A DNA stretch of 64,000 nucleotides from Dyadobacter tibetensis Y620-1 (lineage in GTDB: Bacteria > Bacteroidota > Bacteroidia > Cytophagales > Spirosomataceae), in the NCBI RefSeq assembly GCF_000566685.1, contig NZ_AZQN01000003.1, positions 992,001-1,056,000 of the forward strand, written 5' to 3'. Positions 1 to 64,000 of the stretch are shown here, piece after piece; positions within the stretch are counted from its first letter, which is position 1; each line of letters opens with the position of its first letter. Below the pieces are notes generated by a model, which saw only the letters and a program-made list of their open reading frames with translations, ran no database searches and was not told the DNA's origin. The translations under genes and the position numbers were made by a program.

Positions 1-1186
1 GAGCATTACCTCCTACACGTGATACCGAGATACCTACGTTAATTGCGGGACGGATACCAGAGTTAAATAAGTTCGATTCAAGGAAAATCTGACCATCCGT
101 AATCGAAATTACGTTAGTCGGGATATAGGCAGAAACGTCACCAGCCTGAGTTTCGATAATTGGAAGGGCTGTAAGCGAACCACCGCCTTTTACCTTATCT
201 TTCAGGGAAGGAGGCAAGTCGTTCATTGTCCTGGCGATTCCATCATCGGCGATAATCTTGGCAGCACGCTCCAAAAGACGGCTGTGAAGATAGAATACAT
301 CACCAGGGTATGCTTCCCGACCTGGAGGACGACGAAGCAAGAGAGAAACTTCACGGTAAGATACCGCTTGTTTGGAAAGGTCATCATAAACAACCAAAGC
401 AGGGCGACCAGTATCGCGGAAATACTCACCGATAGCAGCACCGGTAAATGGCGCATAAAACTGCATAGGAGAAGGATCCGAAGCTCCTGCGGCTACAATA
501 ACCGTATAATCCATAGCACCATAACGACGTAGCGTCGCTTCGATGCTCTTGATAGTGGAGGCTTTCTGCCCACAAGCTACGTAGATACAGAAAACAGGCT
601 CGCCTTTTTCGAAGTATTCTCTTTGATTGATGATGGTATCAATGGCCACAGCAGTTTTACCTGTCTGACGGTCACCAATGATCAACTCACGTTGTCCACG
701 TCCAATAGGAATCATGGCATCGATGGATTTGATACCAGTTTGAAGAGGTTCCGTTACTGGCTGACGGTAGATTACCCCAGGGGCTTTGCGCTCCAAAGGC
801 ATCTCGAAAGTTTCACCAACGATCGGTCCATGACCATCGATGGGTTCGGCAAGGGTATTCACCACGCGGCCAATAATGCCTTCACCTACTTTTACCGAGG
901 CGATCTCTTTGGTTCGCTTAACGGTTGCACCTTCTTTGATGTCACTGGCGTCGCCTAATAATACGGCTCCAACATTGTCTTCTTCGAGGTTAAGGGCAAG
1001 TGCTTTCAGGCCATTTTCGAATACAAGAAGCTCACCCGCTTGTACTTGTGAAAGGCCGTAAATACGCGCTACGCCATCACCGATCTGAAGAACTGTTCCT
1101 ACTTCTTCAAGTTCGGCTTCCGATTTAGCGCCTGCAAGTTGTTCGCGCAGGATTGCCGACACTTCGTCCGGTCTAACAGATACCAT
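1..1186 (-). CDS. atpA: F0F1 ATP synthase subunit alpha (5' part, runs off the window)
   Basis: The reading frame starts at an ATG at 1186 ([17 protein letters not shown]) and stays open to the window edge, giving 395 of the roughly 525 residues expected. The beta-barrel N-terminal domain is followed by the nucleotide-binding domain with the P-loop GDRQTGKT at residues 171-178 and the downstream stretch [18 protein letters not shown], which is typical of alpha subunits. The protein forms the alpha3beta3 head of the membrane ATP synthase and carries the non-catalytic nucleotide sites. The C-terminal helical domain and stop codon lie outside. The rest of the atp operon is not visible here; atpH would be expected upstream, but the next gene upstream is an unrelated divergent FKBP gene, so atpA begins its own unit in this genome. 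Confidence 0.97.
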
Positions 1187-1236
1187 AGTATAATTGACTA
1201 ATTTAGAGTATAGTAGTAAGATATTGAAATCAGCCG

Positions 1237-1244
1237 CAAAGGTA
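1237..1244 (-). promoter_or_regulatory. candidate Bacteroidota -7 promoter element for atpA
   Basis: On the minus strand this reads TACCTTTG, a match to the Bacteroidota -7 consensus TAnnTTTG, about 50 bases upstream of the atpA ATG. No clear TTTG -33 box is present at the usual distance. Such an 8-mer with six fixed bases is expected a few times by chance in the window's intergenic DNA, so the call rests on its position. Confidence 0.4.
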
Positions 1245-1476
1245 GGATTTTATTTTATAAATTAATCAGTTTCGTCCCAAAACATTAGATATAAAATTAT
1301 ACTTTTCCAAGTTTCTGATTTTTTCAAATAATTATTTTAAAATTACGGCGTTAATCTTCATTAATCACACGTTTTTCAAAACTTTTTTAGATTGTTATTG
1401 TGTTTTTGTTGAAAAGGCAATCCTAATTAACTTAGCACCTTGCATTACTACTTATCCGATCTTTTTTAAAATTCGA

Positions 1477-2268
1477 ATGTACAAATTAGAGAAATCCATT
1501 TTAGCTGCAGCCCTGATGGCTGCGCTTGCCGTTACACCCTCCACTGCACAAACTGCCAAGAAGGCTCCTGCTGCAGCTCCTGCCGCAAAAAAGGCGGCTC
1601 CAGCTCCTGCCAAAGCGGCGCCAGCAGTAAATGTACTCAAAAATACCTCTGATTCTTTGTCTGCCGCAATAGGCGTAAGTTTTTCTAACTCACTTAGTTC
1701 TCAGGGTATTGAAGATTTGAATGTTGATGTTCTGTTGCAAACCATTAAGTCGGCAATGGCAGGAAAGCCCACGGCTTTTACTTCTGAAACGGCTAATAGT
1801 TTTATAGGAACATACTTCCAGAATAAAATGGAAGAGAAAGGGGCCGCCATGAAAAAAATTGGAGCCGATTTCTTAGCAGAAAATGGCAAAAAGGATAGTG
1901 TTCAAACTACCGAATCGGGGCTACAGTATCAAGTGATCACGATGGGTACGGGAGCCAAGCCCTTAGCTACAGACAAGGTAAAGACCCACTATCATGGTAC
2001 ACTGATCGATGGTACCGTGTTCGACAGCTCGGTAGAAAGAGGGGAGCCCGTCGAGTTTCCTGTCAATGGGGTAATAAAAGGGTGGACCGAAGCTTTGCAA
2101 CTCATGCCAGTTGGCTCTAAATGGAAATTATTTATTCCCTATGATTTAGCCTATGGCGAACGTCAGGCTGGCCCACAGATTCCGGGGTATTCTACTCTTA
2201 TTTTTGAGGTAGAACTATTAGAAATAACGACTCCAAAGACGGAGCCGGCTGCTGCTCCTTCCAATTAA
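1477..2268 (+). CDS. FKBP-type peptidyl-prolyl cis-trans isomerase, exported
   Basis: A 263-residue protein with an N-terminal hydrophobic signal (about residues 8-25), then an Ala/Pro/Lys-rich low-complexity linker at 27-52, an FKBP N-terminal dimerisation-type helical domain at about 57-140 and a C-terminal FKBP catalytic domain at about 148-251. The catalytic domain shows the family features VFDSSVERGEPVEF, VIKGWTEALQLMPVG and the closing strand TLIFEVELLEI. This is the FkpA/Mip architecture of periplasmic folding catalysts. A short Ala/Pro tail follows. It stands alone, divergent from atpA, and is followed by a structured intergenic region before the protease gene prc. A shared role in envelope protein quality control with the protease downstream is inference from proximity. 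Confidence 0.93.
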   Translation: MYKLEKSILAAALMAALAVTPSTAQTAKKAPAAAPAAKKAAPAPAKAAPAVNVLKNTSDSLSAAIGVSFSNSLSSQGIEDLNVDVLLQTIKSAMAGKPTAFTSETANSFIGTYFQNKMEEKGAAMKKIGADFLAENGKKDSVQTTESGLQYQVITMGTGAKPLATDKVKTHYHGTLIDGTVFDSSVERGEPVEFPVNGVIKGWTEALQLMPVGSKWKLFIPYDLAYGERQAGPQIPGYSTLIFEVELLEITTPKTEPAAAPSN

Positions 2269-2299
2269 TAAATGTTAAAAGTAGTTAAATTGTAATTTT

Positions 2300-2379
2300 T
2301 ACAACCCTTTCAGAGGTTAATGTCCAAATATTATGGCATAGTTTTAGTATTTTTATGGGAATGCCATGAAAGGGTTGTA
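2300..2379. repeat. nested inverted repeat between FKBP gene and prc
   Basis: An outer 13-base perfect inverted repeat (TACAACCCTTTCA at 2300-2312 and its complement at 2367-2379) encloses a second 7-base inverted repeat (ATGGCAT at 2333-2339, ATGCCAT at 2361-2367). The inner right arm meets the outer right arm, so one RNA could form a long stem with a 20-base bulge on the 5' side. There is no T-run after the right arm, so it is not a classical terminator. It could be a mRNA-stabilising or regulatory structure of the prc leader. Confidence 0.5.
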
Positions 2380-2468
2380 TTACCTGGTGGTTAGTCGGTT
2401 TGCCAACGTGGGTAAGCCATTTTCGAAAAGCAGTTTAATCTACTGCGATCACTCATATTATCTTGAAA

Positions 2469-4583
2469 ATGAAAAAATACCTTATAACGCTTATCCCGGT
2501 GGTATTATTGGGATGGCAAAGTGGCCCTGAAAGGGAGACCGGGATATCTTTACCTGCCGATACTTCCTTGTCGGAGGATATTAAGCCCATTGCTGCCCAG
2601 TTCAAGGCCGAGGGAATAGCCACCAGGCTTTTAGGAAATGCACATTATAGAAAAATACCTCTGAATGATTCGCTTTCATCGGCCATGTTCGATCGGTATA
2701 TCAACAGTATTGATCCCAGCAAATTGTATTATCAGGCCTCAGACCTTGAGGCATTTGAACAATATCGCTATGCTTTCGATGATTATCTGTTGAAGCGAGA
2801 ATTGGACGTGCCATTTAAGATCTATAACGTCTTTAGAAAACGATATCAGGAGCGAAGCGATTATATCCATACGCTATTAGAAGAAAAAAAGCCTTTCGAT
2901 TTTTCGGAGAATGAGTCCATTAATACGGATCGAGAGAAGGCGGTATGGGCCAAAAATACGGAGGAGCTGAATGATACCTGGAGGAGGTATCTGAAGAGTG
3001 AAGCACTCGACCTAAAGCTCTCGGGCAAGGCGGATTCATCCTATTTGTCCACCCTAAGCGATCGCTATAAGTATCGGGACAGGGCTTTGGCACGCATTCG
3101 CACAGAGCAGGTTTTTCAAATGTTTATGAATGCCTATGCCGAATCCCTGGATCCGCATACCAATTATCTGGCTCCTACTTCTGCCGATCGTTTTAAGCAG
3201 GATATGAGTCAATCTTTAGAAGGGATTGGTGCCGTGCTGCGCGAAGAAGATAATTATATTAAGATCGTAGAGGTTATCCCCGGTGGACCTGCTTTCAAAG
3301 GCAAGCAGCTTAAAAAGGAGGATAAGATCATCGGAGTGGCCCAGGGTGATGATGGTAAAATCGTTGATATTGTGGGTTGGTTTGTCGATGATGCAGTAAA
3401 ACTGATTAAAGGCCCTAAGGGCACCGTCGTACGACTTCAGGTGCTATCGGCAGATGCCTTGGCGGGAACAGCGCCGAAAGAATACAGGATCGTTCGAGAA
3501 AAGATAAAATTAGAGGAACAGCGAGCTAAGAAGGAAATTGTTTCCATCAAATCGGGTAATAAAGATTATAAAGTAGGGGTGATTGACATTCCCCTCTTCT
3601 ATCGAGATTTCGAAGGAGCACAGCATAGGGAAAAGGAATTTACGAGCACCACCCGAGATGTTAAGAAGCTAATTGCCGAGCTAAAGACGGAAAATGTGGA
3701 CGGAATTGTAATTGATCTCCGCAATAATGGGGGTGGATCACTGACCGAGGCTGTTTCGTTAACCGGGTTGTTTATTAATAAAGGTCCCGTTGTGCAGGTT
3801 AAAGAGAGTCAGGGTGAGGTAGAGGTGCAGTCCGACCTTGATCCATCCATTGCCTATGATGGTCCTTTGGCCGTGATGGTGAATCGCTTTAGTGCCTCCG
3901 CCTCTGAAATTTTCGCCGGGGCTATTCAGGACTATAAGCGTGGCCTTATAGTAGGGGAGCAGACCTACGGCAAAGGAACCGTTCAGACCTTGGTGGAGCT
4001 TAATCAATGGGATCCTCAGGAGTCTGCTCAGCTGGGACAATTAAAGCTTACAGTAGCTAAATTCTATAGAGTTAACGGAAGCAGTACGCAGTTAAAAGGG
4101 GTGTCTCCCGACCTTGAGCTCCCTACTGCTTTTAAAACCAATGAGTATGGAGAAGGATCGGAGCCTAGTGCATTACCTTGGGATAAAATTGCCTCTTCTA
4201 ATTTCCAACCGGTCAATATGATCAATGATCAGATATTGACTAAGGTGAAAGAGAAATATAATCAGCGACTTACTACTGATGAAGACCTGAAGACCCTCGT
4301 CAACACCCTTGATGACTTTAAAAAGGCCAGAGAGGATAAAGTGGTTTCCTTACAGGAGTCCAAGAGGAAAGTGGAAAGGGAGGAAGCAGAGAAAAAGCGT
4401 TTAGCGCTAAAAGCCATAGGAGAAGACGATGAAGAAGATCTAGAAGAAGGTGCTCCTGAAACTCCTAAGGAAGACAAGGCTAAAAAGAAAAAAGATATAT
4501 ATATCACTGAGACTGGAAGAATGCTGGTAGATTTTATCCAGATTACCAAGGAGCCTAGTTTGGCAGGTACTAAAAAGAAATAA
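2469..4583 (+). CDS. prc: tail-specific (C-terminal processing) protease, peptidase S41
   Basis: The ATG at 2469 gives 704 residues; a TTG two codons earlier is an alternative. A hydrophobic N-terminal signal (MKKYLITLIPVVLLG) exports it to the periplasm. An N-terminal Prc-type helical domain (about 35-230) is followed by a PDZ domain (about 245-330) and the S41 catalytic domain. In it VIDLRNNGGGS and FSASASEIFAGAIQDYKRG carry the active-site serine (about residue 477), and TYGKGTVQ carries the lysine of the Ser-Lys dyad about 25 residues later (about 502). A Prc-type C-terminal domain and a highly charged Lys/Glu tail end the protein. The length is close to E. coli Prc. It trims or degrades periplasmic proteins recognised at their C-termini. 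A strong terminator follows directly. Confidence 0.95.
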   Translation: MKKYLITLIPVVLLGWQSGPERETGISLPADTSLSEDIKPIAAQFKAEGIATRLLGNAHYRKIPLNDSLSSAMFDRYINSIDPSKLYYQASDLEAFEQYRYAFDDYLLKRELDVPFKIYNVFRKRYQERSDYIHTLLEEKKPFDFSENESINTDREKAVWAKNTEELNDTWRRYLKSEALDLKLSGKADSSYLSTLSDRYKYRDRALARIRTEQVFQMFMNAYAESLDPHTNYLAPTSADRFKQDMSQSLEGIGAVLREEDNYIKIVEVIPGGPAFKGKQLKKEDKIIGVAQGDDGKIVDIVGWFVDDAVKLIKGPKGTVVRLQVLSADALAGTAPKEYRIVREKIKLEEQRAKKEIVSIKSGNKDYKVGVIDIPLFYRDFEGAQHREKEFTSTTRDVKKLIAELKTENVDGIVIDLRNNGGGSLTEAVSLTGLFINKGPVVQVKESQGEVEVQSDLDPSIAYDGPLAVMVNRFSASASEIFAGAIQDYKRGLIVGEQTYGKGTVQTLVELNQWDPQESAQLGQLKLTVAKFYRVNGSSTQLKGVSPDLELPTAFKTNEYGEGSEPSALPWDKIASSNFQPVNMINDQILTKVKEKYNQRLTTDEDLKTLVNTLDDFKKAREDKVVSLQESKRKVEREEAEKKRLALKAIGEDDEEDLEEGAPETPKEDKAKKKKDIYITETGRMLVDFIQITKEPSLAGTKKK

Positions 4584-4624
4584 AACGCTGCCCGTTGTCG
4601 ACTGCGGCGATGCGCACCAAATAG

Positions 4625-4666
4625 CTAGAGGCCGTCTGCGATCTGCAGACGGCCTCTAGTGTTTTT
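4625..4666 (+). terminator. rho-independent terminator after prc
   Basis: A 15-base perfect inverted repeat, CTAGAGGCCGTCTGC (4625-4639) and its complement (4645-4659), with a 5-base loop, followed by TGTTTTT. The arms are GC-rich and the T-run is in the right place for the plus strand. It marks the end of the core prc unit and the left edge of the accessory stretch. Confidence 0.9.
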
Positions 4667-4758
4667 GGGCAGCTTGGATAAGAACAAGGGTGCTTAAAAC
4701 ATGGAAAGGTCCATAGCACCGATCCATCTATCCTTATCCCCACCATTGACGAATTGAT

Positions 4759-5646
4759 TCAGATCCGCAGCAGCATTGTTTCCTCATTCAGTTCACTAAA
4801 ATTTTTTTTTCTAAATAATGATGGACTTATCCCCTTATGTTTTTTGAAAAATCTATTTAAGTGACTGATGTCTGTAAATCGTAATTCATCCACAATCTCA
4901 CTGATTCTGCTATTACTATGCAAAAGACGTGTTTCAATAATTTTTAGTTTACATTTTATAATAAACTGCTGAAGAGTATCCTCGGCATGGTGCTTAAAAA
5001 ACTTGCCCAGGTAATTGGGTGATACATTGAAATGGCTACAGATAACGCTTGTTCGCAGCTTGTCGGGTTCGTAGATATTAAGTTGTATGTACTGAAAAAT
5101 ACCCTGCACTTTTTCGTCGGTAGTGTCCGAAAGATTTTCTGGGAGGATCTTGGCAATTGAACGTGCCACCAAAACAATAAGGCTATTCATTAACTGCTGG
5201 ATCAATTCTTTGCTATATAAGTCGCTTTTGTGCTGTTCATTAACCATGCTTGTAACAACAGACTTTACCAATTCCTTATCCTGATTCGTTTTCAGGATAC
5301 AGCCAGGCGCGTGCGTTGCGTTATGGAGGATAAATTCAAGCTTCTGAAGCCAGACAGATTGTTCTTTTGATCCATTTTTCAATAAGTCTGATTTAAGGTA
5401 AATCTCGTTAAAACAGATAAAAAGAAACTTGGTCCGGGTCTGAATATCAAACGTATTTAAATCCTTTGGAGTAACCAGAAACAAATGACCATCCTTGTAA
5501 TCAAATGAATTCCCATTTATATATTGTTTGCCGCTGCCTTCCAAAATGTAAACCAGTTCAAAGAAATTCTGTCCCTGACTAAGCTCATCATAGTGCTCTG
5601 CCTCTTTGTATATTATTTCGAATGGGTAATAAAGATTTTGTTTCAT
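4759..5646 (-). CDS. AraC family transcriptional regulator with cupin-type sensor domain
   Basis: The start is placed at the ATG at 5646 (MKQNLYYPFEII), giving 295 residues; a TTG three codons upstream is less likely. The N-terminal half has the beta-strand pattern of an AraC cupin ligand-binding domain (FFELVYILEGSGKQYING). The C-terminal hundred residues form the double helix-turn-helix, with FNVSPNYLGKFFKHHAEDT and the second motif FTDISHLNRFFKKHKGISP. It is divergent from the TIM-barrel isomerase and SDR genes, with 132 bases between start codons, and is probably their regulator, responding to a sugar or polyol. The effector cannot be told from the sequence. Confidence 0.9.
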   Translation of the reverse strand: MKQNLYYPFEIIYKEAEHYDELSQGQNFFELVYILEGSGKQYINGNSFDYKDGHLFLVTPKDLNTFDIQTRTKFLFICFNEIYLKSDLLKNGSKEQSVWLQKLEFILHNATHAPGCILKTNQDKELVKSVVTSMVNEQHKSDLYSKELIQQLMNSLIVLVARSIAKILPENLSDTTDEKVQGIFQYIQLNIYEPDKLRTSVICSHFNVSPNYLGKFFKHHAEDTLQQFIIKCKLKIIETRLLHSNSRISEIVDELRFTDISHLNRFFKKHKGISPSLFRKKNFSELNEETMLLRI

Positions 5647-5652
5647 AGTATA

Positions 5653-5660
5653 CAAAGATA
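5653..5660 (-). promoter_or_regulatory. candidate -7 element for the AraC regulator, near-leaderless
   Basis: Minus strand TATCTTTG matches TAnnTTTG and ends only 6 bases before the ATG at 5646. Transcription from it would give a leaderless or nearly leaderless mRNA. No -33 TTTG lies at the right distance; one occurs 11 bases upstream, which is too close. It may be chance. Confidence 0.3.
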
Positions 5661-5706
5661 CCTGTTATTGGCAAATCCGTACCACTATGTGGACGAATTA
5701 AAGGTA

Positions 5707-5714
5707 TAATTTTG
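5707..5714 (+). promoter_or_regulatory. candidate -7 element for the isomerase-SDR unit
   Basis: TAATTTTG matches the Bacteroidota TAnnTTTG element and lies 64 bases upstream of the isomerase ATG in the divergent region. It is the best-placed promoter candidate for that unit. A -33 TTTG box is not evident, which would fit dependence on the divergent AraC activator. Confidence 0.4.
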
Positions 5715-5778
5715 CCATATCGAAAGATCGCTCCTGATCTGGTTCTTTCTTAGAAAACAAATTTTAATAACAATTATT

Positions 5779-6684
5779 ATGGAGATACAAATGCGGGCCT
5801 CTTCTGAGGGGGGGCAAACTGATACGATTCCGGTAAATAATTTACCCCAAAAATATTATGCAATGGACATGCCTTTTTACAGCACTATGGGCGTATATAA
5901 TTTTGAGGACCGATGTGAAATAATTAAGGAAATTGGCTACGATGCGATGCATATGTCAATTTGGGATGGCCGCAATTGGGCATTAGCTCAGCAGCTAGAA
6001 ACGGTAAAGGACCGCTTTGGACTCGATGTGGCTGGGGTATATATTGTGCTGGATCTGTCACTCGGTGAGCGTGATATCAGGAATAGTGGCATTCTAAAAA
6101 TGCTTGAAACTATGATGGAAGGATCCACAGTTGAGTTGGCTATAAAATCGGTAGTACCCGGAATGAAACCGTCGGATCCGGCCGGAGATAAACCGGTTGC
6201 TGCATGGTTAAAACAGGCCCTTGCAATTGCGGAGATCCGTAATATCCGGATATTGCTTTATACCCATATTACGCACTGGATAGATAAGCACACGGATGCA
6301 ATTCGCATTTGCGAGAAGATCGCACATCCAAACCTGGGCCTAGTATTTAGCAGTGGCAACTGGTATATGGGTGAGGGAAGTGGTCTTGGCCATACGCTTC
6401 GCAGGGCGATGCCCTACCTTAAGCAGGTCAATCTTTCAGGTAGCAGGCGTACACCTTTGGGTTTCTTTCAGGTAGGGACTATCGAACCTCTTGACATGGG
6501 CGAAATGGATAATTTTGCCATCGTGGCCTTGCTCAACAGACTGGGATATCAGGGTTATCTGGGCTATACGGGATGGGACGAAGGCGGAGATGCCTATAAC
6601 AAACTGGAACGTACGCTACGTGTGCTTAAAGATATCACCCGACGGGTTAATCAGCATCCAAAATGGGGAAGTCACCTGAGTTAA
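5779..6684 (+). CDS. sugar phosphate isomerase/epimerase-like TIM-barrel protein
   Basis: A 301-residue protein of the xylose isomerase-like TIM barrel superfamily (AP endonuclease 2 fold). Recognisable stretches are EIGYDAMHMSIWDGRNW near the N-terminus, LLYTHITHWIDKHTDAIRIC, NLGLVFSSGNWYMGEG and the C-terminal LLNRLGYQGYLGYTGW. Members of the family isomerise or epimerise sugars, inosose or hydroxypyruvate using a metal bound by Glu, Asp and His. The usual metal-binding glutamates of the barrel are hard to place here, so the exact reaction is open. No signal peptide is seen, so it is cytoplasmic. It is followed 63 bases later by an SDR gene and probably co-regulated by the divergent AraC protein. 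Confidence 0.75.
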   Translation: MEIQMRASSEGGQTDTIPVNNLPQKYYAMDMPFYSTMGVYNFEDRCEIIKEIGYDAMHMSIWDGRNWALAQQLETVKDRFGLDVAGVYIVLDLSLGERDIRNSGILKMLETMMEGSTVELAIKSVVPGMKPSDPAGDKPVAAWLKQALAIAEIRNIRILLYTHITHWIDKHTDAIRICEKIAHPNLGLVFSSGNWYMGEGSGLGHTLRRAMPYLKQVNLSGSRRTPLGFFQVGTIEPLDMGEMDNFAIVALLNRLGYQGYLGYTGWDEGGDAYNKLERTLRVLKDITRRVNQHPKWGSHLS

Positions 6685-6747
6685 TTCAGGTAATGAAGTC
6701 TTTATTCTAAAATTATTTTTATTACCAGTCTCTAATTAAATCATAAA

Positions 6748-7497
6748 ATGAAATTAACAGGAAATACTATCTTTATCACTGGCGGTGGTTCAGGCATCGG
6801 CCGTGGTTTAGCAGAATCATTCCATAGACTGGGCAACCAGGTTATCATTTCCGGGCGAAGAAAAGCGAAGCTGGATCAGGTAACATTGGCCAATCCGGGT
6901 ATGCAATCCCTTGAATTGGATGTAAGTGACCCTGCCAGTATTGCAGCAGTTAGTCAGAAATTAATCAAAGATTATCCAAAGCTCAATGTGCTTATTAATA
7001 ATGCAGGTGTGATGCAACTGGACGATGCCGCAAATACCATACATGAAGAAATGCTCATTTCAAGCATGGCAATCAATTTTGCGGGTCCGATACGTATGAC
7101 CTCTGCGCTAATTGGTCACTTAAAGGAACAGGATTCCTCCACGGTCATCAATGTGTCTTCCGGGATGGGATTTGTGCCTTTTGGTATGGCATCCGTATAT
7201 TCTGCTACCAAGGCAGCAGTTCATTCCTACACGTTGACACTTCGGTATCAGTTGAAAAATAGTTCCGTGCAGGTTCTAGAACTCACACCTCCCTGGGTTC
7301 GGACGGACTTGCTGAATAGTAACAATGCGCCAAATGCAATGCCATTTGATGAATTTATAAATGAAGTATTTGAACTGCTTGCAGCAGATAATGAGGAGAT
7401 ATTAGTTGAACGTGTTAAAACATTCCGCAATAACCCAGGTCCCAATGAAGGAATATTCGTTACAGAATATAATGACGCCATGCTTTCAGGGAATTGA
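6748..7497 (+). CDS. SDR family oxidoreductase, DltE-like
   Basis: A 249-residue classical short-chain dehydrogenase. The NAD(P)-binding glycine motif TGGGSGIGRG is at residues 10-19, NNAG follows at about residues 85-88 (LINNAGVM), the catalytic serine lies in INVSSGMGF and the Tyr-Lys pair in YSATKAAVHSY. The C-terminal part (LELTPPWVRTDLL) matches the DltE-like subgroup of oxidoreductases. The arginine in SGRRKAK after the second strand suggests NADPH. It follows the TIM-barrel protein, and the two could act in sequence on a sugar or polyol. The substrate is not predictable. Confidence 0.88.
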   Translation: MKLTGNTIFITGGGSGIGRGLAESFHRLGNQVIISGRRKAKLDQVTLANPGMQSLELDVSDPASIAAVSQKLIKDYPKLNVLINNAGVMQLDDAANTIHEEMLISSMAINFAGPIRMTSALIGHLKEQDSSTVINVSSGMGFVPFGMASVYSATKAAVHSYTLTLRYQLKNSSVQVLELTPPWVRTDLLNSNNAPNAMPFDEFINEVFELLAADNEEILVERVKTFRNNPGPNEGIFVTEYNDAMLSGN

Positions 7498-8017
7498 AGG
7501 CATTAAAAGATAAGAGTAACGGAAGGCTTTACAGCAAAACGAGACACATTTTTTAAATGCTATGCACGTAGTTGCACTTTGTACACGTATATCAATTACC
7601 GATAATCACTTGAAGTCAATGCTTACCGTAGACCATCGCTTTATAGATTTGGAATCAAAAGAAAGTGACTGGAAGGGCAGCATATATTTTACTAGTCTGA
7701 ACTATTAAGTTTTAATGGACGAACCGCATGACAGTAAATGCAAACTTATCTAACACTGCGTATTCTTTTGCCCGGAGCTGCCAAGCTCTGTACTGATATA
7801 ACTCATGTAGAGATTTTATTTACATATCCTGGATCAGGGATTAGAAGCTTACCCAAAGGAATTACTCTGCACATTTTCGGTTGAAATGGGAATTGGTCGA
7901 AGGATAATTACAATGTCCGATTCCCAGAATCACGACTTACCAGCTACAACCGGACTTTTTTCATTTAAAATTATTAAACAAAGCGGCTTGGCTTTGCCGC
8001 ATTTTTCTAACTATATT
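7498..8017 (+). other. 520-base gap without a convincing gene
   Basis: Two short open frames occur, one of 48 codons starting at about 7563 (MHVVALCTRISITDNHLK) and one ending shortly before 7890 that contains HVEILFTYPGSGIRSLPK. Neither is recognised. Several frames break into short open pieces as in the decayed stretch further on, so this may also be gene debris. An in-frame extension of the next gene reaches back to 7886, but it is not conserved-looking. Confidence 0.4.
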
Positions 8018-8989
8018 ATGCTTACTCCATCGAAAATACCTTATAGATCGCAGCCCGGCTTTGCCCGAACTTATGCGATGAACAAGTTAACACTAGGCCT
8101 TTTTTACCCGATTGAGGCCTATTCAGGAGATGCCCCAACGATGCTTGGACATATAGAAATAGCTCAACAAGCCGAAACTGCTGGTTTCGCTGCACTGTGG
8201 ATACGTGATGTGCCTCTTCGTGATCCAAATTTTGGCGATCTGGGTCAGATTTTTGATCCCTGGGTCTATCTGGGCTACCTCGCAGCACGAACTTCCCATA
8301 TTGCCTTGGGTACAGCCGCTATCGTTGTGCCTATCCGTAATCCTTTGCATCTTGCAAAATCAGCGACAAGCATAGACCAACTCAGTTCTGGACGTTTGTT
8401 GCTGGGTGTGGCCTCAGGAGACCGACCAGTAGAATTTCCGGCATTTGGAGTGGAATCAGATCGACGCGGAGAAATATTCCGTGAGTATATTGAAGTATTC
8501 CGGCAGCTTCAAAAAACAAGTTATGAACCATTGAAATGGAGTGGGGGAATTCTTTCAGGCGCTGATATGGTGCCCAAACCAGTAGCAGAGGAAATTCCTT
8601 TATTGATTACAGGCGGAAGTCAGCAGTCACAAGAATGGATTGCCGAGCATGGTCATGGCTGGATCAGTTACCCCCGCGCACCACACCAACAACAAATTGT
8701 AATCGAAAACTGGCATAATGAGGTTCGAAAACATTGCGGAGGTGTCTTTAAACCATTTAGTCAGTCTCTTTACATTGATCTGCTCAAAGATCCTGATGCT
8801 CAAATACAGCCAATCCATTTGGGTTACCGACTGGGAAGAAATCAGTTGATTAAGCTGCTTGAAGTCCTGGAAAAGATTGGCGTGAACCATGTGATGTTAA
8901 GCCTGAAATACAGTCATCGTCCCGCACAGCAGGTTGTTGAAGAGCTTGGGCGTTATGTTCTTCCACAATTTCCAACAATAGAAATTTGA
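8018..8989 (+). CDS. luciferase-like (LLM class) flavin-dependent oxidoreductase
   Basis: The ATG at 8018 gives 323 residues; the frame is open from 7886, but the family's N-terminus (PGFARTYAMNKLTLGLFYPIE) fits the later start. The protein resembles the BA3436-type group of luciferase-type oxidoreductases. Markers are FAALWIRDVPLRDPNFGD, DPWVYLGYLAARTSHIALGT, DQLSSGRLLLGVASGDRP and the C-terminal IGVNHVMLSLKYSHRPAQQV. These are TIM-barrel enzymes that use reduced FMN or F420. Bacteroidota lack F420 as far as known, so FMNH2 is likely. The substrate is unknown. It is a single gene between two decayed stretches and may have been acquired horizontally. Confidence 0.88.
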   Translation: MLTPSKIPYRSQPGFARTYAMNKLTLGLFYPIEAYSGDAPTMLGHIEIAQQAETAGFAALWIRDVPLRDPNFGDLGQIFDPWVYLGYLAARTSHIALGTAAIVVPIRNPLHLAKSATSIDQLSSGRLLLGVASGDRPVEFPAFGVESDRRGEIFREYIEVFRQLQKTSYEPLKWSGGILSGADMVPKPVAEEIPLLITGGSQQSQEWIAEHGHGWISYPRAPHQQQIVIENWHNEVRKHCGGVFKPFSQSLYIDLLKDPDAQIQPIHLGYRLGRNQLIKLLEVLEKIGVNHVMLSLKYSHRPAQQVVEELGRYVLPQFPTIEI

Positions 8990-9030
8990 TAAAACAAATT
9001 ATAGGATGCTATTTAAACTGAAGTGAGGAT

Positions 9031-9545
9031 ATGAATCTAATTAAATATAGCCCAACTCATATTCGATTACCCACAATCTTCCATATTGTGGCAAAAAACT
9101 ATAGAAGTCTAAATCAAAGGAAGAAAGGCATCCTTCCACCCTCCTTATTTGTTTCAAAGCTGATGAAATTTTTAAAGTAAGATTATTACGTAAGTCTGTT
9201 AAATGCAGCCGCTTATTATGGAGCCGCACACCAACATCCCCAGTCTTCTCGGTAATTACAATGAAATCAACCTTAAGAAATATTGACATTGATAACTTGA
9301 AAATAAATTTCTTCATAAAGAAGGAATGGGCAAATAGTGATATAGTTCAAAAAATGGTTGGTACGGGTTATATAATGTATCCTCTCCGGAGTTACCCGCT
9401 TTAGATTTGGTGAATTATTTTGAAAAAGCGGGTGGTCTTAACAGAGTTGCAACAGTGCTAGAAGAACTCTGCGAGAGCATAGATGCTCATAAAATGCTGG
9501 ACCTAGCAAAACGGTATTCTCCTATTACTGCGCTTCAACTGCATT
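9031..9545 (+). pseudogene. decayed AbiEi-family antitoxin (type IV toxin-antitoxin)
   Basis: The pieces in order are: a frame from ATG 9031 ending PPSLFVSKLMKFLK then a TAA stop at 9178-9180; the same frame going on as DYYVSLLNAAAYYGAAHQHP; a one-base shift at about 9240; then NIDIDNLKINFFIKKEW, GLYNVSSPELPALDLVNYF and AGGLNRVATVLEELCESID up to about 9545. These are the C-terminal domain hallmarks of AbiEi antitoxins (YYVgLLsAA, HGaaHQ, TALDLV, AGGLNrvATVL.EL). The N-terminal winged-helix repressor domain is missing and the C-terminus is lost at a deletion that joins it to the toxin remnant. At least one stop and one frameshift make it non-functional. Confidence 0.82.
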
Positions 9546-9557
9546 ACACAAATTATA

Positions 9558-10168
9558 CTTGGCACCAGCCGCAAGATATTCTGAGGACATCGATTAAGTG
9601 CAAATTACCGCAGAGCCATTGGGACCAATTATGGATAGACTTCGAGAGGTGTTATCGTTTCTGGGCGTCAAACCGATTCGTAAACAGAAACAACATAACA
9701 ATACATTGGTATACCGCATTGATTCAGAAGGCGGAGTTCCATTGAGATTAAAGGTTGAGGTTAATGGCCGGGAACACCATACTATTTTGGGTATTTAGGA
9801 TGTAAATCAAGATTTGCAATCGGAATGGTATACGAGTGAAGTTTTATACCTACCTATGAATTAGCCGAGTTGTTAGGAACTCAAATGCATGCCCTGTACC
9901 AGAGCCGAAAAGGAAGAGACTTATTTGATATGTGATTTGCCATTACGCAGTCTGACGTTGATTCAACTAGAATTGGTGAAGCTTGGAAATTCTATATGAA
10001 GCAAGAAGATAACAGTGTGTCGCAAATAGAATTCATAGAAAACAGGGAAAGAAGATATCAGATCCAGATTTTTTAGGTGATATGCTAGAGTTATTAGGAC
10101 CTGATTTTTCCTGCAAAATCACTGAAGCTCATGAATTTTTAAATATAAAGTTATTGGAAAAAATATAA
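9558..10168 (+). pseudogene. decayed AbiEii/AbiGii nucleotidyltransferase toxin
   Basis: Remnants of the GTP-dependent nucleotidyltransferase toxin appear in order: a LGTS trace of the catalytic GGTS motif at about 9558, YSEDID then an in-frame TAA at 9595, AEPLGPIMDRLREVLSFLG, LRLKVEVNGREHHTILG, a frameshift, YELAELLGTQMHALYQ, RKGRDLFDM then a TGA where a Trp codon is usual, FAITQSDVDSTRIGEAWKFY, another frameshift, and DPDFLGDMLELLGPDF ending at TAA 10166-10168. The N-terminal part up to the catalytic motif is mostly deleted and fused to the AbiEi remnant. No toxin can be made. The AbiE system is a phage abortive-infection module. Confidence 0.8.
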
Positions 10169-10269
10169 GACCAGTAAAGACAACAAAATATTTGAGCTAC
10201 CTATAGGTTGGCCGTGGTCTATACTTGGAGATATAACACGGAAGGTAAGGGATGGCTTCCACAATCAAT

Positions 10270-10545
10270 GCTTGGTGAAGTCAGAGTTATATTAGCTGAT
10301 AAAGGTTATCGAGGCAAAATAATTGCCGAAGTTATAAAAGAGCTTCGGCAATATTATTCAAGTTGTATTAAGGACAGATATATCTGAAAAGGAATATAAA
10401 CTCATACAAGGTGGATCGTTGAACGAGCCTTTGTCTGGTTTGAGAATGACCGCAGAAGAATTGGTCCAACTGGCAGTCATAAATCACTTTCTATAAAAAA
10501 TTATGCAGGCGTTAAGTATTGCGGATCTATTTAGTTTTGAATGAT
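10270..10545 (+). mobile_element. IS5-like transposase C-terminal fragment, decayed
   Basis: Three frames carry pieces of one DDE transposase: EVRVILADKGYRGKIIAEVI (catalytic Asp region), then a stop at about 10385, a shifted frame TRWIVERAFVWFENDRRR (the YREK/VER catalytic glutamate region) and a third frame VQLAVINHFL at the C-terminus. The gap between ENDRR and VQLA shows an internal deletion. Only the C-terminal third is left and no terminal inverted repeats were found. It is a dead relic, and it lies next to the toxin-antitoxin wreck. Confidence 0.75.
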
Positions 10546-10554
10546 CCATATCTT

Positions 10555-12000
10555 TTATTCCCATCCTCCACCCAGGGACCGAAACAGGTCTATAAGGGCC
10601 AGGTATTGTTGCTTTTGAATGTCTGCCAGGGTAAGTTCGGCTTCAATTACACTTTTTTGGGCCATTATGATTTCCAAATACGTAGCATATCCGCCTAGAA
10701 ACAGATCCTGTGAGGTAGCCACGGCTTGTTGAAGAACCTCCACCTCCTGTTTTTTAAAGTCTGTTATACGCTGGGTATATTCGATTCTTTTAAGGTTGGT
10801 ACTCACTTCCTGAAAGCTCTGTAAGATGACCTGGTTATAAGCTAAAAGAGCTTCCCGGCTCTGGGCTTCAGATCTTTTTAGTCCTGCTTTTAAAGCGGTA
10901 CGATTGATAAGTGGCGCAGCGAGTCCTCCTGCTGCCCCATATGCCAGGGATCCTGGTGAGAATAATAACTTACTTTTAAATGCATTGAAACCCAGCATGG
11001 CCGTGATATTCAAAGATGGCAACAAGGAAAGCTGAGCAGCCTGCTGGTCAGCGTAGTAGGCTGAAAGCATTAATAAGGACTCCTGAACATCCGGTCTTCG
11101 GGCAAGCATGGTGGCAGGAATTCCTGCACTGGCCTGAAGTGGTATTGTTTGTTCCAGACTAGTACTTCTATTAATCTTTTGAGGAAAACGGCCCAACAGT
11201 ACGTTCAGGCGATTTTCTGTTTGGTTGATCTCTTGAAGAAACTGTACCTCCAGGCTCTTGGTATTAAGCAATTGTGCCATAAATTGTCTTACTCCAAGTT
11301 CATTAGCCCGGCCACCTTCTTTCTGAATATTGATGGTTTCGACAGCCGTTTCCTGTAGACGGATATTTTTCCGTATAATATCCAACTCTGTGTCCAGAAA
11401 AACTAAATCATAGTAGAGCCTTGCCACCTCGGCAACGAGCTCGGTGGTAATGGTCTGCTGCGCTTTTTCAGTGGCTAACAAGCGGTAATATGCACTCTTC
11501 CGTTGCGTTTTGAGTTTGCCCCATATATCTACTTCCCAGCTACTTTTAAGTCCTAAAAAATAATCGGGTAATACTGGCTCGGGGAGCAGACGATCATCAT
11601 CAAGATTAGGGGAGAAGTTGGTATCATAATTTCCAACTCCATCCATGGTATAATTACCGAATTTTCGGGCCCCTGCCGACACCTCTCCCTGTACAGTAGG
11701 GAACAGGGCTCCTCTGCGGAGGAGCACATCGGTACGGGCCATTTCTATTCGTTGCACTGCCCTTTGAAGTTCCAGATTATTACTCAGGGCCGTGTCGATT
11801 AGGGCTAGCAGCTTTTTATCTCTGAATAAGGAATCCCATTTCAGGTCGCCTATTCCTGTTGAATCGGAAAATGCCTGGAATGCTTCAGGCGTTTTCATGG
11901 CTTTTTGGTGTAAAATAGGTTCGGTTAGTTTACAACTCGTCAGCCCTCCTGAAAGGGTCGCCATAAGAACGAGAGGGGCAAGGGTATTTTTTAACTTCAT
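10555..12000 (-). CDS. RND efflux outer membrane factor, TolC/OprM (NodT) family lipoprotein
   Basis: The start is at the ATG at 12000 (MKLKNTLAPLVLMATLSGG), giving 481 residues. The open frame reaches further back, but that part overlaps the pump gene. A lipobox LTSC follows the signal, so the protein is lipid-anchored. Two outer membrane efflux repeats follow, with SWEVDIWGKLKTQRKSAYYR in the first half and LLPSLNITAMLGFNAF in the second, as in OprM/NodT trimers that form the outer membrane channel. It is the last gene of the minus-strand efflux operon, 58 bases after the pump gene, and its 3' end abuts the decayed mobile stretch. Confidence 0.94.
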   Translation of the reverse strand: MKLKNTLAPLVLMATLSGGLTSCKLTEPILHQKAMKTPEAFQAFSDSTGIGDLKWDSLFRDKKLLALIDTALSNNLELQRAVQRIEMARTDVLLRRGALFPTVQGEVSAGARKFGNYTMDGVGNYDTNFSPNLDDDRLLPEPVLPDYFLGLKSSWEVDIWGKLKTQRKSAYYRLLATEKAQQTITTELVAEVARLYYDLVFLDTELDIIRKNIRLQETAVETINIQKEGGRANELGVRQFMAQLLNTKSLEVQFLQEINQTENRLNVLLGRFPQKINRSTSLEQTIPLQASAGIPATMLARRPDVQESLLMLSAYYADQQAAQLSLLPSLNITAMLGFNAFKSKLLFSPGSLAYGAAGGLAAPLINRTALKAGLKRSEAQSREALLAYNQVILQSFQEVSTNLKRIEYTQRITDFKKQEVEVLQQAVATSQDLFLGGYATYLEIIMAQKSVIEAELTLADIQKQQYLALIDLFRSLGGGWE

Positions 12001-12058
12001 GATAAATAAAAATCGTATGGGTATTTTCCGCCGGCTGGGATACCGGCGGAAACATAAG

Positions 12059-15000
12059 TTATATTTCTTTGCTGTCAGCCAGATATTCTGGCTCAGTATT
12101 AGCCTGAGGCGTGGGCTGCGATTTGGTGCCAAAGCTGGCGAATAGCACATAAAGACCAGGAATAATCACGACGCCAAACAGGGTTCCAATCAGCATGCCC
12201 CCGGCGGCGGCAGTACCAATGGATCTGTTACCGATAGCTCCAGCTCCAGAGGCCATAACCAGCGGGATAAGTCCTGCTATAAAAGCGAAGGAAGTCATCA
12301 AAATAGGTCGGAGTCGTTCTGTGGCCCCTTCCAGCGCAGCGTCCACCACCGATCGTCCCTCTTTCTGACGTATGATGGCATATTCTACAATTAGAATAGC
12401 ATTCTTTCCGAGCAGACCAATCAGCATCACCAGAGAAACCTGGGCATAGATATTGTTCTCCAATCCTAATAATTTAAGTGAAAGGAAGGCTCCGAAAATT
12501 CCTGTCGGTAGGGAAAGTATAACTGGTAAGGGAAGCAAGAAGCTTTCATACTGAGCCGCAAGAAGTAGGTATACAAAAAGCAGACAGATTCCAAAGATGA
12601 AAATAGCCTGATTACCCGATAGAATCTCTTCGCGGGTCATCCCCGACCAGTCGTAGGTAAAACCTTTGGGTAGGCTCGTAGCTGCGACCCGTTCCACGGC
12701 TTTAATGGCATCTCCACTACTATATCCGGGAGCAGCATCCCCGTTGATCATAGCCGAGGTGTACATATTGTATCTGGTAAGAAGTTCTGGTCCGTACACC
12801 CTTTCCATTTTGATAAAGGTGGAGTAGGGTACCATATCTCCCCGGTTATTCTTTACATAGAGCTTTAGAATATCTTCAGGATTTTTCCGGTACTGAGGAT
12901 CGGCTTGTACCATTACCTTGTACATCTGCCCAAAGCGTATAAAGTTGGACGCGTATAAACTACCGACAAGCGTTTGTAGTGTGCTCATGGCCTCATCCAC
13001 TGACACCCCTTTCTTGGCGGCAATATCGGGATCGACATGGATGAGATATTGCGGGAAACTGGCATCGAAACTACTAAAGGCCGAGGCAATCTCCGGAGCT
13101 GCGGCGAGCTCTTTGACGAACTGGTTGGTGATCTCAGCCGTTTTTTGCAGATCATCACTTCCCGTACGATCCTGAACCCGAAGTTCGAAACCGCTGGAGT
13201 TACCAAACCCAGGCACGGTAGGAGGAGGGAAATATTGAATTTCGGCATCGGTAATATGGCGGGTAAGCCGTTGCATCTCTACAATGACATCCTTGACCGA
13301 CTCTGTCCGGTCATGCCAGGGCTTCAGGTTAATCATGGCCATACCATAGGACGCTCCAGCCGATTCTGTCATTAAACTATAGCCCGACAGGGTCGATACC
13401 GACTCCACAGGGCCCAGAGTTTCAGCGACTTTCTGAATTTCATTTAATACTTTTTCAGTCCGCTCTACCGTAGCACCCGGAGGGGTCGTCACATTTACAT
13501 TTAATACGCCCTGATCTTCAGTAGGTATAAATCCGGTAGGGAGAATAGTATTAATGCCATAGGTGCCAATACAGAACGCAATTAAGAGTCCTACCGTAAT
13601 TACCCGGCGATTGATAATGAGGGAGAGTAATTTCCGATATTTCCCTGATACGGCTTCATATCCATTATTGAACCCCCTGAAGAATCGATCTAAAGGCGTG
13701 TTTTTCGAGGGCTGTCCATGGGTATTTTTGAGCATCAATGCGCAAAGGGCTGGCGTTAGGGTTAGGGCATTGATACCCGAGATTACGATGGATATAGCTA
13801 AAGTAATAGAAAACTGGCGGTAGAATATACCAACTGGTCCAGACATAAATGCCACTGGAACAAACACGGCGGACATTACCAGAGTAATAGCAATAATAGC
13901 CCCACTCATTTCCTTCATCGACTCTATGGTTGCCTCCCGGGCATCCAGATGTTTCTCAGCCATTTTAGCGTGTACCGCTTCCACTACGACAATGGCATTG
14001 TCGACGACAATACCGATGGCGAGTACCAGTGCAAATAAGGTTAGTAGGTTAATGGAAAAGCCGAATAGCTGCATAAAGGCGAAGGTTCCTACCAGGGCTA
14101 CCGGTACGGCCAATGCAGGAATAACCGTAGATCGGAAATCCTGAAGGAAAATAAATACGATGATGATTACCAGAATGAAGGCCTCGATCAAGGTACGGAC
14201 TACTTCGTCTATGGAAGCATCAAGGAAACGGGAAACGTCATAGGAAATAGCATAGTCCATTCCGGCAGGGAACGAAGTCTCCTTTAGTTCCGCTACCCGC
14301 TTTTTTACATTCTCGATAACCTCCTGGGCATTAGAACCCGGCCGCTGCTTAAGCATGATAGAAGCAGAGGGTTTTCCATTGGACATGGAAGTCATATCAT
14401 ATTCCAGAGAGCCAAATTCTACTTCGGCTACATCCCTTAACTTGAGCATGGACCCATCAGGGTTAGCTCTTAAAACGATATTTTCATACTGCTCGGGTTC
14501 AAAGAGCTTTCCAGTATATTTTAATACATACTGAAGCATCTGAACATCTTTTCCTGAGCTAATTCCGGTTTTCCCAGGGGCAGCAACAACACTTTGCTGA
14601 CGAATGGCGGCCACCACGTCATTGGCCGAGACATTATAACTGCTCATACGATCGGGCTTTAACCAAATCCGCATGGAGTAATCACGACTACCCATGATTA
14701 CTGCTCTACCCACCCCATCAATTCTTTTCAACTCCTTTAGGATATTGATATCGGCGAAATTGTAAACAAAGTCTTCAGCTACTGCCGTATCGGAACTCAT
14801 AATGTCCAGATACATCAGCATACTGTTTACTTCTTTTTCTGTAGTGACTCCGGCCTTGATAACCTCTTCGGGTAGCTCATCGATAACGGTCTGGACTCGG
14901 TTCTGGACGTTTACTGCGGCTAGGTCAGGGTCTATGCCCACGTTAAAGGAAATGGTAATGGTGGTTACCCCATCGTTACCCGAAACAGTTGACATATAAG

Positions 15001-15226
15001 TCATACCGGGAACCCCGTTAATCGCCCTTTCCAGGGGAACTGCCACGGCATCGACACAAACTTCGGCGTTGGCTCCCGTATAGGTAGCCGTTACCACTAC
15101 GGAGGGGGGGACAATATCGGGGAACTGAGAAACAGGAAGGCCAAAAAAGGCCAGTATTCCAAGTAAAGTAATGAATATTGAGATGACCAGTGAGAGTACC
15201 GGTCGCTCTATAAATTTTTGAAACAT
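12059..15226 (-). CDS. RND efflux pump, HAE1 family inner membrane permease
   Basis: A 1055-residue protein of AcrB/MexB size. It begins MFQKFIERPVLSLVISIFI, as HAE1 pumps do. Two repeats each have a large periplasmic loop and six membrane segments. In TM4 the proton-relay motif reads GIVVDNAIVVVEAVHAK: the first Asp of the AcrB D407/D408 pair is kept and the second is Asn, as I recall for Bacteroidota members. The second half shows LIGLLGKNAILIVEYA and RLRPILMTSFAFIAGLIPL. It uses the proton gradient to expel drugs or other amphiphiles from the periplasm through the adaptor and outer membrane factor encoded on either side. Confidence 0.97.
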   Translation of the reverse strand: MFQKFIERPVLSLVISIFITLLGILAFFGLPVSQFPDIVPPSVVVTATYTGANAEVCVDAVAVPLERAINGVPGMTYMSTVSGNDGVTTITISFNVGIDPDLAAVNVQNRVQTVIDELPEEVIKAGVTTEKEVNSMLMYLDIMSSDTAVAEDFVYNFADINILKELKRIDGVGRAVIMGSRDYSMRIWLKPDRMSSYNVSANDVVAAIRQQSVVAAPGKTGISSGKDVQMLQYVLKYTGKLFEPEQYENIVLRANPDGSMLKLRDVAEVEFGSLEYDMTSMSNGKPSASIMLKQRPGSNAQEVIENVKKRVAELKETSFPAGMDYAISYDVSRFLDASIDEVVRTLIEAFILVIIIVFIFLQDFRSTVIPALAVPVALVGTFAFMQLFGFSINLLTLFALVLAIGIVVDNAIVVVEAVHAKMAEKHLDAREATIESMKEMSGAIIAITLVMSAVFVPVAFMSGPVGIFYRQFSITLAISIVISGINALTLTPALCALMLKNTHGQPSKNTPLDRFFRGFNNGYEAVSGKYRKLLSLIINRRVITVGLLIAFCIGTYGINTILPTGFIPTEDQGVLNVNVTTPPGATVERTEKVLNEIQKVAETLGPVESVSTLSGYSLMTESAGASYGMAMINLKPWHDRTESVKDVIVEMQRLTRHITDAEIQYFPPPTVPGFGNSSGFELRVQDRTGSDDLQKTAEITNQFVKELAAAPEIASAFSSFDASFPQYLIHVDPDIAAKKGVSVDEAMSTLQTLVGSLYASNFIRFGQMYKVMVQADPQYRKNPEDILKLYVKNNRGDMVPYSTFIKMERVYGPELLTRYNMYTSAMINGDAAPGYSSGDAIKAVERVAATSLPKGFTYDWSGMTREEILSGNQAIFIFGICLLFVYLLLAAQYESFLLPLPVILSLPTGIFGAFLSLKLLGLENNIYAQVSLVMLIGLLGKNAILIVEYAIIRQKEGRSVVDAALEGATERLRPILMTSFAFIAGLIPLVMASGAGAIGNRSIGTAAAGGMLIGTLFGVVIIPGLYVLFASFGTKSQPTPQANTEPEYLADSKEI

Positions 15227-15266
15227 GACTGCGCTTTAGAAAGGTAGTAGGATCTATTAATCTGGC

Positions 15267-16424
15267 TTATAAAGAAGTGATGGTCTTGCTATCTTTTTTC
15301 TTCACCTGCTTGCCCTGAAGGGAAATCAACTTGGGTTTGATAGTCATTCCATCTTTTAGCACCTGGATGCCTTCGTAAACGATGCGGTCTCCCGTTTCCA
15401 ATCCCGATTTGACGATATAATAGTCCCCGATTCTTAGCTTAGGCTCGAATATCTTGGATTTTACGGTATTGTCTTCTCCTACCAAATAGACAAAACTTTT
15501 ATCCTGAATATCGAAGACTGCCTTTTGGGGTACCAGCAACACTTCGTCTACCATATTGGTAAGACGTACCGTTCCTGTCGAACCATGTTTGAGTATGCCC
15601 TGGGGATTGGCAAAGCGTGCCCGAAAGGCAATGGATCCTGTACTCTCATCAAATTGACCTTCCATGGTTTCTATTTTTCCTTTTTCAGGGAAGTAGGTCC
15701 CATCGGCTAGCTCCAGATCAATCAGGTTCTCATTTTGCTCTGTTTCACGTCGAGCTTTTACATATTCCAAATACTCATTCTCAGAGACATTAAAATAGAC
15801 GTTTACATTGGTATTGTCCGAAATAGAAGTAAGCAGGGTTCCTTCGTTAATAAGACTACCAATTTTCAGAGGGATTCTGTTGATCACTCCGTTGAAAGGA
15901 GCACGAATCCGGGTATGCGCTAATTGAATGCTCGCATTGGTGACGGCAGAATTTGCTTCTTCTATTTTGGCTTTCACTGCCGAATAATTAGCCTGAGCCA
16001 CTTCAAGCTCCGTTTTGGAAATAATATCTTTATCCACGAGCAACTTTACCCGTTTGACTTCTAGTTCTGCAGCTTTCGCCTGAGCCATGGCGCTTTGCTG
16101 GTTAGCTTTTGCCTTGGCTAGTTCGGCAGAATATTCTTCATTATTGATACGGAAAAGTACTTGCCCCTTTTTTACTGGTTTCCCTTCATCTACATATACT
16201 TCTTCTAGGTATCCTTTTACCCGGGCATAAATTTCAACATTTTTGAGGGCATGGATAGACCCAACATATTCCCGGTGAAGCTCTGTCTGCTGGGGGAACA
16301 ACCGAGCTACAGGGATGGTTAATACCGTGTCCTTATTGTCGGAAACTGTCTCGCTCTGTGTAGAACATGCCGATAAAAATGCCGTGAGGGCCAACATCAG
16401 GGTAGGCCAGATAATTTTTTTCAT
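15267..16424 (-). CDS. RND efflux periplasmic adaptor (membrane fusion protein)
   Basis: The start is the ATG at 16424 (MKKIIWPTLMLALTAFLSAC), giving 385 residues with a lipobox at FLSAC; upstream codons in the frame are not protein-like. A barrel-sandwich/lipoyl half motif (VEIYARVKGYLEEVYVDEG) leads into an alpha-helical hairpin (about 100-170, rich in Ala/Lys/Glu), then HTRIRAPFNGVINRI and the beta-barrel domain. It is AcrA/MexA-like and connects the pump to the outer membrane factor. It is first in the operon adaptor-pump-channel with gaps of 40 and 58 bases, so the three are surely co-transcribed. No regulator gene adjoins. Confidence 0.95.
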   Translation of the reverse strand: MKKIIWPTLMLALTAFLSACSTQSETVSDNKDTVLTIPVARLFPQQTELHREYVGSIHALKNVEIYARVKGYLEEVYVDEGKPVKKGQVLFRINNEEYSAELAKAKANQQSAMAQAKAAELEVKRVKLLVDKDIISKTELEVAQANYSAVKAKIEEANSAVTNASIQLAHTRIRAPFNGVINRIPLKIGSLINEGTLLTSISDNTNVNVYFNVSENEYLEYVKARRETEQNENLIDLELADGTYFPEKGKIETMEGQFDESTGSIAFRARFANPQGILKHGSTGTVRLTNMVDEVLLVPQKAVFDIQDKSFVYLVGEDNTVKSKIFEPKLRIGDYYIVKSGLETGDRIVYEGIQVLKDGMTIKPKLISLQGKQVKKKDSKTITSL

Positions 16425-16592
16425 TTTAAATGTAGTGATAAAATTGGGTAGCGGGCACGTTACCTCCAATGCAGACGGTCGATAATGTATCGATCGGCCC
16501 ATCGATGAAAGGTGCCAATTAAGGGAATTAAAAATAGGAAATTGTAAAGGGCGAAAACCTTTACCGAGCATTCATTTTGGTAGATGAACCTG

Positions 16593-16988
16593 TCAGAATG
16601 GACAGAGTCGATGTAAGAAGCAGTAATAATCGGATAAAATACTTGACCGGTATCCGTAGATTTGGCGACCTAGTGCCACAATGTTCCCCGGACCAGCATA
16701 GCCAAAGTAAAGGGCGTTAACCGCTAGTTGTTCGATGCCGATAAAACGGAAGGAGGTACCTCTATGCCTTAGTAGTTCGTTGAGATTTTCTCTCCACTCC
16801 GAAACATCTGCTTGTAATATTGCATTATTGTCATCGTAAGTATGGTCAAATTCTATTGCTTCAGTCGCTTGTTTTTCCCTGGCATCGATCCCCCCCATTG
16901 TCTTTATAGCCTCGCCCTGAAAGGATAAGGAAGCTGTTGCTAGAAAAGACAACAAACTTAAAAACAATATGAATAATCTTTTTGTCAT
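16593..16988 (-). CDS. small exported hypothetical protein
   Basis: The ATG at 16988 gives 131 residues beginning MTKRLFILFLSLLSFLATA, a clear signal peptide. The mature part is rich in acidic residues at first (FDHTYDDNNAILQADVSEW) and then Tyr/Gly-rich (LYFGYAGPGNIVALGRQIYG) and ends with CFLHRLCPF. I recognise no family. It lies 168 bases upstream of the adaptor gene on the same strand and could be the first gene of the efflux transcript. The C-terminus may be altered by a frameshift, since the last 25 residues look unlike the rest; this is a guess. Confidence 0.6.
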   Translation of the reverse strand: MTKRLFILFLSLLSFLATASLSFQGEAIKTMGGIDAREKQATEAIEFDHTYDDNNAILQADVSEWRENLNELLRHRGTSFRFIGIEQLAVNALYFGYAGPGNIVALGRQIYGYRSSILSDYYCFLHRLCPF

Positions 16989-17267
16989 AGGGTTAAGAGT
17001 GGCCAAGGCATTGAAAAATTCATACTTTTATAACCTAAACAAGATGCGTTAATATTATTGTAATGGAATAGTAATACATTATCGCATTCTAACAAATATA
17101 AGAATAAGAGCGAAAAAGCCAAATTTTATGCATTGTTAATGAGTGTTAACATTATTTTTGTTAAGGTTTTTGTATTAATGTTTAAATTTTTCTAGATTAC
17201 TTGTGTATTTTATGTCCGCTAGGTACCCTAGGTGGACAGCATTACTAAGCCCCACGAGGCAATTTAT

Positions 17268-18308
17268 ATGAAGGTTGTTTTGGAAACGACCCATTTCAGA
17301 CTTTCTAAAATGACTCTGGAAGATGGGCAAAAATACCATGCATTATGCACCGATGAGCGCGTCATGCAGTATATCACTGGCAAGGCCTTGTCCAGGGAGG
17401 AGTCGGATCGCATGTTGAAAGAGTTTGTAGAATCTTCGCAGGATCACCCCATTTTTGGAAGATACTTCGTAAGTCTGAAGTCGAATGCTGAATTGATTGG
17501 TTCTGCTAAATTGGAAGCCTATGAAGACAGTGCCGAGATTGGATATCGCCTGATATGGGACTACTGGGGAAAGGGGCTGGCCACCTTGTTGGCCAGAGAA
17601 CTCCTGCATCTGGCCCTGGCCAATGTTCCTGTTGCTTCCGTAATAGCATTTGTAGATAATCGAAATTTAGCATCGATCAGAGTATTAGAAAAAGCCGGAA
17701 TGCAGCTCGAGAATCAATTTGATCTACAGGATGAGATTAGATTAAAATATAAATACACACCTAAATCAAAATGGACTATGAAAACTGTCATTCTAGTGAT
17801 TTTTGGATTGATTGCGGCCGTGGTGGTAGCCGGGCTTGTAATGCCCAAAGATTACGAAGTCACCAGAAGCATTGTGGTGAATCAACCCAGGGACGCTGTT
17901 TATGAATATCTTCGATCCCTCGAAAATCAGGAAAAGTGGAGCGTATGGTCCAAAATGGATCCCAATATGTTCAAAGAGTATAGGGGCGACGAAGGCCAGG
18001 TAGGAAGGGTGTACCGATGGAGAAGCGACGAGAAAGATGTAGGAGCAGGTGAGCAGGAAATAGTAAGTATGAAGGAGGGGGTAAGAATAGATTATGAACT
18101 TCGCTTTCAAGAGCCCTTCGAATCCGTTTCTCAAGCTTATTTGGAGACAATGGCCCTGGATTCCGCTCAAACCAAGGTAACCTGGGGTTTCGAAGGCAGC
18201 ATGCCTATTCCTATGAATGTAATGATGCCCTTTATGGATATTGAGAATTCTATAGGGAAAGATTTTGATCAGGGACTGGCTAATCTCAAGGAAATTCTTG
18301 AAAGATAA
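17268..18308 (+). CDS. GNAT acetyltransferase fused to membrane-anchored SRPBCC domain
   Basis: The ATG at 17268 (MKVVLETTHFRLSKMTLED) gives 346 residues; a GTG at 17232 is the other option. Residues about 1-165 are a RimJ/RimL-type GNAT N-acetyltransferase, with the acetyl-CoA motif DYWGKGLATLLARELL and NRNLASIRVLEKAGM. Without a stop, the frame continues into KSKWTMKTVILVIFGLIAA, a single membrane helix, and then a SRPBCC (polyketide cyclase/START-like) domain, PKDYEVTRSIVVNQPRDAVY through FDQGLANLKEI. The second half would normally be a separate protein starting at its own Met, here at 17778. The fusion is either real or the result of a lost stop codon. The helix would place the GNAT domain and the SRPBCC domain on opposite sides of the membrane. 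Confidence 0.82.
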   Translation: MKVVLETTHFRLSKMTLEDGQKYHALCTDERVMQYITGKALSREESDRMLKEFVESSQDHPIFGRYFVSLKSNAELIGSAKLEAYEDSAEIGYRLIWDYWGKGLATLLARELLHLALANVPVASVIAFVDNRNLASIRVLEKAGMQLENQFDLQDEIRLKYKYTPKSKWTMKTVILVIFGLIAAVVVAGLVMPKDYEVTRSIVVNQPRDAVYEYLRSLENQEKWSVWSKMDPNMFKEYRGDEGQVGRVYRWRSDEKDVGAGEQEIVSMKEGVRIDYELRFQEPFESVSQAYLETMALDSAQTKVTWGFEGSMPIPMNVMMPFMDIENSIGKDFDQGLANLKEILER

Positions 18309-18346
18309 GGAGATAGGCCGGAATTCCCAGATGCAATTGGTTTCTC

Positions 18347-18392
18347 CCCTGGCTATTTCCAAACAGAGGTTTCTGACAGGAAATGGCCAGGG
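18347..18392. terminator. putative bidirectional hairpin between convergent genes
   Basis: CCCTGGCTATTTCC (18347-18360) pairs with GGAAATGGCCAGGG (18379-18392) with one mismatch, an 18-base loop between. It lies between two genes that converge. No long T-run follows on either side, so termination efficiency is uncertain. Confidence 0.45.
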
Positions 18393-18437
18393 TGATCTTC
18401 TAGTAGGTCGGTCAATTCAGATTTTACTTAAGTTATA

Positions 18438-18782
18438 TTATTTCGGTATCTCCTCTAAGACCGAGCTTCCCGAGCTTCGGTCCCCACTGGTCCACTGCCA
18501 GCGCTCATATAAACGTATTCGGCCATCGGGTAGTAGTTCAGGAGTGGAATGACATATACCCGTCCGTAACGCTCCCTCGAAATTAATTTGCTGGTAACGC
18601 ATCTCTAGGGATCCATCATCCAAAACCAGTGCAAGTAATTGACCATGCCGTACATGCTTTCCCTTGTAGGTACAGGTGACAATGTTATCTGTTTGTCTAT
18701 ATACGAAAATAGTGTCCGCTTCTAATTCGCCATTTTCAGAATTAGATAAAGGTGTAAATCGTCGCTCATGGTAGTTAATCAT
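18438..18782 (-). CDS. conserved hypothetical protein (small beta-rich protein)
   Basis: A 114-residue cytoplasmic protein with strands typical of a small beta-barrel: FTPLSNSENGELEADTIFVY, IVTCTYKGKHVRHGQLLALV, LEMRYQQINFEGALRTGICH, and RIRLYERWQWTSGD near the end. I recall very similar small proteins in many Bacteroidota and Firmicutes, some labelled N-acetylglutamate synthase in databases, a label not supported by any acetyltransferase motif here. The function is unknown. It is convergent with the GNAT-SRPBCC gene and has no operon partner. Confidence 0.8.
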   Translation of the reverse strand: MINYHERRFTPLSNSENGELEADTIFVYRQTDNIVTCTYKGKHVRHGQLLALVLDDGSLEMRYQQINFEGALRTGICHSTPELLPDGRIRLYERWQWTSGDRSSGSSVLEEIPK

Positions 18783-19176
18783 AGCTGGTAATGTTTTTGT
18801 TGCGAATATTATTCATTCGGCCATTTACCGAATATGGCCTCGGTCAGCTGCCGGAACGAGTTTTGGTCTTAATATTAGTAAAATTAAGGCTTAGTGAAAG
18901 ATATGAAATAGTCCATAATGATGATATTGCTCATTATTTAGGGAAATAGCAAACCGGATACTTAATATTATACAACCTAAGACTGTCACATCTGGAATCT
19001 CTTAATTACTTTTACGTACTGAATCAGAAATTGCACGCTGAGTAAGAACTAAATATCATCATTCGTTTGTTGATAGGGGCAACTTTGATTTAGATTGTCT
19101 TATTCGGATAAGGCAATAAAGTCGAATACCGATGTTTTGATTCAAAGTACAACGTATTAAATTTTTAGTTTCTATT
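18783..19176. other. 394-base intergenic region, no gene seen
   Basis: AT-rich divergent promoter region between the small beta-rich protein gene and the cupin-like gene. No open frame of note, no clear hairpin, and no TAnnTTTG element was found by eye. Confidence 0.5.
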
Positions 19177-20025
19177 ATGGAATTATTGCAAATAGAGAAG
19201 CGTAGTGGCCTAACACGCGAGGAATTTATTGAAAATTACCTAAAGCCCAGTAAGCCCGTCGTATTTACGGATTTGGCTAAGGACTGGCCGGCCGTGCAGA
19301 AATGGACCTTCGACTGGCTTCGTGAGAACCATGGAGATTTAGATGTTCCCTTGGTCGACAAGCATATGCATGATGCAGATAAGTATTTTCAGATTGCTAA
19401 GACTATGAAGTTTGGAGAATACCTTTCAATGATTGAAAAAGGGCCTACCGATTTGCGTATCTTCTTATTTGATATTTTCAAGAAAGTGCCTGAGCTTGCC
19501 GATGATATTCGTTTTCCGACGATTATGGATGGGTTCCTCAAATCCTATAAGTTCGTCTTTTTTGGTGGACAGGACGCCATCACCAGTTTGCATTATGATA
19601 TGGATTGCTCTAATGTTTTCCTGACGCAGTTCCAGACCCGCAAACAGGTTATTTTATTTTCTCCTGAAGAAAGTAAAAAGCTATATCACCATCCATTTAC
19701 AGTAATGAGCAAGGTGGACCCATTGAATCCTGATTACGAGCGTTTCCCGGCACTGAAGGATGCAGTGGGCCATGAAACCATTTTAGGTCATGGAGAAACC
19801 ATTTTTATTCCTTCTTTATGGTGGCATCATATTAAATATGTTGACGGTGGTTTCAGTCTTGCATTACGTGCCAATAATTCAGTATTTACGGCTCTACAAG
19901 GTGGCATGAATTTGGTAAGGCATACCTTTGTAGATCGTGGTATGACTTCACTTCTGGGCCTTAAATGGCAGCATTGGAAGGAACGGAAAGCTGTAGAAAA
20001 TGCGCAATCGACCATGGTAGGATAA
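19177..20025 (+). CDS. cupin-like (JmjC/Cupin_8) Fe(II)/2-oxoglutarate-type oxygenase
   Basis: A 282-residue protein beginning MELLQIEKRSGLTREEFIE with the family opener KPVVFTDLAKDWPAVQKWTF. The metal-binding facial triad is visible: SLHYDMD gives H139-x-D141, and the distal His is in FIPSLWWHHIKYV (about 217). KQVILFSP and the ERFPALKDA spacer are also typical of JmjC-like cupin proteins. Such enzymes hydroxylate protein or small-molecule targets using 2-oxoglutarate. No signal peptide is seen. It precedes uvrB by 74 bases on the same strand and may share its transcript, but a functional link is not known. Confidence 0.88.
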   Translation: MELLQIEKRSGLTREEFIENYLKPSKPVVFTDLAKDWPAVQKWTFDWLRENHGDLDVPLVDKHMHDADKYFQIAKTMKFGEYLSMIEKGPTDLRIFLFDIFKKVPELADDIRFPTIMDGFLKSYKFVFFGGQDAITSLHYDMDCSNVFLTQFQTRKQVILFSPEESKKLYHHPFTVMSKVDPLNPDYERFPALKDAVGHETILGHGETIFIPSLWWHHIKYVDGGFSLALRANNSVFTALQGGMNLVRHTFVDRGMTSLLGLKWQHWKERKAVENAQSTMVG

Positions 20026-20099
20026 GGACCAGGTCTGCGTCATAAGGAAACCGGAAAGGGAGTTATGCTGTTAGCTTAAACATTAAACGAAGCCCTTTT

Positions 20100-22115
20100 A
20101 TGGATTTTAAACTGATTTCAGAATATGTGCCGACAGGCGATCAGCCTGAAGCGATAAAGCAACTTGTACAAGGATTGAGAGCCGGGGAACCGGCTCAAAC
20201 CTTGTTGGGGGTAACCGGGTCGGGAAAGACTTTTACAGTGGCCAACGTGGTAGCCCAGGTAAACAGGCCTACTTTGGTGTTGAGTCATAATAAAACCCTT
20301 GCTGCACAGCTCTATGGAGAATTCAAGCAATTCTTTCCAGAGAATGCAGTAGAATACTTCATTAGCTATTACGATTATTATCAGCCTGAAGCATTTATTG
20401 CCAGCAGTAATACCTATATAGAAAAAGACCTGCAGATTAATGAAGAAATCGATAAGCTCAGACTCGCTTCAGTTTCTTCGCTGATGAGTGGGCGACGCGA
20501 CGTCCTCGTGGTTGCTTCCGTGTCCTGCATTTATGGAGCAGGTAACCCACATGAGTACAAGAAAAGTATCGTCAGCGTAAAGCTGGGGGATATTGTCAGC
20601 CGGAATCAATTTCTTTTTCGATTGGTGGAAATTCTGTACAGCCGTACTGAACTAGAATTTTCCCGCGGTACTTTTCGAGTGAAAGGCGATACGGTAGATA
20701 TATTTCCTGGGTATGCTGACTTTGCCTACAGGATCATCTTTTTTGGGGATGAAATAGAAGAAATACAGCGAATAGAACCGGATTCTGGAAAAAAAATCTC
20801 TTCGGAAAAGGCTGTAGCATTATTTCCGGCCAATCTATTCGTAACCGGCAGAGATGTGCTTCAGCAGTCTATCAAGGAGATTCAAGACGATTTGGTGGGA
20901 CAAATCAAGTACTTTACCGAACAAGGTCGTCATGCCGAAGCCGAGCGTATTAAAGAGCGAACCGAATTTGATATCGAGATGATGCGCGAACTGGGTTATT
21001 GTTCGGGTATCGAGAATTATTCCCGCTATTTCGATAGGCGGAGTCCTGGACAGCGGCCCTTCTGTCTGCTAGACTATTTTCCGGATGACTTTCTGATGGT
21101 GGTCGATGAGAGTCATGTCACCATGCCTCAGATTAGGGCCATGTGGGGGGGAGACCGTTCCCGAAAAGAATCCTTGGTCGATTATGGCTTCCGCCTACCT
21201 TCCGCCATGGATAATCGTCCACTTACCTTTCAGGAATTTGAAGGGCTTACATCCCAAAGTATTTTCGTGAGCGCTACCCCGGCTGATTATGAGCTAAGAA
21301 GATCGGAAGGGGTGGTGGTAGAGCAGATCATACGCCCCACCGGACTGTTGGACCCCATTATCGAGGTGCGGCCTAGCCTAAACCAGATCGATGACCTGCT
21401 GGAGGAAATTACCGAGCGGATTAAGGTAGAGGAGCGGGTGCTGATTACTACGCTCACCAAACGGATGGCAGAGGAACTAAGTAAATATCTGGATAAGGTT
21501 GGTATAAAATGTCGTTATATCCACTCCGAGGTCAAAACACTGGACCGGGTAGAGATTCTACGGGAGTTGCGACTGGGTGTATTCGATGTATTGGTGGGGG
21601 TCAACTTGCTCCGAGAGGGGCTGGACTTACCCGAAGTTTCGTTGGTCGCCATTATGGATGCCGATAAGGAAGGATTCCTAAGAGATTCACGATCTATGAT
21701 TCAGACTATTGGTAGGGCGGCCCGGAACCAGAACGGAAAGGTGTTGATGTATGCCGATGTAATGACAGGTTCCATGAGCCAGGCCATTGATGAAACCAAC
21801 CGTCGCCGCAGTGCCCAGATAGAATATAATACTTTGCACGGTATTACGCCTACTACGATCTTGAAATCGAAAGAGGCTATAATGGAACAGACTTCAGTCG
21901 CCGATTCGAAGGTGCGGAAAATTTATGTAGAACCTCAGGAGCTCAAGGTTGTGGCCGATCCTGTTGTACAATTTATGGGCAAAGACGAGCTTAAAAAACT
22001 CATAGCGGAAACCCAACGTAAAATGGAACTCGCTGCCAAGGATATGGATTTTCTGGAAGCAGCCCGCCTTAGGGATGAACTGTTGCAGCTGAAAGAACGG
22101 GTAGCAGAAAAATAG
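20100..22115 (+). CDS. uvrB: excinuclease ABC subunit B
   Basis: 671 residues, the normal UvrB length. The Walker A motif GVTGSGKT is at residues 37-44, the damage-binding beta-hairpin region contains YYDYYQPEAFIASSNTYIEK, the Walker B/DEAD region reads LMVVDESHVTMPQ, and the helicase C-terminal motifs VGVNLLREGLDLPEV and QTIGRAARN are all present. A C-terminal UVR domain that contacts UvrC (ELKKLIAETQRKMELAAKD) is at about 632-667. It loads on damaged DNA with UvrA and positions UvrC in nucleotide excision repair. The first residues MDFKLISEYVPTGDQP fix the start. Confidence 0.98.
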   Translation: MDFKLISEYVPTGDQPEAIKQLVQGLRAGEPAQTLLGVTGSGKTFTVANVVAQVNRPTLVLSHNKTLAAQLYGEFKQFFPENAVEYFISYYDYYQPEAFIASSNTYIEKDLQINEEIDKLRLASVSSLMSGRRDVLVVASVSCIYGAGNPHEYKKSIVSVKLGDIVSRNQFLFRLVEILYSRTELEFSRGTFRVKGDTVDIFPGYADFAYRIIFFGDEIEEIQRIEPDSGKKISSEKAVALFPANLFVTGRDVLQQSIKEIQDDLVGQIKYFTEQGRHAEAERIKERTEFDIEMMRELGYCSGIENYSRYFDRRSPGQRPFCLLDYFPDDFLMVVDESHVTMPQIRAMWGGDRSRKESLVDYGFRLPSAMDNRPLTFQEFEGLTSQSIFVSATPADYELRRSEGVVVEQIIRPTGLLDPIIEVRPSLNQIDDLLEEITERIKVEERVLITTLTKRMAEELSKYLDKVGIKCRYIHSEVKTLDRVEILRELRLGVFDVLVGVNLLREGLDLPEVSLVAIMDADKEGFLRDSRSMIQTIGRAARNQNGKVLMYADVMTGSMSQAIDETNRRRSAQIEYNTLHGITPTTILKSKEAIMEQTSVADSKVRKIYVEPQELKVVADPVVQFMGKDELKKLIAETQRKMELAAKDMDFLEAARLRDELLQLKERVAEK

Positions 22116-22117
22116 GG

Positions 22118-22152
22118 TAAATGGCCATGCCGGCAGTGGGTATGGCCATTTA
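22118..22152. terminator. putative bidirectional terminator between uvrB and the nucleotidase gene
   Basis: An 11-base perfect inverted repeat, TAAATGGCCAT (22118-22128) and its complement (22142-22152), directly after the uvrB stop and before the stop of the convergent gene. T-runs are weak on both strands. Confidence 0.5.
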
Positions 22153-22163
22153 TCCTAATATCT

Positions 22164-22706
22164 TTATGGTGCAAGGCGCTCTTCTACGAGTAGCAAATCC
22201 AACGCTTCAGCCCAATTATTGACCCGGGTGTGACGCTCCACATTTATGTTATGACCAGCCGTAAATAATATAGTTTCTCCCTTAAACGGATCGAGGTTTT
22301 TGGTATGGTCATCGATCAGAATATCGGTGCCGATAATACTTTTATCCCCACAGAGTACGATATTTCTCCAGGAAATAAAGGGCAGATATCTGGCCAGCCA
22401 ATCATGTTTTTCGATCAGAGAATTAGGGAACTCCATGGCAGCCGAGACAATATATAGGTCATAATGCTCCTTCAAACTCTGCAAGGCCTCTGCGGCACCT
22501 TCAATAATAGGGGCGTTGAGGAAGAAGCCCGGCTGGTATAGCAGACTTCTGGCAGCTATAGGATCGGGGAAGGCGGCATCTTCAGGGATACCTCTCATAG
22601 CCTCTCTTTCTACCCGCAGTCCAAATGCCTTTTCATACCAATTGATCCAGTTAAGTTCTATATCGACCAAAACGTTGTCCATGTCGATGGCGATGCTTTT
22701 TTTCAT
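22164..22706 (-). CDS. 5'(3')-deoxyribonucleotidase, HAD superfamily
   Basis: 180 residues. The N-terminal HAD motif I is IDMDNVLVD, with the nucleophile D8 and acid/base D10. LYIVSAAMEFPNS is motif II, and CGDKSIIGTDILIDDHTKNL holds the motif III lysine and motif IV aspartates. This arrangement fits the NT5C family, which removes phosphate from dUMP/dTMP-type nucleotides and limits the dNTP pool. It is convergent with uvrB and stands alone. Confidence 0.87.
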   Translation of the reverse strand: MKKSIAIDMDNVLVDIELNWINWYEKAFGLRVEREAMRGIPEDAAFPDPIAARSLLYQPGFFLNAPIIEGAAEALQSLKEHYDLYIVSAAMEFPNSLIEKHDWLARYLPFISWRNIVLCGDKSIIGTDILIDDHTKNLDPFKGETILFTAGHNINVERHTRVNNWAEALDLLLVEERLAP

Positions 22707-23159
22707 ATCAATAAACTGATAATGATGATTAATAATGCAATATTATGCAAATAAATTTAATTCATTGACTATAATTTGCAAAATATTGCAACTTGGGGCG
22801 GATCTGATCCTTTTTCTCTCGCAATAAACCGGCCTTTTTCGGATAATATGGTATCCTTTGGAAAAATAAATTGACTTTATCTGCGCTGGATAAAGAGTGC
22901 GGCTGGTATATGATGGTAATATCTTGCTAGTTTTTTTTATATGCTGTTTGCAAAGCAGCTATATATGGGCTGAGCAATTGTCTTTGATGTGGGCATTGGA
23001 GGCAGGTTGCGGAATGCCTCTTTTTTAGACATTTAAAAAACATTTCTACCTCCTCCCAAAATAAATCCATAATTTTGAATTTAAGATTACTTCGGAACTA
23101 CGATGCCTATTGGTCGGAGGGCATTTCCTTGCACTGTGCCGGCCGGTTATTTTCCTGAT
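22707..23159. other. 453-base intergenic region before the DeoR regulator
   Basis: AT-rich, with no open frame of note. It carries the candidate -7 element at 23070-23077. The frame of the DeoR gene is open back to an ATG at 23103, but those 19 residues do not look like part of the family. Confidence 0.5.
23070..23077 (+). promoter_or_regulatory. candidate -7 element for the DeoR gene
   Basis: TAATTTTG matches TAnnTTTG and would set transcription to start near 23084, ahead of both possible starts (23103 and 23160). No good -33 box is seen. Confidence 0.4.
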
Positions 23160-23909
23160 ATGTTAAAACAAGAACGATTTCAAGTCATCCTCGATCAGCT
23201 GGGTCAGAACAATCGGGTGCTGCTCACCGAACTGAGCGCCCTGCTCGGTGTCTCCGAGGATACAGTAAGAAGAGATATCAAGGCCCTTTCTGATCAAGGT
23301 CTCTTGCAGGCTGTGCGTGGCGGAGCGGTACCTCCTTCCCCGGTACCACACCAGTTTAAAGATAGAATGACCTATGGTAATGAGCAAAAAAAGCTGATTG
23401 CTCAAAAAGCAGTAGGGCTACTCAAAGATGGACAGGTAATAATACTTGATGGGGGAACCTCTACCTTGCTGCTGGCTACTTTATTACCTGCGGATATCAG
23501 TTTAACGGTCATTACCAACAGTTTTCCCATCGCCTCAGTGCTCGAAGAGCACCAAGGGGTAGAGGTACTTTTTGCTGGCGGGCAACTGATGAAGAGCTCC
23601 TTCGTTACCGTAGGAGCGGATACCATTGATTTCTTCCGGAAGTTCCGTCCGGATATCTGCTTTTTAGGGATCTGCAGTATTCATCGTGATTACGGTGTAA
23701 CGGGTCCCGATTTCGAGGAAAGTCAAGTGAAGGCGGCGATGGTTCAGGTGTCCAAAAAAGTTGTCGCCCTGTCGTCCACGGAGAAAATGGACACGGCAGA
23801 GTCCTATTATATCTGTCCGGCCGACGAGCTTCACAGCATCGTGACCGATCAGATAGGCGATATGGTTCTGTTTGAGAAGTATAAAAATTTAGGAATAAAA
23901 CTACTCTAA
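23160..23909 (+). CDS. DeoR/GlpR family transcriptional regulator
   Basis: The ATG at 23160 (MLKQERFQVILDQLGQ) is chosen because DeoR proteins begin just before the helix-turn-helix; it gives 249 residues. The winged HTH is at about 5-60 (LTELSALLGVSEDTVRRDIK, then GLLQAVRGGAV). The sugar-phosphate sensor domain has VIILDGGTSTLLLATLLP and LTVITNSFPIASVLEEH, with VGADTIDFFRKFRPDICFLG in the second half. It binds DNA and is released by a phosphorylated sugar or related effector. It does not sit next to an obvious sugar operon; the convergent SDR gene ends 3 bases away. Confidence 0.93.
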   Translation: MLKQERFQVILDQLGQNNRVLLTELSALLGVSEDTVRRDIKALSDQGLLQAVRGGAVPPSPVPHQFKDRMTYGNEQKKLIAQKAVGLLKDGQVIILDGGTSTLLLATLLPADISLTVITNSFPIASVLEEHQGVEVLFAGGQLMKSSFVTVGADTIDFFRKFRPDICFLGICSIHRDYGVTGPDFEESQVKAAMVQVSKKVVALSSTEKMDTAESYYICPADELHSIVTDQIGDMVLFEKYKNLGIKLL

Positions 23910-23912
23910 CTC

Positions 23913-24692
23913 TTATCGGGGCCCCATCCGCAGCGCTCCATCCAGGCGGATGACCTCCCCATTTAGCATGGGGTTTTCAACGATGGATTTTACCAGCTGC
24001 GCATACTCTGCCGGTTTACCCAACCGCGGTGGAAAGGGAACTTGTTCGCCCAAGGAGCCCTGGGCTTCCTGTGGTAGGCCTGCCATCATCGGGGTTTCGA
24101 AAAGTCCGGGGGCGATGGTCATTACCCGTATGCCTGCCCGGGAGAGATCGCGGGCCATGGGCAGGGTCATACTGGCTACCCCTCCCTTGCTTGCGGCATA
24201 GGCTACTTGGCCCATCTGCCCGTCGTAGGCAGCAATAGAGGCGGTATTGATGATCAAACCCCTTTCTCCCACTTCATTGGGCTGGTTTCTTTCCATGGCA
24301 AAAGCGGCGAGACGGGCTACGTTAAAGCTTCCAACCAGATTGATCTTAACCGTTTTCTCAAACAGGGCCAGATCGTGTGGTCCGTATTCTCCTTCGAACT
24401 TTCCCACCGTCTTGCCTACGGGAGCGATACCAGCACAATTGACCACCACATCCACAGAGCCGAATACCTCGATCATTTTTCCTATCGCCGTCTCGATATC
24501 TTTTGGGACAGTTACGTCGGCCAAGAGGGACAGAAACCGGTCATGGAATTTGTGTTCAATCGTTTTTTTTGCCAGTTCATGTAAGTCAATAATGCAAACC
24601 TTTGCCCCGTGGTGCAAGGCGAGTCGGGCGGTAGCCTCTCCCAGACCAGAAGCTCCCCCTGTTATCAGTACATTCGAATTTCGTAGATGCAT
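23913..24692 (-). CDS. SDR, 3-hydroxyacyl-CoA dehydrogenase (HSD10-like)
   Basis: 259 residues. The dinucleotide-binding motif TGGASGLGEATA is at about 11-22, followed by the acidic CIIDLHE that prefers NAD. NCAG lies in DVVVNCAGIAPVGKT, the catalytic Ser in NTASIAAYDGQMGQ and the Tyr-Lys pair in YAASKGG. The insertion GPHDLALFEKTVKINLVGSF and the ending GEVIRLDGALRMGPR closely match type 2 3-hydroxyacyl-CoA dehydrogenases (HSD17B10-like) of fatty acid or isoleucine breakdown. It is alone and convergent with the DeoR gene with only 3 bases between stops. Confidence 0.88.
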   Translation of the reverse strand: MHLRNSNVLITGGASGLGEATARLALHHGAKVCIIDLHELAKKTIEHKFHDRFLSLLADVTVPKDIETAIGKMIEVFGSVDVVVNCAGIAPVGKTVGKFEGEYGPHDLALFEKTVKINLVGSFNVARLAAFAMERNQPNEVGERGLIINTASIAAYDGQMGQVAYAASKGGVASMTLPMARDLSRAGIRVMTIAPGLFETPMMAGLPQEAQGSLGEQVPFPPRLGKPAEYAQLVKSIVENPMLNGEVIRLDGALRMGPR

Positions 24693-24792
24693 AGGTTATT
24701 GCTAATAAATTTGGGTTCAATATAGTTAAAATATGGTTTTTTGAGTAAAAATAATCGAGGTACTTATTCATTGGATGGAATCGGAAGGTTAT

Positions 24793-24828
24793 AAAAAAAC
24801 CGTGTTGACAAAGAAATCAACACGGTTT
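24793..24828 (-). terminator. rho-independent terminator of ileS
   Basis: A 12-base perfect stem (AAACCGTGTTGA at 24797-24808 with its complement at 24817-24828), 8-base loop, and on the minus strand a run of seven T after the stem. It lies 22 bases beyond the ileS stop codon. Confidence 0.9.
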
Positions 24829-24850
24829 CAAATAAAATTGCGAGGATGAA

Positions 24851-27800
24851 CTAGGCTATTACCTCAATTTTGAGTTTAAGCAGGAATTCGTCCATTTCAA
24901 TTTCGGTAGCCTCACCATTCAGGTCCGCCACAATATTTAGCTCTTGTGCCTGTACTTCCTGCTGGATATAGGCTGAATTATCCATAATGGCCTCAGAAAG
25001 CAGTGCGTCAGAATCTTGTAGATTGATTTTGATCTTATCAACCACATCAAAGCCACTGTCTTTGCGCAGGTTCTGTACCCTGTTGACAAAGTCACGGGCG
25101 ATGCCCTCCTTACGTAGGGCGTCGGTAACGGTGATGTCCAGGGCCACGGTGAGCCCGTCTGCACTGGCAACCAGCCATCCGGGTACGTCCTCTGCCACAA
25201 TCTCGACATCGGAGAGGGCGATCTCCAGCATTCCTGACTGCCCGATAAGTTCGATATTGCCATGTTTTTCCAGACTCTTGATATCCTCTTCCTTTAGAGC
25301 AGAAATAGCTGCTGCCACTTCTTTCATCTTAGGCCCGAATTTGGGTCCTAGCGTCTTAAAATTAGGTTTAATCTTTTTCTTGATCACACCGCTATCGTCT
25401 TTCACAAATTCCACGTCCTTAACGTTCACCTCGGTGAGGATGATACTTTTCACCTGCTCGATTTGCCGTTGCGTATCGGCATTTAACACCGGGATCAATA
25501 TCTTGGATAGAGGCTGACGAACTTTGAGTTTATTGCCTTTACGGATAGAATGCACCAAAGAGCTGATGGATTGGGCTAGCTCCATAGATTTCTCAAGATC
25601 CTGGTCAATTTCATCCCTTTTAATCTCGCTAAACAAGGTAAGGTGTACCGACTCGAAGCGGAATGGGCTGTTATTGGCCTTAGCCGTTTCCCTTAATCCG
25701 TCAGTTAGGTTCTTGTATAGCCATTCTCCAAAGAAAGGTGCGATGGGCGACATCAGCTGGGATACGGTTACCAGGCAGTGCTGCAAGGTTTCGTAAGCGG
25801 CCACCTTGTCGTCGGTGAGGCCAGCGCCCTGCTCTTGCGAAGGATTCCAGAAACGGCGGCGGTTGAGGCGTATATACCAGTTTGAAAGTTGGTCGGTAAC
25901 AAAATCCTGAATGAGGCGCCCGGCTTTGGTAGGATTATAATCTTCATACTGAGCCGTCACCTGATCGATCAAGGTATTGAGCTTGGAAAGGATCCAGCGA
26001 TCCAATTCCGTGCGCTTGGCCATGGAGACAGATTTTGTCTCGTCAAATACATACCCATCCAGATTGGCGTATAAGGCGAAGAAATTATAAGTATTAAACA
26101 AGGTGCCAAAAAATTTTCGTTGCACCTCGCCAATTCCTTCAATATTGAATTTAAGGTTGTCCCAAGGCTCCGCATTGGTGATCATATACCAGCGGGTAGC
26201 ATCAGGGCCATATTGACCAATGGTTTCAAATGGGTCTACCGCATTGCCAAGGCGCTTGGACATCTTATTGCCCGCTTTGTCGAGTACCAGTCCAGTAGAT
26301 ACAACATTTTTGAAGGCAACAGAGTCGAAAAGCATAACCGATATCGCATGGAGGGTGAAAAACCAGCCACGGGTTTGATCCACACCTTCAGATATAAAGT
26401 CGGCGGGGTAGCTTTCATTAAAAATCTCTTGGTTTTCGAATGGGTAGTGCCACTGGGCATAGGGCATGGCTCCGGAATCGAACCAGACGTCGATCAGATC
26501 GGGTTCGCGGAACATCAGATGGCCATTTTTAGATACCAGACAGATGGTGTCTACATAAGGCCGGTGCAGGTCAAATTCTCCACTCTGCAGCTTAGCGAGA
26601 TATTCGGAGTTGTGAAGCGCCTGCTCCCGGGTGAGGTGCTCTGAAACAATGGTTTCTTCTAGGTGATGCTTTAGTTCCTCTATAGAACCAATACAAAGCT
26701 CATCGCCGTGGTCGTTTCTCCAGATAGGCAGGGGTGTACCCCAGTATCGAGAACGGCTGAGATTCCAGTCTACCAGGTTTTCCAGCCAGTTGCCGAAGCG
26801 TCCGCTCCCAGTGCTTTCGGGCTTCCAGTTGATGGACTTATTGAGTTCCACTAACCGATCTTTCATGGCTGTAGTTTTGATAAACCAGCTATCGAGCGGG
26901 TAGTACAAAACGGGCTTGTCGGTACGCCAGCAGTGTGGGTAAGGGTGCTCGTATTTTTCTACCCTAAAGGCTTTACCCTCTTCTTTCAGCTGAATAGCGA
27001 TTAGCACATCCGTAGGCTTAAATGCGGGGTCTGCCTGATCTTCGGCGGAGTAGTATTCCGGTTTCACAAACCGCCCGGCGTAGGGGCCTATTTCTTTCAC
27101 AAACCTTCCCTGCCGGTCGACAATGGGTACCTCCTTTCCGCTCTCATCCCGAACCATTATGGCCGGAATGCCATTGGCCTGTGCGACACGGAAGTCATCG
27201 GCCCCAAAGGTAGGGGAGGTATGGACGATACCGGTACCATCTTCAGTAGTAACGAAGTCGCCAAGGATCACCTGAAAGGCCTCTTTGCCAGTAGGCCCTT
27301 TGTCGGGAATCACATAAGGCATCAATTGCTCGTAGCGGATGCCTTCCATTTGTTTTCCCTTAAATTCGCTTAGGATGGTCCAGGGAAGTACCTTTTTATC
27401 ACTGGCCTGGTAGTTGTCGAAGTCCGCATCTTTCCCTTTTTCAGAGAAATACTTTCCTACCAGATCTTTGGCCAAAACTACCGAAACAGGGCTATGCGTA
27501 TATGGATTAAAAGTCTTAACCAGAACATAATTAATGCCCGCTCCTACGGTCAGGGCCGTGTTGGCAGGGAGTGTCCAAGGGGTAGTGGTCCAGGCTAGAA
27601 TACGAATGTCCTCTTGAGCATAGTCGGAAAAAATTGCTTGAGAGGCAGCCTCCTTAACTTTGAACATAGCCACAATGGTCGTATCCTTCACATCCTGGTA
27701 GGTGCCAGGCATGTTGAGCTCGTGAGAGGAGAGTCCTGTGCCGGCAGCGGGAGAGTAGGGCTGAATGGTATAACCTTTATATAGCAGCCCTTTGTCGTAA

Positions 27801-28297
27801 AGCTTCTTTAAAAGGCTCCACAAGCTTTCTATATAGTCACTTTTATAGGTGATGTAGGGATCGTCCAGGTCTACCCAGTAGCCCATTTTTTCGGTCAGGT
27901 CGTTCCATTGATCGGTAAACTTCATAACCGTTTGCTTACATCTTTCGTTGTATTCGGCTACGGAGATCGTCTTTCCAATGTCTTCCTTGGTGATTCCCAA
28001 TTCTTTTTCTACCTGCAACTCTACGGGAAGACCGTGCGTATCCCAGCCTCCCTTACGCTTTACCTGAAAGCCTTGTAAGGTCTTATAGCGGCAGAAGATA
28101 TCTTTGATGGTGCGAGCCATGACATGATGAATGCCTGGGGCTCCATTGGCCGAGGGTGGACCTTCAAAAAAAGTGAAGCCTGGAGAGCCTTCCCGTAAGG
28201 AGACGGAGGCCTCAAAGATTTGTTGTTCCTTCCAGAATTTTAATACCTCGTCACCCACCTGTGGGTAGCTCAGATTTTTATAGGCATTGTATTTCAT
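24851..28297 (-). CDS. ileS: isoleucyl-tRNA synthetase, type-2-like with a GIHH signature
   Basis: 1148 residues, longer than E. coli IleRS (938). The Rossmann catalytic domain begins FTFFEGPPSANGAPGIHH; the class I HIGH signature is replaced by G55-I56-H57-H58. The second signature is KMSKR followed by LGNAVDPFETIGQYG. The CP1 editing domain holds GTGIVHTSPTFGADDF. The anticodon-binding domain follows WDNLKFN, and the C-terminus has no Cys4 zinc site of the kind in E. coli-type enzymes, instead a long Lys/Glu-rich extension. Together these place it in the eukaryote-like type 2 group. It charges tRNA-Ile and clears Val-tRNA-Ile. Its own terminator follows; the gene is monocistronic. Confidence 0.96.
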   Translation of the reverse strand: MKYNAYKNLSYPQVGDEVLKFWKEQQIFEASVSLREGSPGFTFFEGPPSANGAPGIHHVMARTIKDIFCRYKTLQGFQVKRKGGWDTHGLPVELQVEKELGITKEDIGKTISVAEYNERCKQTVMKFTDQWNDLTEKMGYWVDLDDPYITYKSDYIESLWSLLKKLYDKGLLYKGYTIQPYSPAAGTGLSSHELNMPGTYQDVKDTTIVAMFKVKEAASQAIFSDYAQEDIRILAWTTTPWTLPANTALTVGAGINYVLVKTFNPYTHSPVSVVLAKDLVGKYFSEKGKDADFDNYQASDKKVLPWTILSEFKGKQMEGIRYEQLMPYVIPDKGPTGKEAFQVILGDFVTTEDGTGIVHTSPTFGADDFRVAQANGIPAIMVRDESGKEVPIVDRQGRFVKEIGPYAGRFVKPEYYSAEDQADPAFKPTDVLIAIQLKEEGKAFRVEKYEHPYPHCWRTDKPVLYYPLDSWFIKTTAMKDRLVELNKSINWKPESTGSGRFGNWLENLVDWNLSRSRYWGTPLPIWRNDHGDELCIGSIEELKHHLEETIVSEHLTREQALHNSEYLAKLQSGEFDLHRPYVDTICLVSKNGHLMFREPDLIDVWFDSGAMPYAQWHYPFENQEIFNESYPADFISEGVDQTRGWFFTLHAISVMLFDSVAFKNVVSTGLVLDKAGNKMSKRLGNAVDPFETIGQYGPDATRWYMITNAEPWDNLKFNIEGIGEVQRKFFGTLFNTYNFFALYANLDGYVFDETKSVSMAKRTELDRWILSKLNTLIDQVTAQYEDYNPTKAGRLIQDFVTDQLSNWYIRLNRRRFWNPSQEQGAGLTDDKVAAYETLQHCLVTVSQLMSPIAPFFGEWLYKNLTDGLRETAKANNSPFRFESVHLTLFSEIKRDEIDQDLEKSMELAQSISSLVHSIRKGNKLKVRQPLSKILIPVLNADTQRQIEQVKSIILTEVNVKDVEFVKDDSGVIKKKIKPNFKTLGPKFGPKMKEVAAAISALKEEDIKSLEKHGNIELIGQSGMLEIALSDVEIVAEDVPGWLVASADGLTVALDITVTDALRKEGIARDFVNRVQNLRKDSGFDVVDKIKINLQDSDALLSEAIMDNSAYIQQEVQAQELNIVADLNGEATEIEMDEFLLKLKIEVIA

Positions 28298-28309
28298 AAT
28301 CTATTATGC

Positions 28310-28332
28310 GCTAACAGCTGTTGACAGTTAGC
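28310..28332. promoter_or_regulatory. inverted repeat in the ileS leader
   Basis: GCTAAC (28310-28315) and GTTAGC (28327-28332) flank an 11-base centre that itself overlaps the palindrome AACAGCTGTT. In ileS mRNA it would form a small hairpin 13 bases ahead of the start codon and could hide the ribosome entry site, or the DNA could be an operator. No T-box features (specifier loop, T-box sequence) were seen. Confidence 0.35.
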
Positions 28333-28374
28333 ATTAAACAAATTGGGTATATGGCTCGAATCAATTAAAGTCCG

Positions 28375-28382
28375 CAAAATTA
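28375..28382 (-). promoter_or_regulatory. candidate -7 element for ileS
   Basis: Minus strand TAATTTTG, a TAnnTTTG match 78 bases upstream of the ileS ATG. It would place the hairpin at 28310-28332 inside the leader. The -33 region is not a clear TTTG. Confidence 0.4.
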
Positions 28383-28511
28383 CAGATTTTTTCGGGGAAA
28401 GCAGGTACAACCTCTTTCACATCTGTCCTTGAACCGCGCTAATAAGGGCCGCTTTTTATAATTATAGATATTTAATGACTTACTTAGGCTGCAATCCCTT
28501 ATTTTGGGGCT

Positions 28512-29534
28512 ATGATTAAAGACCGGATAAAATGGAGTATGCTTGCAACAGGGGCCCGCAGGGTGGGCCTCGACGGATTTATGTTTTCCTTGTTCGCCAT
28601 TATTGGCCTGGCTTATTTGTGGCCATATCCAGGAACCGAGCAGAGTCCGCTGCACCTACCCGTGGTGTCGATGTATGCCGTTTCCTTAATTTTTTTCTTT
28701 TATGGATTAAAATTAAATCCCAGTAGTTTAAGGGAAGGCCTCCGAAATTGGAAGTTGCATATCTTAGTTCATGCAGCCACATTTCTATTATTCCCTATTC
28801 TGGTTTTTATGATCAGACCCCTATTTCAACAGGCCGGCCAAGATGCCTTATGGCTCTCTATCTTTTTTCTGGCGGCTTTGCCTTCAACCGTTTCTTCATC
28901 GGTTGTCATGGTGTCATTAGCCCAGGGAAATATACCCGCGGCTATTTTTAATGCCAGTATTTCTAGTCTGTTGGGGGTGTTTCTCACCCCTTTGTGGATG
29001 GGGCTGGTTTTAGGTAACTCCAGCCTGTCTTTTGATCTTGGGCCAATAGTCGGAAAACTGGCCTTTCAAGTACTTTTACCAGTGACACTGGGCTTTATGA
29101 TGAACAGACGCTGGGGTGAGTGGGCGTATCGCCATCGTCAGAGAATTAAGTTACTCGATCAGTCATCGATCCTGTTGATCGTTTACACTTCTTTTTGTGC
29201 CTCTTTCGCCGAGCGTTTATTTAGTGGAATGGGGATGTCCGAACTTTTGTTATTAGCAGCGGGCATGCTATTATTATTCTGGTTCATGTATTTACTCTTA
29301 ACTATGGTAGCCGGATTTCTGAGGTTTAACCGGGAAGATAAGGTTACAGCCGTGTTTTGTGGATCCAAAAAATCATTGGTACAAGGTGCCGTGATGGCCA
29401 GGGTGTTATTCGTGGGCCCTCAAGCCGGTTTAATGCTTCTGCCTATTATGACTTATCATGCCTTGCAGCTGATTATGACCAGTATGCTTGCCCAGAGAAT
29501 GGCCGAAAAACTAAGATTAAAACAACAGCTTTGA
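28512..29534 (+). CDS. SBF-like (bile acid:sodium symporter-like) transporter
   Basis: 340 residues, about ten hydrophobic segments. It has the SBF-like signature stretches SLIFFFYGLKLNPSSLREGL, LSIFFLAALPSTVSSSVVM and SLAQGNIPAAIFNASISSLL, then FCGSKKSLVQGAVMARVLF near the end. This is the YfeH/PF13593 branch of the bile acid/sodium symporter superfamily, inner membrane, with unknown natural substrates. It starts a closely packed plus-strand group: the DUF4230 gene follows after 12 bases and the GS-like gene 18 bases after that, so a shared transcript is likely. It could supply the amine substrate or export a product; this is inference. Confidence 0.88.
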   Translation: MIKDRIKWSMLATGARRVGLDGFMFSLFAIIGLAYLWPYPGTEQSPLHLPVVSMYAVSLIFFFYGLKLNPSSLREGLRNWKLHILVHAATFLLFPILVFMIRPLFQQAGQDALWLSIFFLAALPSTVSSSVVMVSLAQGNIPAAIFNASISSLLGVFLTPLWMGLVLGNSSLSFDLGPIVGKLAFQVLLPVTLGFMMNRRWGEWAYRHRQRIKLLDQSSILLIVYTSFCASFAERLFSGMGMSELLLLAAGMLLLFWFMYLLLTMVAGFLRFNREDKVTAVFCGSKKSLVQGAVMARVLFVGPQAGLMLLPIMTYHALQLIMTSMLAQRMAEKLRLKQQL

Positions 29535-29546
29535 ATTTGTTAAATT

Positions 29547-30170
29547 ATGCGTTTAATCAACTGGATCGTAAGATTGATTGTGTTTGCCCTGCTGATTTTA
29601 GGCCTGCGCAGTGTGTATTTGTTATGGAGCAATGGGGAAGGACTTCCCGGTTGGTGGTCGGGAAAGGAAACTGAAGAAACGACCCATCATGTTTTGTTAC
29701 AGGAAATTACGGCCATGGGGAAGTTAGAATTGGTGAAGTATAATTTCAAGGATGTGGTCGAGCAGCAGATCGTGAAGACCTGGCTTCCCAATGCCAAAGC
29801 AATATTGATTGTGCAGGGGGAAGCCATAGGTTGCATCGACCTTACCCAGGTGGTGATAGCGGATATCAGTTCCGAAGAAGAGGTTCTGGTAGTCAATCTG
29901 CCTGATCCAGAGCTTTGTAATTTTAAAATCGATCATACCAAATCCAAAATATACAATTTGGAGTATGCCTTTATGGAGGAGTCAAAACTGATTGATGAGG
30001 CCTATCGCCAGGCAGAAAAACAAATTCAGACCTCCGCGCTTGATATGGGAATTTTAGATCAAACCCGTGAAAATGCTCGGAAAATATTGATTCCAATGCT
30101 TGAAAAGGCATCTGGAAAAAAAGTAGTTCTAAAATTCCCCCTCCATGCACAAGTAGATAAATTAAGATAA
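29547..30170 (+). CDS. DUF4230 domain protein, membrane-anchored
   Basis: 207 residues with one N-terminal membrane segment (LINWIVRLIVFALLILGLRS, no cleavage site evident) and a DUF4230 domain from about 50 on: LQEITAMGKLELVKYNFKDV, IVQGEAIGCIDLTQV, NLPDPELCNFKIDHTKSKIY and ILDQTRENARKILIPMLE. The function of DUF4230 is not established; the proteins are found widely in Bacteroidota and Firmicutes. It is sandwiched between the SBF-like transporter and the GS-like gene with tight spacing. Nothing suggests catalysis. Confidence 0.85.
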   Translation: MRLINWIVRLIVFALLILGLRSVYLLWSNGEGLPGWWSGKETEETTHHVLLQEITAMGKLELVKYNFKDVVEQQIVKTWLPNAKAILIVQGEAIGCIDLTQVVIADISSEEEVLVVNLPDPELCNFKIDHTKSKIYNLEYAFMEESKLIDEAYRQAEKQIQTSALDMGILDQTRENARKILIPMLEKASGKKVVLKFPLHAQVDKLR

Positions 30171-30188
30171 ACCTAAAACCTACATTCT

Positions 30189-31550
30189 ATGATTACCCTT
30201 GAAAACCTAGCAGTATTAATAGAAGAAGAACGTGTGGACACCATTGTTGTAGCCTTTACCGACCATTATGGCAGGCTGCTGGGCAAGCGTGTGGACGCCG
30301 ACTATTTTATGGATAGCGTGGTTCGCGATGGTACTCATGGTTGCAACTATCTGCTTACGACGGATATGGAAATGAATCCGGTTCCCGGGTACACTTATGC
30401 CAACTGGGAGCTTGGCTATGGCGATTTTCATATGGTACCCGACTTGAGCACGCTGAGAATTGCCGACTGGCTGGACAAAACGGCAATGGTCCTTTGTGAT
30501 TTGGTAGATGAAAAAAATCATTCTTTAGATATTGTCGCCCCACGATCCATATTAAAAAAGCAGTTGGAGGCAGTGGCACAGGATGAGCTAGCCTGTTTTG
30601 CCGCTTCAGAACTGGAATATTATCTTTTAGAAAATAATTACCGTGAGGCTTTTGATAAAAACTACCAGGATCTTAAACCCGCTGGATATTATTTGGAAGA
30701 TTACCATATCATGCAGGGTACACGCAATGAGCATTTTACTTCTAAAGTGCGTCGTCATCTCAAAAAATCAGGGGTTCCGGTGGAGACTTCCAAGGGGGAA
30801 TGGGGCCTGGGGCAGCATGAATTGAACGTGCGTTATGCCGAAATCTTACCCATGGCTGATAATCACGTAGTTTATAAACAGTGTTTAAAGGAGGTAGCTG
30901 ACGCAATGGGCCTTAGTGTCACTTTTATGGCAAAATATTCCACTGACCAGGCAGGGTCCAGCAGTCATATCCATATGAGTCTGTGGAAAGATGGGAAGAA
31001 TGCCTTTATAGGAGATCAGGTGTTTGGGCCTGTAAAAGGTTCGGATCTATTTCGCTGGTTTCTGGGTGGATGGATCAAGTATGTGCCCGATGTGATGCCT
31101 TTTTATGCGCCTACCGTAAATTCCTATAAGCGCTTCGTAGACGGTTCGTGGGCGCCTACTCGGTTGGCATGGAGCTACGACAACCGCACGGCGGGTTTTA
31201 GGGTGGTAGGTTCAGGAGCTAGTTTGCGCATCGAATGCCGCATTCCTGGGGCCGATTGTAATCCTTACTTGGCCTTTGCGGCTTCCTTGGCATCTGGATT
31301 GGCGGGGATTAAGAATAAAATTGAGCCGCCGGCCATATTCGAAGGAGATATCTATGCCGCTGCGCACCTTCCCAGGGTGCCTTATACCCTGGCAGAGGCC
31401 ATCCCTCTCTTCGAAAATAGTACTTTCGCCAGCGAAGCTTTCGGCGAGGAGGTGGTGAAACATTACACACATTTTTTTAAACAAGAGCAGAAAGCATATA
31501 ATGAATCGGTGACGGACTGGGAGCGCAAAAGGTATTTTGAGCGAATATAA
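30189..31550 (+). CDS. glutamine synthetase-like ligase (gamma-glutamylamide synthetase type)
   Basis: 453 residues, the length of GlnA3/GlnA4/PuuA-type proteins. The N-terminal beta-grasp part (DTIVVAFTDHYGRLLGKRVD) is followed by the catalytic domain with AASELEYYLLE (metal glutamates), GLGQHELNVRY, GSSSHIHMSLW (ATP/metal His), and RLAWSYDNRTAGFRVV with RIECRIPGADCNPYL at the end. The adenylylation Tyr region of true glutamine synthetase is absent. These enzymes join glutamate to an amine such as ethanolamine, isopropylamine or putrescine. The downstream SDR, aldehyde dehydrogenase and glutamine amidotransferase genes support an amine or amino-alcohol degradation role over ammonia assimilation. 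Confidence 0.88.
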   Translation: MITLENLAVLIEEERVDTIVVAFTDHYGRLLGKRVDADYFMDSVVRDGTHGCNYLLTTDMEMNPVPGYTYANWELGYGDFHMVPDLSTLRIADWLDKTAMVLCDLVDEKNHSLDIVAPRSILKKQLEAVAQDELACFAASELEYYLLENNYREAFDKNYQDLKPAGYYLEDYHIMQGTRNEHFTSKVRRHLKKSGVPVETSKGEWGLGQHELNVRYAEILPMADNHVVYKQCLKEVADAMGLSVTFMAKYSTDQAGSSSHIHMSLWKDGKNAFIGDQVFGPVKGSDLFRWFLGGWIKYVPDVMPFYAPTVNSYKRFVDGSWAPTRLAWSYDNRTAGFRVVGSGASLRIECRIPGADCNPYLAFAASLASGLAGIKNKIEPPAIFEGDIYAAAHLPRVPYTLAEAIPLFENSTFASEAFGEEVVKHYTHFFKQEQKAYNESVTDWERKRYFERI

Positions 31551-31694
31551 TTCGGTATCTTTAATCCCATATTTTATTTATTCCTCGCATCCGATGTTAA
31601 TGGAACGGTTTTGTAGCCATAAACGCAGCGGTAGCTTTAGAGTACTGAAGTTTTTTGATCGTTATTGTTTTACTAGACATTAATCAACTATAAA

Positions 31695-32888
31695 ATGAAA
31701 AAATTTGGACCATTAGCCCTTGCGATTGTATTCTTTTTGAATCTGTCCTGCCAATCGCAAACAGAGCAGAAGAAGGAGGAGGTTTCGTCAGGGAAAGGTG
31801 TAGGCCTTCAGCTGATTACCGATGAACTTACGCTTCCCACAGCCTTTGCTGTAACCAGCCACTCACCGGAGCTTTTATTTGTTACCGAGCAGGAAGGGCG
31901 AATCCGAGTGATTCAGGATGGGCAGTTAAGACAGGCACCATTTCTGGATATTACCAATGAGGTGTTAAAAAAGGACGGTTATGACGAGCGGGGTTTGTTG
32001 GGCCTTGCCTTTCACCCTAACTACGCTTCGAATGGTTTGTTTTATGTCTATTGTAGTGTTGAAGCGAAGGGTGCTAATCACCGGTCTGAAGTTCGGGAGT
32101 ATAAGGTGCAAGCCGGTAACCCACTTGTAGCCGACAAGGCTTCCAAGCGTGTAGTCCTGGAATTCGATCAACCTGAAGGGAACCATAATGGAGGAGAGTT
32201 GAAGTTTGGGAATGATGGCTTCCTCTATATTGGGGTAGGTGATGGGGGTGGTGCCGGTGATAAACACGGCACTATTGGAAATGCTCAGGATCGCAGCAAT
32301 CTTTTGGGGAAAATCCTTCGTATCGATGTAAATCAAAAACCTTATGGTATCCCCAGTGACAACCCCTTTGTAAGTGAGAAGAATGTACGTCCGGAAATAT
32401 ATGCCTATGGTTTGCGAAATCCCTGGAGATTTAGTTTTGACAAGGCCGATCAGCGGCTATTTGCGGGAGATGTGGGTCAGAATAAGTATGAGGAGATTGA
32501 TATTATTGAAAAGGGGGGAAATTATGGTTGGAGAGCACTAGAAGGATTTCAGGTCTTTAACGACAAGGACCCCCAGCCCAAAAATCCAATTGACCCTATT
32601 TTTGAATATCCACATTCGGAAGGTATCAGTATTACAGGAGGGTATGTTTATCGTGGAAAGTCGATACCTCATTTAGCAGGGAGTTATATCTATGGCGATA
32701 TGTCGGGCCCCATTTGGAAGCTAAGCCAGGGTGCGGATAAAAAATGGACCAGCGAGAAAATGGAGATATCTAAGAGTACTGGCTATTGGCATGTTTACAG
32801 TTTTGGAGAAGACCTTGATGGAGAGCTCTATGTATTGGTGCGCATACTGGGCGATGCCAAGGGTGCGGTATATAAGCTGATTCCCTAG
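31695..32888 (+). CDS. PQQ-dependent sugar dehydrogenase, lipoprotein
   Basis: 397 residues. The signal peptide with lipobox FFLNLSC makes it a periplasm-facing lipoprotein. The six-bladed beta-propeller of soluble aldose sugar dehydrogenases is recognised by DERGLLGLAFHPNYA, EGNHNGGELKFGNDGFLYIG, YAYGLRNPWRFSFDKA, GDVGQNKYEEIDIIEKGGN and NYGWRALEG. The family uses pyrroloquinoline quinone to oxidise sugars or alcohols. No pqq biosynthesis genes are in the window; many Bacteroidota use imported PQQ. It lies 144 bases after the GS-like gene and ends in its own terminator, so it may be a separate unit. Confidence 0.92.
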   Translation: MKKFGPLALAIVFFLNLSCQSQTEQKKEEVSSGKGVGLQLITDELTLPTAFAVTSHSPELLFVTEQEGRIRVIQDGQLRQAPFLDITNEVLKKDGYDERGLLGLAFHPNYASNGLFYVYCSVEAKGANHRSEVREYKVQAGNPLVADKASKRVVLEFDQPEGNHNGGELKFGNDGFLYIGVGDGGGAGDKHGTIGNAQDRSNLLGKILRIDVNQKPYGIPSDNPFVSEKNVRPEIYAYGLRNPWRFSFDKADQRLFAGDVGQNKYEEIDIIEKGGNYGWRALEGFQVFNDKDPQPKNPIDPIFEYPHSEGISITGGYVYRGKSIPHLAGSYIYGDMSGPIWKLSQGADKKWTSEKMEISKSTGYWHVYSFGEDLDGELYVLVRILGDAKGAVYKLIP

Positions 32889-32911
32889 CGGAAAATTGCG
32901 GTTAATAGCAC

Positions 32912-32945
32912 AATGAGGCCTGATCGGATTGGGCCTCATTTTTTT
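32912..32945 (+). terminator. rho-independent terminator after the PQQ dehydrogenase
   Basis: AATGAGGCC (32912-32920) and GGCCTCATT (32932-32940) form a 9-base stem with an 11-base loop, followed by five more T bases. A textbook terminator for the plus strand. Confidence 0.9.
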
Positions 32946-33497
32946 ATGATGTTTTTGAAAAACGGGTTTGTGTCAATTCCCCATCCCCGGATTAGGAATG
33001 TTTATTGTATGGCTTCTAAACCTGATATAAATTATTAAGTGATATCTCTCTTCTTTTCAAAAAATAAAAATGTAAAAACATAGCTTATCCTAAAGTTCTA
33101 ATCGATTCCCATTCGGGCCCTCAATTGGATCGGAGTAAAATACTCAGTAGATTTAATACCTGTAGGGGAGTCCTTCGATTGTCATACATTTAAACCGTGT
33201 TTTGCGAGGAATTTGTTTCTGATTCACAAGATTTTCAGGTGCAGGTCTGTTCCAATTCCAGTAATTCTTTTCAAGGGCTTAAACAATAAACAGGGTATGG
33301 ACAATATCCTTTAGATTTCTGATAAGTTATGCGGGAGAAGGCAGGACGAATATAGAAATTTTATGACCCTGGTTGCAATAAGGTGATTTGTGCTTATTTT
33401 AATCGTGAGGTATTATTGGAAATATTATTTTGCAAATAGCCTTTAATACCCTTATAATAGTATCCAAAAAGTATTAGTACCTTAACACCATCATAAA
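32946..33497. other. intergenic region, no gene seen
   Basis: About 550 AT-rich bases with no open frame of note on either strand. It separates the GS-like/PQQ dehydrogenase part from the SDR/ALDH/amidotransferase operon and should hold the promoter of the latter; no clear TAnnTTTG was found. Confidence 0.5.
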
Positions 33498-34271
33498 ATG
33501 CGCCTAAAAAATAAAGTTGCCCTGATCACCGGCGGAAGCGGCGGGATCGGGCGTGAGACTGCCTTGTTATTTGCCCGTGAAGGTGCACAGATAGTAGTTT
33601 CGGATGTCAACCAGGAAATGGGTCAACAGACAGCCGATATGATTGTCGAGCAAGGAGGAGAAGCCTATTTTATTTATTCCGATGTCTCAAAGGATGCCGA
33701 CTGTAAGGCGATGGTAGCTTTCACCGAAGAAAAGTTTGGCAAACTGAATATTCTCTTCAATAATGCCGGCATCATGCATAGCGACGACGACAACGCAATG
33801 ACTACAGAGGAGTCGGTGTGGGATCTTACTATGAATATCAATGCGAAAGGAGTATTTCTGGGTTGTAAATATGGGATTCCGGCGCTTCAAAGAGCGGGAG
33901 GTGGATCTGTTATTAATACCGCCTCATTTGTCGCAATTCTAGGTGCGGCTACTCCTCAAATCGCATATACTGCCAGCAAGGGGGCAGTCCTGGCATTGAC
34001 CCGGGAGCTAGCGGTGATTCATGCCCGAGAAAATATCCGCGTGAATGCCCTCTGCCCAGGGCCGCTGCGCACCGAATTATTAATGAAATTTTTGAACACA
34101 GAGGAAAAGAAACAACGGAGGCTTGTTCATGTTCCCATGGGGCGCTTTGGAGAGGCCAAAGAAATGGCCTCTGCCGTACTTTTCCTGGCATCAGATGAGT
34201 CTACCTATGTTACGGGTACCGATTTTCTGGTAGATGGCGGAATAACTGCGGCCTATGTAACTCCACTCTGA
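33498..34271 (+). CDS. SDR family NAD(P)-dependent oxidoreductase
   Basis: 257 residues. TGGSGGIG (11-18) is the glycine motif, the aspartate in VVSDVNQE suggests NAD, NNAG lies in NILFNNAGIMHS, and the catalytic Ser and Tyr-Lys are in VINTASFVAIL and YTASKGAV. The ending YVTGTDFLVDGGITAAYV is that of FabG-like (classical) members. It leads a three-gene unit with an aldehyde dehydrogenase (92 bases on) and a glutamine amidotransferase. In gamma-glutamyl amine pathways a dehydrogenase oxidises the hydroxyl of a gamma-glutamylated amino alcohol to an aldehyde, a role this SDR could fill. Confidence 0.9.
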   Translation: MRLKNKVALITGGSGGIGRETALLFAREGAQIVVSDVNQEMGQQTADMIVEQGGEAYFIYSDVSKDADCKAMVAFTEEKFGKLNILFNNAGIMHSDDDNAMTTEESVWDLTMNINAKGVFLGCKYGIPALQRAGGGSVINTASFVAILGAATPQIAYTASKGAVLALTRELAVIHARENIRVNALCPGPLRTELLMKFLNTEEKKQRRLVHVPMGRFGEAKEMASAVLFLASDESTYVTGTDFLVDGGITAAYVTPL

Positions 34272-34362
34272 TCGGGAGGAGGGAGATTAGACATCGATCA
34301 AAAGGAATTGCTTTATTTTGGCAAGGGAAACCTGTATATTACATCAAGCAAATATCAATAGG

Positions 34363-35751
34363 ATGGCAATACAAAGGACAATAAGCCCCATAGATGGCTC
34401 AGTGTATGTGGAAAGAGAATTAGCAGATGACTTTACTTTAGAGTCGGCATTGGTCAAAGCCAAGGTTGCTCAGGCTTTCTGGAAAAATACCACCTTGGCT
34501 GAACGGGCCGAAATCTGTCGGAAGGCGGTGGGGTATTTTCTTGACCATGCCGAAGAGATTGGGTTGGAGCTTACCTGGCAAATGGGTCGACCCATTCGCT
34601 ATACGGCCAATGAGATTAAAAAGGGTTTTAAAGACCGTGCCGAATATATGATCGGCATTGCCGAAGATGCACTTGCCGATATAGACGTAGAGGAAATGCC
34701 CGGTTTTGAATGTTTTATTACCCGCGAACCACTAGGGACCGTTTTCGTGGTAGCGCCCTGGAATTATCCATACCTTACCTCGGTGAACTCGGTGATACCG
34801 GCTATTATGGCAGGCAATGCCGTGATTCTCAAGCATGCACAGCAAACACCACTTTGCGCAGAGCGCTATGCGCAGGCTTTTGCTCATGCTGGACTACCCG
34901 AGGGTGTTTTTCAATTTTTACATCTAAGTCATGAGCAGGTTGCCCAGGTAATTGGCGATTCGAGGGTTGACTTTGTGGCTTTTACAGGCTCGGTAGAAGG
35001 GGGAAAGGCCGTGCAGCGTGCCATAGGTGAGCGCTTTATAGTGGCTGGTCTGGAGCTTGGCGGAAAAGATCCTGCCTATGTGCGAAGCGATGCAAACCTG
35101 GAAGAAGCTATAGAAAATTTGGTGGATGGAGCCTTTTTTAATTCGGGACAGTCTTGTTGTGGAGTGGAGCGAATATACGTTCACAAATCGGTGTATGAGC
35201 CCTTCGTAAGAGGTTTTGTAGAACTGACCAGCACTTATAAATTGGGAAATCCACTGGAGGAGGCTACTACTATTGGTCCCATGGTAAGGACAGGAGCGGC
35301 AGATTTTGTTCGGAAGCAGATCTCAGAAGCTCTGGAGAATGGGGCTAAAGCTCTCCTGGATCCTGACACCTTTCCTGCCGACCAAGCCGGTACGCCGTAT
35401 ATGGGTCCGCAGATATTAGTGGATGTCGATCACAGCATGCGCATCATGAAGGAGGAGACTTTTGGCCCGGTGGTAGGCATTATGGCTGTGAACAGCGATG
35501 AAGAGGCTATCACTTTAATGAATGACAGCCCCTATGGGCTTACTGCATCTGTATGGACCACCGATATGGAGGCCGCCTTAACCATAGGGGACCAGATTGA
35601 AACGGGTACCTTGTTTATGAATCGCTGCGACTATCTTGACCCGGCTCTTGCCTGGACAGGAGTGAAAAATTCTGGCCGGGGATGTACCTTGTCAAGTCTG
35701 GGATATGAAGCGTTGACCAGGCCGAAGTCCTTCCATTTAAAAATTACCTGA
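34363..35751 (+). CDS. aldehyde dehydrogenase family protein
   Basis: The ATG at 34363 (MAIQRTISPIDGSVYVERE) gives 462 residues; an in-frame TTG at 34318 is less likely. Catalytic residues are visible: N134 in APWNYPY, E231 in LELGGKD and the nucleophile C265 in NSGQSCC. The cofactor loop FTGSVEGGKAVQ and the C-terminal KEETFGPVVGI are also present. It oxidises an aldehyde to an acid with NAD(P). Spaced 7 bases from the glutamine amidotransferase gene, it corresponds in context to the PuuC-like step of a gamma-glutamylated intermediate; the true substrate is unproven. Confidence 0.94.
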   Translation: MAIQRTISPIDGSVYVERELADDFTLESALVKAKVAQAFWKNTTLAERAEICRKAVGYFLDHAEEIGLELTWQMGRPIRYTANEIKKGFKDRAEYMIGIAEDALADIDVEEMPGFECFITREPLGTVFVVAPWNYPYLTSVNSVIPAIMAGNAVILKHAQQTPLCAERYAQAFAHAGLPEGVFQFLHLSHEQVAQVIGDSRVDFVAFTGSVEGGKAVQRAIGERFIVAGLELGGKDPAYVRSDANLEEAIENLVDGAFFNSGQSCCGVERIYVHKSVYEPFVRGFVELTSTYKLGNPLEEATTIGPMVRTGAADFVRKQISEALENGAKALLDPDTFPADQAGTPYMGPQILVDVDHSMRIMKEETFGPVVGIMAVNSDEEAITLMNDSPYGLTASVWTTDMEAALTIGDQIETGTLFMNRCDYLDPALAWTGVKNSGRGCTLSSLGYEALTRPKSFHLKIT

Positions 35752-35758
35752 GCAGGTT

Positions 35759-36469
35759 ATGAAAATCGGATTGTTGGAATGTGATCACGTTGGTGAAGAT
35801 CTACAATATATCGCCGGCGATTATCGGGAGATGTTTCCCAGGCTCTTCTTAAAAGTAGCTCCTCATTGGGAATTCTCTTACTATGATGTGGTCAATGGAC
35901 ATTTCCCTGTAGATGTAGCTGAGTGCGACGCCTATATTTGCACAGGATCTAGGTATTCGGTTTATGATACGCAGGAATGGATCGGTAAGGTCAAAGAGTT
36001 TATCAGGGTTATAGCCCTTTCAGACCGAAAATATATTGGCGTTTGCTTCGGACACCAGCTATTGGGAGAGGCTCTCGGCGGAAGAGTTCAGAAGTCGGAA
36101 AGAGGGTGGTGTGTAGGGGTGCATCCTTTTTCTTTACTCCATCATCAGGCCTGGATGCAACCCATGCGAGAGAATTTTAACCTGCTGATGATGTGCCAGG
36201 ATCAGGTTCTTACGCTCCCGACAGATGCTTTACTGTTGGCCAGAAGCCCCGATTGCCCGCATGCTATGTTTCAAATTGGGGAGAATATGTTAAGTATTCA
36301 GGCCCATCCAGAGTTTACAAAAGAATATGATGCAGCTTTGATCCAGGCCAGAGTGGACAGAATGGGAGAGCCCACTGTATTGAAGGGACTGGCCAGTCTG
36401 GAACTGCCTACTCATGAACTTACTTTTGCCAATTGGGTCAAAAATTTTGTTCAAGGAGAATTATATTAG
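35759..36469 (+). CDS. class I glutamine amidotransferase-like hydrolase
   Basis: 236 residues of the type 1 glutamine amidotransferase (GuaA-like) fold. The nucleophile is C96 in GVCFGHQLLGEALGG, and the His-Glu partners are H183 and E185 in IQAHPEF. No synthetase domain is attached. Free-standing members of this kind near GS-like and ALDH genes are thought to hydrolyse the gamma-glutamyl bond, releasing glutamate and the oxidised product. It follows the ALDH gene by 7 bases with ATG preceded by AGCAGGTT, so translation is probably coupled. Confidence 0.9.
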   Translation: MKIGLLECDHVGEDLQYIAGDYREMFPRLFLKVAPHWEFSYYDVVNGHFPVDVAECDAYICTGSRYSVYDTQEWIGKVKEFIRVIALSDRKYIGVCFGHQLLGEALGGRVQKSERGWCVGVHPFSLLHHQAWMQPMRENFNLLMMCQDQVLTLPTDALLLARSPDCPHAMFQIGENMLSIQAHPEFTKEYDAALIQARVDRMGEPTVLKGLASLELPTHELTFANWVKNFVQGELY

Positions 36470-36510
36470 AATTGTGATTCCCTGTTAGGGCAACCTTTAT
36501 TCGAAATTGA

Positions 36511-36530
36511 TGGTCTGGAGAATCAGACCA
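36511..36530 (+). terminator. short hairpin after the amidotransferase gene
   Basis: TGGTCTG (36511-36517) and CAGACCA (36524-36530) with a 6-base loop. No T-run follows, so it is a weak terminator candidate or an RNA-stabilising end. Confidence 0.35.
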
Positions 36531-36603
36531 ATTAATGATTTCCCTTCCAGAAATCGATGCGATTAGTTAAATTTCGACTTCTGTTCATTACAGTTTTAAT
36601 ATT

Positions 36604-37125
36604 ATGACGAAAATAGAAAGCAATACACGGCGGCAAATTTTAACTTCACTAGAAACTAGCCAGAAAATACGCAGAATAGCATTCGAGATTTATGAGCAGA
36701 ATTTTCAGGAGACAGAGATTGTGCTGGCGGGAATTGCGGGTGAAGGATATGCTTTTGCCAAACGACTTATGATAGAGTTGCAAGATATTTCTCCGCTTAA
36801 AGTAAAATTATTACAACTTTTATTTGATAAAAATACAAAGCAACAGAGCCCTGTGGTCTTCGATGAGCCAGGCTTCGACGTCAAGGATATGGTGGCAGTG
36901 GTTGTCGACGATGTCCTTAATACGGGTCGTACCCTGGCTTTCGCCCTCGAACCATTTTTAAAAGTGCGAATGAAAAAAGTGCAAGTAGCGGTGATTGTAG
37001 ATCGCAGCCATCACTTATTCCCCATTCATGCCGACTATGTTGGTTACTCGTTGAGTACTACCATTAGTGAGCATGTTGAGGTAATTTTGAGTGATTCCCA
37101 ACAGGCGGGTGTTTATCTGAAATAA
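36604..37125 (+). CDS. phosphoribosyltransferase family protein, PyrR-like
   Basis: 173 residues with the type I PRTase fold. The PRPP-binding motif is VVVDDVLNTGRTLAFAL (about 101-117), and the early VLAGIAGEGYAFAKRL is the first phosphate loop. The pattern is close to PyrR, the pyrimidine operon attenuator/uracil PRTase, but no pyrimidine gene is near and Bacteroidota homologues are often just annotated as phosphoribosyltransferases. It is a single gene that converges on the DJ-1/PfpI gene. Confidence 0.85.
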   Translation: MTKIESNTRRQILTSLETSQKIRRIAFEIYEQNFQETEIVLAGIAGEGYAFAKRLMIELQDISPLKVKLLQLLFDKNTKQQSPVVFDEPGFDVKDMVAVVVDDVLNTGRTLAFALEPFLKVRMKKVQVAVIVDRSHHLFPIHADYVGYSLSTTISEHVEVILSDSQQAGVYLK

Positions 37126-37152
37126 TCGATGGATGATTGGAAATAGACGGTT

Positions 37153-37168
37153 GGGGGCTTCGGCCCCC
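37153..37168. terminator. UUCG-capped hairpin between convergent genes
   Basis: GGGGGC (37153-37158), loop TTCG, GCCCCC (37163-37168): a very stable hairpin with the UUCG tetraloop. T-content downstream is low, but its place between two converging genes fits a bidirectional terminator. Confidence 0.6.
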
Positions 37169-37198
37169 ATTGTCATTATCATACATTGAAGGGGCGTA

Positions 37199-37780
37199 TT
37201 ATTGAAGACATTCATTTTCTACCTGAACTTCGGCTATCTGAGGAAGGTTAACTGACTTCAACAATTCTTCCATGAATGCCGGCAGATCGTCTGTCCCTCT
37301 ACAGGTTACCAGTCCTTTGTCGGTGACCACGGATTGGTCTATCCAAGTGGCACCCGCGTTTTCTAGGTCTATCTGTAAAGACCTGGCTGAGGTCATTCTT
37401 CTTCCGGGGCATGCATTGGCGCTGATAAGCAATTGTTGGCCGGTTCCTATTGCTCCAATAGGCTTCTCCTGCTCAACAAAATGTTTTACAAAGTCCAAAG
37501 CGTGCTGATCTACTCGAAGTTCTGTAAGACTCATGAGGCCACCGGGAATCAATAATGCCTGGTAGTAGTCGGGCCGGGCCATGGTTAATGGGACATCTAC
37601 CTTGTATGCGTCGCCCCAGTCCACTTGATGCCAACTTTTTACTTCGTCTTTGTTGGCAGAAATTACATGCACGTCGGCGCCAGCTTGCGTTAAGCTATTA
37701 TGGGGACAGGCGAGTTCAAGCCTTTCGAAGCCATCGGCAACCAGAATGGCTATATGAATCGAGTTCGATGACTTTTCCAT
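37199..37780 (-). CDS. DJ-1/PfpI family protein lacking the usual Cys-His nucleophile
   Basis: 193 residues with the flavodoxin-like DJ-1/PfpI fold: IAILVADGFERLELACP, with the supporting Glu (E22) kept, ALLIPGGLMSLTEL, and the nucleophile elbow. In active family members the elbow reads AxCHG; here it is AIGTGQQLL, so Gly112-Thr113 replace Cys-His. A hydrolase or deglycase activity by the usual mechanism is therefore not expected. C-terminally GLVTCRGTDDLPAFMEELL is typical. It may be a non-catalytic stress protein. It is convergent with the PRTase gene. Confidence 0.88.
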   Translation of the reverse strand: MEKSSNSIHIAILVADGFERLELACPHNSLTQAGADVHVISANKDEVKSWHQVDWGDAYKVDVPLTMARPDYYQALLIPGGLMSLTELRVDQHALDFVKHFVEQEKPIGAIGTGQQLLISANACPGRRMTSARSLQIDLENAGATWIDQSVVTDKGLVTCRGTDDLPAFMEELLKSVNLPQIAEVQVENECLQ

Positions 37781-37900
37781 ACTTTTCTATTTATATTAAA
37801 GGTAGATTTAGAACAATTTTATGTTACAAAAATCATGCTGAATATCAGAGCAGGCATATACAAGCCAAGAAATATAGGACTTATTGAGGAAGCAGAGCCA

Positions 37901-37947
37901 AAAAAAGGCGGATGCTCGACCTGGGTCTGACGTCCGCCTTTGTTTTT
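37901..37947 (-). terminator. rho-independent terminator of clpB
   Basis: AAAGGCGGA (37904-37912) pairs with TCCGCCTTT (37933-37941) across a 20-base loop. On the minus strand the stem is followed by seven T. It begins 19 bases after the clpB stop. Confidence 0.85.
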
Positions 37948-37965
37948 TTATTGCTGGTTCTGTAG

Positions 37966-40560
37966 CTAAATTTCTACATTTTCGAAGACTAGTTCCCCAT
38001 CTGCGTTTAGCTCCATCATAATGACTGCATCTTTAGCTACCTTTCCGCTTAGAATACCCTTCGATAATTCATTCAGAATTTTTCTTTGGAAAACCCTTTT
38101 AAGGGGGCGTGCTCCAAACGCCGGATCGAAACCTTCTTCCCCTAGTTTGGTAAGTGCTTCCTCAGAAGCATCTAAAGTAATACCTTGTTCGAGCAACATC
38201 TGACGGATTCCCTTAAATTGAATATCCACGATCTTACGAATGTTTTTCATGCTCAATGGTTCAAATAGCACGATCTCATCGATTCGGTTCAGGAATTCAG
38301 GCCTTACTGATGCCTTTAACAAATCAAGCACCGCCTTTTTTGTTTCTTCCATAACCAGACTATGGTTCCACCCTTCATCTTCTGCGAATTTTTCCTGGAT
38401 GATGTGGCTACCCATATTCGAAGTCATGATAATAATGGTGTTTTTGAAATTGGCCACTCTACCCTTATTATCAGTCAGTCTACCTTCGTCCAGAACCTGG
38501 AGAAGTATATTCCATACATCGGGGTGTGCCTTTTCAATCTCATCGAGCAGGATTACACTGTAGGGCTTACGGCGTACGGCTTCAGTAAGTTGTCCCCCTT
38601 CGTCGTAGCCTACATATCCCGGAGGTGCTCCAACCAGTCGGCTTACAGCGTGACGTTCTTGGTATTCGCTCATATCGATTCGAACCAAGGCATTTTCGTC
38701 ATTAAAAAGATATTCCGCCAAGGTTTTAGCTAGCTCCGTTTTTCCCACCCCTGTAGGGCCTAGAAAGAGAAAGCTACCTAAGGGTTTTCTGGCGTCCTGA
38801 AGGCCTGCCCTGCTGCGTCTTACTGCATCGGATACGACTTCAATTGCTTCATTTTGTCCGGCTACACGTTGGTGAAGGTGGGCCTCCAGATGTAGGAGTT
38901 TCTCCCGGTCGCTTTGTAACATTTTACTGACAGGAATTCCCGTCCATTTGGCTACAACTTCGGCGATATCTTCCGGTGTGATTTCCTCTTTTACCAAACT
39001 TCCTTCTATTTCTCCAGCCTCCAGCTCGGCCAGTTTTTTCTGCACTTCTGGTAGGCGGCCATAGCGTATTTCGGCTACACGTGCCAGGTCCCCAGATCTT
39101 TCGGCCTGCTCGGCCTCGAGGCGAAGGTGCTCTGTGCTTTCTTTTAGCGTTCTGATTTCGTTTAGCTTCCCCTTTTCATTTTCCCATTGGGCCTTCAGGG
39201 TGTTCCTTACCGAACTCAGGTCTTCAATATCCTTTTTTAATATGGCCTCTTTGTCCTTATTATTTTCCCTGCGTATGGCCTCTCTTTCGATTTCTAGCTG
39301 CATAATCTTCCGATTTAGCTCGTCAAGTTCTTCAGGAACACTATCCATTTCCAGACGAAGCTTAGATGCCGCCTCATCCATTAAATCGATGGCTTTGTCG
39401 GGCAGGAAACGATCGCTGATATAACGATTGGAGAGTTCTACTGCCGAGATAACCGCATCGTCCTGAATACGTACCCCATGGTGGAGTTCATATTTCTCTT
39501 TTATGCCCCTCAGAATACTTATCGCATCCAGGATATCAGGTTCGTCTACTACTACAGTCTGGAACCGACGCTCCAGAGCCTTATCCTTTTCAACATATTT
39601 TTGATACTCCTTCAGGGTGGTGGCTCCTATGGCATGCAATTCACCTCTGGCTAGGGCAGGCTTCAGGAGGTTGGCTGCATCCATAGCACTTTCTCCTCCT
39701 CCTCCCGCTCCAATGAGCGTATGGATTTCGTCAATAAACAAGATTATTTCCCCATCTGAGTCGGTAACTTCTTTGATCACCGCTTTTAAACGCTCTTCGA
39801 ATTCTCCTTTGTATTTAGCGCCCGCAATCAGCAGTCCCATATCCAGAGATACGATGATCTTTGATTTTAAGTTCTCAGGTACATCCCCTTGCACAATGCG
39901 CTGGGCCAAACCTTCTACGATGGCCGTTTTTCCTACTCCAGGTTCGCCAATTAAGATCGGGTTGTTTTTGGTGCGTCGACTTAATATCTGAAGTACCCTT
40001 CTGATCTCTTCGTCTCGTCCTATTACCGGATCTATTTTTCCGGCCTTAGACATTTCATTTAAGTTTTTGCTAAACCTTTCCAAGGACTGGTATTTAGCCT
40101 CTGCATTTTGATCTTTCACGGGATTGTTTTTTCCTCTAAGTTCTTTGATGGCATTAATTAACTCTTTCTCCTTGAATCCTACCTCCTTCATCAGGAGGGC
40201 TGTCTTATCTTTTCCGACACTTATACCTAGCAACAGCAATTCTATGCTAATGTATTCATCTCCAAATTCTTTTAAAGATTTTTGTGCATTTGCTGTGGCT
40301 GCTGCCAAATCATTACCCAAATAAGGTTGTCCACCTGATACCTTAGGGTACTGATCAATAATTTGAGCCAGTCTGGTATTTAGGATGGATTCGCTGATAT
40401 TGAGTTTTTTTAGTAAATAGGCCGAAGTATTGGGGTCTTCCTCTAAGATAGATTTAAGCACATGGCCTGTTTCTATGGCCTGTTGCTGATTCGATTGAGC
40501 CATTTGAGCTGCGTGTTGAATCACCTCCTGGGCCTTTATGGTATATTGGTTAAAATTCAT
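37966..40560 (-). CDS. clpB: ATP-dependent disaggregase ClpB
   Basis: 864 residues, the normal size. The Clp N-terminal repeat domain is at about 1-145, AAA+ domain 1 has the Walker [17 protein letters not shown] and Walker [14 protein letters not shown], and a long coiled-coil middle domain (about 410-530, with [20 protein letters not shown]) is the ClpB hallmark that binds DnaK. AAA+ domain 2 has [16 protein letters not shown] and [14 protein letters not shown], then the C-terminal domain. It rescues aggregated proteins with DnaK. No heat-shock promoter or CIRCE element was seen upstream. Confidence 0.98.
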
Positions 40561-41012
40561 GGGCTAATTTAGTTTCGTTGAATAATAGAGCTTGCAAAAA
40601 TCTTATTCCTAATTACCAAAGTCTGCAATTATGTCTTGTTTATTACGGTAAATACAGTAAAAAGTGTCAAAATGACAGTGTAATATTTGTAAAAGTGGTC
40701 TGTCTCAGTCAATTCTTACATTGCGGTATTATTGAGAACAGCCCAGTGGACTATAGAAAGGCCTGAAATCAGTAAATAATTCTGCAGCAATTTACCGATT
40801 TACGCGGTTCCACAAATGATCCTGATCATATCCCCGCTTTAGATATTATTTAAAAATCCCATAGCTAGTACTTACGCTTTACCCTCTACCATCAGCAATT
40901 CTTACAGGATCTCGGGCATTAATTATTATACTATAAAATATTTATGTATTAATGTCTTATAAAATGTTTATTTTAGTAAAGATTTTGGTATGAATACTTA
41001 AAATTAGGAAGG
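40561..41012. other. 452-base intergenic region, no gene seen
   Basis: Divergent region between clpB and the secreted-protein gene. A small plus-strand open frame at 40578-40766 (62 codons) has no recognisable content and is probably noise. No hairpins or promoter boxes stood out. Confidence 0.45.
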
Positions 41013-42341
41013 ATGGAGGCGCTAGGAAGGAGCTTGTTAAGGGTATTTATTTTCGGCCTGCTAGGCTGGTCACCAGTCTTTAGCCAAATTACTTATTTCG
41101 AACAGGGCTTCGATGGTTCAGGTCCATTTGAGTCAGGGGTGCCTGGATCGGGTCAGTTCGATAAAATTGTGAAAACGAATACCTCTTCCTTTCAATTTGC
41201 CAACAGTGCCTTGGAAATGACTCGTAGCCAGAATCCAGATCCCAAGGGAACCTCAGGGATAGTTAAGGCGGTTCGAAGCTCCGCATTTTTACCTACCCCA
41301 GAGACCCTCTACATTCAACTAACCTTGTCTGTTAAAGATATCAGTACCGTTACATCCAACGCCGTGTATTTTTATGTAGGGGAAAATTTTAATCCCAATG
41401 ACAATACTATTCCAGGAAATCTCCTGATGTTTGCCCGTTTTAGTTTGAATTTTACGGGGGCGGGGGTAGTCGTTCACGATTTCCAGAAAAATGTAAATAG
41501 TGCCCCAATCGCCCCTAATACAACGTTTACGCTAACCTGGGTATTGAATAATTCGGCCTGGGGGCAGGTTTATAAATTTCCGGAGACGGCAGCGGTGGCC
41601 AATTATAAAGTGATGCCCTATCGTTACGATCTCTGGGTGAATGGTATGCTGTTAGTAGATGAGGCTACCGGGTATCCTCTCCCAGGGTCGGGCACTCCTA
41701 ATCCCTATTCACCTTCGAAACTTACCAATTTTGAAATCCGTTTTCGAGACGGATTCGGAACCTTAGGGGTGGACTATATCCTGATTAGGGATATCAATGG
41801 GGTTTTGCCGGTTTATCTTACCGACTTTGCTGTCAGTCTGGTTGGGTCGAGTGTGCAAATACAGTGGAGGGGTTCTCAGCAACCTGATATTTATCAGATT
41901 CAAAGAAGTACAGACGGCAAGGATTTTTTGACAATAGGAATGCTGGACAGTCATGGACAGGGAGACGAGGCTTATCAATATATAGATAATGGGCAGGATG
42001 ACGTCGGAGGTGCTTATTTTTACCGGGTTGTAGCGCTGACTGCAGAAGGGAAATTAATGGAAGTCTCGGGGACCAAAACTGTCTTTCGCCATCTAAAAGA
42101 GCAAATGCCCTTTGTATACAGTAATCCCACGGAGGGCAGAGTAATTCAGATTTACGATGGAGAAGGTGGATCGGATTATCGCTTATTTACAAAGGGGGGG
42201 ATGATTGTTTCCAGCACCTATGGAAGAGGAGCAGCCAAGGAAATATTACTTTATCCGGAATTCAATATTTCGCCCGGCATGTATGTGCTAACCTTTATCT
42301 ATCGGGGATGGCCCCGTAGTTTACGGGTGGCAGTTTATTAG
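41013..42341 (+). CDS. secreted protein with T9SS-type C-terminal tail
   Basis: 442 residues. The ATG follows GGAAGG, a rare good SD-like site here. A signal peptide (VFIFGLLGWSPVFSQ) is followed by a beta-rich domain with lectin/jelly-roll-like composition (about 25-265), then LPVYLTDFAVSLVGSSVQIQ and DIYQIQRSTDGKDFLTI, which match the beta-sandwich stretch preceding sorting domains in many Bacteroidota secreted proteins. The end, VYSNPTEGRVIQIYDGE through PGMYVLTFIYRGW, resembles type A T9SS sorting domains. It would thus be secreted and attached to the cell surface. Its ligand is unknown. It is 125 bases upstream of the ECF sigma gene. Confidence 0.82.
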   Translation: MEALGRSLLRVFIFGLLGWSPVFSQITYFEQGFDGSGPFESGVPGSGQFDKIVKTNTSSFQFANSALEMTRSQNPDPKGTSGIVKAVRSSAFLPTPETLYIQLTLSVKDISTVTSNAVYFYVGENFNPNDNTIPGNLLMFARFSLNFTGAGVVVHDFQKNVNSAPIAPNTTFTLTWVLNNSAWGQVYKFPETAAVANYKVMPYRYDLWVNGMLLVDEATGYPLPGSGTPNPYSPSKLTNFEIRFRDGFGTLGVDYILIRDINGVLPVYLTDFAVSLVGSSVQIQWRGSQQPDIYQIQRSTDGKDFLTIGMLDSHGQGDEAYQYIDNGQDDVGGAYFYRVVALTAEGKLMEVSGTKTVFRHLKEQMPFVYSNPTEGRVIQIYDGEGGSDYRLFTKGGMIVSSTYGRGAAKEILLYPEFNISPGMYVLTFIYRGWPRSLRVAVY

Positions 42342-42466
42342 CAACCATCTAAATTGTATCCTAGTAGGCTATTTTTTGATATTTTCATTGATTTCTTCTG
42401 ATTTTTTGTGTTAATTCAATTTCATTTTACGCTTTTCTTAGAAAGGAACATCTATGTTTCAACATC

Positions 42467-43048
42467 ATGCAAGACGCTGATCTGCTTTGGCAGCAATTTT
42501 TGGAGGGAGATATGCAAGCCCTTGCCGGCGTTATGGGCCTGTATTATAGAGATTTATACTATTATGGGTCCAAATTTTCTAAAGATGAACGTTTTGTCGA
42601 AGATGCGATCCAAGATTTATTTCTGGGTATATGGGAGAAAAGAGCTGCCATTAACGGAAACATACCGGCTAAAGCTTACCTAATGGCTTGTTTAAGACGG
42701 GCGATGCACCGCACTACCAAACAGCAGAATCGGTTGCCTCAGGAGTCATTGGATCTGCTGGAACAAGGATTTGGATTAACTTTTTCGGTAGAACAGGGCT
42801 ATATTGAGCAAGAAGCTGCGCGCTATAGCCTTCAGAAAATCCAGCAATCGCTCGAAATGCTTCCCGCACGGCAGAAAGAGGTTATCTATCTAAAATATTT
42901 TCAAAACCTAGACCGCTCTCAAATTTCGGAGGTGATGGGCATTTCTCCCCAGACCGTCTCCAATCTATTGCAAAAGGCCTTGGGGCAGCTAAAGAAATAC
43001 TTCAAAGTCGAGCTACTCACACTTTTTATTCTACATTTTCTTATTTGA
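42467..43048 (+). CDS. ECF-type RNA polymerase sigma factor
   Basis: 193 residues. Region 2 contains LYYRDLYYYGSKFSKDERFV and EDAIQDLFLGIWEKR; region 4 contains LPARQKEVIYLKYFQNLDRS and the helix-turn-helix ISEVMGISPQTVSNLLQKAL. This is the Bacteroidota SusC-associated ECF type. Its cognate FecR anti-sigma gene would normally follow within a few hundred bases, but here the next FecR gene is 2.1 kb away at 45173 beyond three other genes. It may still act with that FecR. The C-terminal FKVELLTLFILHFLI is unusually hydrophobic. Confidence 0.92.
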   Translation: MQDADLLWQQFLEGDMQALAGVMGLYYRDLYYYGSKFSKDERFVEDAIQDLFLGIWEKRAAINGNIPAKAYLMACLRRAMHRTTKQQNRLPQESLDLLEQGFGLTFSVEQGYIEQEAARYSLQKIQQSLEMLPARQKEVIYLKYFQNLDRSQISEVMGISPQTVSNLLQKALGQLKKYFKVELLTLFILHFLI

Positions 43049-43201
43049 ACTGGGCACAGGAAAACCTTAAATATTGCTTTTTCTATATTTTTAAAGTAAG
43101 ATTCGAATGCTTTTTGATTTTAAATACGCGTTCAGAACAATTAACCAGCGGTAGGTTGATTAGGTATTAAGATGTAGATTACGCCGTTTACTGCCGTGTT
43201 T

Positions 43202-43939
43202 ATGAATTATAAAGAAATAAATCCAAGTCATCTTTTACAAAATAGAATTCATAGTTATTGGGAATTAAAAGGTAACCCATCAAGCAATCATTGGGAACGC
43301 ATTTTTCCTGATGGATGCCCAGGATTAGTTATAAATCTTGGTGATGAATGTATTACTGATCAGGGTGCCGTAATAATGGAGCATGGCAAAACCTATGTGG
43401 TAGGGGCTATGACCACTTTTAAGGAAAGTTATATAAATGAAAATACACATCTGGTAGGCATATGTCTAAAACCTGCCGCTTTCGTATCTTTTTTCTCATA
43501 TGCTTCTCTGAGCGAGATAAAAAATAACACCATTCTTTTTGATAAAAAACTGTCTCTTGATAAAGATCGATTTTTAAAGAGTAACTACATCGACTATTTA
43601 AACCAGTTTTTCATTGATAGGAAAAGCGATAAAACGATGAGGTTAAGTAGGATTGTAGATGCCATACAGGCTTCGAAGGGTCTCTTGACTATAGATAAGC
43701 TTTCTTCACAAAACGGTATTTCAATAAGGCAATTAGAAAGACTGTTCAAGGACTCTATAGGATTGACACCAAAAGAATACTCCAATGTCATTAGGCTACA
43801 AAACGCTTTAGGCTTAATAAAAACACAAAGGAAATATAAGGCATTGTTGGACATCGCTTTTGATTGTGGGTATTACGATCATTCTCATTTTACTAATGCT
43901 ATTAAACTTCATACCGGTTATTTGCCCTCCGAACTTTAA
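43202..43939 (+). CDS. AraC family transcriptional regulator (DUF6597-type N-terminus)
   Basis: The ATG at 43202 (MNYKEINPSHLLQNRIHSYW) is chosen; a GTG two codons earlier is possible. 245 residues. The N-terminal sensor region (WERIFPDGCPGLVINLGDEC, VGICLKPAAFVSFFSY) is that of the DUF6597 regulators. The C-terminal HTH pair reads LTIDKLSSQNGISIRQLERL and ALLDIAFDCGYYDHSHFTNA. AT-rich codons set it apart from its neighbours. It lies in the insertion between sigma and FecR genes and probably regulates the adjacent DoxX (now decayed) or DUF1801 gene. Confidence 0.88.
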   Translation: MNYKEINPSHLLQNRIHSYWELKGNPSSNHWERIFPDGCPGLVINLGDECITDQGAVIMEHGKTYVVGAMTTFKESYINENTHLVGICLKPAAFVSFFSYASLSEIKNNTILFDKKLSLDKDRFLKSNYIDYLNQFFIDRKSDKTMRLSRIVDAIQASKGLLTIDKLSSQNGISIRQLERLFKDSIGLTPKEYSNVIRLQNALGLIKTQRKYKALLDIAFDCGYYDHSHFTNAIKLHTGYLPSEL

Positions 43940-43951
43940 ATTGCAATTGTT

Positions 43952-44146
43952 ATGTATTTTGGAACTGGTAGAATAGCATGTGCTATTACTATTTTCGGTC
44001 CTAATTTTCCTCTATTGCGAAATTGGGCTTATACTGGATTTCTCATTACATTATCCGAAGCATTCATTTCGAATTTTGAGGCCGGGGTATTAAATTGTAG
44101 TCGCAATCCCATCATGATTTCCAGACTAGTAATGGTTTGTTATTAA
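43952..44146 (+). pseudogene. decayed DoxX-like membrane protein
   Basis: A 64-codon fragment that starts at a TTG without a proper N-terminus reads YFGTGRIACAITIFGPNFP and LLRNWAYTGFLITLSEAFIS. This is the middle of DoxX-like proteins (typical Y.GIGKI..IAI..P.FPRLKEWAYAGF). The first transmembrane segment and the C-terminal segment are missing or frameshifted. It starts 13 bases after the AraC gene; AraC plus DoxX pairs are common, so this was probably its target. Confidence 0.62.
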
Positions 44147-44185
44147 AAAGAGAGAGAAACGAATAGAAAAAATATCCTAATCAGC

Positions 44186-44548
44186 ATGACAGACATAAAA
44201 CCCAAAACAGTTGATGACTATATCAATTTATCACCAGAGGTTGCCAGAGAGGTTATGACTAAGCTTAAAAATATGATTGAAGAAGCTGAACCCAAAGCCG
44301 AAGGTGGTATAAGCTGGAATGTGCCTATCTATAAGTATAAGGGTATCCTGGCTGGATTTTCGTTAGCCAAAAAACATGTGAGTTTTGGCATAGACTCTCT
44401 TACAGATGAAATGCGTAAAACATTGGAAGGTAAAGGATTTAAAACAGGGAAGAAAACCTTTCAGATAAAATTTGACCAGAACATACCGACAGAAGAATTA
44501 ATAAGTCTGATTCACGAGCAAGCAAAACTAAACGAAAGTAAAAATTGA
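44186..44548 (+). CDS. DUF1801 domain protein
   Basis: 120 residues. The DUF1801 (YdhG-like) fold is recognisable: DDYINLSPEVAREVMTKLKN, EGGISWNVPIYKYKGILAGF, AKKHVSFGIDSLTDEMR and the ending FKTGKKTFQIKFDQNIPTEE. These small proteins occur in many bacteria and have no settled function; they resemble frataxin-like YdhG folds. It is the last gene of the AT-rich insertion. Confidence 0.85.
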   Translation: MTDIKPKTVDDYINLSPEVAREVMTKLKNMIEEAEPKAEGGISWNVPIYKYKGILAGFSLAKKHVSFGIDSLTDEMRKTLEGKGFKTGKKTFQIKFDQNIPTEELISLIHEQAKLNESKN

Positions 44549-45172
44549 AAAAGTGAATGATAGTATAGCAAATTTAAGCGGATGGACAAAAAGGTCGAGC
44601 ATCAGGAGTAAAATCTGAATAGAATATTATCTTAAAAAATTGCTCAAGTATGTGTCTTACTGATTATTGTTCAGGACAAAAATATGTACTGTAAAAGTCG
44701 TAAATGTGCTTTCTGGGCGATGCTGAAGAAGTTTTTGCTGGTTGAATGCGACTATTATAATTGTTAATTCTGCTTCCTGGTCCTGCTGCATTCATAAAAA
44801 TAGGCCTGAGTATTGAATCTTAAAATCTACTTTTGAACTACGCTTCTTAATCCAAATAGAAAGTGGCATGCTACCTAGCTGAGACCAGCCCGTTGGGTTT
44901 CTAAAACTTTAAAGAATTACCATCATTATATATGATTCGTTTTAGTAGGACTCGAAAAGGATAAAATTTCGTCGAACTCGTTTCCAGCTAAATACCATAA
45001 AACCTTCTACCCATCGATATAGGTTTCTGATATTCAGTGGTATGAATAGTCCTTTTTCCAGTTTCTTGACTTGCGTACGGATCATTTTAATCCTTTTCAT
45101 AAAAAAAATATGAAAAAAAGATGGTATGTATTCTAGGAAACAGTCTATCGGTAGTTGGTATTAGATTGAATC
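44549..45172. other. 624-base AT-rich intergenic region
   Basis: No convincing gene. On the minus strand an ATG at 45100 opens a 52-codon frame to 44942 coding a very basic peptide (MKRIKMIRTQVKKLEKGLFI...), not recognised and with low confidence. The region should hold the promoter of the FecR gene now that the sigma gene is separated from it. Confidence 0.4.
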
Positions 45173-46282
45173 ATGAATAGATATGAAAATTTCCGAACCA
45201 ACGACTTTGTTTGGGATCGTTTCTTTCGGCAGTGGGTATTGTCTCCAACCAGCGAAAGTGATCGCCTCTGGCAGGAGTGGGTACAGGACCATCCAGAGCG
45301 CTTGCGTAGGGTGACTGCGGCACGTAATATTGTCCTTGCACTGCAGGTAGACGAACCTGAACTAACAGCGGAGAAGGTAGAGGAACGGGTGCGGAATACC
45401 ATGGATCGACTTCAGACCCTGGACTCTCGCAAAAGACAGGGAAGCGTTTATTTCAGGCGTCGGGATCTTTTTGTGAGAATAGCTGCTGCCATCCTCTTGA
45501 TTTCAGGATTGGTCTGGGGTGTCGGGCAATGGAAGAATACCGTAGAATTGGTTTTGGAAAATGGTCCAGCTGAAGCATTACCTGTTAATTCATCCATAGA
45601 AATTTTTAACCAATCGAAGCAAGCACGATCCTATTCGCTTTCAGACGGGAGCCGGGTATTACTGCAGCCAGGGGGAAAATTGACTTATCAGGATGGATTT
45701 GCGGACGACCATAGGACTATTTATTTGGTGGGTACAGGGTTTTTTGAAATAAATCGCGATACGGCAAGACCTTTTATGGTGTATACCCGAGACCTGGTCA
45801 CCAAGGTGCTGGGTACCAGCTTTACGGTGGAAGCGGAAGATACTGCCGAGGATGTTACGATTTCTGTAAAAACCGGCAAGGTACTGGTAGTAGGAAAGAA
45901 AGATCCGGAGTTTAAGAAAAAAATGGATGGCAACGCGTTAAGCGGAAATGTGCTTTTGCCTAACCAACAAATAATTTTCTACAGGAATGACGCAAAGCTT
46001 GTCAAGACGTTGGTGGCTGAACCAAGTCTTATTCCGTCGCAGCGAGGTACCATTTCCTTTAGCTTCGAAGAGACACCGGTAAACGAAGTATTTGATCGAC
46101 TTGCAGCCGCTTACGGCATTGAAATACAATATGATGAGAAACTGCTTCGCAACTGTCCTTTGACGGCTGTATTGGAATCGCAAAATCTCCATGAGAAGCT
46201 GGATATTATCTGTAAGGCAGTAGAGTCGCGCTATGAAATAGTGGAAGGTCAAGTGATTATTCACTCGAAAGGCTGCCAATAA
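45173..46282 (+). CDS. FecR family anti-sigma factor
   Basis: 369 residues. An N-terminal cytoplasmic part (about 1-95) that binds the sigma factor is followed by one membrane segment (LFVRIAAAILLISGLVWGVG, about 97-116) and the periplasmic FecR domain: RSYSLSDGSRVLLQPGGKLT, ERG-like KVLGTSFTVEAED and the C-terminal DUF4974 domain that senses SusC (ISFSFEETPVNEVFDRLAAA through VEGQVIIHS). It passes the substrate signal of the outer membrane receptor to an ECF sigma factor. It precedes SusC by 197 bases. Confidence 0.94.
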   Translation: MNRYENFRTNDFVWDRFFRQWVLSPTSESDRLWQEWVQDHPERLRRVTAARNIVLALQVDEPELTAEKVEERVRNTMDRLQTLDSRKRQGSVYFRRRDLFVRIAAAILLISGLVWGVGQWKNTVELVLENGPAEALPVNSSIEIFNQSKQARSYSLSDGSRVLLQPGGKLTYQDGFADDHRTIYLVGTGFFEINRDTARPFMVYTRDLVTKVLGTSFTVEAEDTAEDVTISVKTGKVLVVGKKDPEFKKKMDGNALSGNVLLPNQQIIFYRNDAKLVKTLVAEPSLIPSQRGTISFSFEETPVNEVFDRLAAAYGIEIQYDEKLLRNCPLTAVLESQNLHEKLDIICKAVESRYEIVEGQVIIHSKGCQ

Positions 46283-46352
46283 CTTATGCTAGGATATTAA
46301 TCATGTATCACCTTAAACCTATATCATTTGATTACAAACCATATATAAGAAA

Positions 46353-46432
46353 GAGTCGACAATGTTCCCGCATTGCCGACTCCTAAATTAAGGTTCCCGA
46401 ATGGTTGTCGCCATTAGCTCCTGGAAAGGAGC
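46353..46432 (+). promoter_or_regulatory. two hairpins in the SusC leader
   Basis: GAGTCGACAATG (46353-46364) pairs with CATTGCCGACTC (46371-46382) with one mismatch and a 6-base loop. Some 35 bases later GCTCCT (46417-46422), loop GGAA, AGGAGC (46427-46432) forms a hairpin with a GNRA-type tetraloop. Both lie in the 197-base FecR-SusC gap and would shape the SusC mRNA leader. They may attenuate, stabilise or be processed; there is no T-run typical of a terminator. Confidence 0.45.
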
Positions 46433-46479
46433 ACGGGATCGTTTTGCCAAACAGTTAACTTAACAAAACATTCAAATCT

Positions 46480-49400
46480 ATGAAAAAACCGGTACAATTC
46501 CATCGGCTAATACTTTGGACTATGAGAATAACCGCTACCCAGCTACTATTTGCCATTTTATTTCTGGGTACCACCTATGCGCATACGAGTAAAGCGCAGT
46601 CGGTATTAAGTCAGAAATTATCCTTAGAGGCCAATGGCCTATCCATTAAGGAGGTACTAAGTCTACTTGAAAAACAGGTAGATGCCCAATTCGTATTCAG
46701 TTCCAGAATCATTCAATCCAAACGAAAGGTGGATGCTAAAGTCGTGAATAAGCCTCTTCAGGAAGTATTGGAGCTGGTTTTGGATCCCTTAGATCTAACC
46801 TATGAGGTTTCTGGTAAAATTATAATTATAAAAAGGTCCAGCGGAACTATCAAACCCGGGGCCTCTATTCAGAACCAGGATAAAAACATTACAGGAACCA
46901 TATTGGATGAAAATGGAGAAAGCCTGCCAGGTGTAAGTGTGGTTATAAAGGGTACGCAGTCCGGCACTCAGACTGATGCCAGCGGAAAATTTCAGCTATC
47001 TCTTGCATCAAGCCAAATATCTAGGGCTATCCTAGTATTTAGTTTCGTTGGCTATAAGACTCAGGAGATTTTGCTCGGAGATAAAATGGATTTGCAGGTG
47101 AGTATGGAGCTGGAAGACAGGTCGTTACAAGAGATCGTGGTGATCGGATATGGACAAGTAAAGAAAAGTGATTTGACAGGATCTGTTGCCTCTATCAAGT
47201 CATCTGAGATCAATGCTTATCCGGCGACCAACCTGGTCCAGTCCATGGCCGGTAGAGCCGCCGGTGTGTATGTCTCTCAGACTACGGGTGCACCGGGCGC
47301 TGCAATTAGCGTTCGTGTGCGGGGAGCTAATTCTATTCAGGGAAGTAATGAACCCCTGTATGTCGTTGACGGTTTTCCTTATTCAGGAAATCCTACTTTG
47401 CTTAATAATGCCGATATCGAATCGATGGAGGTACTTAAAGATGCTTCGGCTACCGCTATTTATGGATCAAGAGGTGCAAATGGAGTTGTGCTTATAACCA
47501 CCAAAAGGGGGAAATCGGGGAGGGTCAATGTCGATTATGAAGGTTACTTCGGAGTTCAAAGCATTCGTAAGAAATTAGAAATGATGGATGCCACACAGTA
47601 TGCGCAGTTTTATAACGAGCAGGCAGCTAATGATGGACTTAGTCCTCATTTTACCCCAGATCAAATCGCCGGCTTCGGAAAAGGAACTGACTGGCAAGAC
47701 CTTGTATTTCAGAGGGCACCGATTCAAAATCATTCCATTTCGGTAAGTGGGGGCAACGAGCGGACCCGATTCTCTGTTTCTGGGAGTAACTTTAGTCAGG
47801 ACGGGATTATTATTGGGAGCAATTATAAACGAAACTCCCTGAGGTTTAACCTGAATTCGGATTTGGGGAAGAACTTCAAACTGGACCTTAATTCTGTATT
47901 AAGTCAATTTGATACGGATCGGAAAAATTCTGGCAAGGGAAACCGGGGTAGTTCATTGATCTCTGCTCTCTTGTCTGGATATCCCACCATACCGGCTACG
48001 CAGGCAGACGGTAGCTATTCAAATTTGGGAGAAGCTTATGCCTGGGGGTCCAACGCTATCGTGAATCCTTTAAATTTTCTTTATCAGCAGACCGACCGGT
48101 TGAAGTCTAATAAGGTGCTGGCCAATTTGGCGCTATCATATCAGCCCTTGCCCGGACTAATCATAAAGTCTATGGCCGGGATTGAGAGTACCGACGATGT
48201 TACTAATGGCTACACAACCAATAAATTTGTTAATTCCAAAGGTAGAGCGGATTATAGCACCAATCGCATCAGCAGTATTCTCAGCGAGAATACGGTAAGC
48301 TATAACAAGGAATTTGGCAAACAGAGTATTTCTGCTGTGGCAGGATTTACTTATCAGGACTATGTCAACACGGGGTTGTCTGCATCGGGAACTGGATTTA
48401 TTAGTAATACGCAGCAGTCTTACGATATTGGCGCAGCGGCTACACAGTCCGTACCATCCTCGTATTACTCGAAATGGAGCCTGCTTTCCTATTTGGCTCG
48501 GATTAATTATAGTTTTAACAATAGAATTCTGGTTACTGCAAGTCTACGTGCCGACGGGTCGTCCCGCTATAGTGAGGGCCAGAAGTTTGGCTATTTTCCA
48601 TCTGCTGCTATAGCCTACAGGCTCTCTGAAGAACAGTGGGTAAAAGATATACCTGCCATTTCCGATCTGAAAGTTCGTATCGGATATGGCGAAACAGGCA
48701 ATACCGCTATCAGTCCCTATCAGACATTAAATCTATTGAGTTCCGATCAAGTGGTATTTGGAGATGCGCTGACCACTTACTATGCCCCCGGTACCCGCCT
48801 GGCTGGACCGTTACGCTGGGAAACCACTGCCCAAACCGATGCTGGAATCGATATTAGCTTGTTTAATAATCGGGTGAATTTTACCGCCGATTACTATGTC
48901 AAGAATACCAGAGATTTGTTGAATAATGTAGCCCTGCCTTCTTCCCTGGGCTTTACTTATACCATTCAGAATATTGGAAAAATACAGAACAAGGGTTTTG
49001 AATTTTCGGCCTCCGGGAAAGTGTTGGAAGGTGGATTTAAGTGGGATCTTTCAGGAAATATTTCCTTTAATCAAAATAAGGTCGTTAAGCTTTATGGAGG
49101 CAATGACATCTTAGGGAATGCTATCAATATTTCTGTTGTCAATGACAATATTAATATACTACGTGAAGGAGAAGCTCTAGGTGCCTTCTATGGATATGTT
49201 TCCAATGGATATGATGAGAATGGTTATCCTAAATATATGGATTTTAATGAAAATGGAGTCCGGGATTCGGAGGACAAAAGAATTATTGGCAATCCAAACC
49301 CTAAGTTTATTTATGGATTTAATTCTAATATGCAATTTAAGAATTTCGAATTATCCATATTTGTCCAAGGTAGCAAGGGTAATGATATTTTCAATCTGAG

Positions 49401-49800
49401 TGCCGTCAATCAAACCAATGATTACGGACAGGCTCTTAATATGCCTGTAGAAGTATTCAAGGATCACTGGACACCTACCAACACCAATGCCAAATATCCG
49501 GTTATCAAAACCAATTCTCAGCCACAGGTTTCCGATCGATTCGTGGAAGACGGGTCTTATCTGCGGGTGAAAAATATTCAGCTGAGCTATAATCTCCCTG
49601 TTTCTTCTCTAAACCTTTCCTGGTTGCGAAATGCTCAGATATATATTAGTGCTCAAAACCTGTTCACCATTACGAAATACTCTTGGTATGATCCAGAGAT
49701 CAACTCCTATGGGGGAAGCAACTCGATTCTACAGGGGATAGATCATTATGTATATCCTGTGGCTAAAACCAGTACCATAGGACTGCGAATCGGTTTATAA
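46480..49800 (+). CDS. SusC/RagA family TonB-linked outer membrane protein with STN domain
   Basis: 1106 residues. A long signal (MRITATQLLFAILFLG within residues 10-30) is followed by a STN/secretin-like signalling domain at about 45-125 (LSIKEVLSLLEKQVDAQFVF), a carboxypeptidase-like CarD domain at about 135-215 (ITGTILDENGESLPGVSVVI), the TonB-plug stretch VIGYGQVKKSDLTGSVASI, PLYVVDGFPYSGNP and LKDASATAIYGSRGANGVV, and the 22-strand barrel ending TIGLRIGL. The STN domain means it signals to a FecR/ECF pair. It imports a large substrate with the SusD lid encoded next. Confidence 0.97.
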   Translation: MKKPVQFHRLILWTMRITATQLLFAILFLGTTYAHTSKAQSVLSQKLSLEANGLSIKEVLSLLEKQVDAQFVFSSRIIQSKRKVDAKVVNKPLQEVLELVLDPLDLTYEVSGKIIIIKRSSGTIKPGASIQNQDKNITGTILDENGESLPGVSVVIKGTQSGTQTDASGKFQLSLASSQISRAILVFSFVGYKTQEILLGDKMDLQVSMELEDRSLQEIVVIGYGQVKKSDLTGSVASIKSSEINAYPATNLVQSMAGRAAGVYVSQTTGAPGAAISVRVRGANSIQGSNEPLYVVDGFPYSGNPTLLNNADIESMEVLKDASATAIYGSRGANGVVLITTKRGKSGRVNVDYEGYFGVQSIRKKLEMMDATQYAQFYNEQAANDGLSPHFTPDQIAGFGKGTDWQDLVFQRAPIQNHSISVSGGNERTRFSVSGSNFSQDGIIIGSNYKRNSLRFNLNSDLGKNFKLDLNSVLSQFDTDRKNSGKGNRGSSLISALLSGYPTIPATQADGSYSNLGEAYAWGSNAIVNPLNFLYQQTDRLKSNKVLANLALSYQPLPGLIIKSMAGIESTDDVTNGYTTNKFVNSKGRADYSTNRISSILSENTVSYNKEFGKQSISAVAGFTYQDYVNTGLSASGTGFISNTQQSYDIGAAATQSVPSSYYSKWSLLSYLARINYSFNNRILVTASLRADGSSRYSEGQKFGYFPSAAIAYRLSEEQWVKDIPAISDLKVRIGYGETGNTAISPYQTLNLLSSDQVVFGDALTTYYAPGTRLAGPLRWETTAQTDAGIDISLFNNRVNFTADYYVKNTRDLLNNVALPSSLGFTYTIQNIGKIQNKGFEFSASGKVLEGGFKWDLSGNISFNQNKVVKLYGGNDILGNAINISVVNDNINILREGEALGAFYGYVSNGYDENGYPKYMDFNENGVRDSEDKRIIGNPNPKFIYGFNSNMQFKNFELSIFVQGSKGNDIFNLSAVNQTNDYGQALNMPVEVFKDHWTPTNTNAKYPVIKTNSQPQVSDRFVEDGSYLRVKNIQLSYNLPVSSLNLSWLRNAQIYISAQNLFTITKYSWYDPEINSYGGSNSILQGIDHYVYPVAKTSTIGLRIGL

Positions 49801-49825
49801 TTCAATTTTAACCATGACTTTGATT

Positions 49826-51262
49826 ATGAAAAAGTACTGTATATATATATTAATTTGCCTTTTAGGAGCCTCCTGTAGTGATTTGTTAGTTGAGGAGCCT
49901 AAGTCACTGGCCTCAGAGAATTTTTATAATACTGATGCTGAAGCCGAGGCAGCCGTAAATGCCATCTACGGCCCGATGCGAAGCAATAACGGACTAGGGA
50001 TTAATTATCCTGCCCAACTGGAAGGGCTGGCCGATTACGGAAATTCCCGAGGGAGCCAAACACCCGTTAGTCTTTACCAGGGATTAGACAATACGAATGC
50101 CAATCGGGTAGGGGTTATTTGGGATAATTTTTACCAGTCTATCCGCAATGCAAATCTGGTGATCCAAAATGTACCCAAAGGAGTAGATATTTCCGAAGCG
50201 AGCAAGGTGAAATATGTCGCGGAAGCCAAATATCTTCGTGCTTTGCTGTATTTTGCATTGGTACGTAACTGGGATGCTGTTCCTATACGGACCGAGGCGA
50301 ATATGACCGTAGCTGATTTACCCCGTTCCTCCGTCTCCGAGGTCTATCAGCTAATAGTTGCCGATGCATTGGAAGCCGAAAAAGGGCTTCCGGAAACGCC
50401 GGCGGCGATAGGGCGCCCAACCAACTGGGCCGCAAAAACGCTTTTATCTGAGGTGTACCTATATTTAGAAGATTGGGATCAGGCGAGCGCCAAGGCCAGA
50501 GAAGTGATAGCCTCGGGAAAATTCTCATTGGTTTCCACAGCAGTAGCTGAGGATTTTCAAAAAATATTCGGTCCGGAGGTGGTCAATACCCCAGAAGAGA
50601 TATTCTATTTCAAATACAATCGCCAGCAGGGATTCGGTTTGGTCAGTTACGCTCACCGCAAAACCAGCCAGTATAATTATTATGGTCCTGGAGGGGTATA
50701 TGCGCAGTATACCGATTCCGTATCTAATTCCTTTATAAAAAACTGGGATGGTAAGGATCTACGGAAATCACATATTCTGTATAATGTAGATATAGGCTTA
50801 GGGCCCAACTCTTGTCTGTTCAGAAAGTTTAGAGACCCGGATGCTACTGCAGGCGCGGGGAACGACTATCCCTGGTATCGGTATGCCGACCTTCTTTTGT
50901 TCCATGCTGAAGCCGAGGCTCGAGCTCAGGGGGCTCCAACAGCGGCGGCGGTAGAAAGTCTTAATAAGGTCCATAGACGGGCCTATGGTTTTGCAGCTGA
51001 AGCTACTTCCCCTGTAGACTTTAAGCCTAGTGATTTTAACTTGGAAACCTTTATAAATAAAGTGGTGCAGGAAAGGGGATATGAAACCATGTATGAAGGC
51101 AAGCGCTGGCTGGACTTAAAACGTTTGGGGATTGCGAAACAGCGAATCAAAGAGGTTAAAAATATAGAGGTAGCCGAAAAACATATGTTGTGGCCCATTC
51201 CAAATTCCGAGATATTATATAATAAAGCCATCACCGCTGAGGATCAAAATCCTGGCTATTAA
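49826..51262 (+). CDS. SusD/RagB family outer membrane lipoprotein
   Basis: The start MKKYCIYILICLLGASC at 49826 gives a lipoprotein with the modified Cys at 17; the ATG four codons upstream is the alternative. 478 residues. The N-terminal SusD part (ENFYNTDAEAEAAVNAIYGP) and tetratricopeptide helices (AEAKYLRALLYFALVRNWDA) precede the C-terminal RagB/SusD domain (YPWYRYADLLLFHAEAEARA, ERGYETMYEGKRWLDLKRLG, ending EDQNPGY). It forms the surface lid that binds the substrate over the SusC channel. It is 25 bases downstream of SusC. Confidence 0.96.
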   Translation: MKKYCIYILICLLGASCSDLLVEEPKSLASENFYNTDAEAEAAVNAIYGPMRSNNGLGINYPAQLEGLADYGNSRGSQTPVSLYQGLDNTNANRVGVIWDNFYQSIRNANLVIQNVPKGVDISEASKVKYVAEAKYLRALLYFALVRNWDAVPIRTEANMTVADLPRSSVSEVYQLIVADALEAEKGLPETPAAIGRPTNWAAKTLLSEVYLYLEDWDQASAKAREVIASGKFSLVSTAVAEDFQKIFGPEVVNTPEEIFYFKYNRQQGFGLVSYAHRKTSQYNYYGPGGVYAQYTDSVSNSFIKNWDGKDLRKSHILYNVDIGLGPNSCLFRKFRDPDATAGAGNDYPWYRYADLLLFHAEAEARAQGAPTAAAVESLNKVHRRAYGFAAEATSPVDFKPSDFNLETFINKVVQERGYETMYEGKRWLDLKRLGIAKQRIKEVKNIEVAEKHMLWPIPNSEILYNKAITAEDQNPGY

Positions 51263-51272
51263 TTCACGAACG

Positions 51273-53297
51273 ATGAATGTTTTGTTTATAAAGAAGTCGA
51301 AAGTAATCTTTTTGATAGGACTGTGGCTGAGCAGTATTACTACGCAGACGGTCGTCAAGGGGCAAACTGCGGCCACCTATGATATTGTAGTTTACGGGGC
51401 CACATCTGCTGGTGTAATGGCAGCATACACCGCTGCAAAAAATGGTAAATCGGTGCTATTGATAGACCCCGGCACCCATTTAGGAGGGCTTACCACAGGA
51501 GGTTTGGGGTATACCGACATCGGAAATAAATATGCTATTACAGGACTGGCCAGAGACTTTTACCGGCGTATAGGTAAGCATTATGGCCGACTGGAACAAT
51601 GGACCTTTGAGCCGCATGTAGCCAAAAACTATTTGCAGCAGTATTTGGACGAAGCAAAGGTGGGGGTAGTTTACCAGATGGAGCTAACGGATGTTAGTAA
51701 GACAGGAAGCAATATTCGATCCCTACGTTTTACCGGTCGGAAGCCTGACCGTAAAACGCTGGATGTCAAAGCCAGGATGTATATAGATTGTACCTATGAA
51801 GGGGATTTAATGGCAGCGGCAGGCGTCTCTTATCATGTGGGTCGGGAGGCCAATTCTGAATATGGTGAGGATTATAATGGGGTTCAACTGCTGGAAGGGC
51901 ACCAACTGCCCGACGGAATTGACCCCTATAAAGAAGTAGGAAAGCCATCTTCAGGACTCCTGTGGGGCATTCAGCCCGGAAAGCTCGAGCCTCAGGGAAG
52001 TGGGGATTCGCTGGTTCAGGCATATAATTTCAGGATTTGTCTGACCAACCGTCCTGAGAATATGATTCCTATCTCAAAGCCCGAAAATTACGATCCTCAG
52101 CGCTACGAGTTATTGGCAAGACTTATCGCACTACAGCCTGAGAAAACCCGATTGGCTGACTACTTTATATGGAGTATCATGCCCAATCAAAAAACGGATA
52201 TTAATAATCGGAATGGCTTTTCTACCGACATGATCGGTATGAATTATGCCTATCCTGAGGCCAGTTGGGAGGTTCGGGAGCGTATTGTGAAAGATCATGA
52301 GGATTATACCAAAGGCTTACTATATTTCTTTGGTAACGATGCCCGTGTGCCGGCGGTACTTCGGGCGCAAATGCGTCAATGGGGATATCCTAAGGATGAA
52401 TATACCGAAACAGGGAACTGGTCTCCACAGCTTTACATCCGTGAGGCCCGCCGCATGAAGGGGATGTACGTGATGACCCAGGCTAATTGTCAAGGTAAGA
52501 CTATCGTTAAGGATGGAATAGGTATGGCAGCATATACCATGGATTCACATAATACCCAGCGTATAGTCGTCGATGGGATGGCTAAAAACGAAGGTAATGT
52601 CGAGGTTGGTGGTTTTGGTCCATACCCGATTGCTTACCGTTCCATAATCCCAGTGAAAGAAGAATGTGATAATCTTCTGGTACCGGTATGTTTGTCTGCA
52701 ACGCATATTGCTTTCGGTTCCATCCGAATGGAACCCGTATTTATGGTCTTGGCACAGTCGGCGGCCATGGCGGCTGTCATGGCTATCGACGGCAATCGGG
52801 CGCTGCAGGACTTGGACGTTGCCCAGCTACAAAAGCAGCTTGAAACGAATCCTTTTTCCGACGGTCGATCGCCGGAAATATTGGTTGACAATCATGATGA
52901 AAGTCAGGTGGAGGTAGTAGGCGAATGGGTGAAAAAAAGCAAAGGCGGTTATGGTCCAGATTTCTTAGCCAGTGAGTCACCAACGAAGCAGGAAGCATGG
53001 GTGGGTTATAAACCGCGTATCGAAGGGGCTGGAAAATACGCCGCCTATCTTTATATCCCCCAGGTACATCAAATGCTGGATACCCTAAACGTTACAATCC
53101 GAGCAAAAGGCAAATCAACACAGCTTACCATCAGGAAGGCTGATATTGAAGTGGTGGGACAGACCTCTGGGGAATGGTATCATTTGGGAGAATATGACCT
53201 GGCCTCCGGGGAGGACTTTATGATTAAGGTACATGCACCGAGAGAGGGCAAGGGTGGTACCGTCATGGCCGATGCGTTGCTTTTTATTCCTAATTAA
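51273..53297 (+). CDS. exported FAD-dependent oxidoreductase with C-terminal golvesin-like domain
   Basis: 674 residues starting 10 bases after SusD. A signal peptide (VIFLIGLWLSSITTQTVVKG) precedes the FAD domain of PF12831 type: YDIVVYGATSAGVMAAYTAA, then LGGLTTGGLGYTDIGNKYAI, DCTYEGDLMAAAGVSYHVGR and FGSIRMEPVFMVLAQSAAMA. The first glycine motif is GATSAG, a relaxed form of GxGxxG. The last 130 residues (VDNHDESQVEVVGEWVKKSK onward) form a beta-sandwich like the golvesin / xanthan-lyase C-terminal domain, likely a carbohydrate or polymer binder. There is no Tat motif, so FAD must be inserted outside the cytoplasm. Substrate unknown. It is co-transcribed with SusC-SusD and the next paralogue. 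Confidence 0.9.
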   Translation: MNVLFIKKSKVIFLIGLWLSSITTQTVVKGQTAATYDIVVYGATSAGVMAAYTAAKNGKSVLLIDPGTHLGGLTTGGLGYTDIGNKYAITGLARDFYRRIGKHYGRLEQWTFEPHVAKNYLQQYLDEAKVGVVYQMELTDVSKTGSNIRSLRFTGRKPDRKTLDVKARMYIDCTYEGDLMAAAGVSYHVGREANSEYGEDYNGVQLLEGHQLPDGIDPYKEVGKPSSGLLWGIQPGKLEPQGSGDSLVQAYNFRICLTNRPENMIPISKPENYDPQRYELLARLIALQPEKTRLADYFIWSIMPNQKTDINNRNGFSTDMIGMNYAYPEASWEVRERIVKDHEDYTKGLLYFFGNDARVPAVLRAQMRQWGYPKDEYTETGNWSPQLYIREARRMKGMYVMTQANCQGKTIVKDGIGMAAYTMDSHNTQRIVVDGMAKNEGNVEVGGFGPYPIAYRSIIPVKEECDNLLVPVCLSATHIAFGSIRMEPVFMVLAQSAAMAAVMAIDGNRALQDLDVAQLQKQLETNPFSDGRSPEILVDNHDESQVEVVGEWVKKSKGGYGPDFLASESPTKQEAWVGYKPRIEGAGKYAAYLYIPQVHQMLDTLNVTIRAKGKSTQLTIRKADIEVVGQTSGEWYHLGEYDLASGEDFMIKVHAPREGKGGTVMADALLFIPN

Positions 53298-53321
53298 TTT
53301 TAACCCTTAAATTTTATAGTT

Positions 53322-54983
53322 TTGAAACAAATTTTTAGAAGTATCTTGTTAACCATGGCCGTGCTTACGGTTTCTGCATGTTCTTCGGGGGAGGAGAAGA
53401 AAAATGTTCAGCAGGCTGATGTGGTCATTTATGGTGGTACGTCTGCGGCTGTCACGGCAGCAGTTGAAGTGGTCAGGTCGGGAAAGACAGTCCTAATAGT
53501 TTCGCCCGATAAGCATTTGGGAGGACTATCTTCTGGAGGACTTGGATATACCGACACCGGTAATAAGTCGGTTATAGGTGGATTGGCAAGGGAGTTTTAC
53601 CAGCGGATATATAACCATTATGACAGTCCGGAAGCCTGGCAATGGCAGAAGAAGGAGGAGTATGGAAACAAAGGACAGGGTACAAAAGCCATGGATGGTG
53701 CCGAACGTACCATGTGGATCTTTGAGCCTCATGTTGCCGAGAAAGTATTCGAGGATTTCGTCGGGGAAAATAAAATTGAGGTGCTTCGAGATGAATGGCT
53801 GGATCGGGAAAAGGGAGTGGTGATGAAGGATGGTCGAATTGAGAGCATCACCACACTTTCCGGTAAGACTTTTTCTGCTAAAATGTTTATTGACGCTACC
53901 TATGAGGGTGATTTGATGGCCGCTGCCGGAGTTTCGTACCATGTAGGTCGTGAAGCCAATTCGGTTTATGGCGAAACATGGAATGGTGTTCAACCTGAAG
54001 TATTCCAGCATGGCCACCATTTTAAGAAAAATATTAGCCCTTATGTGGTAGAAGGGGATCCTTCCAGCGGTCTTTTGGCCTATGTTTCCGATGAGCCTAT
54101 TGCTGAAAAAGGGGCAGGTGACAATAAAATTCAGGCCTATTGTTTTAGAATGTGCTTATCTGCCAATCCGGACAACCGTATTCCGTTTGCTAAACCGGCC
54201 GGGTATGATTCTCCTAAATATGAATTGCTGGCCCGGGTATATAGAGCAGGCTGGGACGAAACCTTTCAGAAGTATGACCCCATACCAAACAAGAAAACGG
54301 ACACCAATAATCATGGACCTTTTAGCACAGATTTTATAGGCCAAAATTATGATTATCCCGATGCTAGTTACGAGCGTCGGAAGGAAATTATTAAGGAGCA
54401 TGAACTGTATCAAAAGGGTTTGATGTATTTTTTAGCGAACGATCCGTCTGTTCCTGCAGATGTACACCAAGAAATGCAGCGTTGGGGACTTCCCAAGGAT
54501 GAGTTTAAAGATAACGGAGGCTGGCCCCATCAGATATATGTTCGGGAGGCCCGCCGCATGGTAGGGGAAGAGGTGATGACAGAAGGGCATACCCTGGGTA
54601 GCATCCCCGTGAAAAATTCAGTGGGTATGGGTTCATATTCTCTAGACGCTCATAATGCCCAGCGGTATATTAAGGCCGATGGTTATGTGCAGAATGAAGG
54701 GGACATTGGGGTGCATCCCAAGCAACCATATAGTATTTCCTATCAATCTCTGATACCCAAGAAGGCAGAGTGTCAAAATTTACTAGTGCCTGTATGTATG
54801 TCCAGTTCGCATATAGCATTTGGTTCTATCCGTATGGAACCGGTATTTATGATTCTGGGGCAGAGTGCTGCTGCTGCTGCGGTGTTGTCAATTGATGAGG
54901 GTGTGGCCGTACAGGACCTGCCTTATGAGCGGCTGGAAGCACAGTTGAAAAAAGGGAAGCAAAGATTGGTGTATGAGCCTTAG
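53322..54983 (+). CDS. FAD-dependent oxidoreductase, lipoprotein, paralogue of the previous gene
   Basis: The start is a TTG at 53322, because the lipoprotein signal KQIFRSILLTMAVLTVSAC lies directly after it, no ATG or GTG occurs in frame between the upstream stop and this codon, and the next Met (53355) would leave no basic N-terminus. 553 residues. The catalytic domain repeats the pattern of the upstream gene: VVIYGGTSAAVTAAVE, LGGLSSGGLGYTDTGNKSVI, DATYEGDLMAAAGVSYHVGR, FGSIRMEPVFMILGQSAA. There is no C-terminal extra domain. It lies 24 bases after its paralogue. Both face the periplasm; they could act on the same substrate in series. Confidence 0.9.
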   Translation: MKQIFRSILLTMAVLTVSACSSGEEKKNVQQADVVIYGGTSAAVTAAVEVVRSGKTVLIVSPDKHLGGLSSGGLGYTDTGNKSVIGGLAREFYQRIYNHYDSPEAWQWQKKEEYGNKGQGTKAMDGAERTMWIFEPHVAEKVFEDFVGENKIEVLRDEWLDREKGVVMKDGRIESITTLSGKTFSAKMFIDATYEGDLMAAAGVSYHVGREANSVYGETWNGVQPEVFQHGHHFKKNISPYVVEGDPSSGLLAYVSDEPIAEKGAGDNKIQAYCFRMCLSANPDNRIPFAKPAGYDSPKYELLARVYRAGWDETFQKYDPIPNKKTDTNNHGPFSTDFIGQNYDYPDASYERRKEIIKEHELYQKGLMYFLANDPSVPADVHQEMQRWGLPKDEFKDNGGWPHQIYVREARRMVGEEVMTEGHTLGSIPVKNSVGMGSYSLDAHNAQRYIKADGYVQNEGDIGVHPKQPYSISYQSLIPKKAECQNLLVPVCMSSSHIAFGSIRMEPVFMILGQSAAAAAVLSIDEGVAVQDLPYERLEAQLKKGKQRLVYEP

Positions 54984-55067
54984 CAGAATTAAAGTTTGAT
55001 GAATTGTCAAACAACCTGTTTTTATTCTGCAAAAAGCGATATAACTTTGCTTTGATTAATAAAAATG

Positions 55068-55099
55068 AGAAATAGCCGGATATTTTTCCGGCTATTTCT
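55068..55099 (+). terminator. hairpin between the FAD operon and the MFS gene
   Basis: AGAAATAGCCGG (55068-55079) and CCGGCTATTTCT (55088-55099), a 12-base perfect stem with an 8-base loop. There is no T-run after it, only GTATCG. It probably ends the SusCD-FAD operon or forms a barrier ahead of the MFS gene. Confidence 0.65.
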
Positions 55100-55129
55100 G
55101 TATCGTTGCACAGAATTTATTTACTTTAA

Positions 55130-56371
55130 ATGGATCAACCTATAAAAGGCCGCTCTGATATTTCACATCTATTTAGCGCCCCGGTAATCGTGGCTGCTCT
55201 GGGCTATTTCGTGGATATATACGACTTATTGCTTTTCGGTATTGTCCGAATTCCGAGCCTGGAATCCATGGGCCTTTCTAAATTGGAGATTTCGGAAATA
55301 GGAGCCAGCATCCTTAATTGGCAGATGGGGGGGCTATTGGTGGGCGGAATTTTGTGGGGTGTTCTGGGCGATAAAAAAGGACGGTTGTCTGTTCTTTTTG
55401 GATCGATTATAACCTATTCGTTAGCCAATATCGCCTGCGGATTCGTCCAAGACCCTGGAACGTATAAGATCCTTCGTTTTATTGCGGGGGTTGGTCTTGC
55501 CGGAGAATTAGGAGCTGGTATTACCCTGGTTTCCGAGATTTTACCAAAACATCTTCGGGCCATCGGGACATCTCTGGTGGCGGGAGTAGGCCTTATGGGG
55601 GCCGTGGTAGGGTTCTTTACGGTGCAGTTTTTCGATTGGCGTATTGCTTATTTCGTAGGTGGGGGGATGGGCATCAGCCTTCTGCTCCTGCGCGTAGGAG
55701 TGTTTGAATCTGGTGTATTTGCAGATATGAAAAACCAAAGTGCGGTATCCAAGGGTAATTTTTTTATGCTTTTTACGAACCGTGATCGTCTGAGCCGCTA
55801 CCTAAAGTGTATAGGAATGGGCCTTCCTACCTGGTTTGCCATAGGTATTTTGGCCACTTTCAGCGATGAATTTGGAAGGGCCCTGGGTATCGAAGAAGCT
55901 ATTCAGCCCGGACTAACCATTATGTGGTGCTATGTAGGACTCTCTGCAGGTGATTTTGCCAGTGGTTTTTTAAGCCATTTTCTGGCCTCCAGGAAGAAAG
56001 CTGTTTTTATCCTGATGTCACTCACACTGATTGCCTCCAGTGTCTATCTTTATGGGGGGATTCAGCAAGCCAGACATCTTTATGCCGTAGCGCTTTTGCT
56101 CGGTCTGGGAATAGGTTACTGGGCGATGTTTGTCACCATTGGTGCGGAACAATTTGGCACCAACCTCCGTGCTACTGCCGCGACGACCATCCCGAATATG
56201 GTTCGGGGTACGGTCATCGGAATGACCACCCTATTTGGCTTGTTTAAGCAGTCGTTCAGTGTTCTGGACGCTGGAGCTCTGGTAGGCCTTATTTGTTTTG
56301 TGATTGGATACTATTCTATTCTTACCATTCCCGAAACGCATGGAAGAGATTTGAATTTTCTGGAAAAATAA
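55130..56371 (+). CDS. MFS transporter
   Basis: 413 residues, about twelve hydrophobic segments. The MFS motif between TM2 and TM3 is GVLGDKKGRLSVLFGS, and AGVGLAGELGAGITLVSEI is TM4. It resembles the sugar / metabolite:H+ symporter branch (YceI- or ProP-like). The substrate is unknown. The gene follows the FAD oxidoreductases with a hairpin between, and may take up the product released by the exported enzymes. The C-terminal ending is short and hydrophilic (IPETHGRDLNFLEK), as usual. Confidence 0.9.
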   Translation: MDQPIKGRSDISHLFSAPVIVAALGYFVDIYDLLLFGIVRIPSLESMGLSKLEISEIGASILNWQMGGLLVGGILWGVLGDKKGRLSVLFGSIITYSLANIACGFVQDPGTYKILRFIAGVGLAGELGAGITLVSEILPKHLRAIGTSLVAGVGLMGAVVGFFTVQFFDWRIAYFVGGGMGISLLLLRVGVFESGVFADMKNQSAVSKGNFFMLFTNRDRLSRYLKCIGMGLPTWFAIGILATFSDEFGRALGIEEAIQPGLTIMWCYVGLSAGDFASGFLSHFLASRKKAVFILMSLTLIASSVYLYGGIQQARHLYAVALLLGLGIGYWAMFVTIGAEQFGTNLRATAATTIPNMVRGTVIGMTTLFGLFKQSFSVLDAGALVGLICFVIGYYSILTIPETHGRDLNFLEK

Positions 56372-56609
56372 TTGAGAATCTGAACTGATCTCAAGATTAA
56401 GAATTGAAAGTAATCAGAAGGCCTCCCTTGGAAGATCTTAGTTTTAATTGAAAATTAATGTAGAGGTAAACCGTTTTATTGAAGGAAATTCGGCATTTTT
56501 GTTAATTAGCTGTTAATGTTGTGAAAGAAAGTTAAATTTGACCTATTTTTATGACAGTCGCGTTACTGAAAACGGCATAGAGTTAACTGAATCGATACTT
56601 AGAAAGAAT

Positions 56610-57125
56610 ATGGAAAGAAGGAGTGCATTAAAAAATATAGCCCTGGCTGCCGGGGCCATGATCAGTCTTCCTACTTGGGCTCAGAGCTGGAAACAGTCGG
56701 AACTGCAGGCGACCAATTATTTATCTGTAGAGGCTAGTCAGTTATTAAAAGAGGTTGTGGAGGTTATTATTCCTAAAACCGATACCCCCGGGGCGGGAGA
56801 ACTTGGCGTGGCAGACTTTGTACAGCTCATGATTGTTGACTGTTATGATCAGCCTACTCAAGATCGCTTCAAAATGGGGCTGGAGCGTATACAGGCATTG
56901 GCCAAGGCCCAGGGAACTTCCTTTTCTAAGCTACCTCAGCCAGAGAAATTACAATTACTGAAAGGGCTGGAGAAAAGTGAAAATTCTGAAGAGAAATCCT
57001 TTCTTAACCTGCTTAAAAACTTAACCATTCAGGGATATATGAGTTCGGAGTATGTAATGACCAATCTTACCCATTATGAGATGGTACCCGCACGCTATCA
57101 TGGATGTGTGCCAGTGAAAGGATAA
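56610..57125 (+). CDS. gluconate 2-dehydrogenase subunit 3 family protein, Tat-exported
   Basis: The start is ATG 56610 (MERRSALKNIALAAGAMISL), giving 171 residues; the frame is open further upstream but the ERRSALKNIA twin-arginine signal sets the N-terminus. A gluconate 2-dehydrogenase subunit 3 domain fills the rest: LKEVVEVIIPKTDTPGAGEL, VADFVQLMIVDCYDQPT and MSSEYVMTNLTHYEMVPARY. The protein accompanies GMC-type dehydrogenases of the periplasm and helps their Tat export as a hitchhiker. It lies 53 bases upstream of its partner. No cytochrome c subunit is seen nearby. Confidence 0.93.
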   Translation: MERRSALKNIALAAGAMISLPTWAQSWKQSELQATNYLSVEASQLLKEVVEVIIPKTDTPGAGELGVADFVQLMIVDCYDQPTQDRFKMGLERIQALAKAQGTSFSKLPQPEKLQLLKGLEKSENSEEKSFLNLLKNLTIQGYMSSEYVMTNLTHYEMVPARYHGCVPVKG

Positions 57126-57178
57126 ATGTGCCGGATCAGTATCTGGTTTTTAGTTAGGTTATTTAGAAAAAATTGAGA

Positions 57179-58891
57179 ATGGCGAATTTTAATATAGATA
57201 GTAAAAAGGATAGGACGTATGACGCCATCGTCATAGGATCTGGGATTAGCGGTGGCTGGTCGGCCAAAGAGTTGACGGAAAAGGGTATGAAGACCCTACT
57301 TTTGGAGCGTGGTAGGAATGTAGAGCATATCAAAGATTATCCTACTACTAATATGATGCCCTGGGAGTTTGCCCATCGGGAGCGTATGCCCAAAGAGGTG
57401 GTAGATGCAAATCCTATAGCATCCAGCTGTTATAATTTCAAGGAATCGTCTGCGCATTTTTTTGTAAAAGATGATGAACATCCCTATATACAGGAAAAGC
57501 CGTTTCAGTGGATAAGAGGTTATCAGGTAGGTGGTAAGTCTCTGCTATGGGCTCGGCAAACCCAGCGATGGAGTCAGTTCGATTTTGATGGCCCTGCTCG
57601 GGATCAGTTTGCCGTAGAGTGGCCCATTAGCTATAAGGAGCTGGCGCCCTGGTATACCCATGTAGAGCGTTTTGCAGGTATTACAGGGAATAAGGATGGG
57701 TTGGATACACTTCCCGACGGAGACTTTCTTAAGCCACATGATTTGAATTGTGTGGAGAAGTATTTTAAGCAACAAGTAGCCAGACAATATAAAGACCGAC
57801 ATATTATAATAGGCCGGGCCGCACATATTACCGATGCCAAACAAATTCATTTTGATCAGGGTCGGGCGGCTTGTCAGCATCGTACGATGTGTGAAAGAGG
57901 TTGTCCATTTGGCGGGTATTTTAGCAGCAATGCGTCGACGATTCCCTGGGCCCTGAAAACCGGGAACCTAACCCTACGTCCAGATTCGGTTGTGCACTCC
58001 CTGATTTATGATGAGAAATTAGGGAAAGCCGTGGGTGTAAGAGTGGTCGATAGCCTTACCAAAGAGATGATGGAGTTTTATGCCCGTATTATCTTTGTTA
58101 ACGCCTCGGCACTTAATACCAATTTGATTTTATTGAACTCCATTTCCACCCGCTTCCCCAATGGTCTGGGGAACGATAACGGTTTGATGGGGAAATATGT
58201 AGCCTTTCATAATTATCGGGCAACGGTGTCGGCCGATTATGACGGGTTCCTGGACTCAACCACCGATGGGCGTCGACCTAACAGTGGGTATATTCCTCGA
58301 TTTAGAAATGTTTATAAACAAGAAACTGATTTCCTGCGTGGCTATGCCGCTGGCTTTGGTGCGAACAGGGTAAGTTATAACGATCGTTCCGATATGGGAG
58401 AAGATCTGAAAGCCGGCCTGATGGAAACCAAATATGGTGGCTGGCATGTAGGCTCTCATATGATGGGAGAGACCATTCCTAAAGAAAGCAATTTTGTAGC
58501 CCTGGATGGTGCGGAGAAAGATGCTTATGGTATGCCTAAACTACGTATACATGTAGCGTACGACGATAACGATGAGAAAATGGTGAAGGACTATATGGAG
58601 CAAATGACGGAAATGTATACCCAGGCTGGGTTTACCAATATCCGTACTCATGATAGCCATAGAATTCCTGGGAACGATATCCATGAAATGGGCGGTGTGC
58701 GAATGGGTAAAGACCCTAAAACCTCCTTGTTGAATAAATGGAATCAGCTTCATAATGTGAAGAATGTATTTGTTACCGATGGAGCGGCTATGACTTCTAC
58801 TTCCACTCAAAATCCTTCCCTGACCTATATGGCCTTTTCTGCAAGATCGGTGGATTATGCCGTAAAACAGATGAAAGCTAAGAACTTATAA
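57179..58891 (+). CDS. GMC family oxidoreductase (gluconate 2-dehydrogenase flavoprotein type)
   Basis: The ATG at 57179 (MANFNIDSKKDRTYDAIVIG) is preferred over a TTG two codons earlier; 570 residues. The FAD-binding motif VIGSGISGGWSAKELTEKG is at the N-terminus, LLLERG is the ribose-binding strand, and GGKSLLWARQTQRWSQFDF is the GMC signature region. The C-terminal part, HEMGGVRMGKDPKTSLLN and TSTSTQNPSLTYMAFSARS, is that of gluconate 2-dehydrogenase-like flavoproteins. CERGCPFGGYF is also typical. It has no signal of its own and is presumably exported together with the Tat-bearing subunit 3. It oxidises a sugar, gluconate or alcohol and feeds electrons to the respiratory chain through a cytochrome encoded elsewhere. 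Confidence 0.94.
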   Translation: MANFNIDSKKDRTYDAIVIGSGISGGWSAKELTEKGMKTLLLERGRNVEHIKDYPTTNMMPWEFAHRERMPKEVVDANPIASSCYNFKESSAHFFVKDDEHPYIQEKPFQWIRGYQVGGKSLLWARQTQRWSQFDFDGPARDQFAVEWPISYKELAPWYTHVERFAGITGNKDGLDTLPDGDFLKPHDLNCVEKYFKQQVARQYKDRHIIIGRAAHITDAKQIHFDQGRAACQHRTMCERGCPFGGYFSSNASTIPWALKTGNLTLRPDSVVHSLIYDEKLGKAVGVRVVDSLTKEMMEFYARIIFVNASALNTNLILLNSISTRFPNGLGNDNGLMGKYVAFHNYRATVSADYDGFLDSTTDGRRPNSGYIPRFRNVYKQETDFLRGYAAGFGANRVSYNDRSDMGEDLKAGLMETKYGGWHVGSHMMGETIPKESNFVALDGAEKDAYGMPKLRIHVAYDDNDEKMVKDYMEQMTEMYTQAGFTNIRTHDSHRIPGNDIHEMGGVRMGKDPKTSLLNKWNQLHNVKNVFVTDGAAMTSTSTQNPSLTYMAFSARSVDYAVKQMKAKNL

Positions 58892-58905
58892 GGATTGAGA
58901 TACAT

Positions 58906-58944
58906 AAAAAAAGGACTGGAATCAAAAATTCCAGTCCTTTTTTT
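58906..58944. terminator. bidirectional rho-independent terminator
   Basis: AAAGGACTGGAAT (58910-58922) and ATTCCAGTCCTTT (58928-58940), a 13-base perfect stem with a 5-base loop. It has T-runs on both strands and serves both the GMC gene and the convergent small gene. Confidence 0.92.
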
Positions 58945-58962
58945 ATGCGCTTAAAATTTTAC

Positions 58963-59328
58963 TTATAGAGAAGCTGGAGTTGCAACTCGGGTTACGTGCG
59001 TCTCAATAGAGATAGGCTTTTCTACGATACTTCCACCATTGTTGATCACGAAGATATAGCTACCATCAGTCAGTGTCGAAAAGTCGAATATTTTAGTATA
59101 ATTCTCTGACTTAGGCAGGTTGGCGCGGTATAATACCTCACCAAAGTTGTCCTTAATAGCAATAGTAGAATTGCTCTCTACTGTTGAAAGTGACAATTTG
59201 AACTTTAGGCCACCCATGGTAGATAGTTCTACTTTGGCTGCTGCGTTGTCTTCTTTCTCTTTTGCAAAAGAAATGTTAGTAACGGAAAGACTTAATAAAA
59301 TGGCAAGGCTAAAAATTAACTTTTTCAT
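58963..59328 (-). CDS. small secreted protein with sorting-domain-like fold, hypothetical
   Basis: 121 residues. MKKLIFSLAILLSLSVTNISFA is a clear signal peptide. The mature part has the strand pattern KFKLSLSTVESNSTIAIKD, GEVLYRANLPKSENYTKIFD and LTDGSYIFVINNGGSIVEKP. This resembles a stand-alone beta-sandwich such as the secretion-tail (type A) or DUF3244-like domains of Bacteroidota, though no large passenger is attached. Function unknown. It is well isolated: terminator on one side and a 569-base gap on the other. Confidence 0.78.
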   Translation of the reverse strand: MKKLIFSLAILLSLSVTNISFAKEKEDNAAAKVELSTMGGLKFKLSLSTVESNSTIAIKDNFGEVLYRANLPKSENYTKIFDFSTLTDGSYIFVINNGGSIVEKPISIETHVTRVATPASL

Positions 59329-59897
59329 AATGATAGAAATTTGGAGTGAATATTTTGATGATTTGTATTTTTCTACTTTAAGTGTCGAAATTGATTTGAA
59401 ATGACTTTTAGGTTATCTGCTTTTTCTCTTTCGACAGGTCAAAGTAAGTCAATAACCTATTATAAAGTCAATAGGCAGGATTGTGAAATGCGAAACTTCT
59501 TTAAAGGACGCATAGTGATATTGGAATAGTTATATGATTATTTCAAAAGTACAATAACTGATTGATAAGACACTAGTTATTTTTCTGTCGTTTTTATTCT
59601 TAATAATTGTATTATTTTAATATTTCTCCGGAATACGGAAAAAATTTCTTTCTCAGGAAGAGGACATATGATGGATGACCTTCAGAGAATTTGATTTTTA
59701 TATCGGAGCATTACGGCTCTATGCGCTGGGCTGATTGGATGGCAGCAGGCTGGGAGGGGGGATTTACAGAGGGCTAATGGTAGTAACAAAAGGTATCTGG
59801 CTGAGATCAGGAATATTTTTTAGTTAATTTGTTCTATTGACTAAGGGAAAGATGGTGCAAAAAAGTCTTACTATTGTTACAAAAAATATAGTTTCGT
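59329..59897. other. 569-base AT-rich intergenic region, no gene seen
   Basis: Divergent region between the small secreted protein gene and the second ECF sigma gene. No open frame of note, no clear hairpin and no TAnnTTTG element at a fitting distance was found by eye. The length suggests room for regulatory sites. Confidence 0.5.
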
Positions 59898-60569
59898 ATG
59901 AACCATCTATATCCTACCGAAAATAAGCCGTTACAGCCTCCCTTCGTTGCTGAAAAATCTGAAGCGGATGCTGCAGGGGTAGAATTGGATTCTACATACT
60001 TTATAAAATCGACCTTCGAGACTTGTCCCAGTAAGGGGCTCGAGCTATTATTTCGTAGATTCTATGGTCCGCTTTGCAGCCATGCTGTGCGCTTCGTGTA
60101 CTCCCGTCAGATCGCTGAGGATTTGGTAAGTGAGGTTTTCTTTCAGTTTTATCGCAGTCGTTCTTACGAAAACATCAATAGCTCCTACACCAGCTATCTA
60201 TTTAGGTCGGTACGTAACGAATGTTATACTTATATGAAAAAGGAGTGTAATAAAACCGACACTTTATCGGCGTCAGAGGATCTGCATCTATCCAGCAGTC
60301 ATCCTCAGCCCGATGCAGAGATACACTTCAATCATTTAAGTATTAAGATCAATGAAGTAATCGGACAACTTCCGAGCCAGTGTCAGCGGGTGTTTTTAAT
60401 GAGTCGCTTTGAAAATAAAAAGTATCATGAAATTGCCCAGGAACTAAATATATCTCCTAAAACGGTGGAGGTTCATGTTTCCAAGGCATTGCGCTACTTA
60501 CGCTCAGCCCTGAGTGGAGAATGGTTGATTTCTGGAACCTTCCTTCTATCTCTGTTTGGGCTTTATTAG
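59898..60569 (+). CDS. ECF-type RNA polymerase sigma factor
   Basis: 223 residues. A longer N-terminus than the first sigma factor (about 40 residues, MNHLYPTENKPLQPPFVAEK). Region 2 contains FYGPLCSHAVRFVYSRQIA with EDLVSEVFFQFYRS, and region 4 LPSQCQRVFLMSRFENKKYH with EIAQELNISPKTVEVHVSKA. It is followed 36 bases later by its FecR gene and then by SusC, the normal order. It directs transcription of the second SusC module when the receptor is loaded. Confidence 0.94.
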   Translation: MNHLYPTENKPLQPPFVAEKSEADAAGVELDSTYFIKSTFETCPSKGLELLFRRFYGPLCSHAVRFVYSRQIAEDLVSEVFFQFYRSRSYENINSSYTSYLFRSVRNECYTYMKKECNKTDTLSASEDLHLSSSHPQPDAEIHFNHLSIKINEVIGQLPSQCQRVFLMSRFENKKYHEIAQELNISPKTVEVHVSKALRYLRSALSGEWLISGTFLLSLFGLY

Positions 60570-60605
60570 TCTGCAAGTGCTTCATCACGACTACCTATTG
60601 TTAAT

Positions 60606-61610
60606 ATGAAATCGTCAATTTCTAAAAATACTTTTTTTGAATACCTCGCGGGCCGTGCCAACCCCCTCGAACGAAAGCGGGTGGAGGAATGGATACAGCA
60701 AGCCGATCATGCCGAGCGCTATTATCAGTGGATATTAGAATGGGAAATTCAAAATCCTCAATTTGTTCCCGATTCCAGTAAAGCATTTTCGCTGCTGCAG
60801 AGTAAGCTTGAGGATGATAAGCCTAGGGAGGAATTATTCATAGATACCCCCCGGGCCCGAAGGCTGTACTGGCCCCGTATCGGTTCCCAGACATGGCAGA
60901 TAGCGGCCGCAGTTCTGGTAATGTTCGGAGTGGGATATTGGTTCCGAAAAGATATTTATTATAAAAGTTACTGTACCAATTTCGGACAGACCACCACAGT
61001 GTATCTGGAAGATGGGAGCCGGGTGGCCCTGAATGCAAACTCTAAGTTACAGGTGCCCCGATTAGGTTTTTTGGGGGGAGTGCGCCGGGTACATCTTCAC
61101 GGAGAAGCGGAGTTTAGCATCAGTCATACCAGCGATAATAAACGATTTGTCGTAGAAACCTCAGATACCTTCCAGGTGGAAGTGCTGGGGACACAATTTT
61201 CTGTGCTGGCCAGACCGCGGGCTACAGAAGTCGCCTTAAAGTCGGGAAGTGTATGCATCGATTATACAGAAAAGGACAGTCGCCGGCAGATGCTTATGAA
61301 GCCGGGGCAAGTGGCCACTTTGGAAGAGGGGGGAGGAGTAAGGCTACAACAACAGCAATTTCCGGAAGCCTTTGCCGCCTGGAAGGAGCAGCGTTATGTG
61401 TTTAACGGAACTTCAATTCTGGAGGTCACCCAAGTGGTGGAGGATAATTTTGGGGTAGTCATCACGGCGAGTCCAGAAATACTCAGCAGAAAGATTACGG
61501 GTAACTTTAAAACCCAGGACGTGGAAGAGCTATTAAAGACCATTTCAGAGGTACTCAATCTAAAGATAGAGCCCATAAATCAAGATACTATACTGATTAC
61601 TCATTTCTAA
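60606..61610 (+). CDS. FecR family anti-sigma factor
   Basis: 334 residues. A short cytoplasmic part begins FFEYLAGRANPLERKRVEEW, the membrane segment is QIAAAVLVMFGVGYWF (about 98-113), and the FecR domain reads QTTTVYLEDGSRVALNANSK, GEAEFSISHTSDNKRFVVET and VLGTQFSVLARPR. The DUF4974 C-terminal domain (YVFNGTSILEVTQVVEDNFG to the end) senses the receptor. It lies between its sigma factor and the SusC gene 22 bases downstream. Confidence 0.94.
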   Translation: MKSSISKNTFFEYLAGRANPLERKRVEEWIQQADHAERYYQWILEWEIQNPQFVPDSSKAFSLLQSKLEDDKPREELFIDTPRARRLYWPRIGSQTWQIAAAVLVMFGVGYWFRKDIYYKSYCTNFGQTTTVYLEDGSRVALNANSKLQVPRLGFLGGVRRVHLHGEAEFSISHTSDNKRFVVETSDTFQVEVLGTQFSVLARPRATEVALKSGSVCIDYTEKDSRRQMLMKPGQVATLEEGGGVRLQQQQFPEAFAAWKEQRYVFNGTSILEVTQVVEDNFGVVITASPEILSRKITGNFKTQDVEELLKTISEVLNLKIEPINQDTILITHF

Positions 61611-61632
61611 ATTCCTTAACATTTTAAATAAT

Positions 61633-64000
61633 ATGTTTCTAAAACTATCTGCAAGGCAGGTTGCCGTGTTGGGGGTGGTGCTCCTCATGCAACAGAACCC
61701 ACAAGTCAGTGCCCAGGACATGGCCTTTGCTGCCAGGTTAACCGCTACGACCCATGCCGGTACGGGTTATCAGGAAATGAAGCTGAAAAGCGTTTTGCTG
61801 GATCTGCAAAAACATTACGGAGTTGAAATAGTTTTCGAAGACAGGCTGGTGGGTGCGGTAAACGTTAGGGCCACTAAATTGGACTATAAGCTTCCGGTTG
61901 AAAAAAATCTGCAACGACTGCTTCAACAAAATGGTCTTATGTTTAAGAAGACCCGTTCGAATACCTATGTGATCGTGGAACAGAGGCCGGTTAAGAATCA
62001 AGCTTCTGATACAGCAGAAACCAGCGTGCTCAGAAATAGCTTTCCGGCGGAGAGCATCGTAGATCGTACTATTAAAGGGATCGTGAAAGATGAGTCGGGA
62101 ATGGGGCTGCCGGGAGTTAGTGTGGTGGTGAAAGGAACACAAAGGGGTACCTCAACGAATACTGATGGTACCTTTCAGCTCGATCTTCCCGATAATCTGG
62201 GTAATAATGCCGTGCTGGTATTGAGCTTTGTGGGTTATAAGCCTAAAGAGGTGGCAGTGGGAACCCGGGTAAACCTGGAACTTGACCTGGAACAGGACAC
62301 GAATGCACTAGATGAAATCGTAGTAGTAGGATATGGTACGGCCCGGAAGTCGGATCTGACCGGTGCGGTGAGTACGGTGAAGGGGGAAACCCTTCAAGAG
62401 CGTCCTGCTGCTTCACTCAATCAAGCACTGGCAGGGAGAATGACGGGGGTGAATGTTTCGGTAAACTCTGGTCGTCCCGGTGGGCGAGCCAATATCCGAA
62501 TTCGCGGTAACACATCAGTAAGTGTTGCTAATAATCCGCTCTATGTTATCGATGGTGTTATTTTGAATGCTACCGGCCTTTCCAATGGTAGCACTCCCAT
62601 CGATTATATCAGTCCTAACGATATCGCCTCAATTGAAGTGTTGAAGGATGCATCTGCCACTGCTATTTATGGTGCAAGGGGAGCAAATGGTGTTATTTTG
62701 GTAACTACCAAGCGAGGCTCTAATCGCGGAGGACAAATCAACTATGATGCCGATGTGAGTGTGGGCGTAATGGCTAAGAAAATAGAGCTTCTTAATTCGG
62801 AAGAATTTTTAAGAACGGAAGAAATAGCCTACGGGAATGCTGCCAAATATGATCCGGTTGGATGGGCAGGTGGTAAATATGTCGATCCGAAAACGAAACG
62901 AAATAACCCTTTGCTTTTTGACCAAAATGGGAAACCGCTCTATGATACCGATTGGCAAAAAGAGGCCAGCCAAAAGGCTTTGACCCAAAATCATCAATTG
63001 TCATTTTCTGGCGGAAATCAGAAGGATAGTTATGGTGTGTACCTGGGTTATCGTAATGAAAATGGAATCATCCGGGAATCCTGGTTAAAGCGTTATTCTG
63101 GCCGTTTTGTTTTCGATAGTCAGATTAAACCCTGGTTGAAAGTTGGGGGAAGCATGGGTTATAACGATCAGAATGAAAGTCAGATTGACCCCCTCGGTGG
63201 AGGTGGTATTATTGCCATGCGCCAGGTATTGGAAGCCCTTCCTATTATTCCTGTTAAGTATCCGGATGGACGATGGGGAGGTAATGAGGATTATCCGGGT
63301 ATGGAAGGAGGCGGTAACCCAGTCAATGTACTCAAGGAGCGCTTGTTTTACCTTAAAACTCAGACCCTGTTAGGGAATGTATATTCGAATATTTCCTTCG
63401 GAAAGGATTTACAGTTGCGGACATCGCTAGGTACGAATATCATCAATCAGCGGAATGATTATTACGGAGGACGTACGCTCAACTACATTTCCCGGAATCA
63501 GGGAGGGGATGCCTATGTTAGAAATGATCGCTATAACTCCTGGCAATTTGAAAATTATCTAACCTATAATAAGAAGATAGGAACAGACCATAATATAAAT
63601 GCACTGCTCGGTCTTTCATGGCAACATGTCGACCAGTTTTATGCTCAGGCTCGGTCACAGAATTTTCAGGATGATTATTTTGCGTATAATAACCTTGGAG
63701 CAGGTGCTACCGCCGTGGCACCTACCTCAGGAGCGAGTGCATATGGGCTAAACTCTTATTTTGGAAGGGTCAACTATAACTTGAAAGATAAATATCTGAT
63801 TACATTCACCGGACGTGCTGATGGATCTTCGAAATTTGGCTCTGCTAACCGCTTCGCTTTTTTCCCTTCTGCCGCCTTGGCATGGCGTCTGTCTGAAGAG
63901 GACTTTGTCCGTAATATACCGGCCATTTCCAATCTGAAGGTTCGTGCGAGCTACGGGGTAACAGGTAACTCGGAAATAACAGCTTACCAGGCCCTTGCTG
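61633..64000 (+). CDS. SusC/RagA family TonB-linked outer membrane protein (5' part)
   Basis: The frame opens at ATG 61633 (MFLKLSARQVAVLGVVLLM) and remains open to the window end: 789 residues of about 1000-1150. After the signal peptide comes an STN domain (MKLKSVLLDLQKHYGVEIVF), a CarD-like domain (IKGIVKDESGMGLPGVSVVV), the plug (VVGYGTARKSDLTGAVSTVK, PLYVIDGVILNATG, VLKDASATAIYGARGANGVI) and much of the barrel. A partner SusD gene is expected just beyond the window. Similar in order to the 46480 gene but clearly diverged in sequence. It is regulated by the sigma/FecR pair directly upstream. Confidence 0.96.
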   Translation, partial: MFLKLSARQVAVLGVVLLMQQNPQVSAQDMAFAARLTATTHAGTGYQEMKLKSVLLDLQKHYGVEIVFEDRLVGAVNVRATKLDYKLPVEKNLQRLLQQNGLMFKKTRSNTYVIVEQRPVKNQASDTAETSVLRNSFPAESIVDRTIKGIVKDESGMGLPGVSVVVKGTQRGTSTNTDGTFQLDLPDNLGNNAVLVLSFVGYKPKEVAVGTRVNLELDLEQDTNALDEIVVVGYGTARKSDLTGAVSTVKGETLQERPAASLNQALAGRMTGVNVSVNSGRPGGRANIRIRGNTSVSVANNPLYVIDGVILNATGLSNGSTPIDYISPNDIASIEVLKDASATAIYGARGANGVILVTTKRGSNRGGQINYDADVSVGVMAKKIELLNSEEFLRTEEIAYGNAAKYDPVGWAGGKYVDPKTKRNNPLLFDQNGKPLYDTDWQKEASQKALTQNHQLSFSGGNQKDSYGVYLGYRNENGIIRESWLKRYSGRFVFDSQIKPWLKVGGSMGYNDQNESQIDPLGGGGIIAMRQVLEALPIIPVKYPDGRWGGNEDYPGMEGGGNPVNVLKERLFYLKTQTLLGNVYSNISFGKDLQLRTSLGTNIINQRNDYYGGRTLNYISRNQGGDAYVRNDRYNSWQFENYLTYNKKIGTDHNINALLGLSWQHVDQFYAQARSQNFQDDYFAYNNLGAGATAVAPTSGASAYGLNSYFGRVNYNLKDKYLITFTGRADGSSKFGSANRFAFFPSAALAWRLSEEDFVRNIPAISNLKVRASYGVTGNSEITAYQALA

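Follow-up and report, generated by a model that had tools for sequence, protein, structure and literature searches.

An old gene fusion of an acetyltransferase and a membrane SRPBCC protein in Dyadobacter that probably yields two products through a start kept at its seam

Introduction

Synthesis of two proteins from one reading frame by internal initiation is already known, as the available texts on Cas11b (PMC11899642) and on Salmonella proteoforms (PMC11005335) describe. For internal translation initiation together with gene fusion, the literature search gave one match, on a type III secretion sorting platform. Gene fusions are usually taken as two functions in one chain. Acetyltransferases of the PA3944 and SpeG types (PDB 6edd, 3fbu and 4jjx) have the fold and the active-site Glu and Ser positions of the Dyadobacter GNAT studied here, and we know of no fusion of these types to a membrane SRPBCC domain. 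Solo membrane-anchored SRPBCC proteins occur without a GNAT in front, unlike the Dyadobacter fusion. The solo PF10604 protein of Pseudarcicella hirudinis (L069) has the same layout of helix and SRPBCC domain as the second half of the fusion. No description of a GNAT-SRPBCC fusion, or of a Dyadobacter acetyltransferase with an SRPBCC domain, was found in a partial literature search. Here, a fused gene of this kind was analysed in a 64,000-nucleotide stretch of Dyadobacter tibetensis Y620-1 DNA, which is called the window.

Results

Architecture of the fused gene

Translation of window positions 17268-18308 gave one uninterrupted frame of 346 residues with a terminal stop codon. The protein consisted, in order, of a GNAT acetyltransferase, a 7-residue linker, a membrane helix and an SRPBCC domain. 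The features and their evidence were as follows.

17268..18308, plus strand: entire fused gene with its stop, 346 residues (translation, Pfam, relatives)
17298..17705, plus strand: GNAT acetyltransferase domain PF13302, residues 11-146 (Pfam; E90 and S136 invariant in 34/34)
17757..17777, plus strand: 7-residue linker (164-170) from the last GNAT strand to the helix (34 relatives free of stops and length changes)
17754..17777, plus strand: putative start region within the seam, from -24 to -1 relative to the internal ATG (constraint on synonymous sites; G-free at -24 to -12; A-rich near -13)
17778..17780, plus strand: internal ATG (Met171), proposed second start (Met conservation; best-scoring in-frame ATG of the gene)
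17778..17840, plus strand: predicted membrane helix, residues 171-191 (AlphaFold2 model, flank charges)
17856..18302, plus strand: SRPBCC domain PF10604, residues 197-345 (Pfam, structure matches)
17778..18308, plus strand: proposed second product, a 176-residue membrane-anchored SRPBCC protein (conservation and start signals)

The preliminary description had proposed an in-frame join of two complete domains, placed at the Met with which the second protein would start, and a membrane helix there. Our results agreed with both points. The frame was open, and the window protein exceeded both Pfam cutoffs, with 91 bits against 25.4 for Acetyltransf_3 (PF13302, residues 11-146) and 42.3 bits against 27.4 for Polyketide_cyc2/SRPBCC (PF10604, residues 197-345). 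PF13302 (E up to 0.001), PF00583 and PF10604 were each matched by all 34 fused proteins found in the genus. The score for NCBIfam NF052495 PktCycXAC1230 was 44.6 bits, below the equivalog cutoff of 490. In the AlphaFold2 model of the whole protein (mean pLDDT 89.4, pTM 0.52), both domains were confident internally, and the pTM left open the relative placement of the two. The final GNAT strand stopped at residue 163, and the helix of residues 171-191 began at the junction Met.

This helix was strongly hydrophobic (Kyte-Doolittle mean 3.13 across 19 residues). The positively charged flank of a membrane helix lies on the cytoplasmic side (positive-inside rule), and in all 34 fused proteins the N-side flank carried more positive charge than the C-side flank. 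By this rule, the GNAT is predicted to be cytoplasmic and the SRPBCC domain periplasmic. Coupling from cytoplasm to periplasm would fit the flank charges in all 34 proteins. The model of the SRPBCC part (pLDDT 92.7) had the helix-grip fold expected of this family and resembled the structures of SMU.440 (3ijt_A, TM by target length 0.81) and PYL2.

In the GNAT half, W100 and G103 were invariant, and YWGKG is presumably the acetyl-CoA loop. E90 and S136 were aligned with E102 and S148 of PA3944 and were invariant in the 34 proteins. Since S148 is essential in PA3944 according to the available text of PMC8072286, the Dyadobacter GNAT is probably active. The nearest solved relatives act on polyamine (by name) or polymyxin-type amine substrates. 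BlmB was considered as a relative in layout and was rejected because its 340-column alignment was reached only at 28 A rmsd.

Distribution and losses of the fusion

The full fusion, open and aligned end to end, was present in 34 of 48 Dyadobacter genomes, including that of the window. The other 33 fused proteins were 47-62% identical to the window protein. Since full-length open frames occurred in so many genomes, the fusion was not a sequencing slip, and an error at the junction was ruled out. The preliminary description had left a choice between a recently lost stop and a useful fusion, and had proposed a comparison of split and fused relatives. This comparison gave 34 fused and 14 GNAT-only forms, and GNAT and SRPBCC were not encoded by separate adjacent genes in any of the 48 genomes. 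The useful-fusion alternative was upheld. The idea of a recently lost stop had to be dropped, as the fusion was common to most of the genus and the GNAT-only forms were later losses, nested among fused ones.

Outside the genus, the fusion was not found in the 174 other genomes of the family that were searched. Nor was it found in an order sample (368 genomes outside the genus) or in a phylum sample (394 such genomes); both samples were drawn evenly and searched under strict E-value limits, with scores for few candidates in each genome. The matches reported in these two samples were to the SRPBCC part alone or, once, to the GNAT part alone.

The remaining 14 Dyadobacter genomes carried a GNAT ortholog without the SRPBCC domain, in neighbourhoods that largely shared gene families with the fused loci. 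On the tree of the GNAT part, these rows were nested among the fused rows. The presence or absence of the fusion took 8 changes on this tree, 5 of which were forced by well-supported branches. On this tree, the SRPBCC domain was thus lost about eight times within Dyadobacter. Remnants of the lost part were seen in several GNAT-only tails. A membrane helix was retained in L038, L043 and L044, and L036 and L037 showed by eye an apparent final SRPBCC helix, left after internal deletion. Profile signal around the GNAT-only genes was limited to helix remnants inside open reading frames (domain E 0.00045 in L038 and 0.22 in L043). Because the GNAT-only rows were nested and several of their tails held remnants of the lost part, the fusion is old and the unfused forms are secondary.

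In L038, L043 and L044, the helix remained as a C-terminal tail after the SRPBCC loss, which suggests a tail-anchored acetyltransferase. In L037, where the SRPBCC domain was lost, a 14-base unit lay in head-to-tail copies immediately 3' of the GNAT stop. Transfer of the SRPBCC part to another place in the GNAT-only genomes was also considered, and none was seen at E up to 1e-20. At this limit, 7 of the 14 genomes had no second match and 7 had one SRPBCC match (38-43% identity). Three of these seven (L137, L141 and L145) were put in the tree and grouped with the Dyadobacter solo paralogs.

Solo relatives and origin

Solo SRPBCC genes began at or near the position homologous to the junction Met, where the solo start was chosen as the one nearest to the expected Met. 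An ancestral neighbourhood of the two genes was sought at 104 solo loci, which included at least two organisms present twice. A GNAT-like match was seen at one locus, about 2 kb from the SRPBCC start and non-adjacent, and this candidate was rejected. The SRPBCC tree had 74 rows, in which 17 of the 34 fused sequences and roughly half of the solo ones were represented; proteins outside 140-230 residues were dropped. On this tree, the fused SRPBCC lineage was distinct from the Dyadobacter solo SRPBCC paralog. A further set contained 23 of the 34 fused and 29 solo SRPBCC proteins. A single origin of the fusion would fit the SRPBCC tree but does not follow from it, since the same supported clade also held flavobacterial and acidobacterial proteins that are unfused.

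Conservation of the seam

Both domains were under purifying selection, with dN/dS of 0.02-0.09 for the GNAT and 0.01-0.06 for the SRPBCC domain in nine measurable close pairs. The seven linker codons had 129 inferred nucleotide changes and no stop, against 5.06 stops expected under unconstrained change. There was no change of linker length among the 34 fused genes. The missing stops and the constant length indicated that selection seems to keep both read-through and the internal start.

Every one of the 34 fused genes had the junction Met (17778), and all 14 GNAT-only genes lacked it. The latter had ATT, ATC, ATA, CTG, CTT, GTG, CAA, AAG or AAA at this position, the assignment in L039 varying with gap placement. 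Among the 31 columns of linker and helix, only the Met and the next Lys had no amino-acid change on the tree, and the mean over all 31 columns was 6.3 changes. Only four independent pairs lay on well-supported branches (eight on all branches), and all behaved as expected (p 0.125). However, loss of the Met is also expected from relaxed constraint once the domain is gone, which weakens this observation as evidence for a second product.

Synonymous conservation was centred on the same codon. Of 345 ten-codon windows, the 14 highest-ranking ones all had their first codon between -12 and +4 relative to the Met, and the best reached a z of 28.8 against a gene mean of 6.1 (sd 5.1). With 23 sequences below 85% identity, the best z was 21.0 against a mean of 3.6 (sd 3.7). 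In near-invariant columns, there were 2.83 synonymous changes per column at the junction (6 columns) and 11.62 elsewhere (161 columns; p 6e-5). Ten pairs were tried and nine were measurable; the linker-plus-helix dS was lower than both flanks in all nine, and dN was higher than both flanks in five. Ser at -7 was encoded by TCA in 29 of 29 cases, although the rest of these genes used TCA less often than any other Ser codon. Amino-acid constraint was therefore insufficient to account for the conservation of the junction.

Such a pattern might also arise if only the full chain were made, with the Met and the synonymous constraint serving to slow or guide translation at the emerging helix, or persisting as a decaying relic. 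The frame without stops or length changes agrees with this reading, as do the extension of the conserved stretch into the first codons of the helix and the part of the A-rich stretch that remains in many GNAT-only genes (see below). However, a relic would hardly form the most conserved synonymous stretch of a gene in which dS outside the junction was 0.5-2.1, and an insertion signal needs neither an ATG in 34 of 34 genes nor start-like bases upstream. We consider a single product unlikely.

Start-like signals at the seam

We examined the bases in front of the internal ATG. G was absent at -24 to -12 in all 34 fused genes, and A was found at -14, -13 and -12 in 33, 33 and 31 of them; in the GNAT-only genes, A was found at these positions in 10, 10 and 11 of 14. 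In the available text of PMC6847099, A is over-represented at -14 to -11 of Flavobacterium johnsoniae starts, and A at -12, -13, -3 and -6 increases translation. The A-rich -14 to -12 of the seam resembled these A-rich Bacteroidota starts. A at -3 and -6 of the internal ATG was unenriched (12/34 and 1/34). Folding was computed for 17 of the 34 genes. It was weakest at the internal ATG among the 33 positions compared, but the excess over synonymous shuffles at the ATG, +1.58, ranked only third of the 33.

Of the 36 window starts, 26 served to train a start model, and 29 solo genes were also used. In 26 of 34 genes, the model placed the junction ATG ahead of all other in-frame ATGs (AUC 0.978). 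In the window gene, it scored 7.73, the best of 15 in-frame ATGs. Of the 353 internal ATGs of 36 other genes in the window, 0.57% scored at least this high, and true starts averaged 1.32 by leave-one-out. At the seam, the mean score was 3.98 for fused genes against 0.20 for GNAT-only genes, in a comparison of related rows by a test that ignores kinship. The gene's first start at 17268 scored -7.9, and the first starts of the 34 genes averaged -1.20. The score therefore misses some starts. The difference between -7.9 and 7.73 hints at a possible excess of the SRPBCC product. The seam thus appeared to combine a conserved codon with an initiation signal and nucleotide constraint, as expected of an internal start, apart from A at -3 and -6.

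Because the seam apparently retains the start signal that the second part once had, one gene probably makes two proteins. The preliminary description had rightly suggested that internal initiation be looked for at 17778. We favour the reading that the fusion is kept as a dual-product gene, which would give the full fusion and a free SRPBCC protein from the internal start. A variant of this reading is that both products are made, the full-length fusion being a by-product that is tolerated; selection would then act on the GNAT and the separately started SRPBCC protein and not on their joining. It would explain why the internal start scored like ordinary starts and the first start poorly, and the GNAT evidently functions without the SRPBCC part in 14 genomes. 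However, a linker free of stops against 5.06 expected and constant in length in 34 genomes is difficult to reconcile with a by-product, and so is the lack of separate adjacent GNAT and SRPBCC genes in all 48. This variant seems distinctly improbable.

A CCTAAA-type box was also seen, at 24 of 34 fusion seams and in front of 10 of 29 solo SRPBCC genes, against 1 of 36 gene starts in the window. It sat 8-24 bases before the start (solo genes L131-L159). Since it occurred at only 1 of 36 window gene starts, the box is no general start signal, and it is possibly a site specific to the SRPBCC family. Its greater frequency at SRPBCC starts, together with constraint acting at the nucleotide level, could be read as the trace of an internal promoter, an operator or an RNA element. 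However, TAnnTTTG, which we take to be the Bacteroidota promoter motif, lay upstream of the seam in 1 of 34 genes, and Rfam had no match for the seam. Moreover, the seam was the least folded of the stretches tested, and constraint was maximal at the ATG itself. Another signal of this kind is hardly credible.

Gene neighbourhood

The neighbourhood survey covered 34 loci, comprising 20 fused loci (window included) and 14 GNAT-only loci. An OmdA/DUF1801 gene was near the GNAT gene in 18 of the 34 loci. In D. psychrophilus, it lay four bases past the fusion stop (L051 5046-5657), and in the window genome it was not a neighbour of the fusion. This gene hints at envelope or cationic-compound stress, and we give it little weight. 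An RND efflux pump of the AcrB type and an HlyD-type adaptor were encoded divergently upstream (window 12059-16571, minus strand), and the HlyD-type adaptor family was present in 23 of the 34 loci. The window contained no tRNA.

Discussion

Comparison of genomes established the fusion, its age and spread, its repeated losses, purifying selection and an ATG-centred nucleotide constraint. On this basis, we propose the following course of events. A Dyadobacter ancestor would have joined a GNAT acetyltransferase gene to a gene for a single-pass membrane SRPBCC protein, and the translation start region of the latter would have become the linker. Initiation at 17268 would give a membrane-tethered acetyltransferase, with the GNAT in the cytoplasm and the SRPBCC domain outside. 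Initiation at the internal ATG 17778, if used, would give the free 176-residue membrane-anchored SRPBCC protein. Read-through and restart would both be under selection, and the two products may work together. Later deletion of the SRPBCC domain would have taken the internal start along.

A more speculative extension, which we regard as doubtful, is that the gene is a device for setting a ratio. One mRNA would give the tethered acetyltransferase and an excess of free SRPBCC protein, and in the assembled form a ligand outside would control acetylation inside, an arrangement held through the history of the genus. If this were true, lineages would keep the fused frame and the second start, or would lose that start along with the SRPBCC domain.

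The Dyadobacter case suggests that a fusion linker can retain the start signal of the second gene and so provide joined and separate forms. The roughly eight domain losses in one genus would serve as natural controls. They offer a comparative test for other fused genes, in which a seam Met and synonymous constraint should be present only while the downstream domain remains. This test is most relevant to Bacteroidota, where starts lack a Shine-Dalgarno sequence and internal starts are easily overlooked in annotation. The results also indicate an apparently undescribed family of membrane-tethered acetyltransferases.

The architecture, and the contrast between a kept seam and repeated joint loss, look new. 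In Cas11b from cas8b, as the available text describes, an internal Met of a longer frame likewise starts a second protein, which corresponds to the C-terminal part of the longer one (PMC11899642). That case was shown experimentally, in a CRISPR complex, whereas the Dyadobacter case is deduced from evolution. Unlike Cas11b, two unrelated families are fused here, with a membrane helix at the seam. The Salmonella N-terminal proteoform pairs are likewise two isoforms per gene made from alternative in-frame starts, in the available text of PMC11005335. Compared with these pairs, the proposed internal start in Dyadobacter coincides with the seam of a domain fusion, and its use would release a whole second protein.
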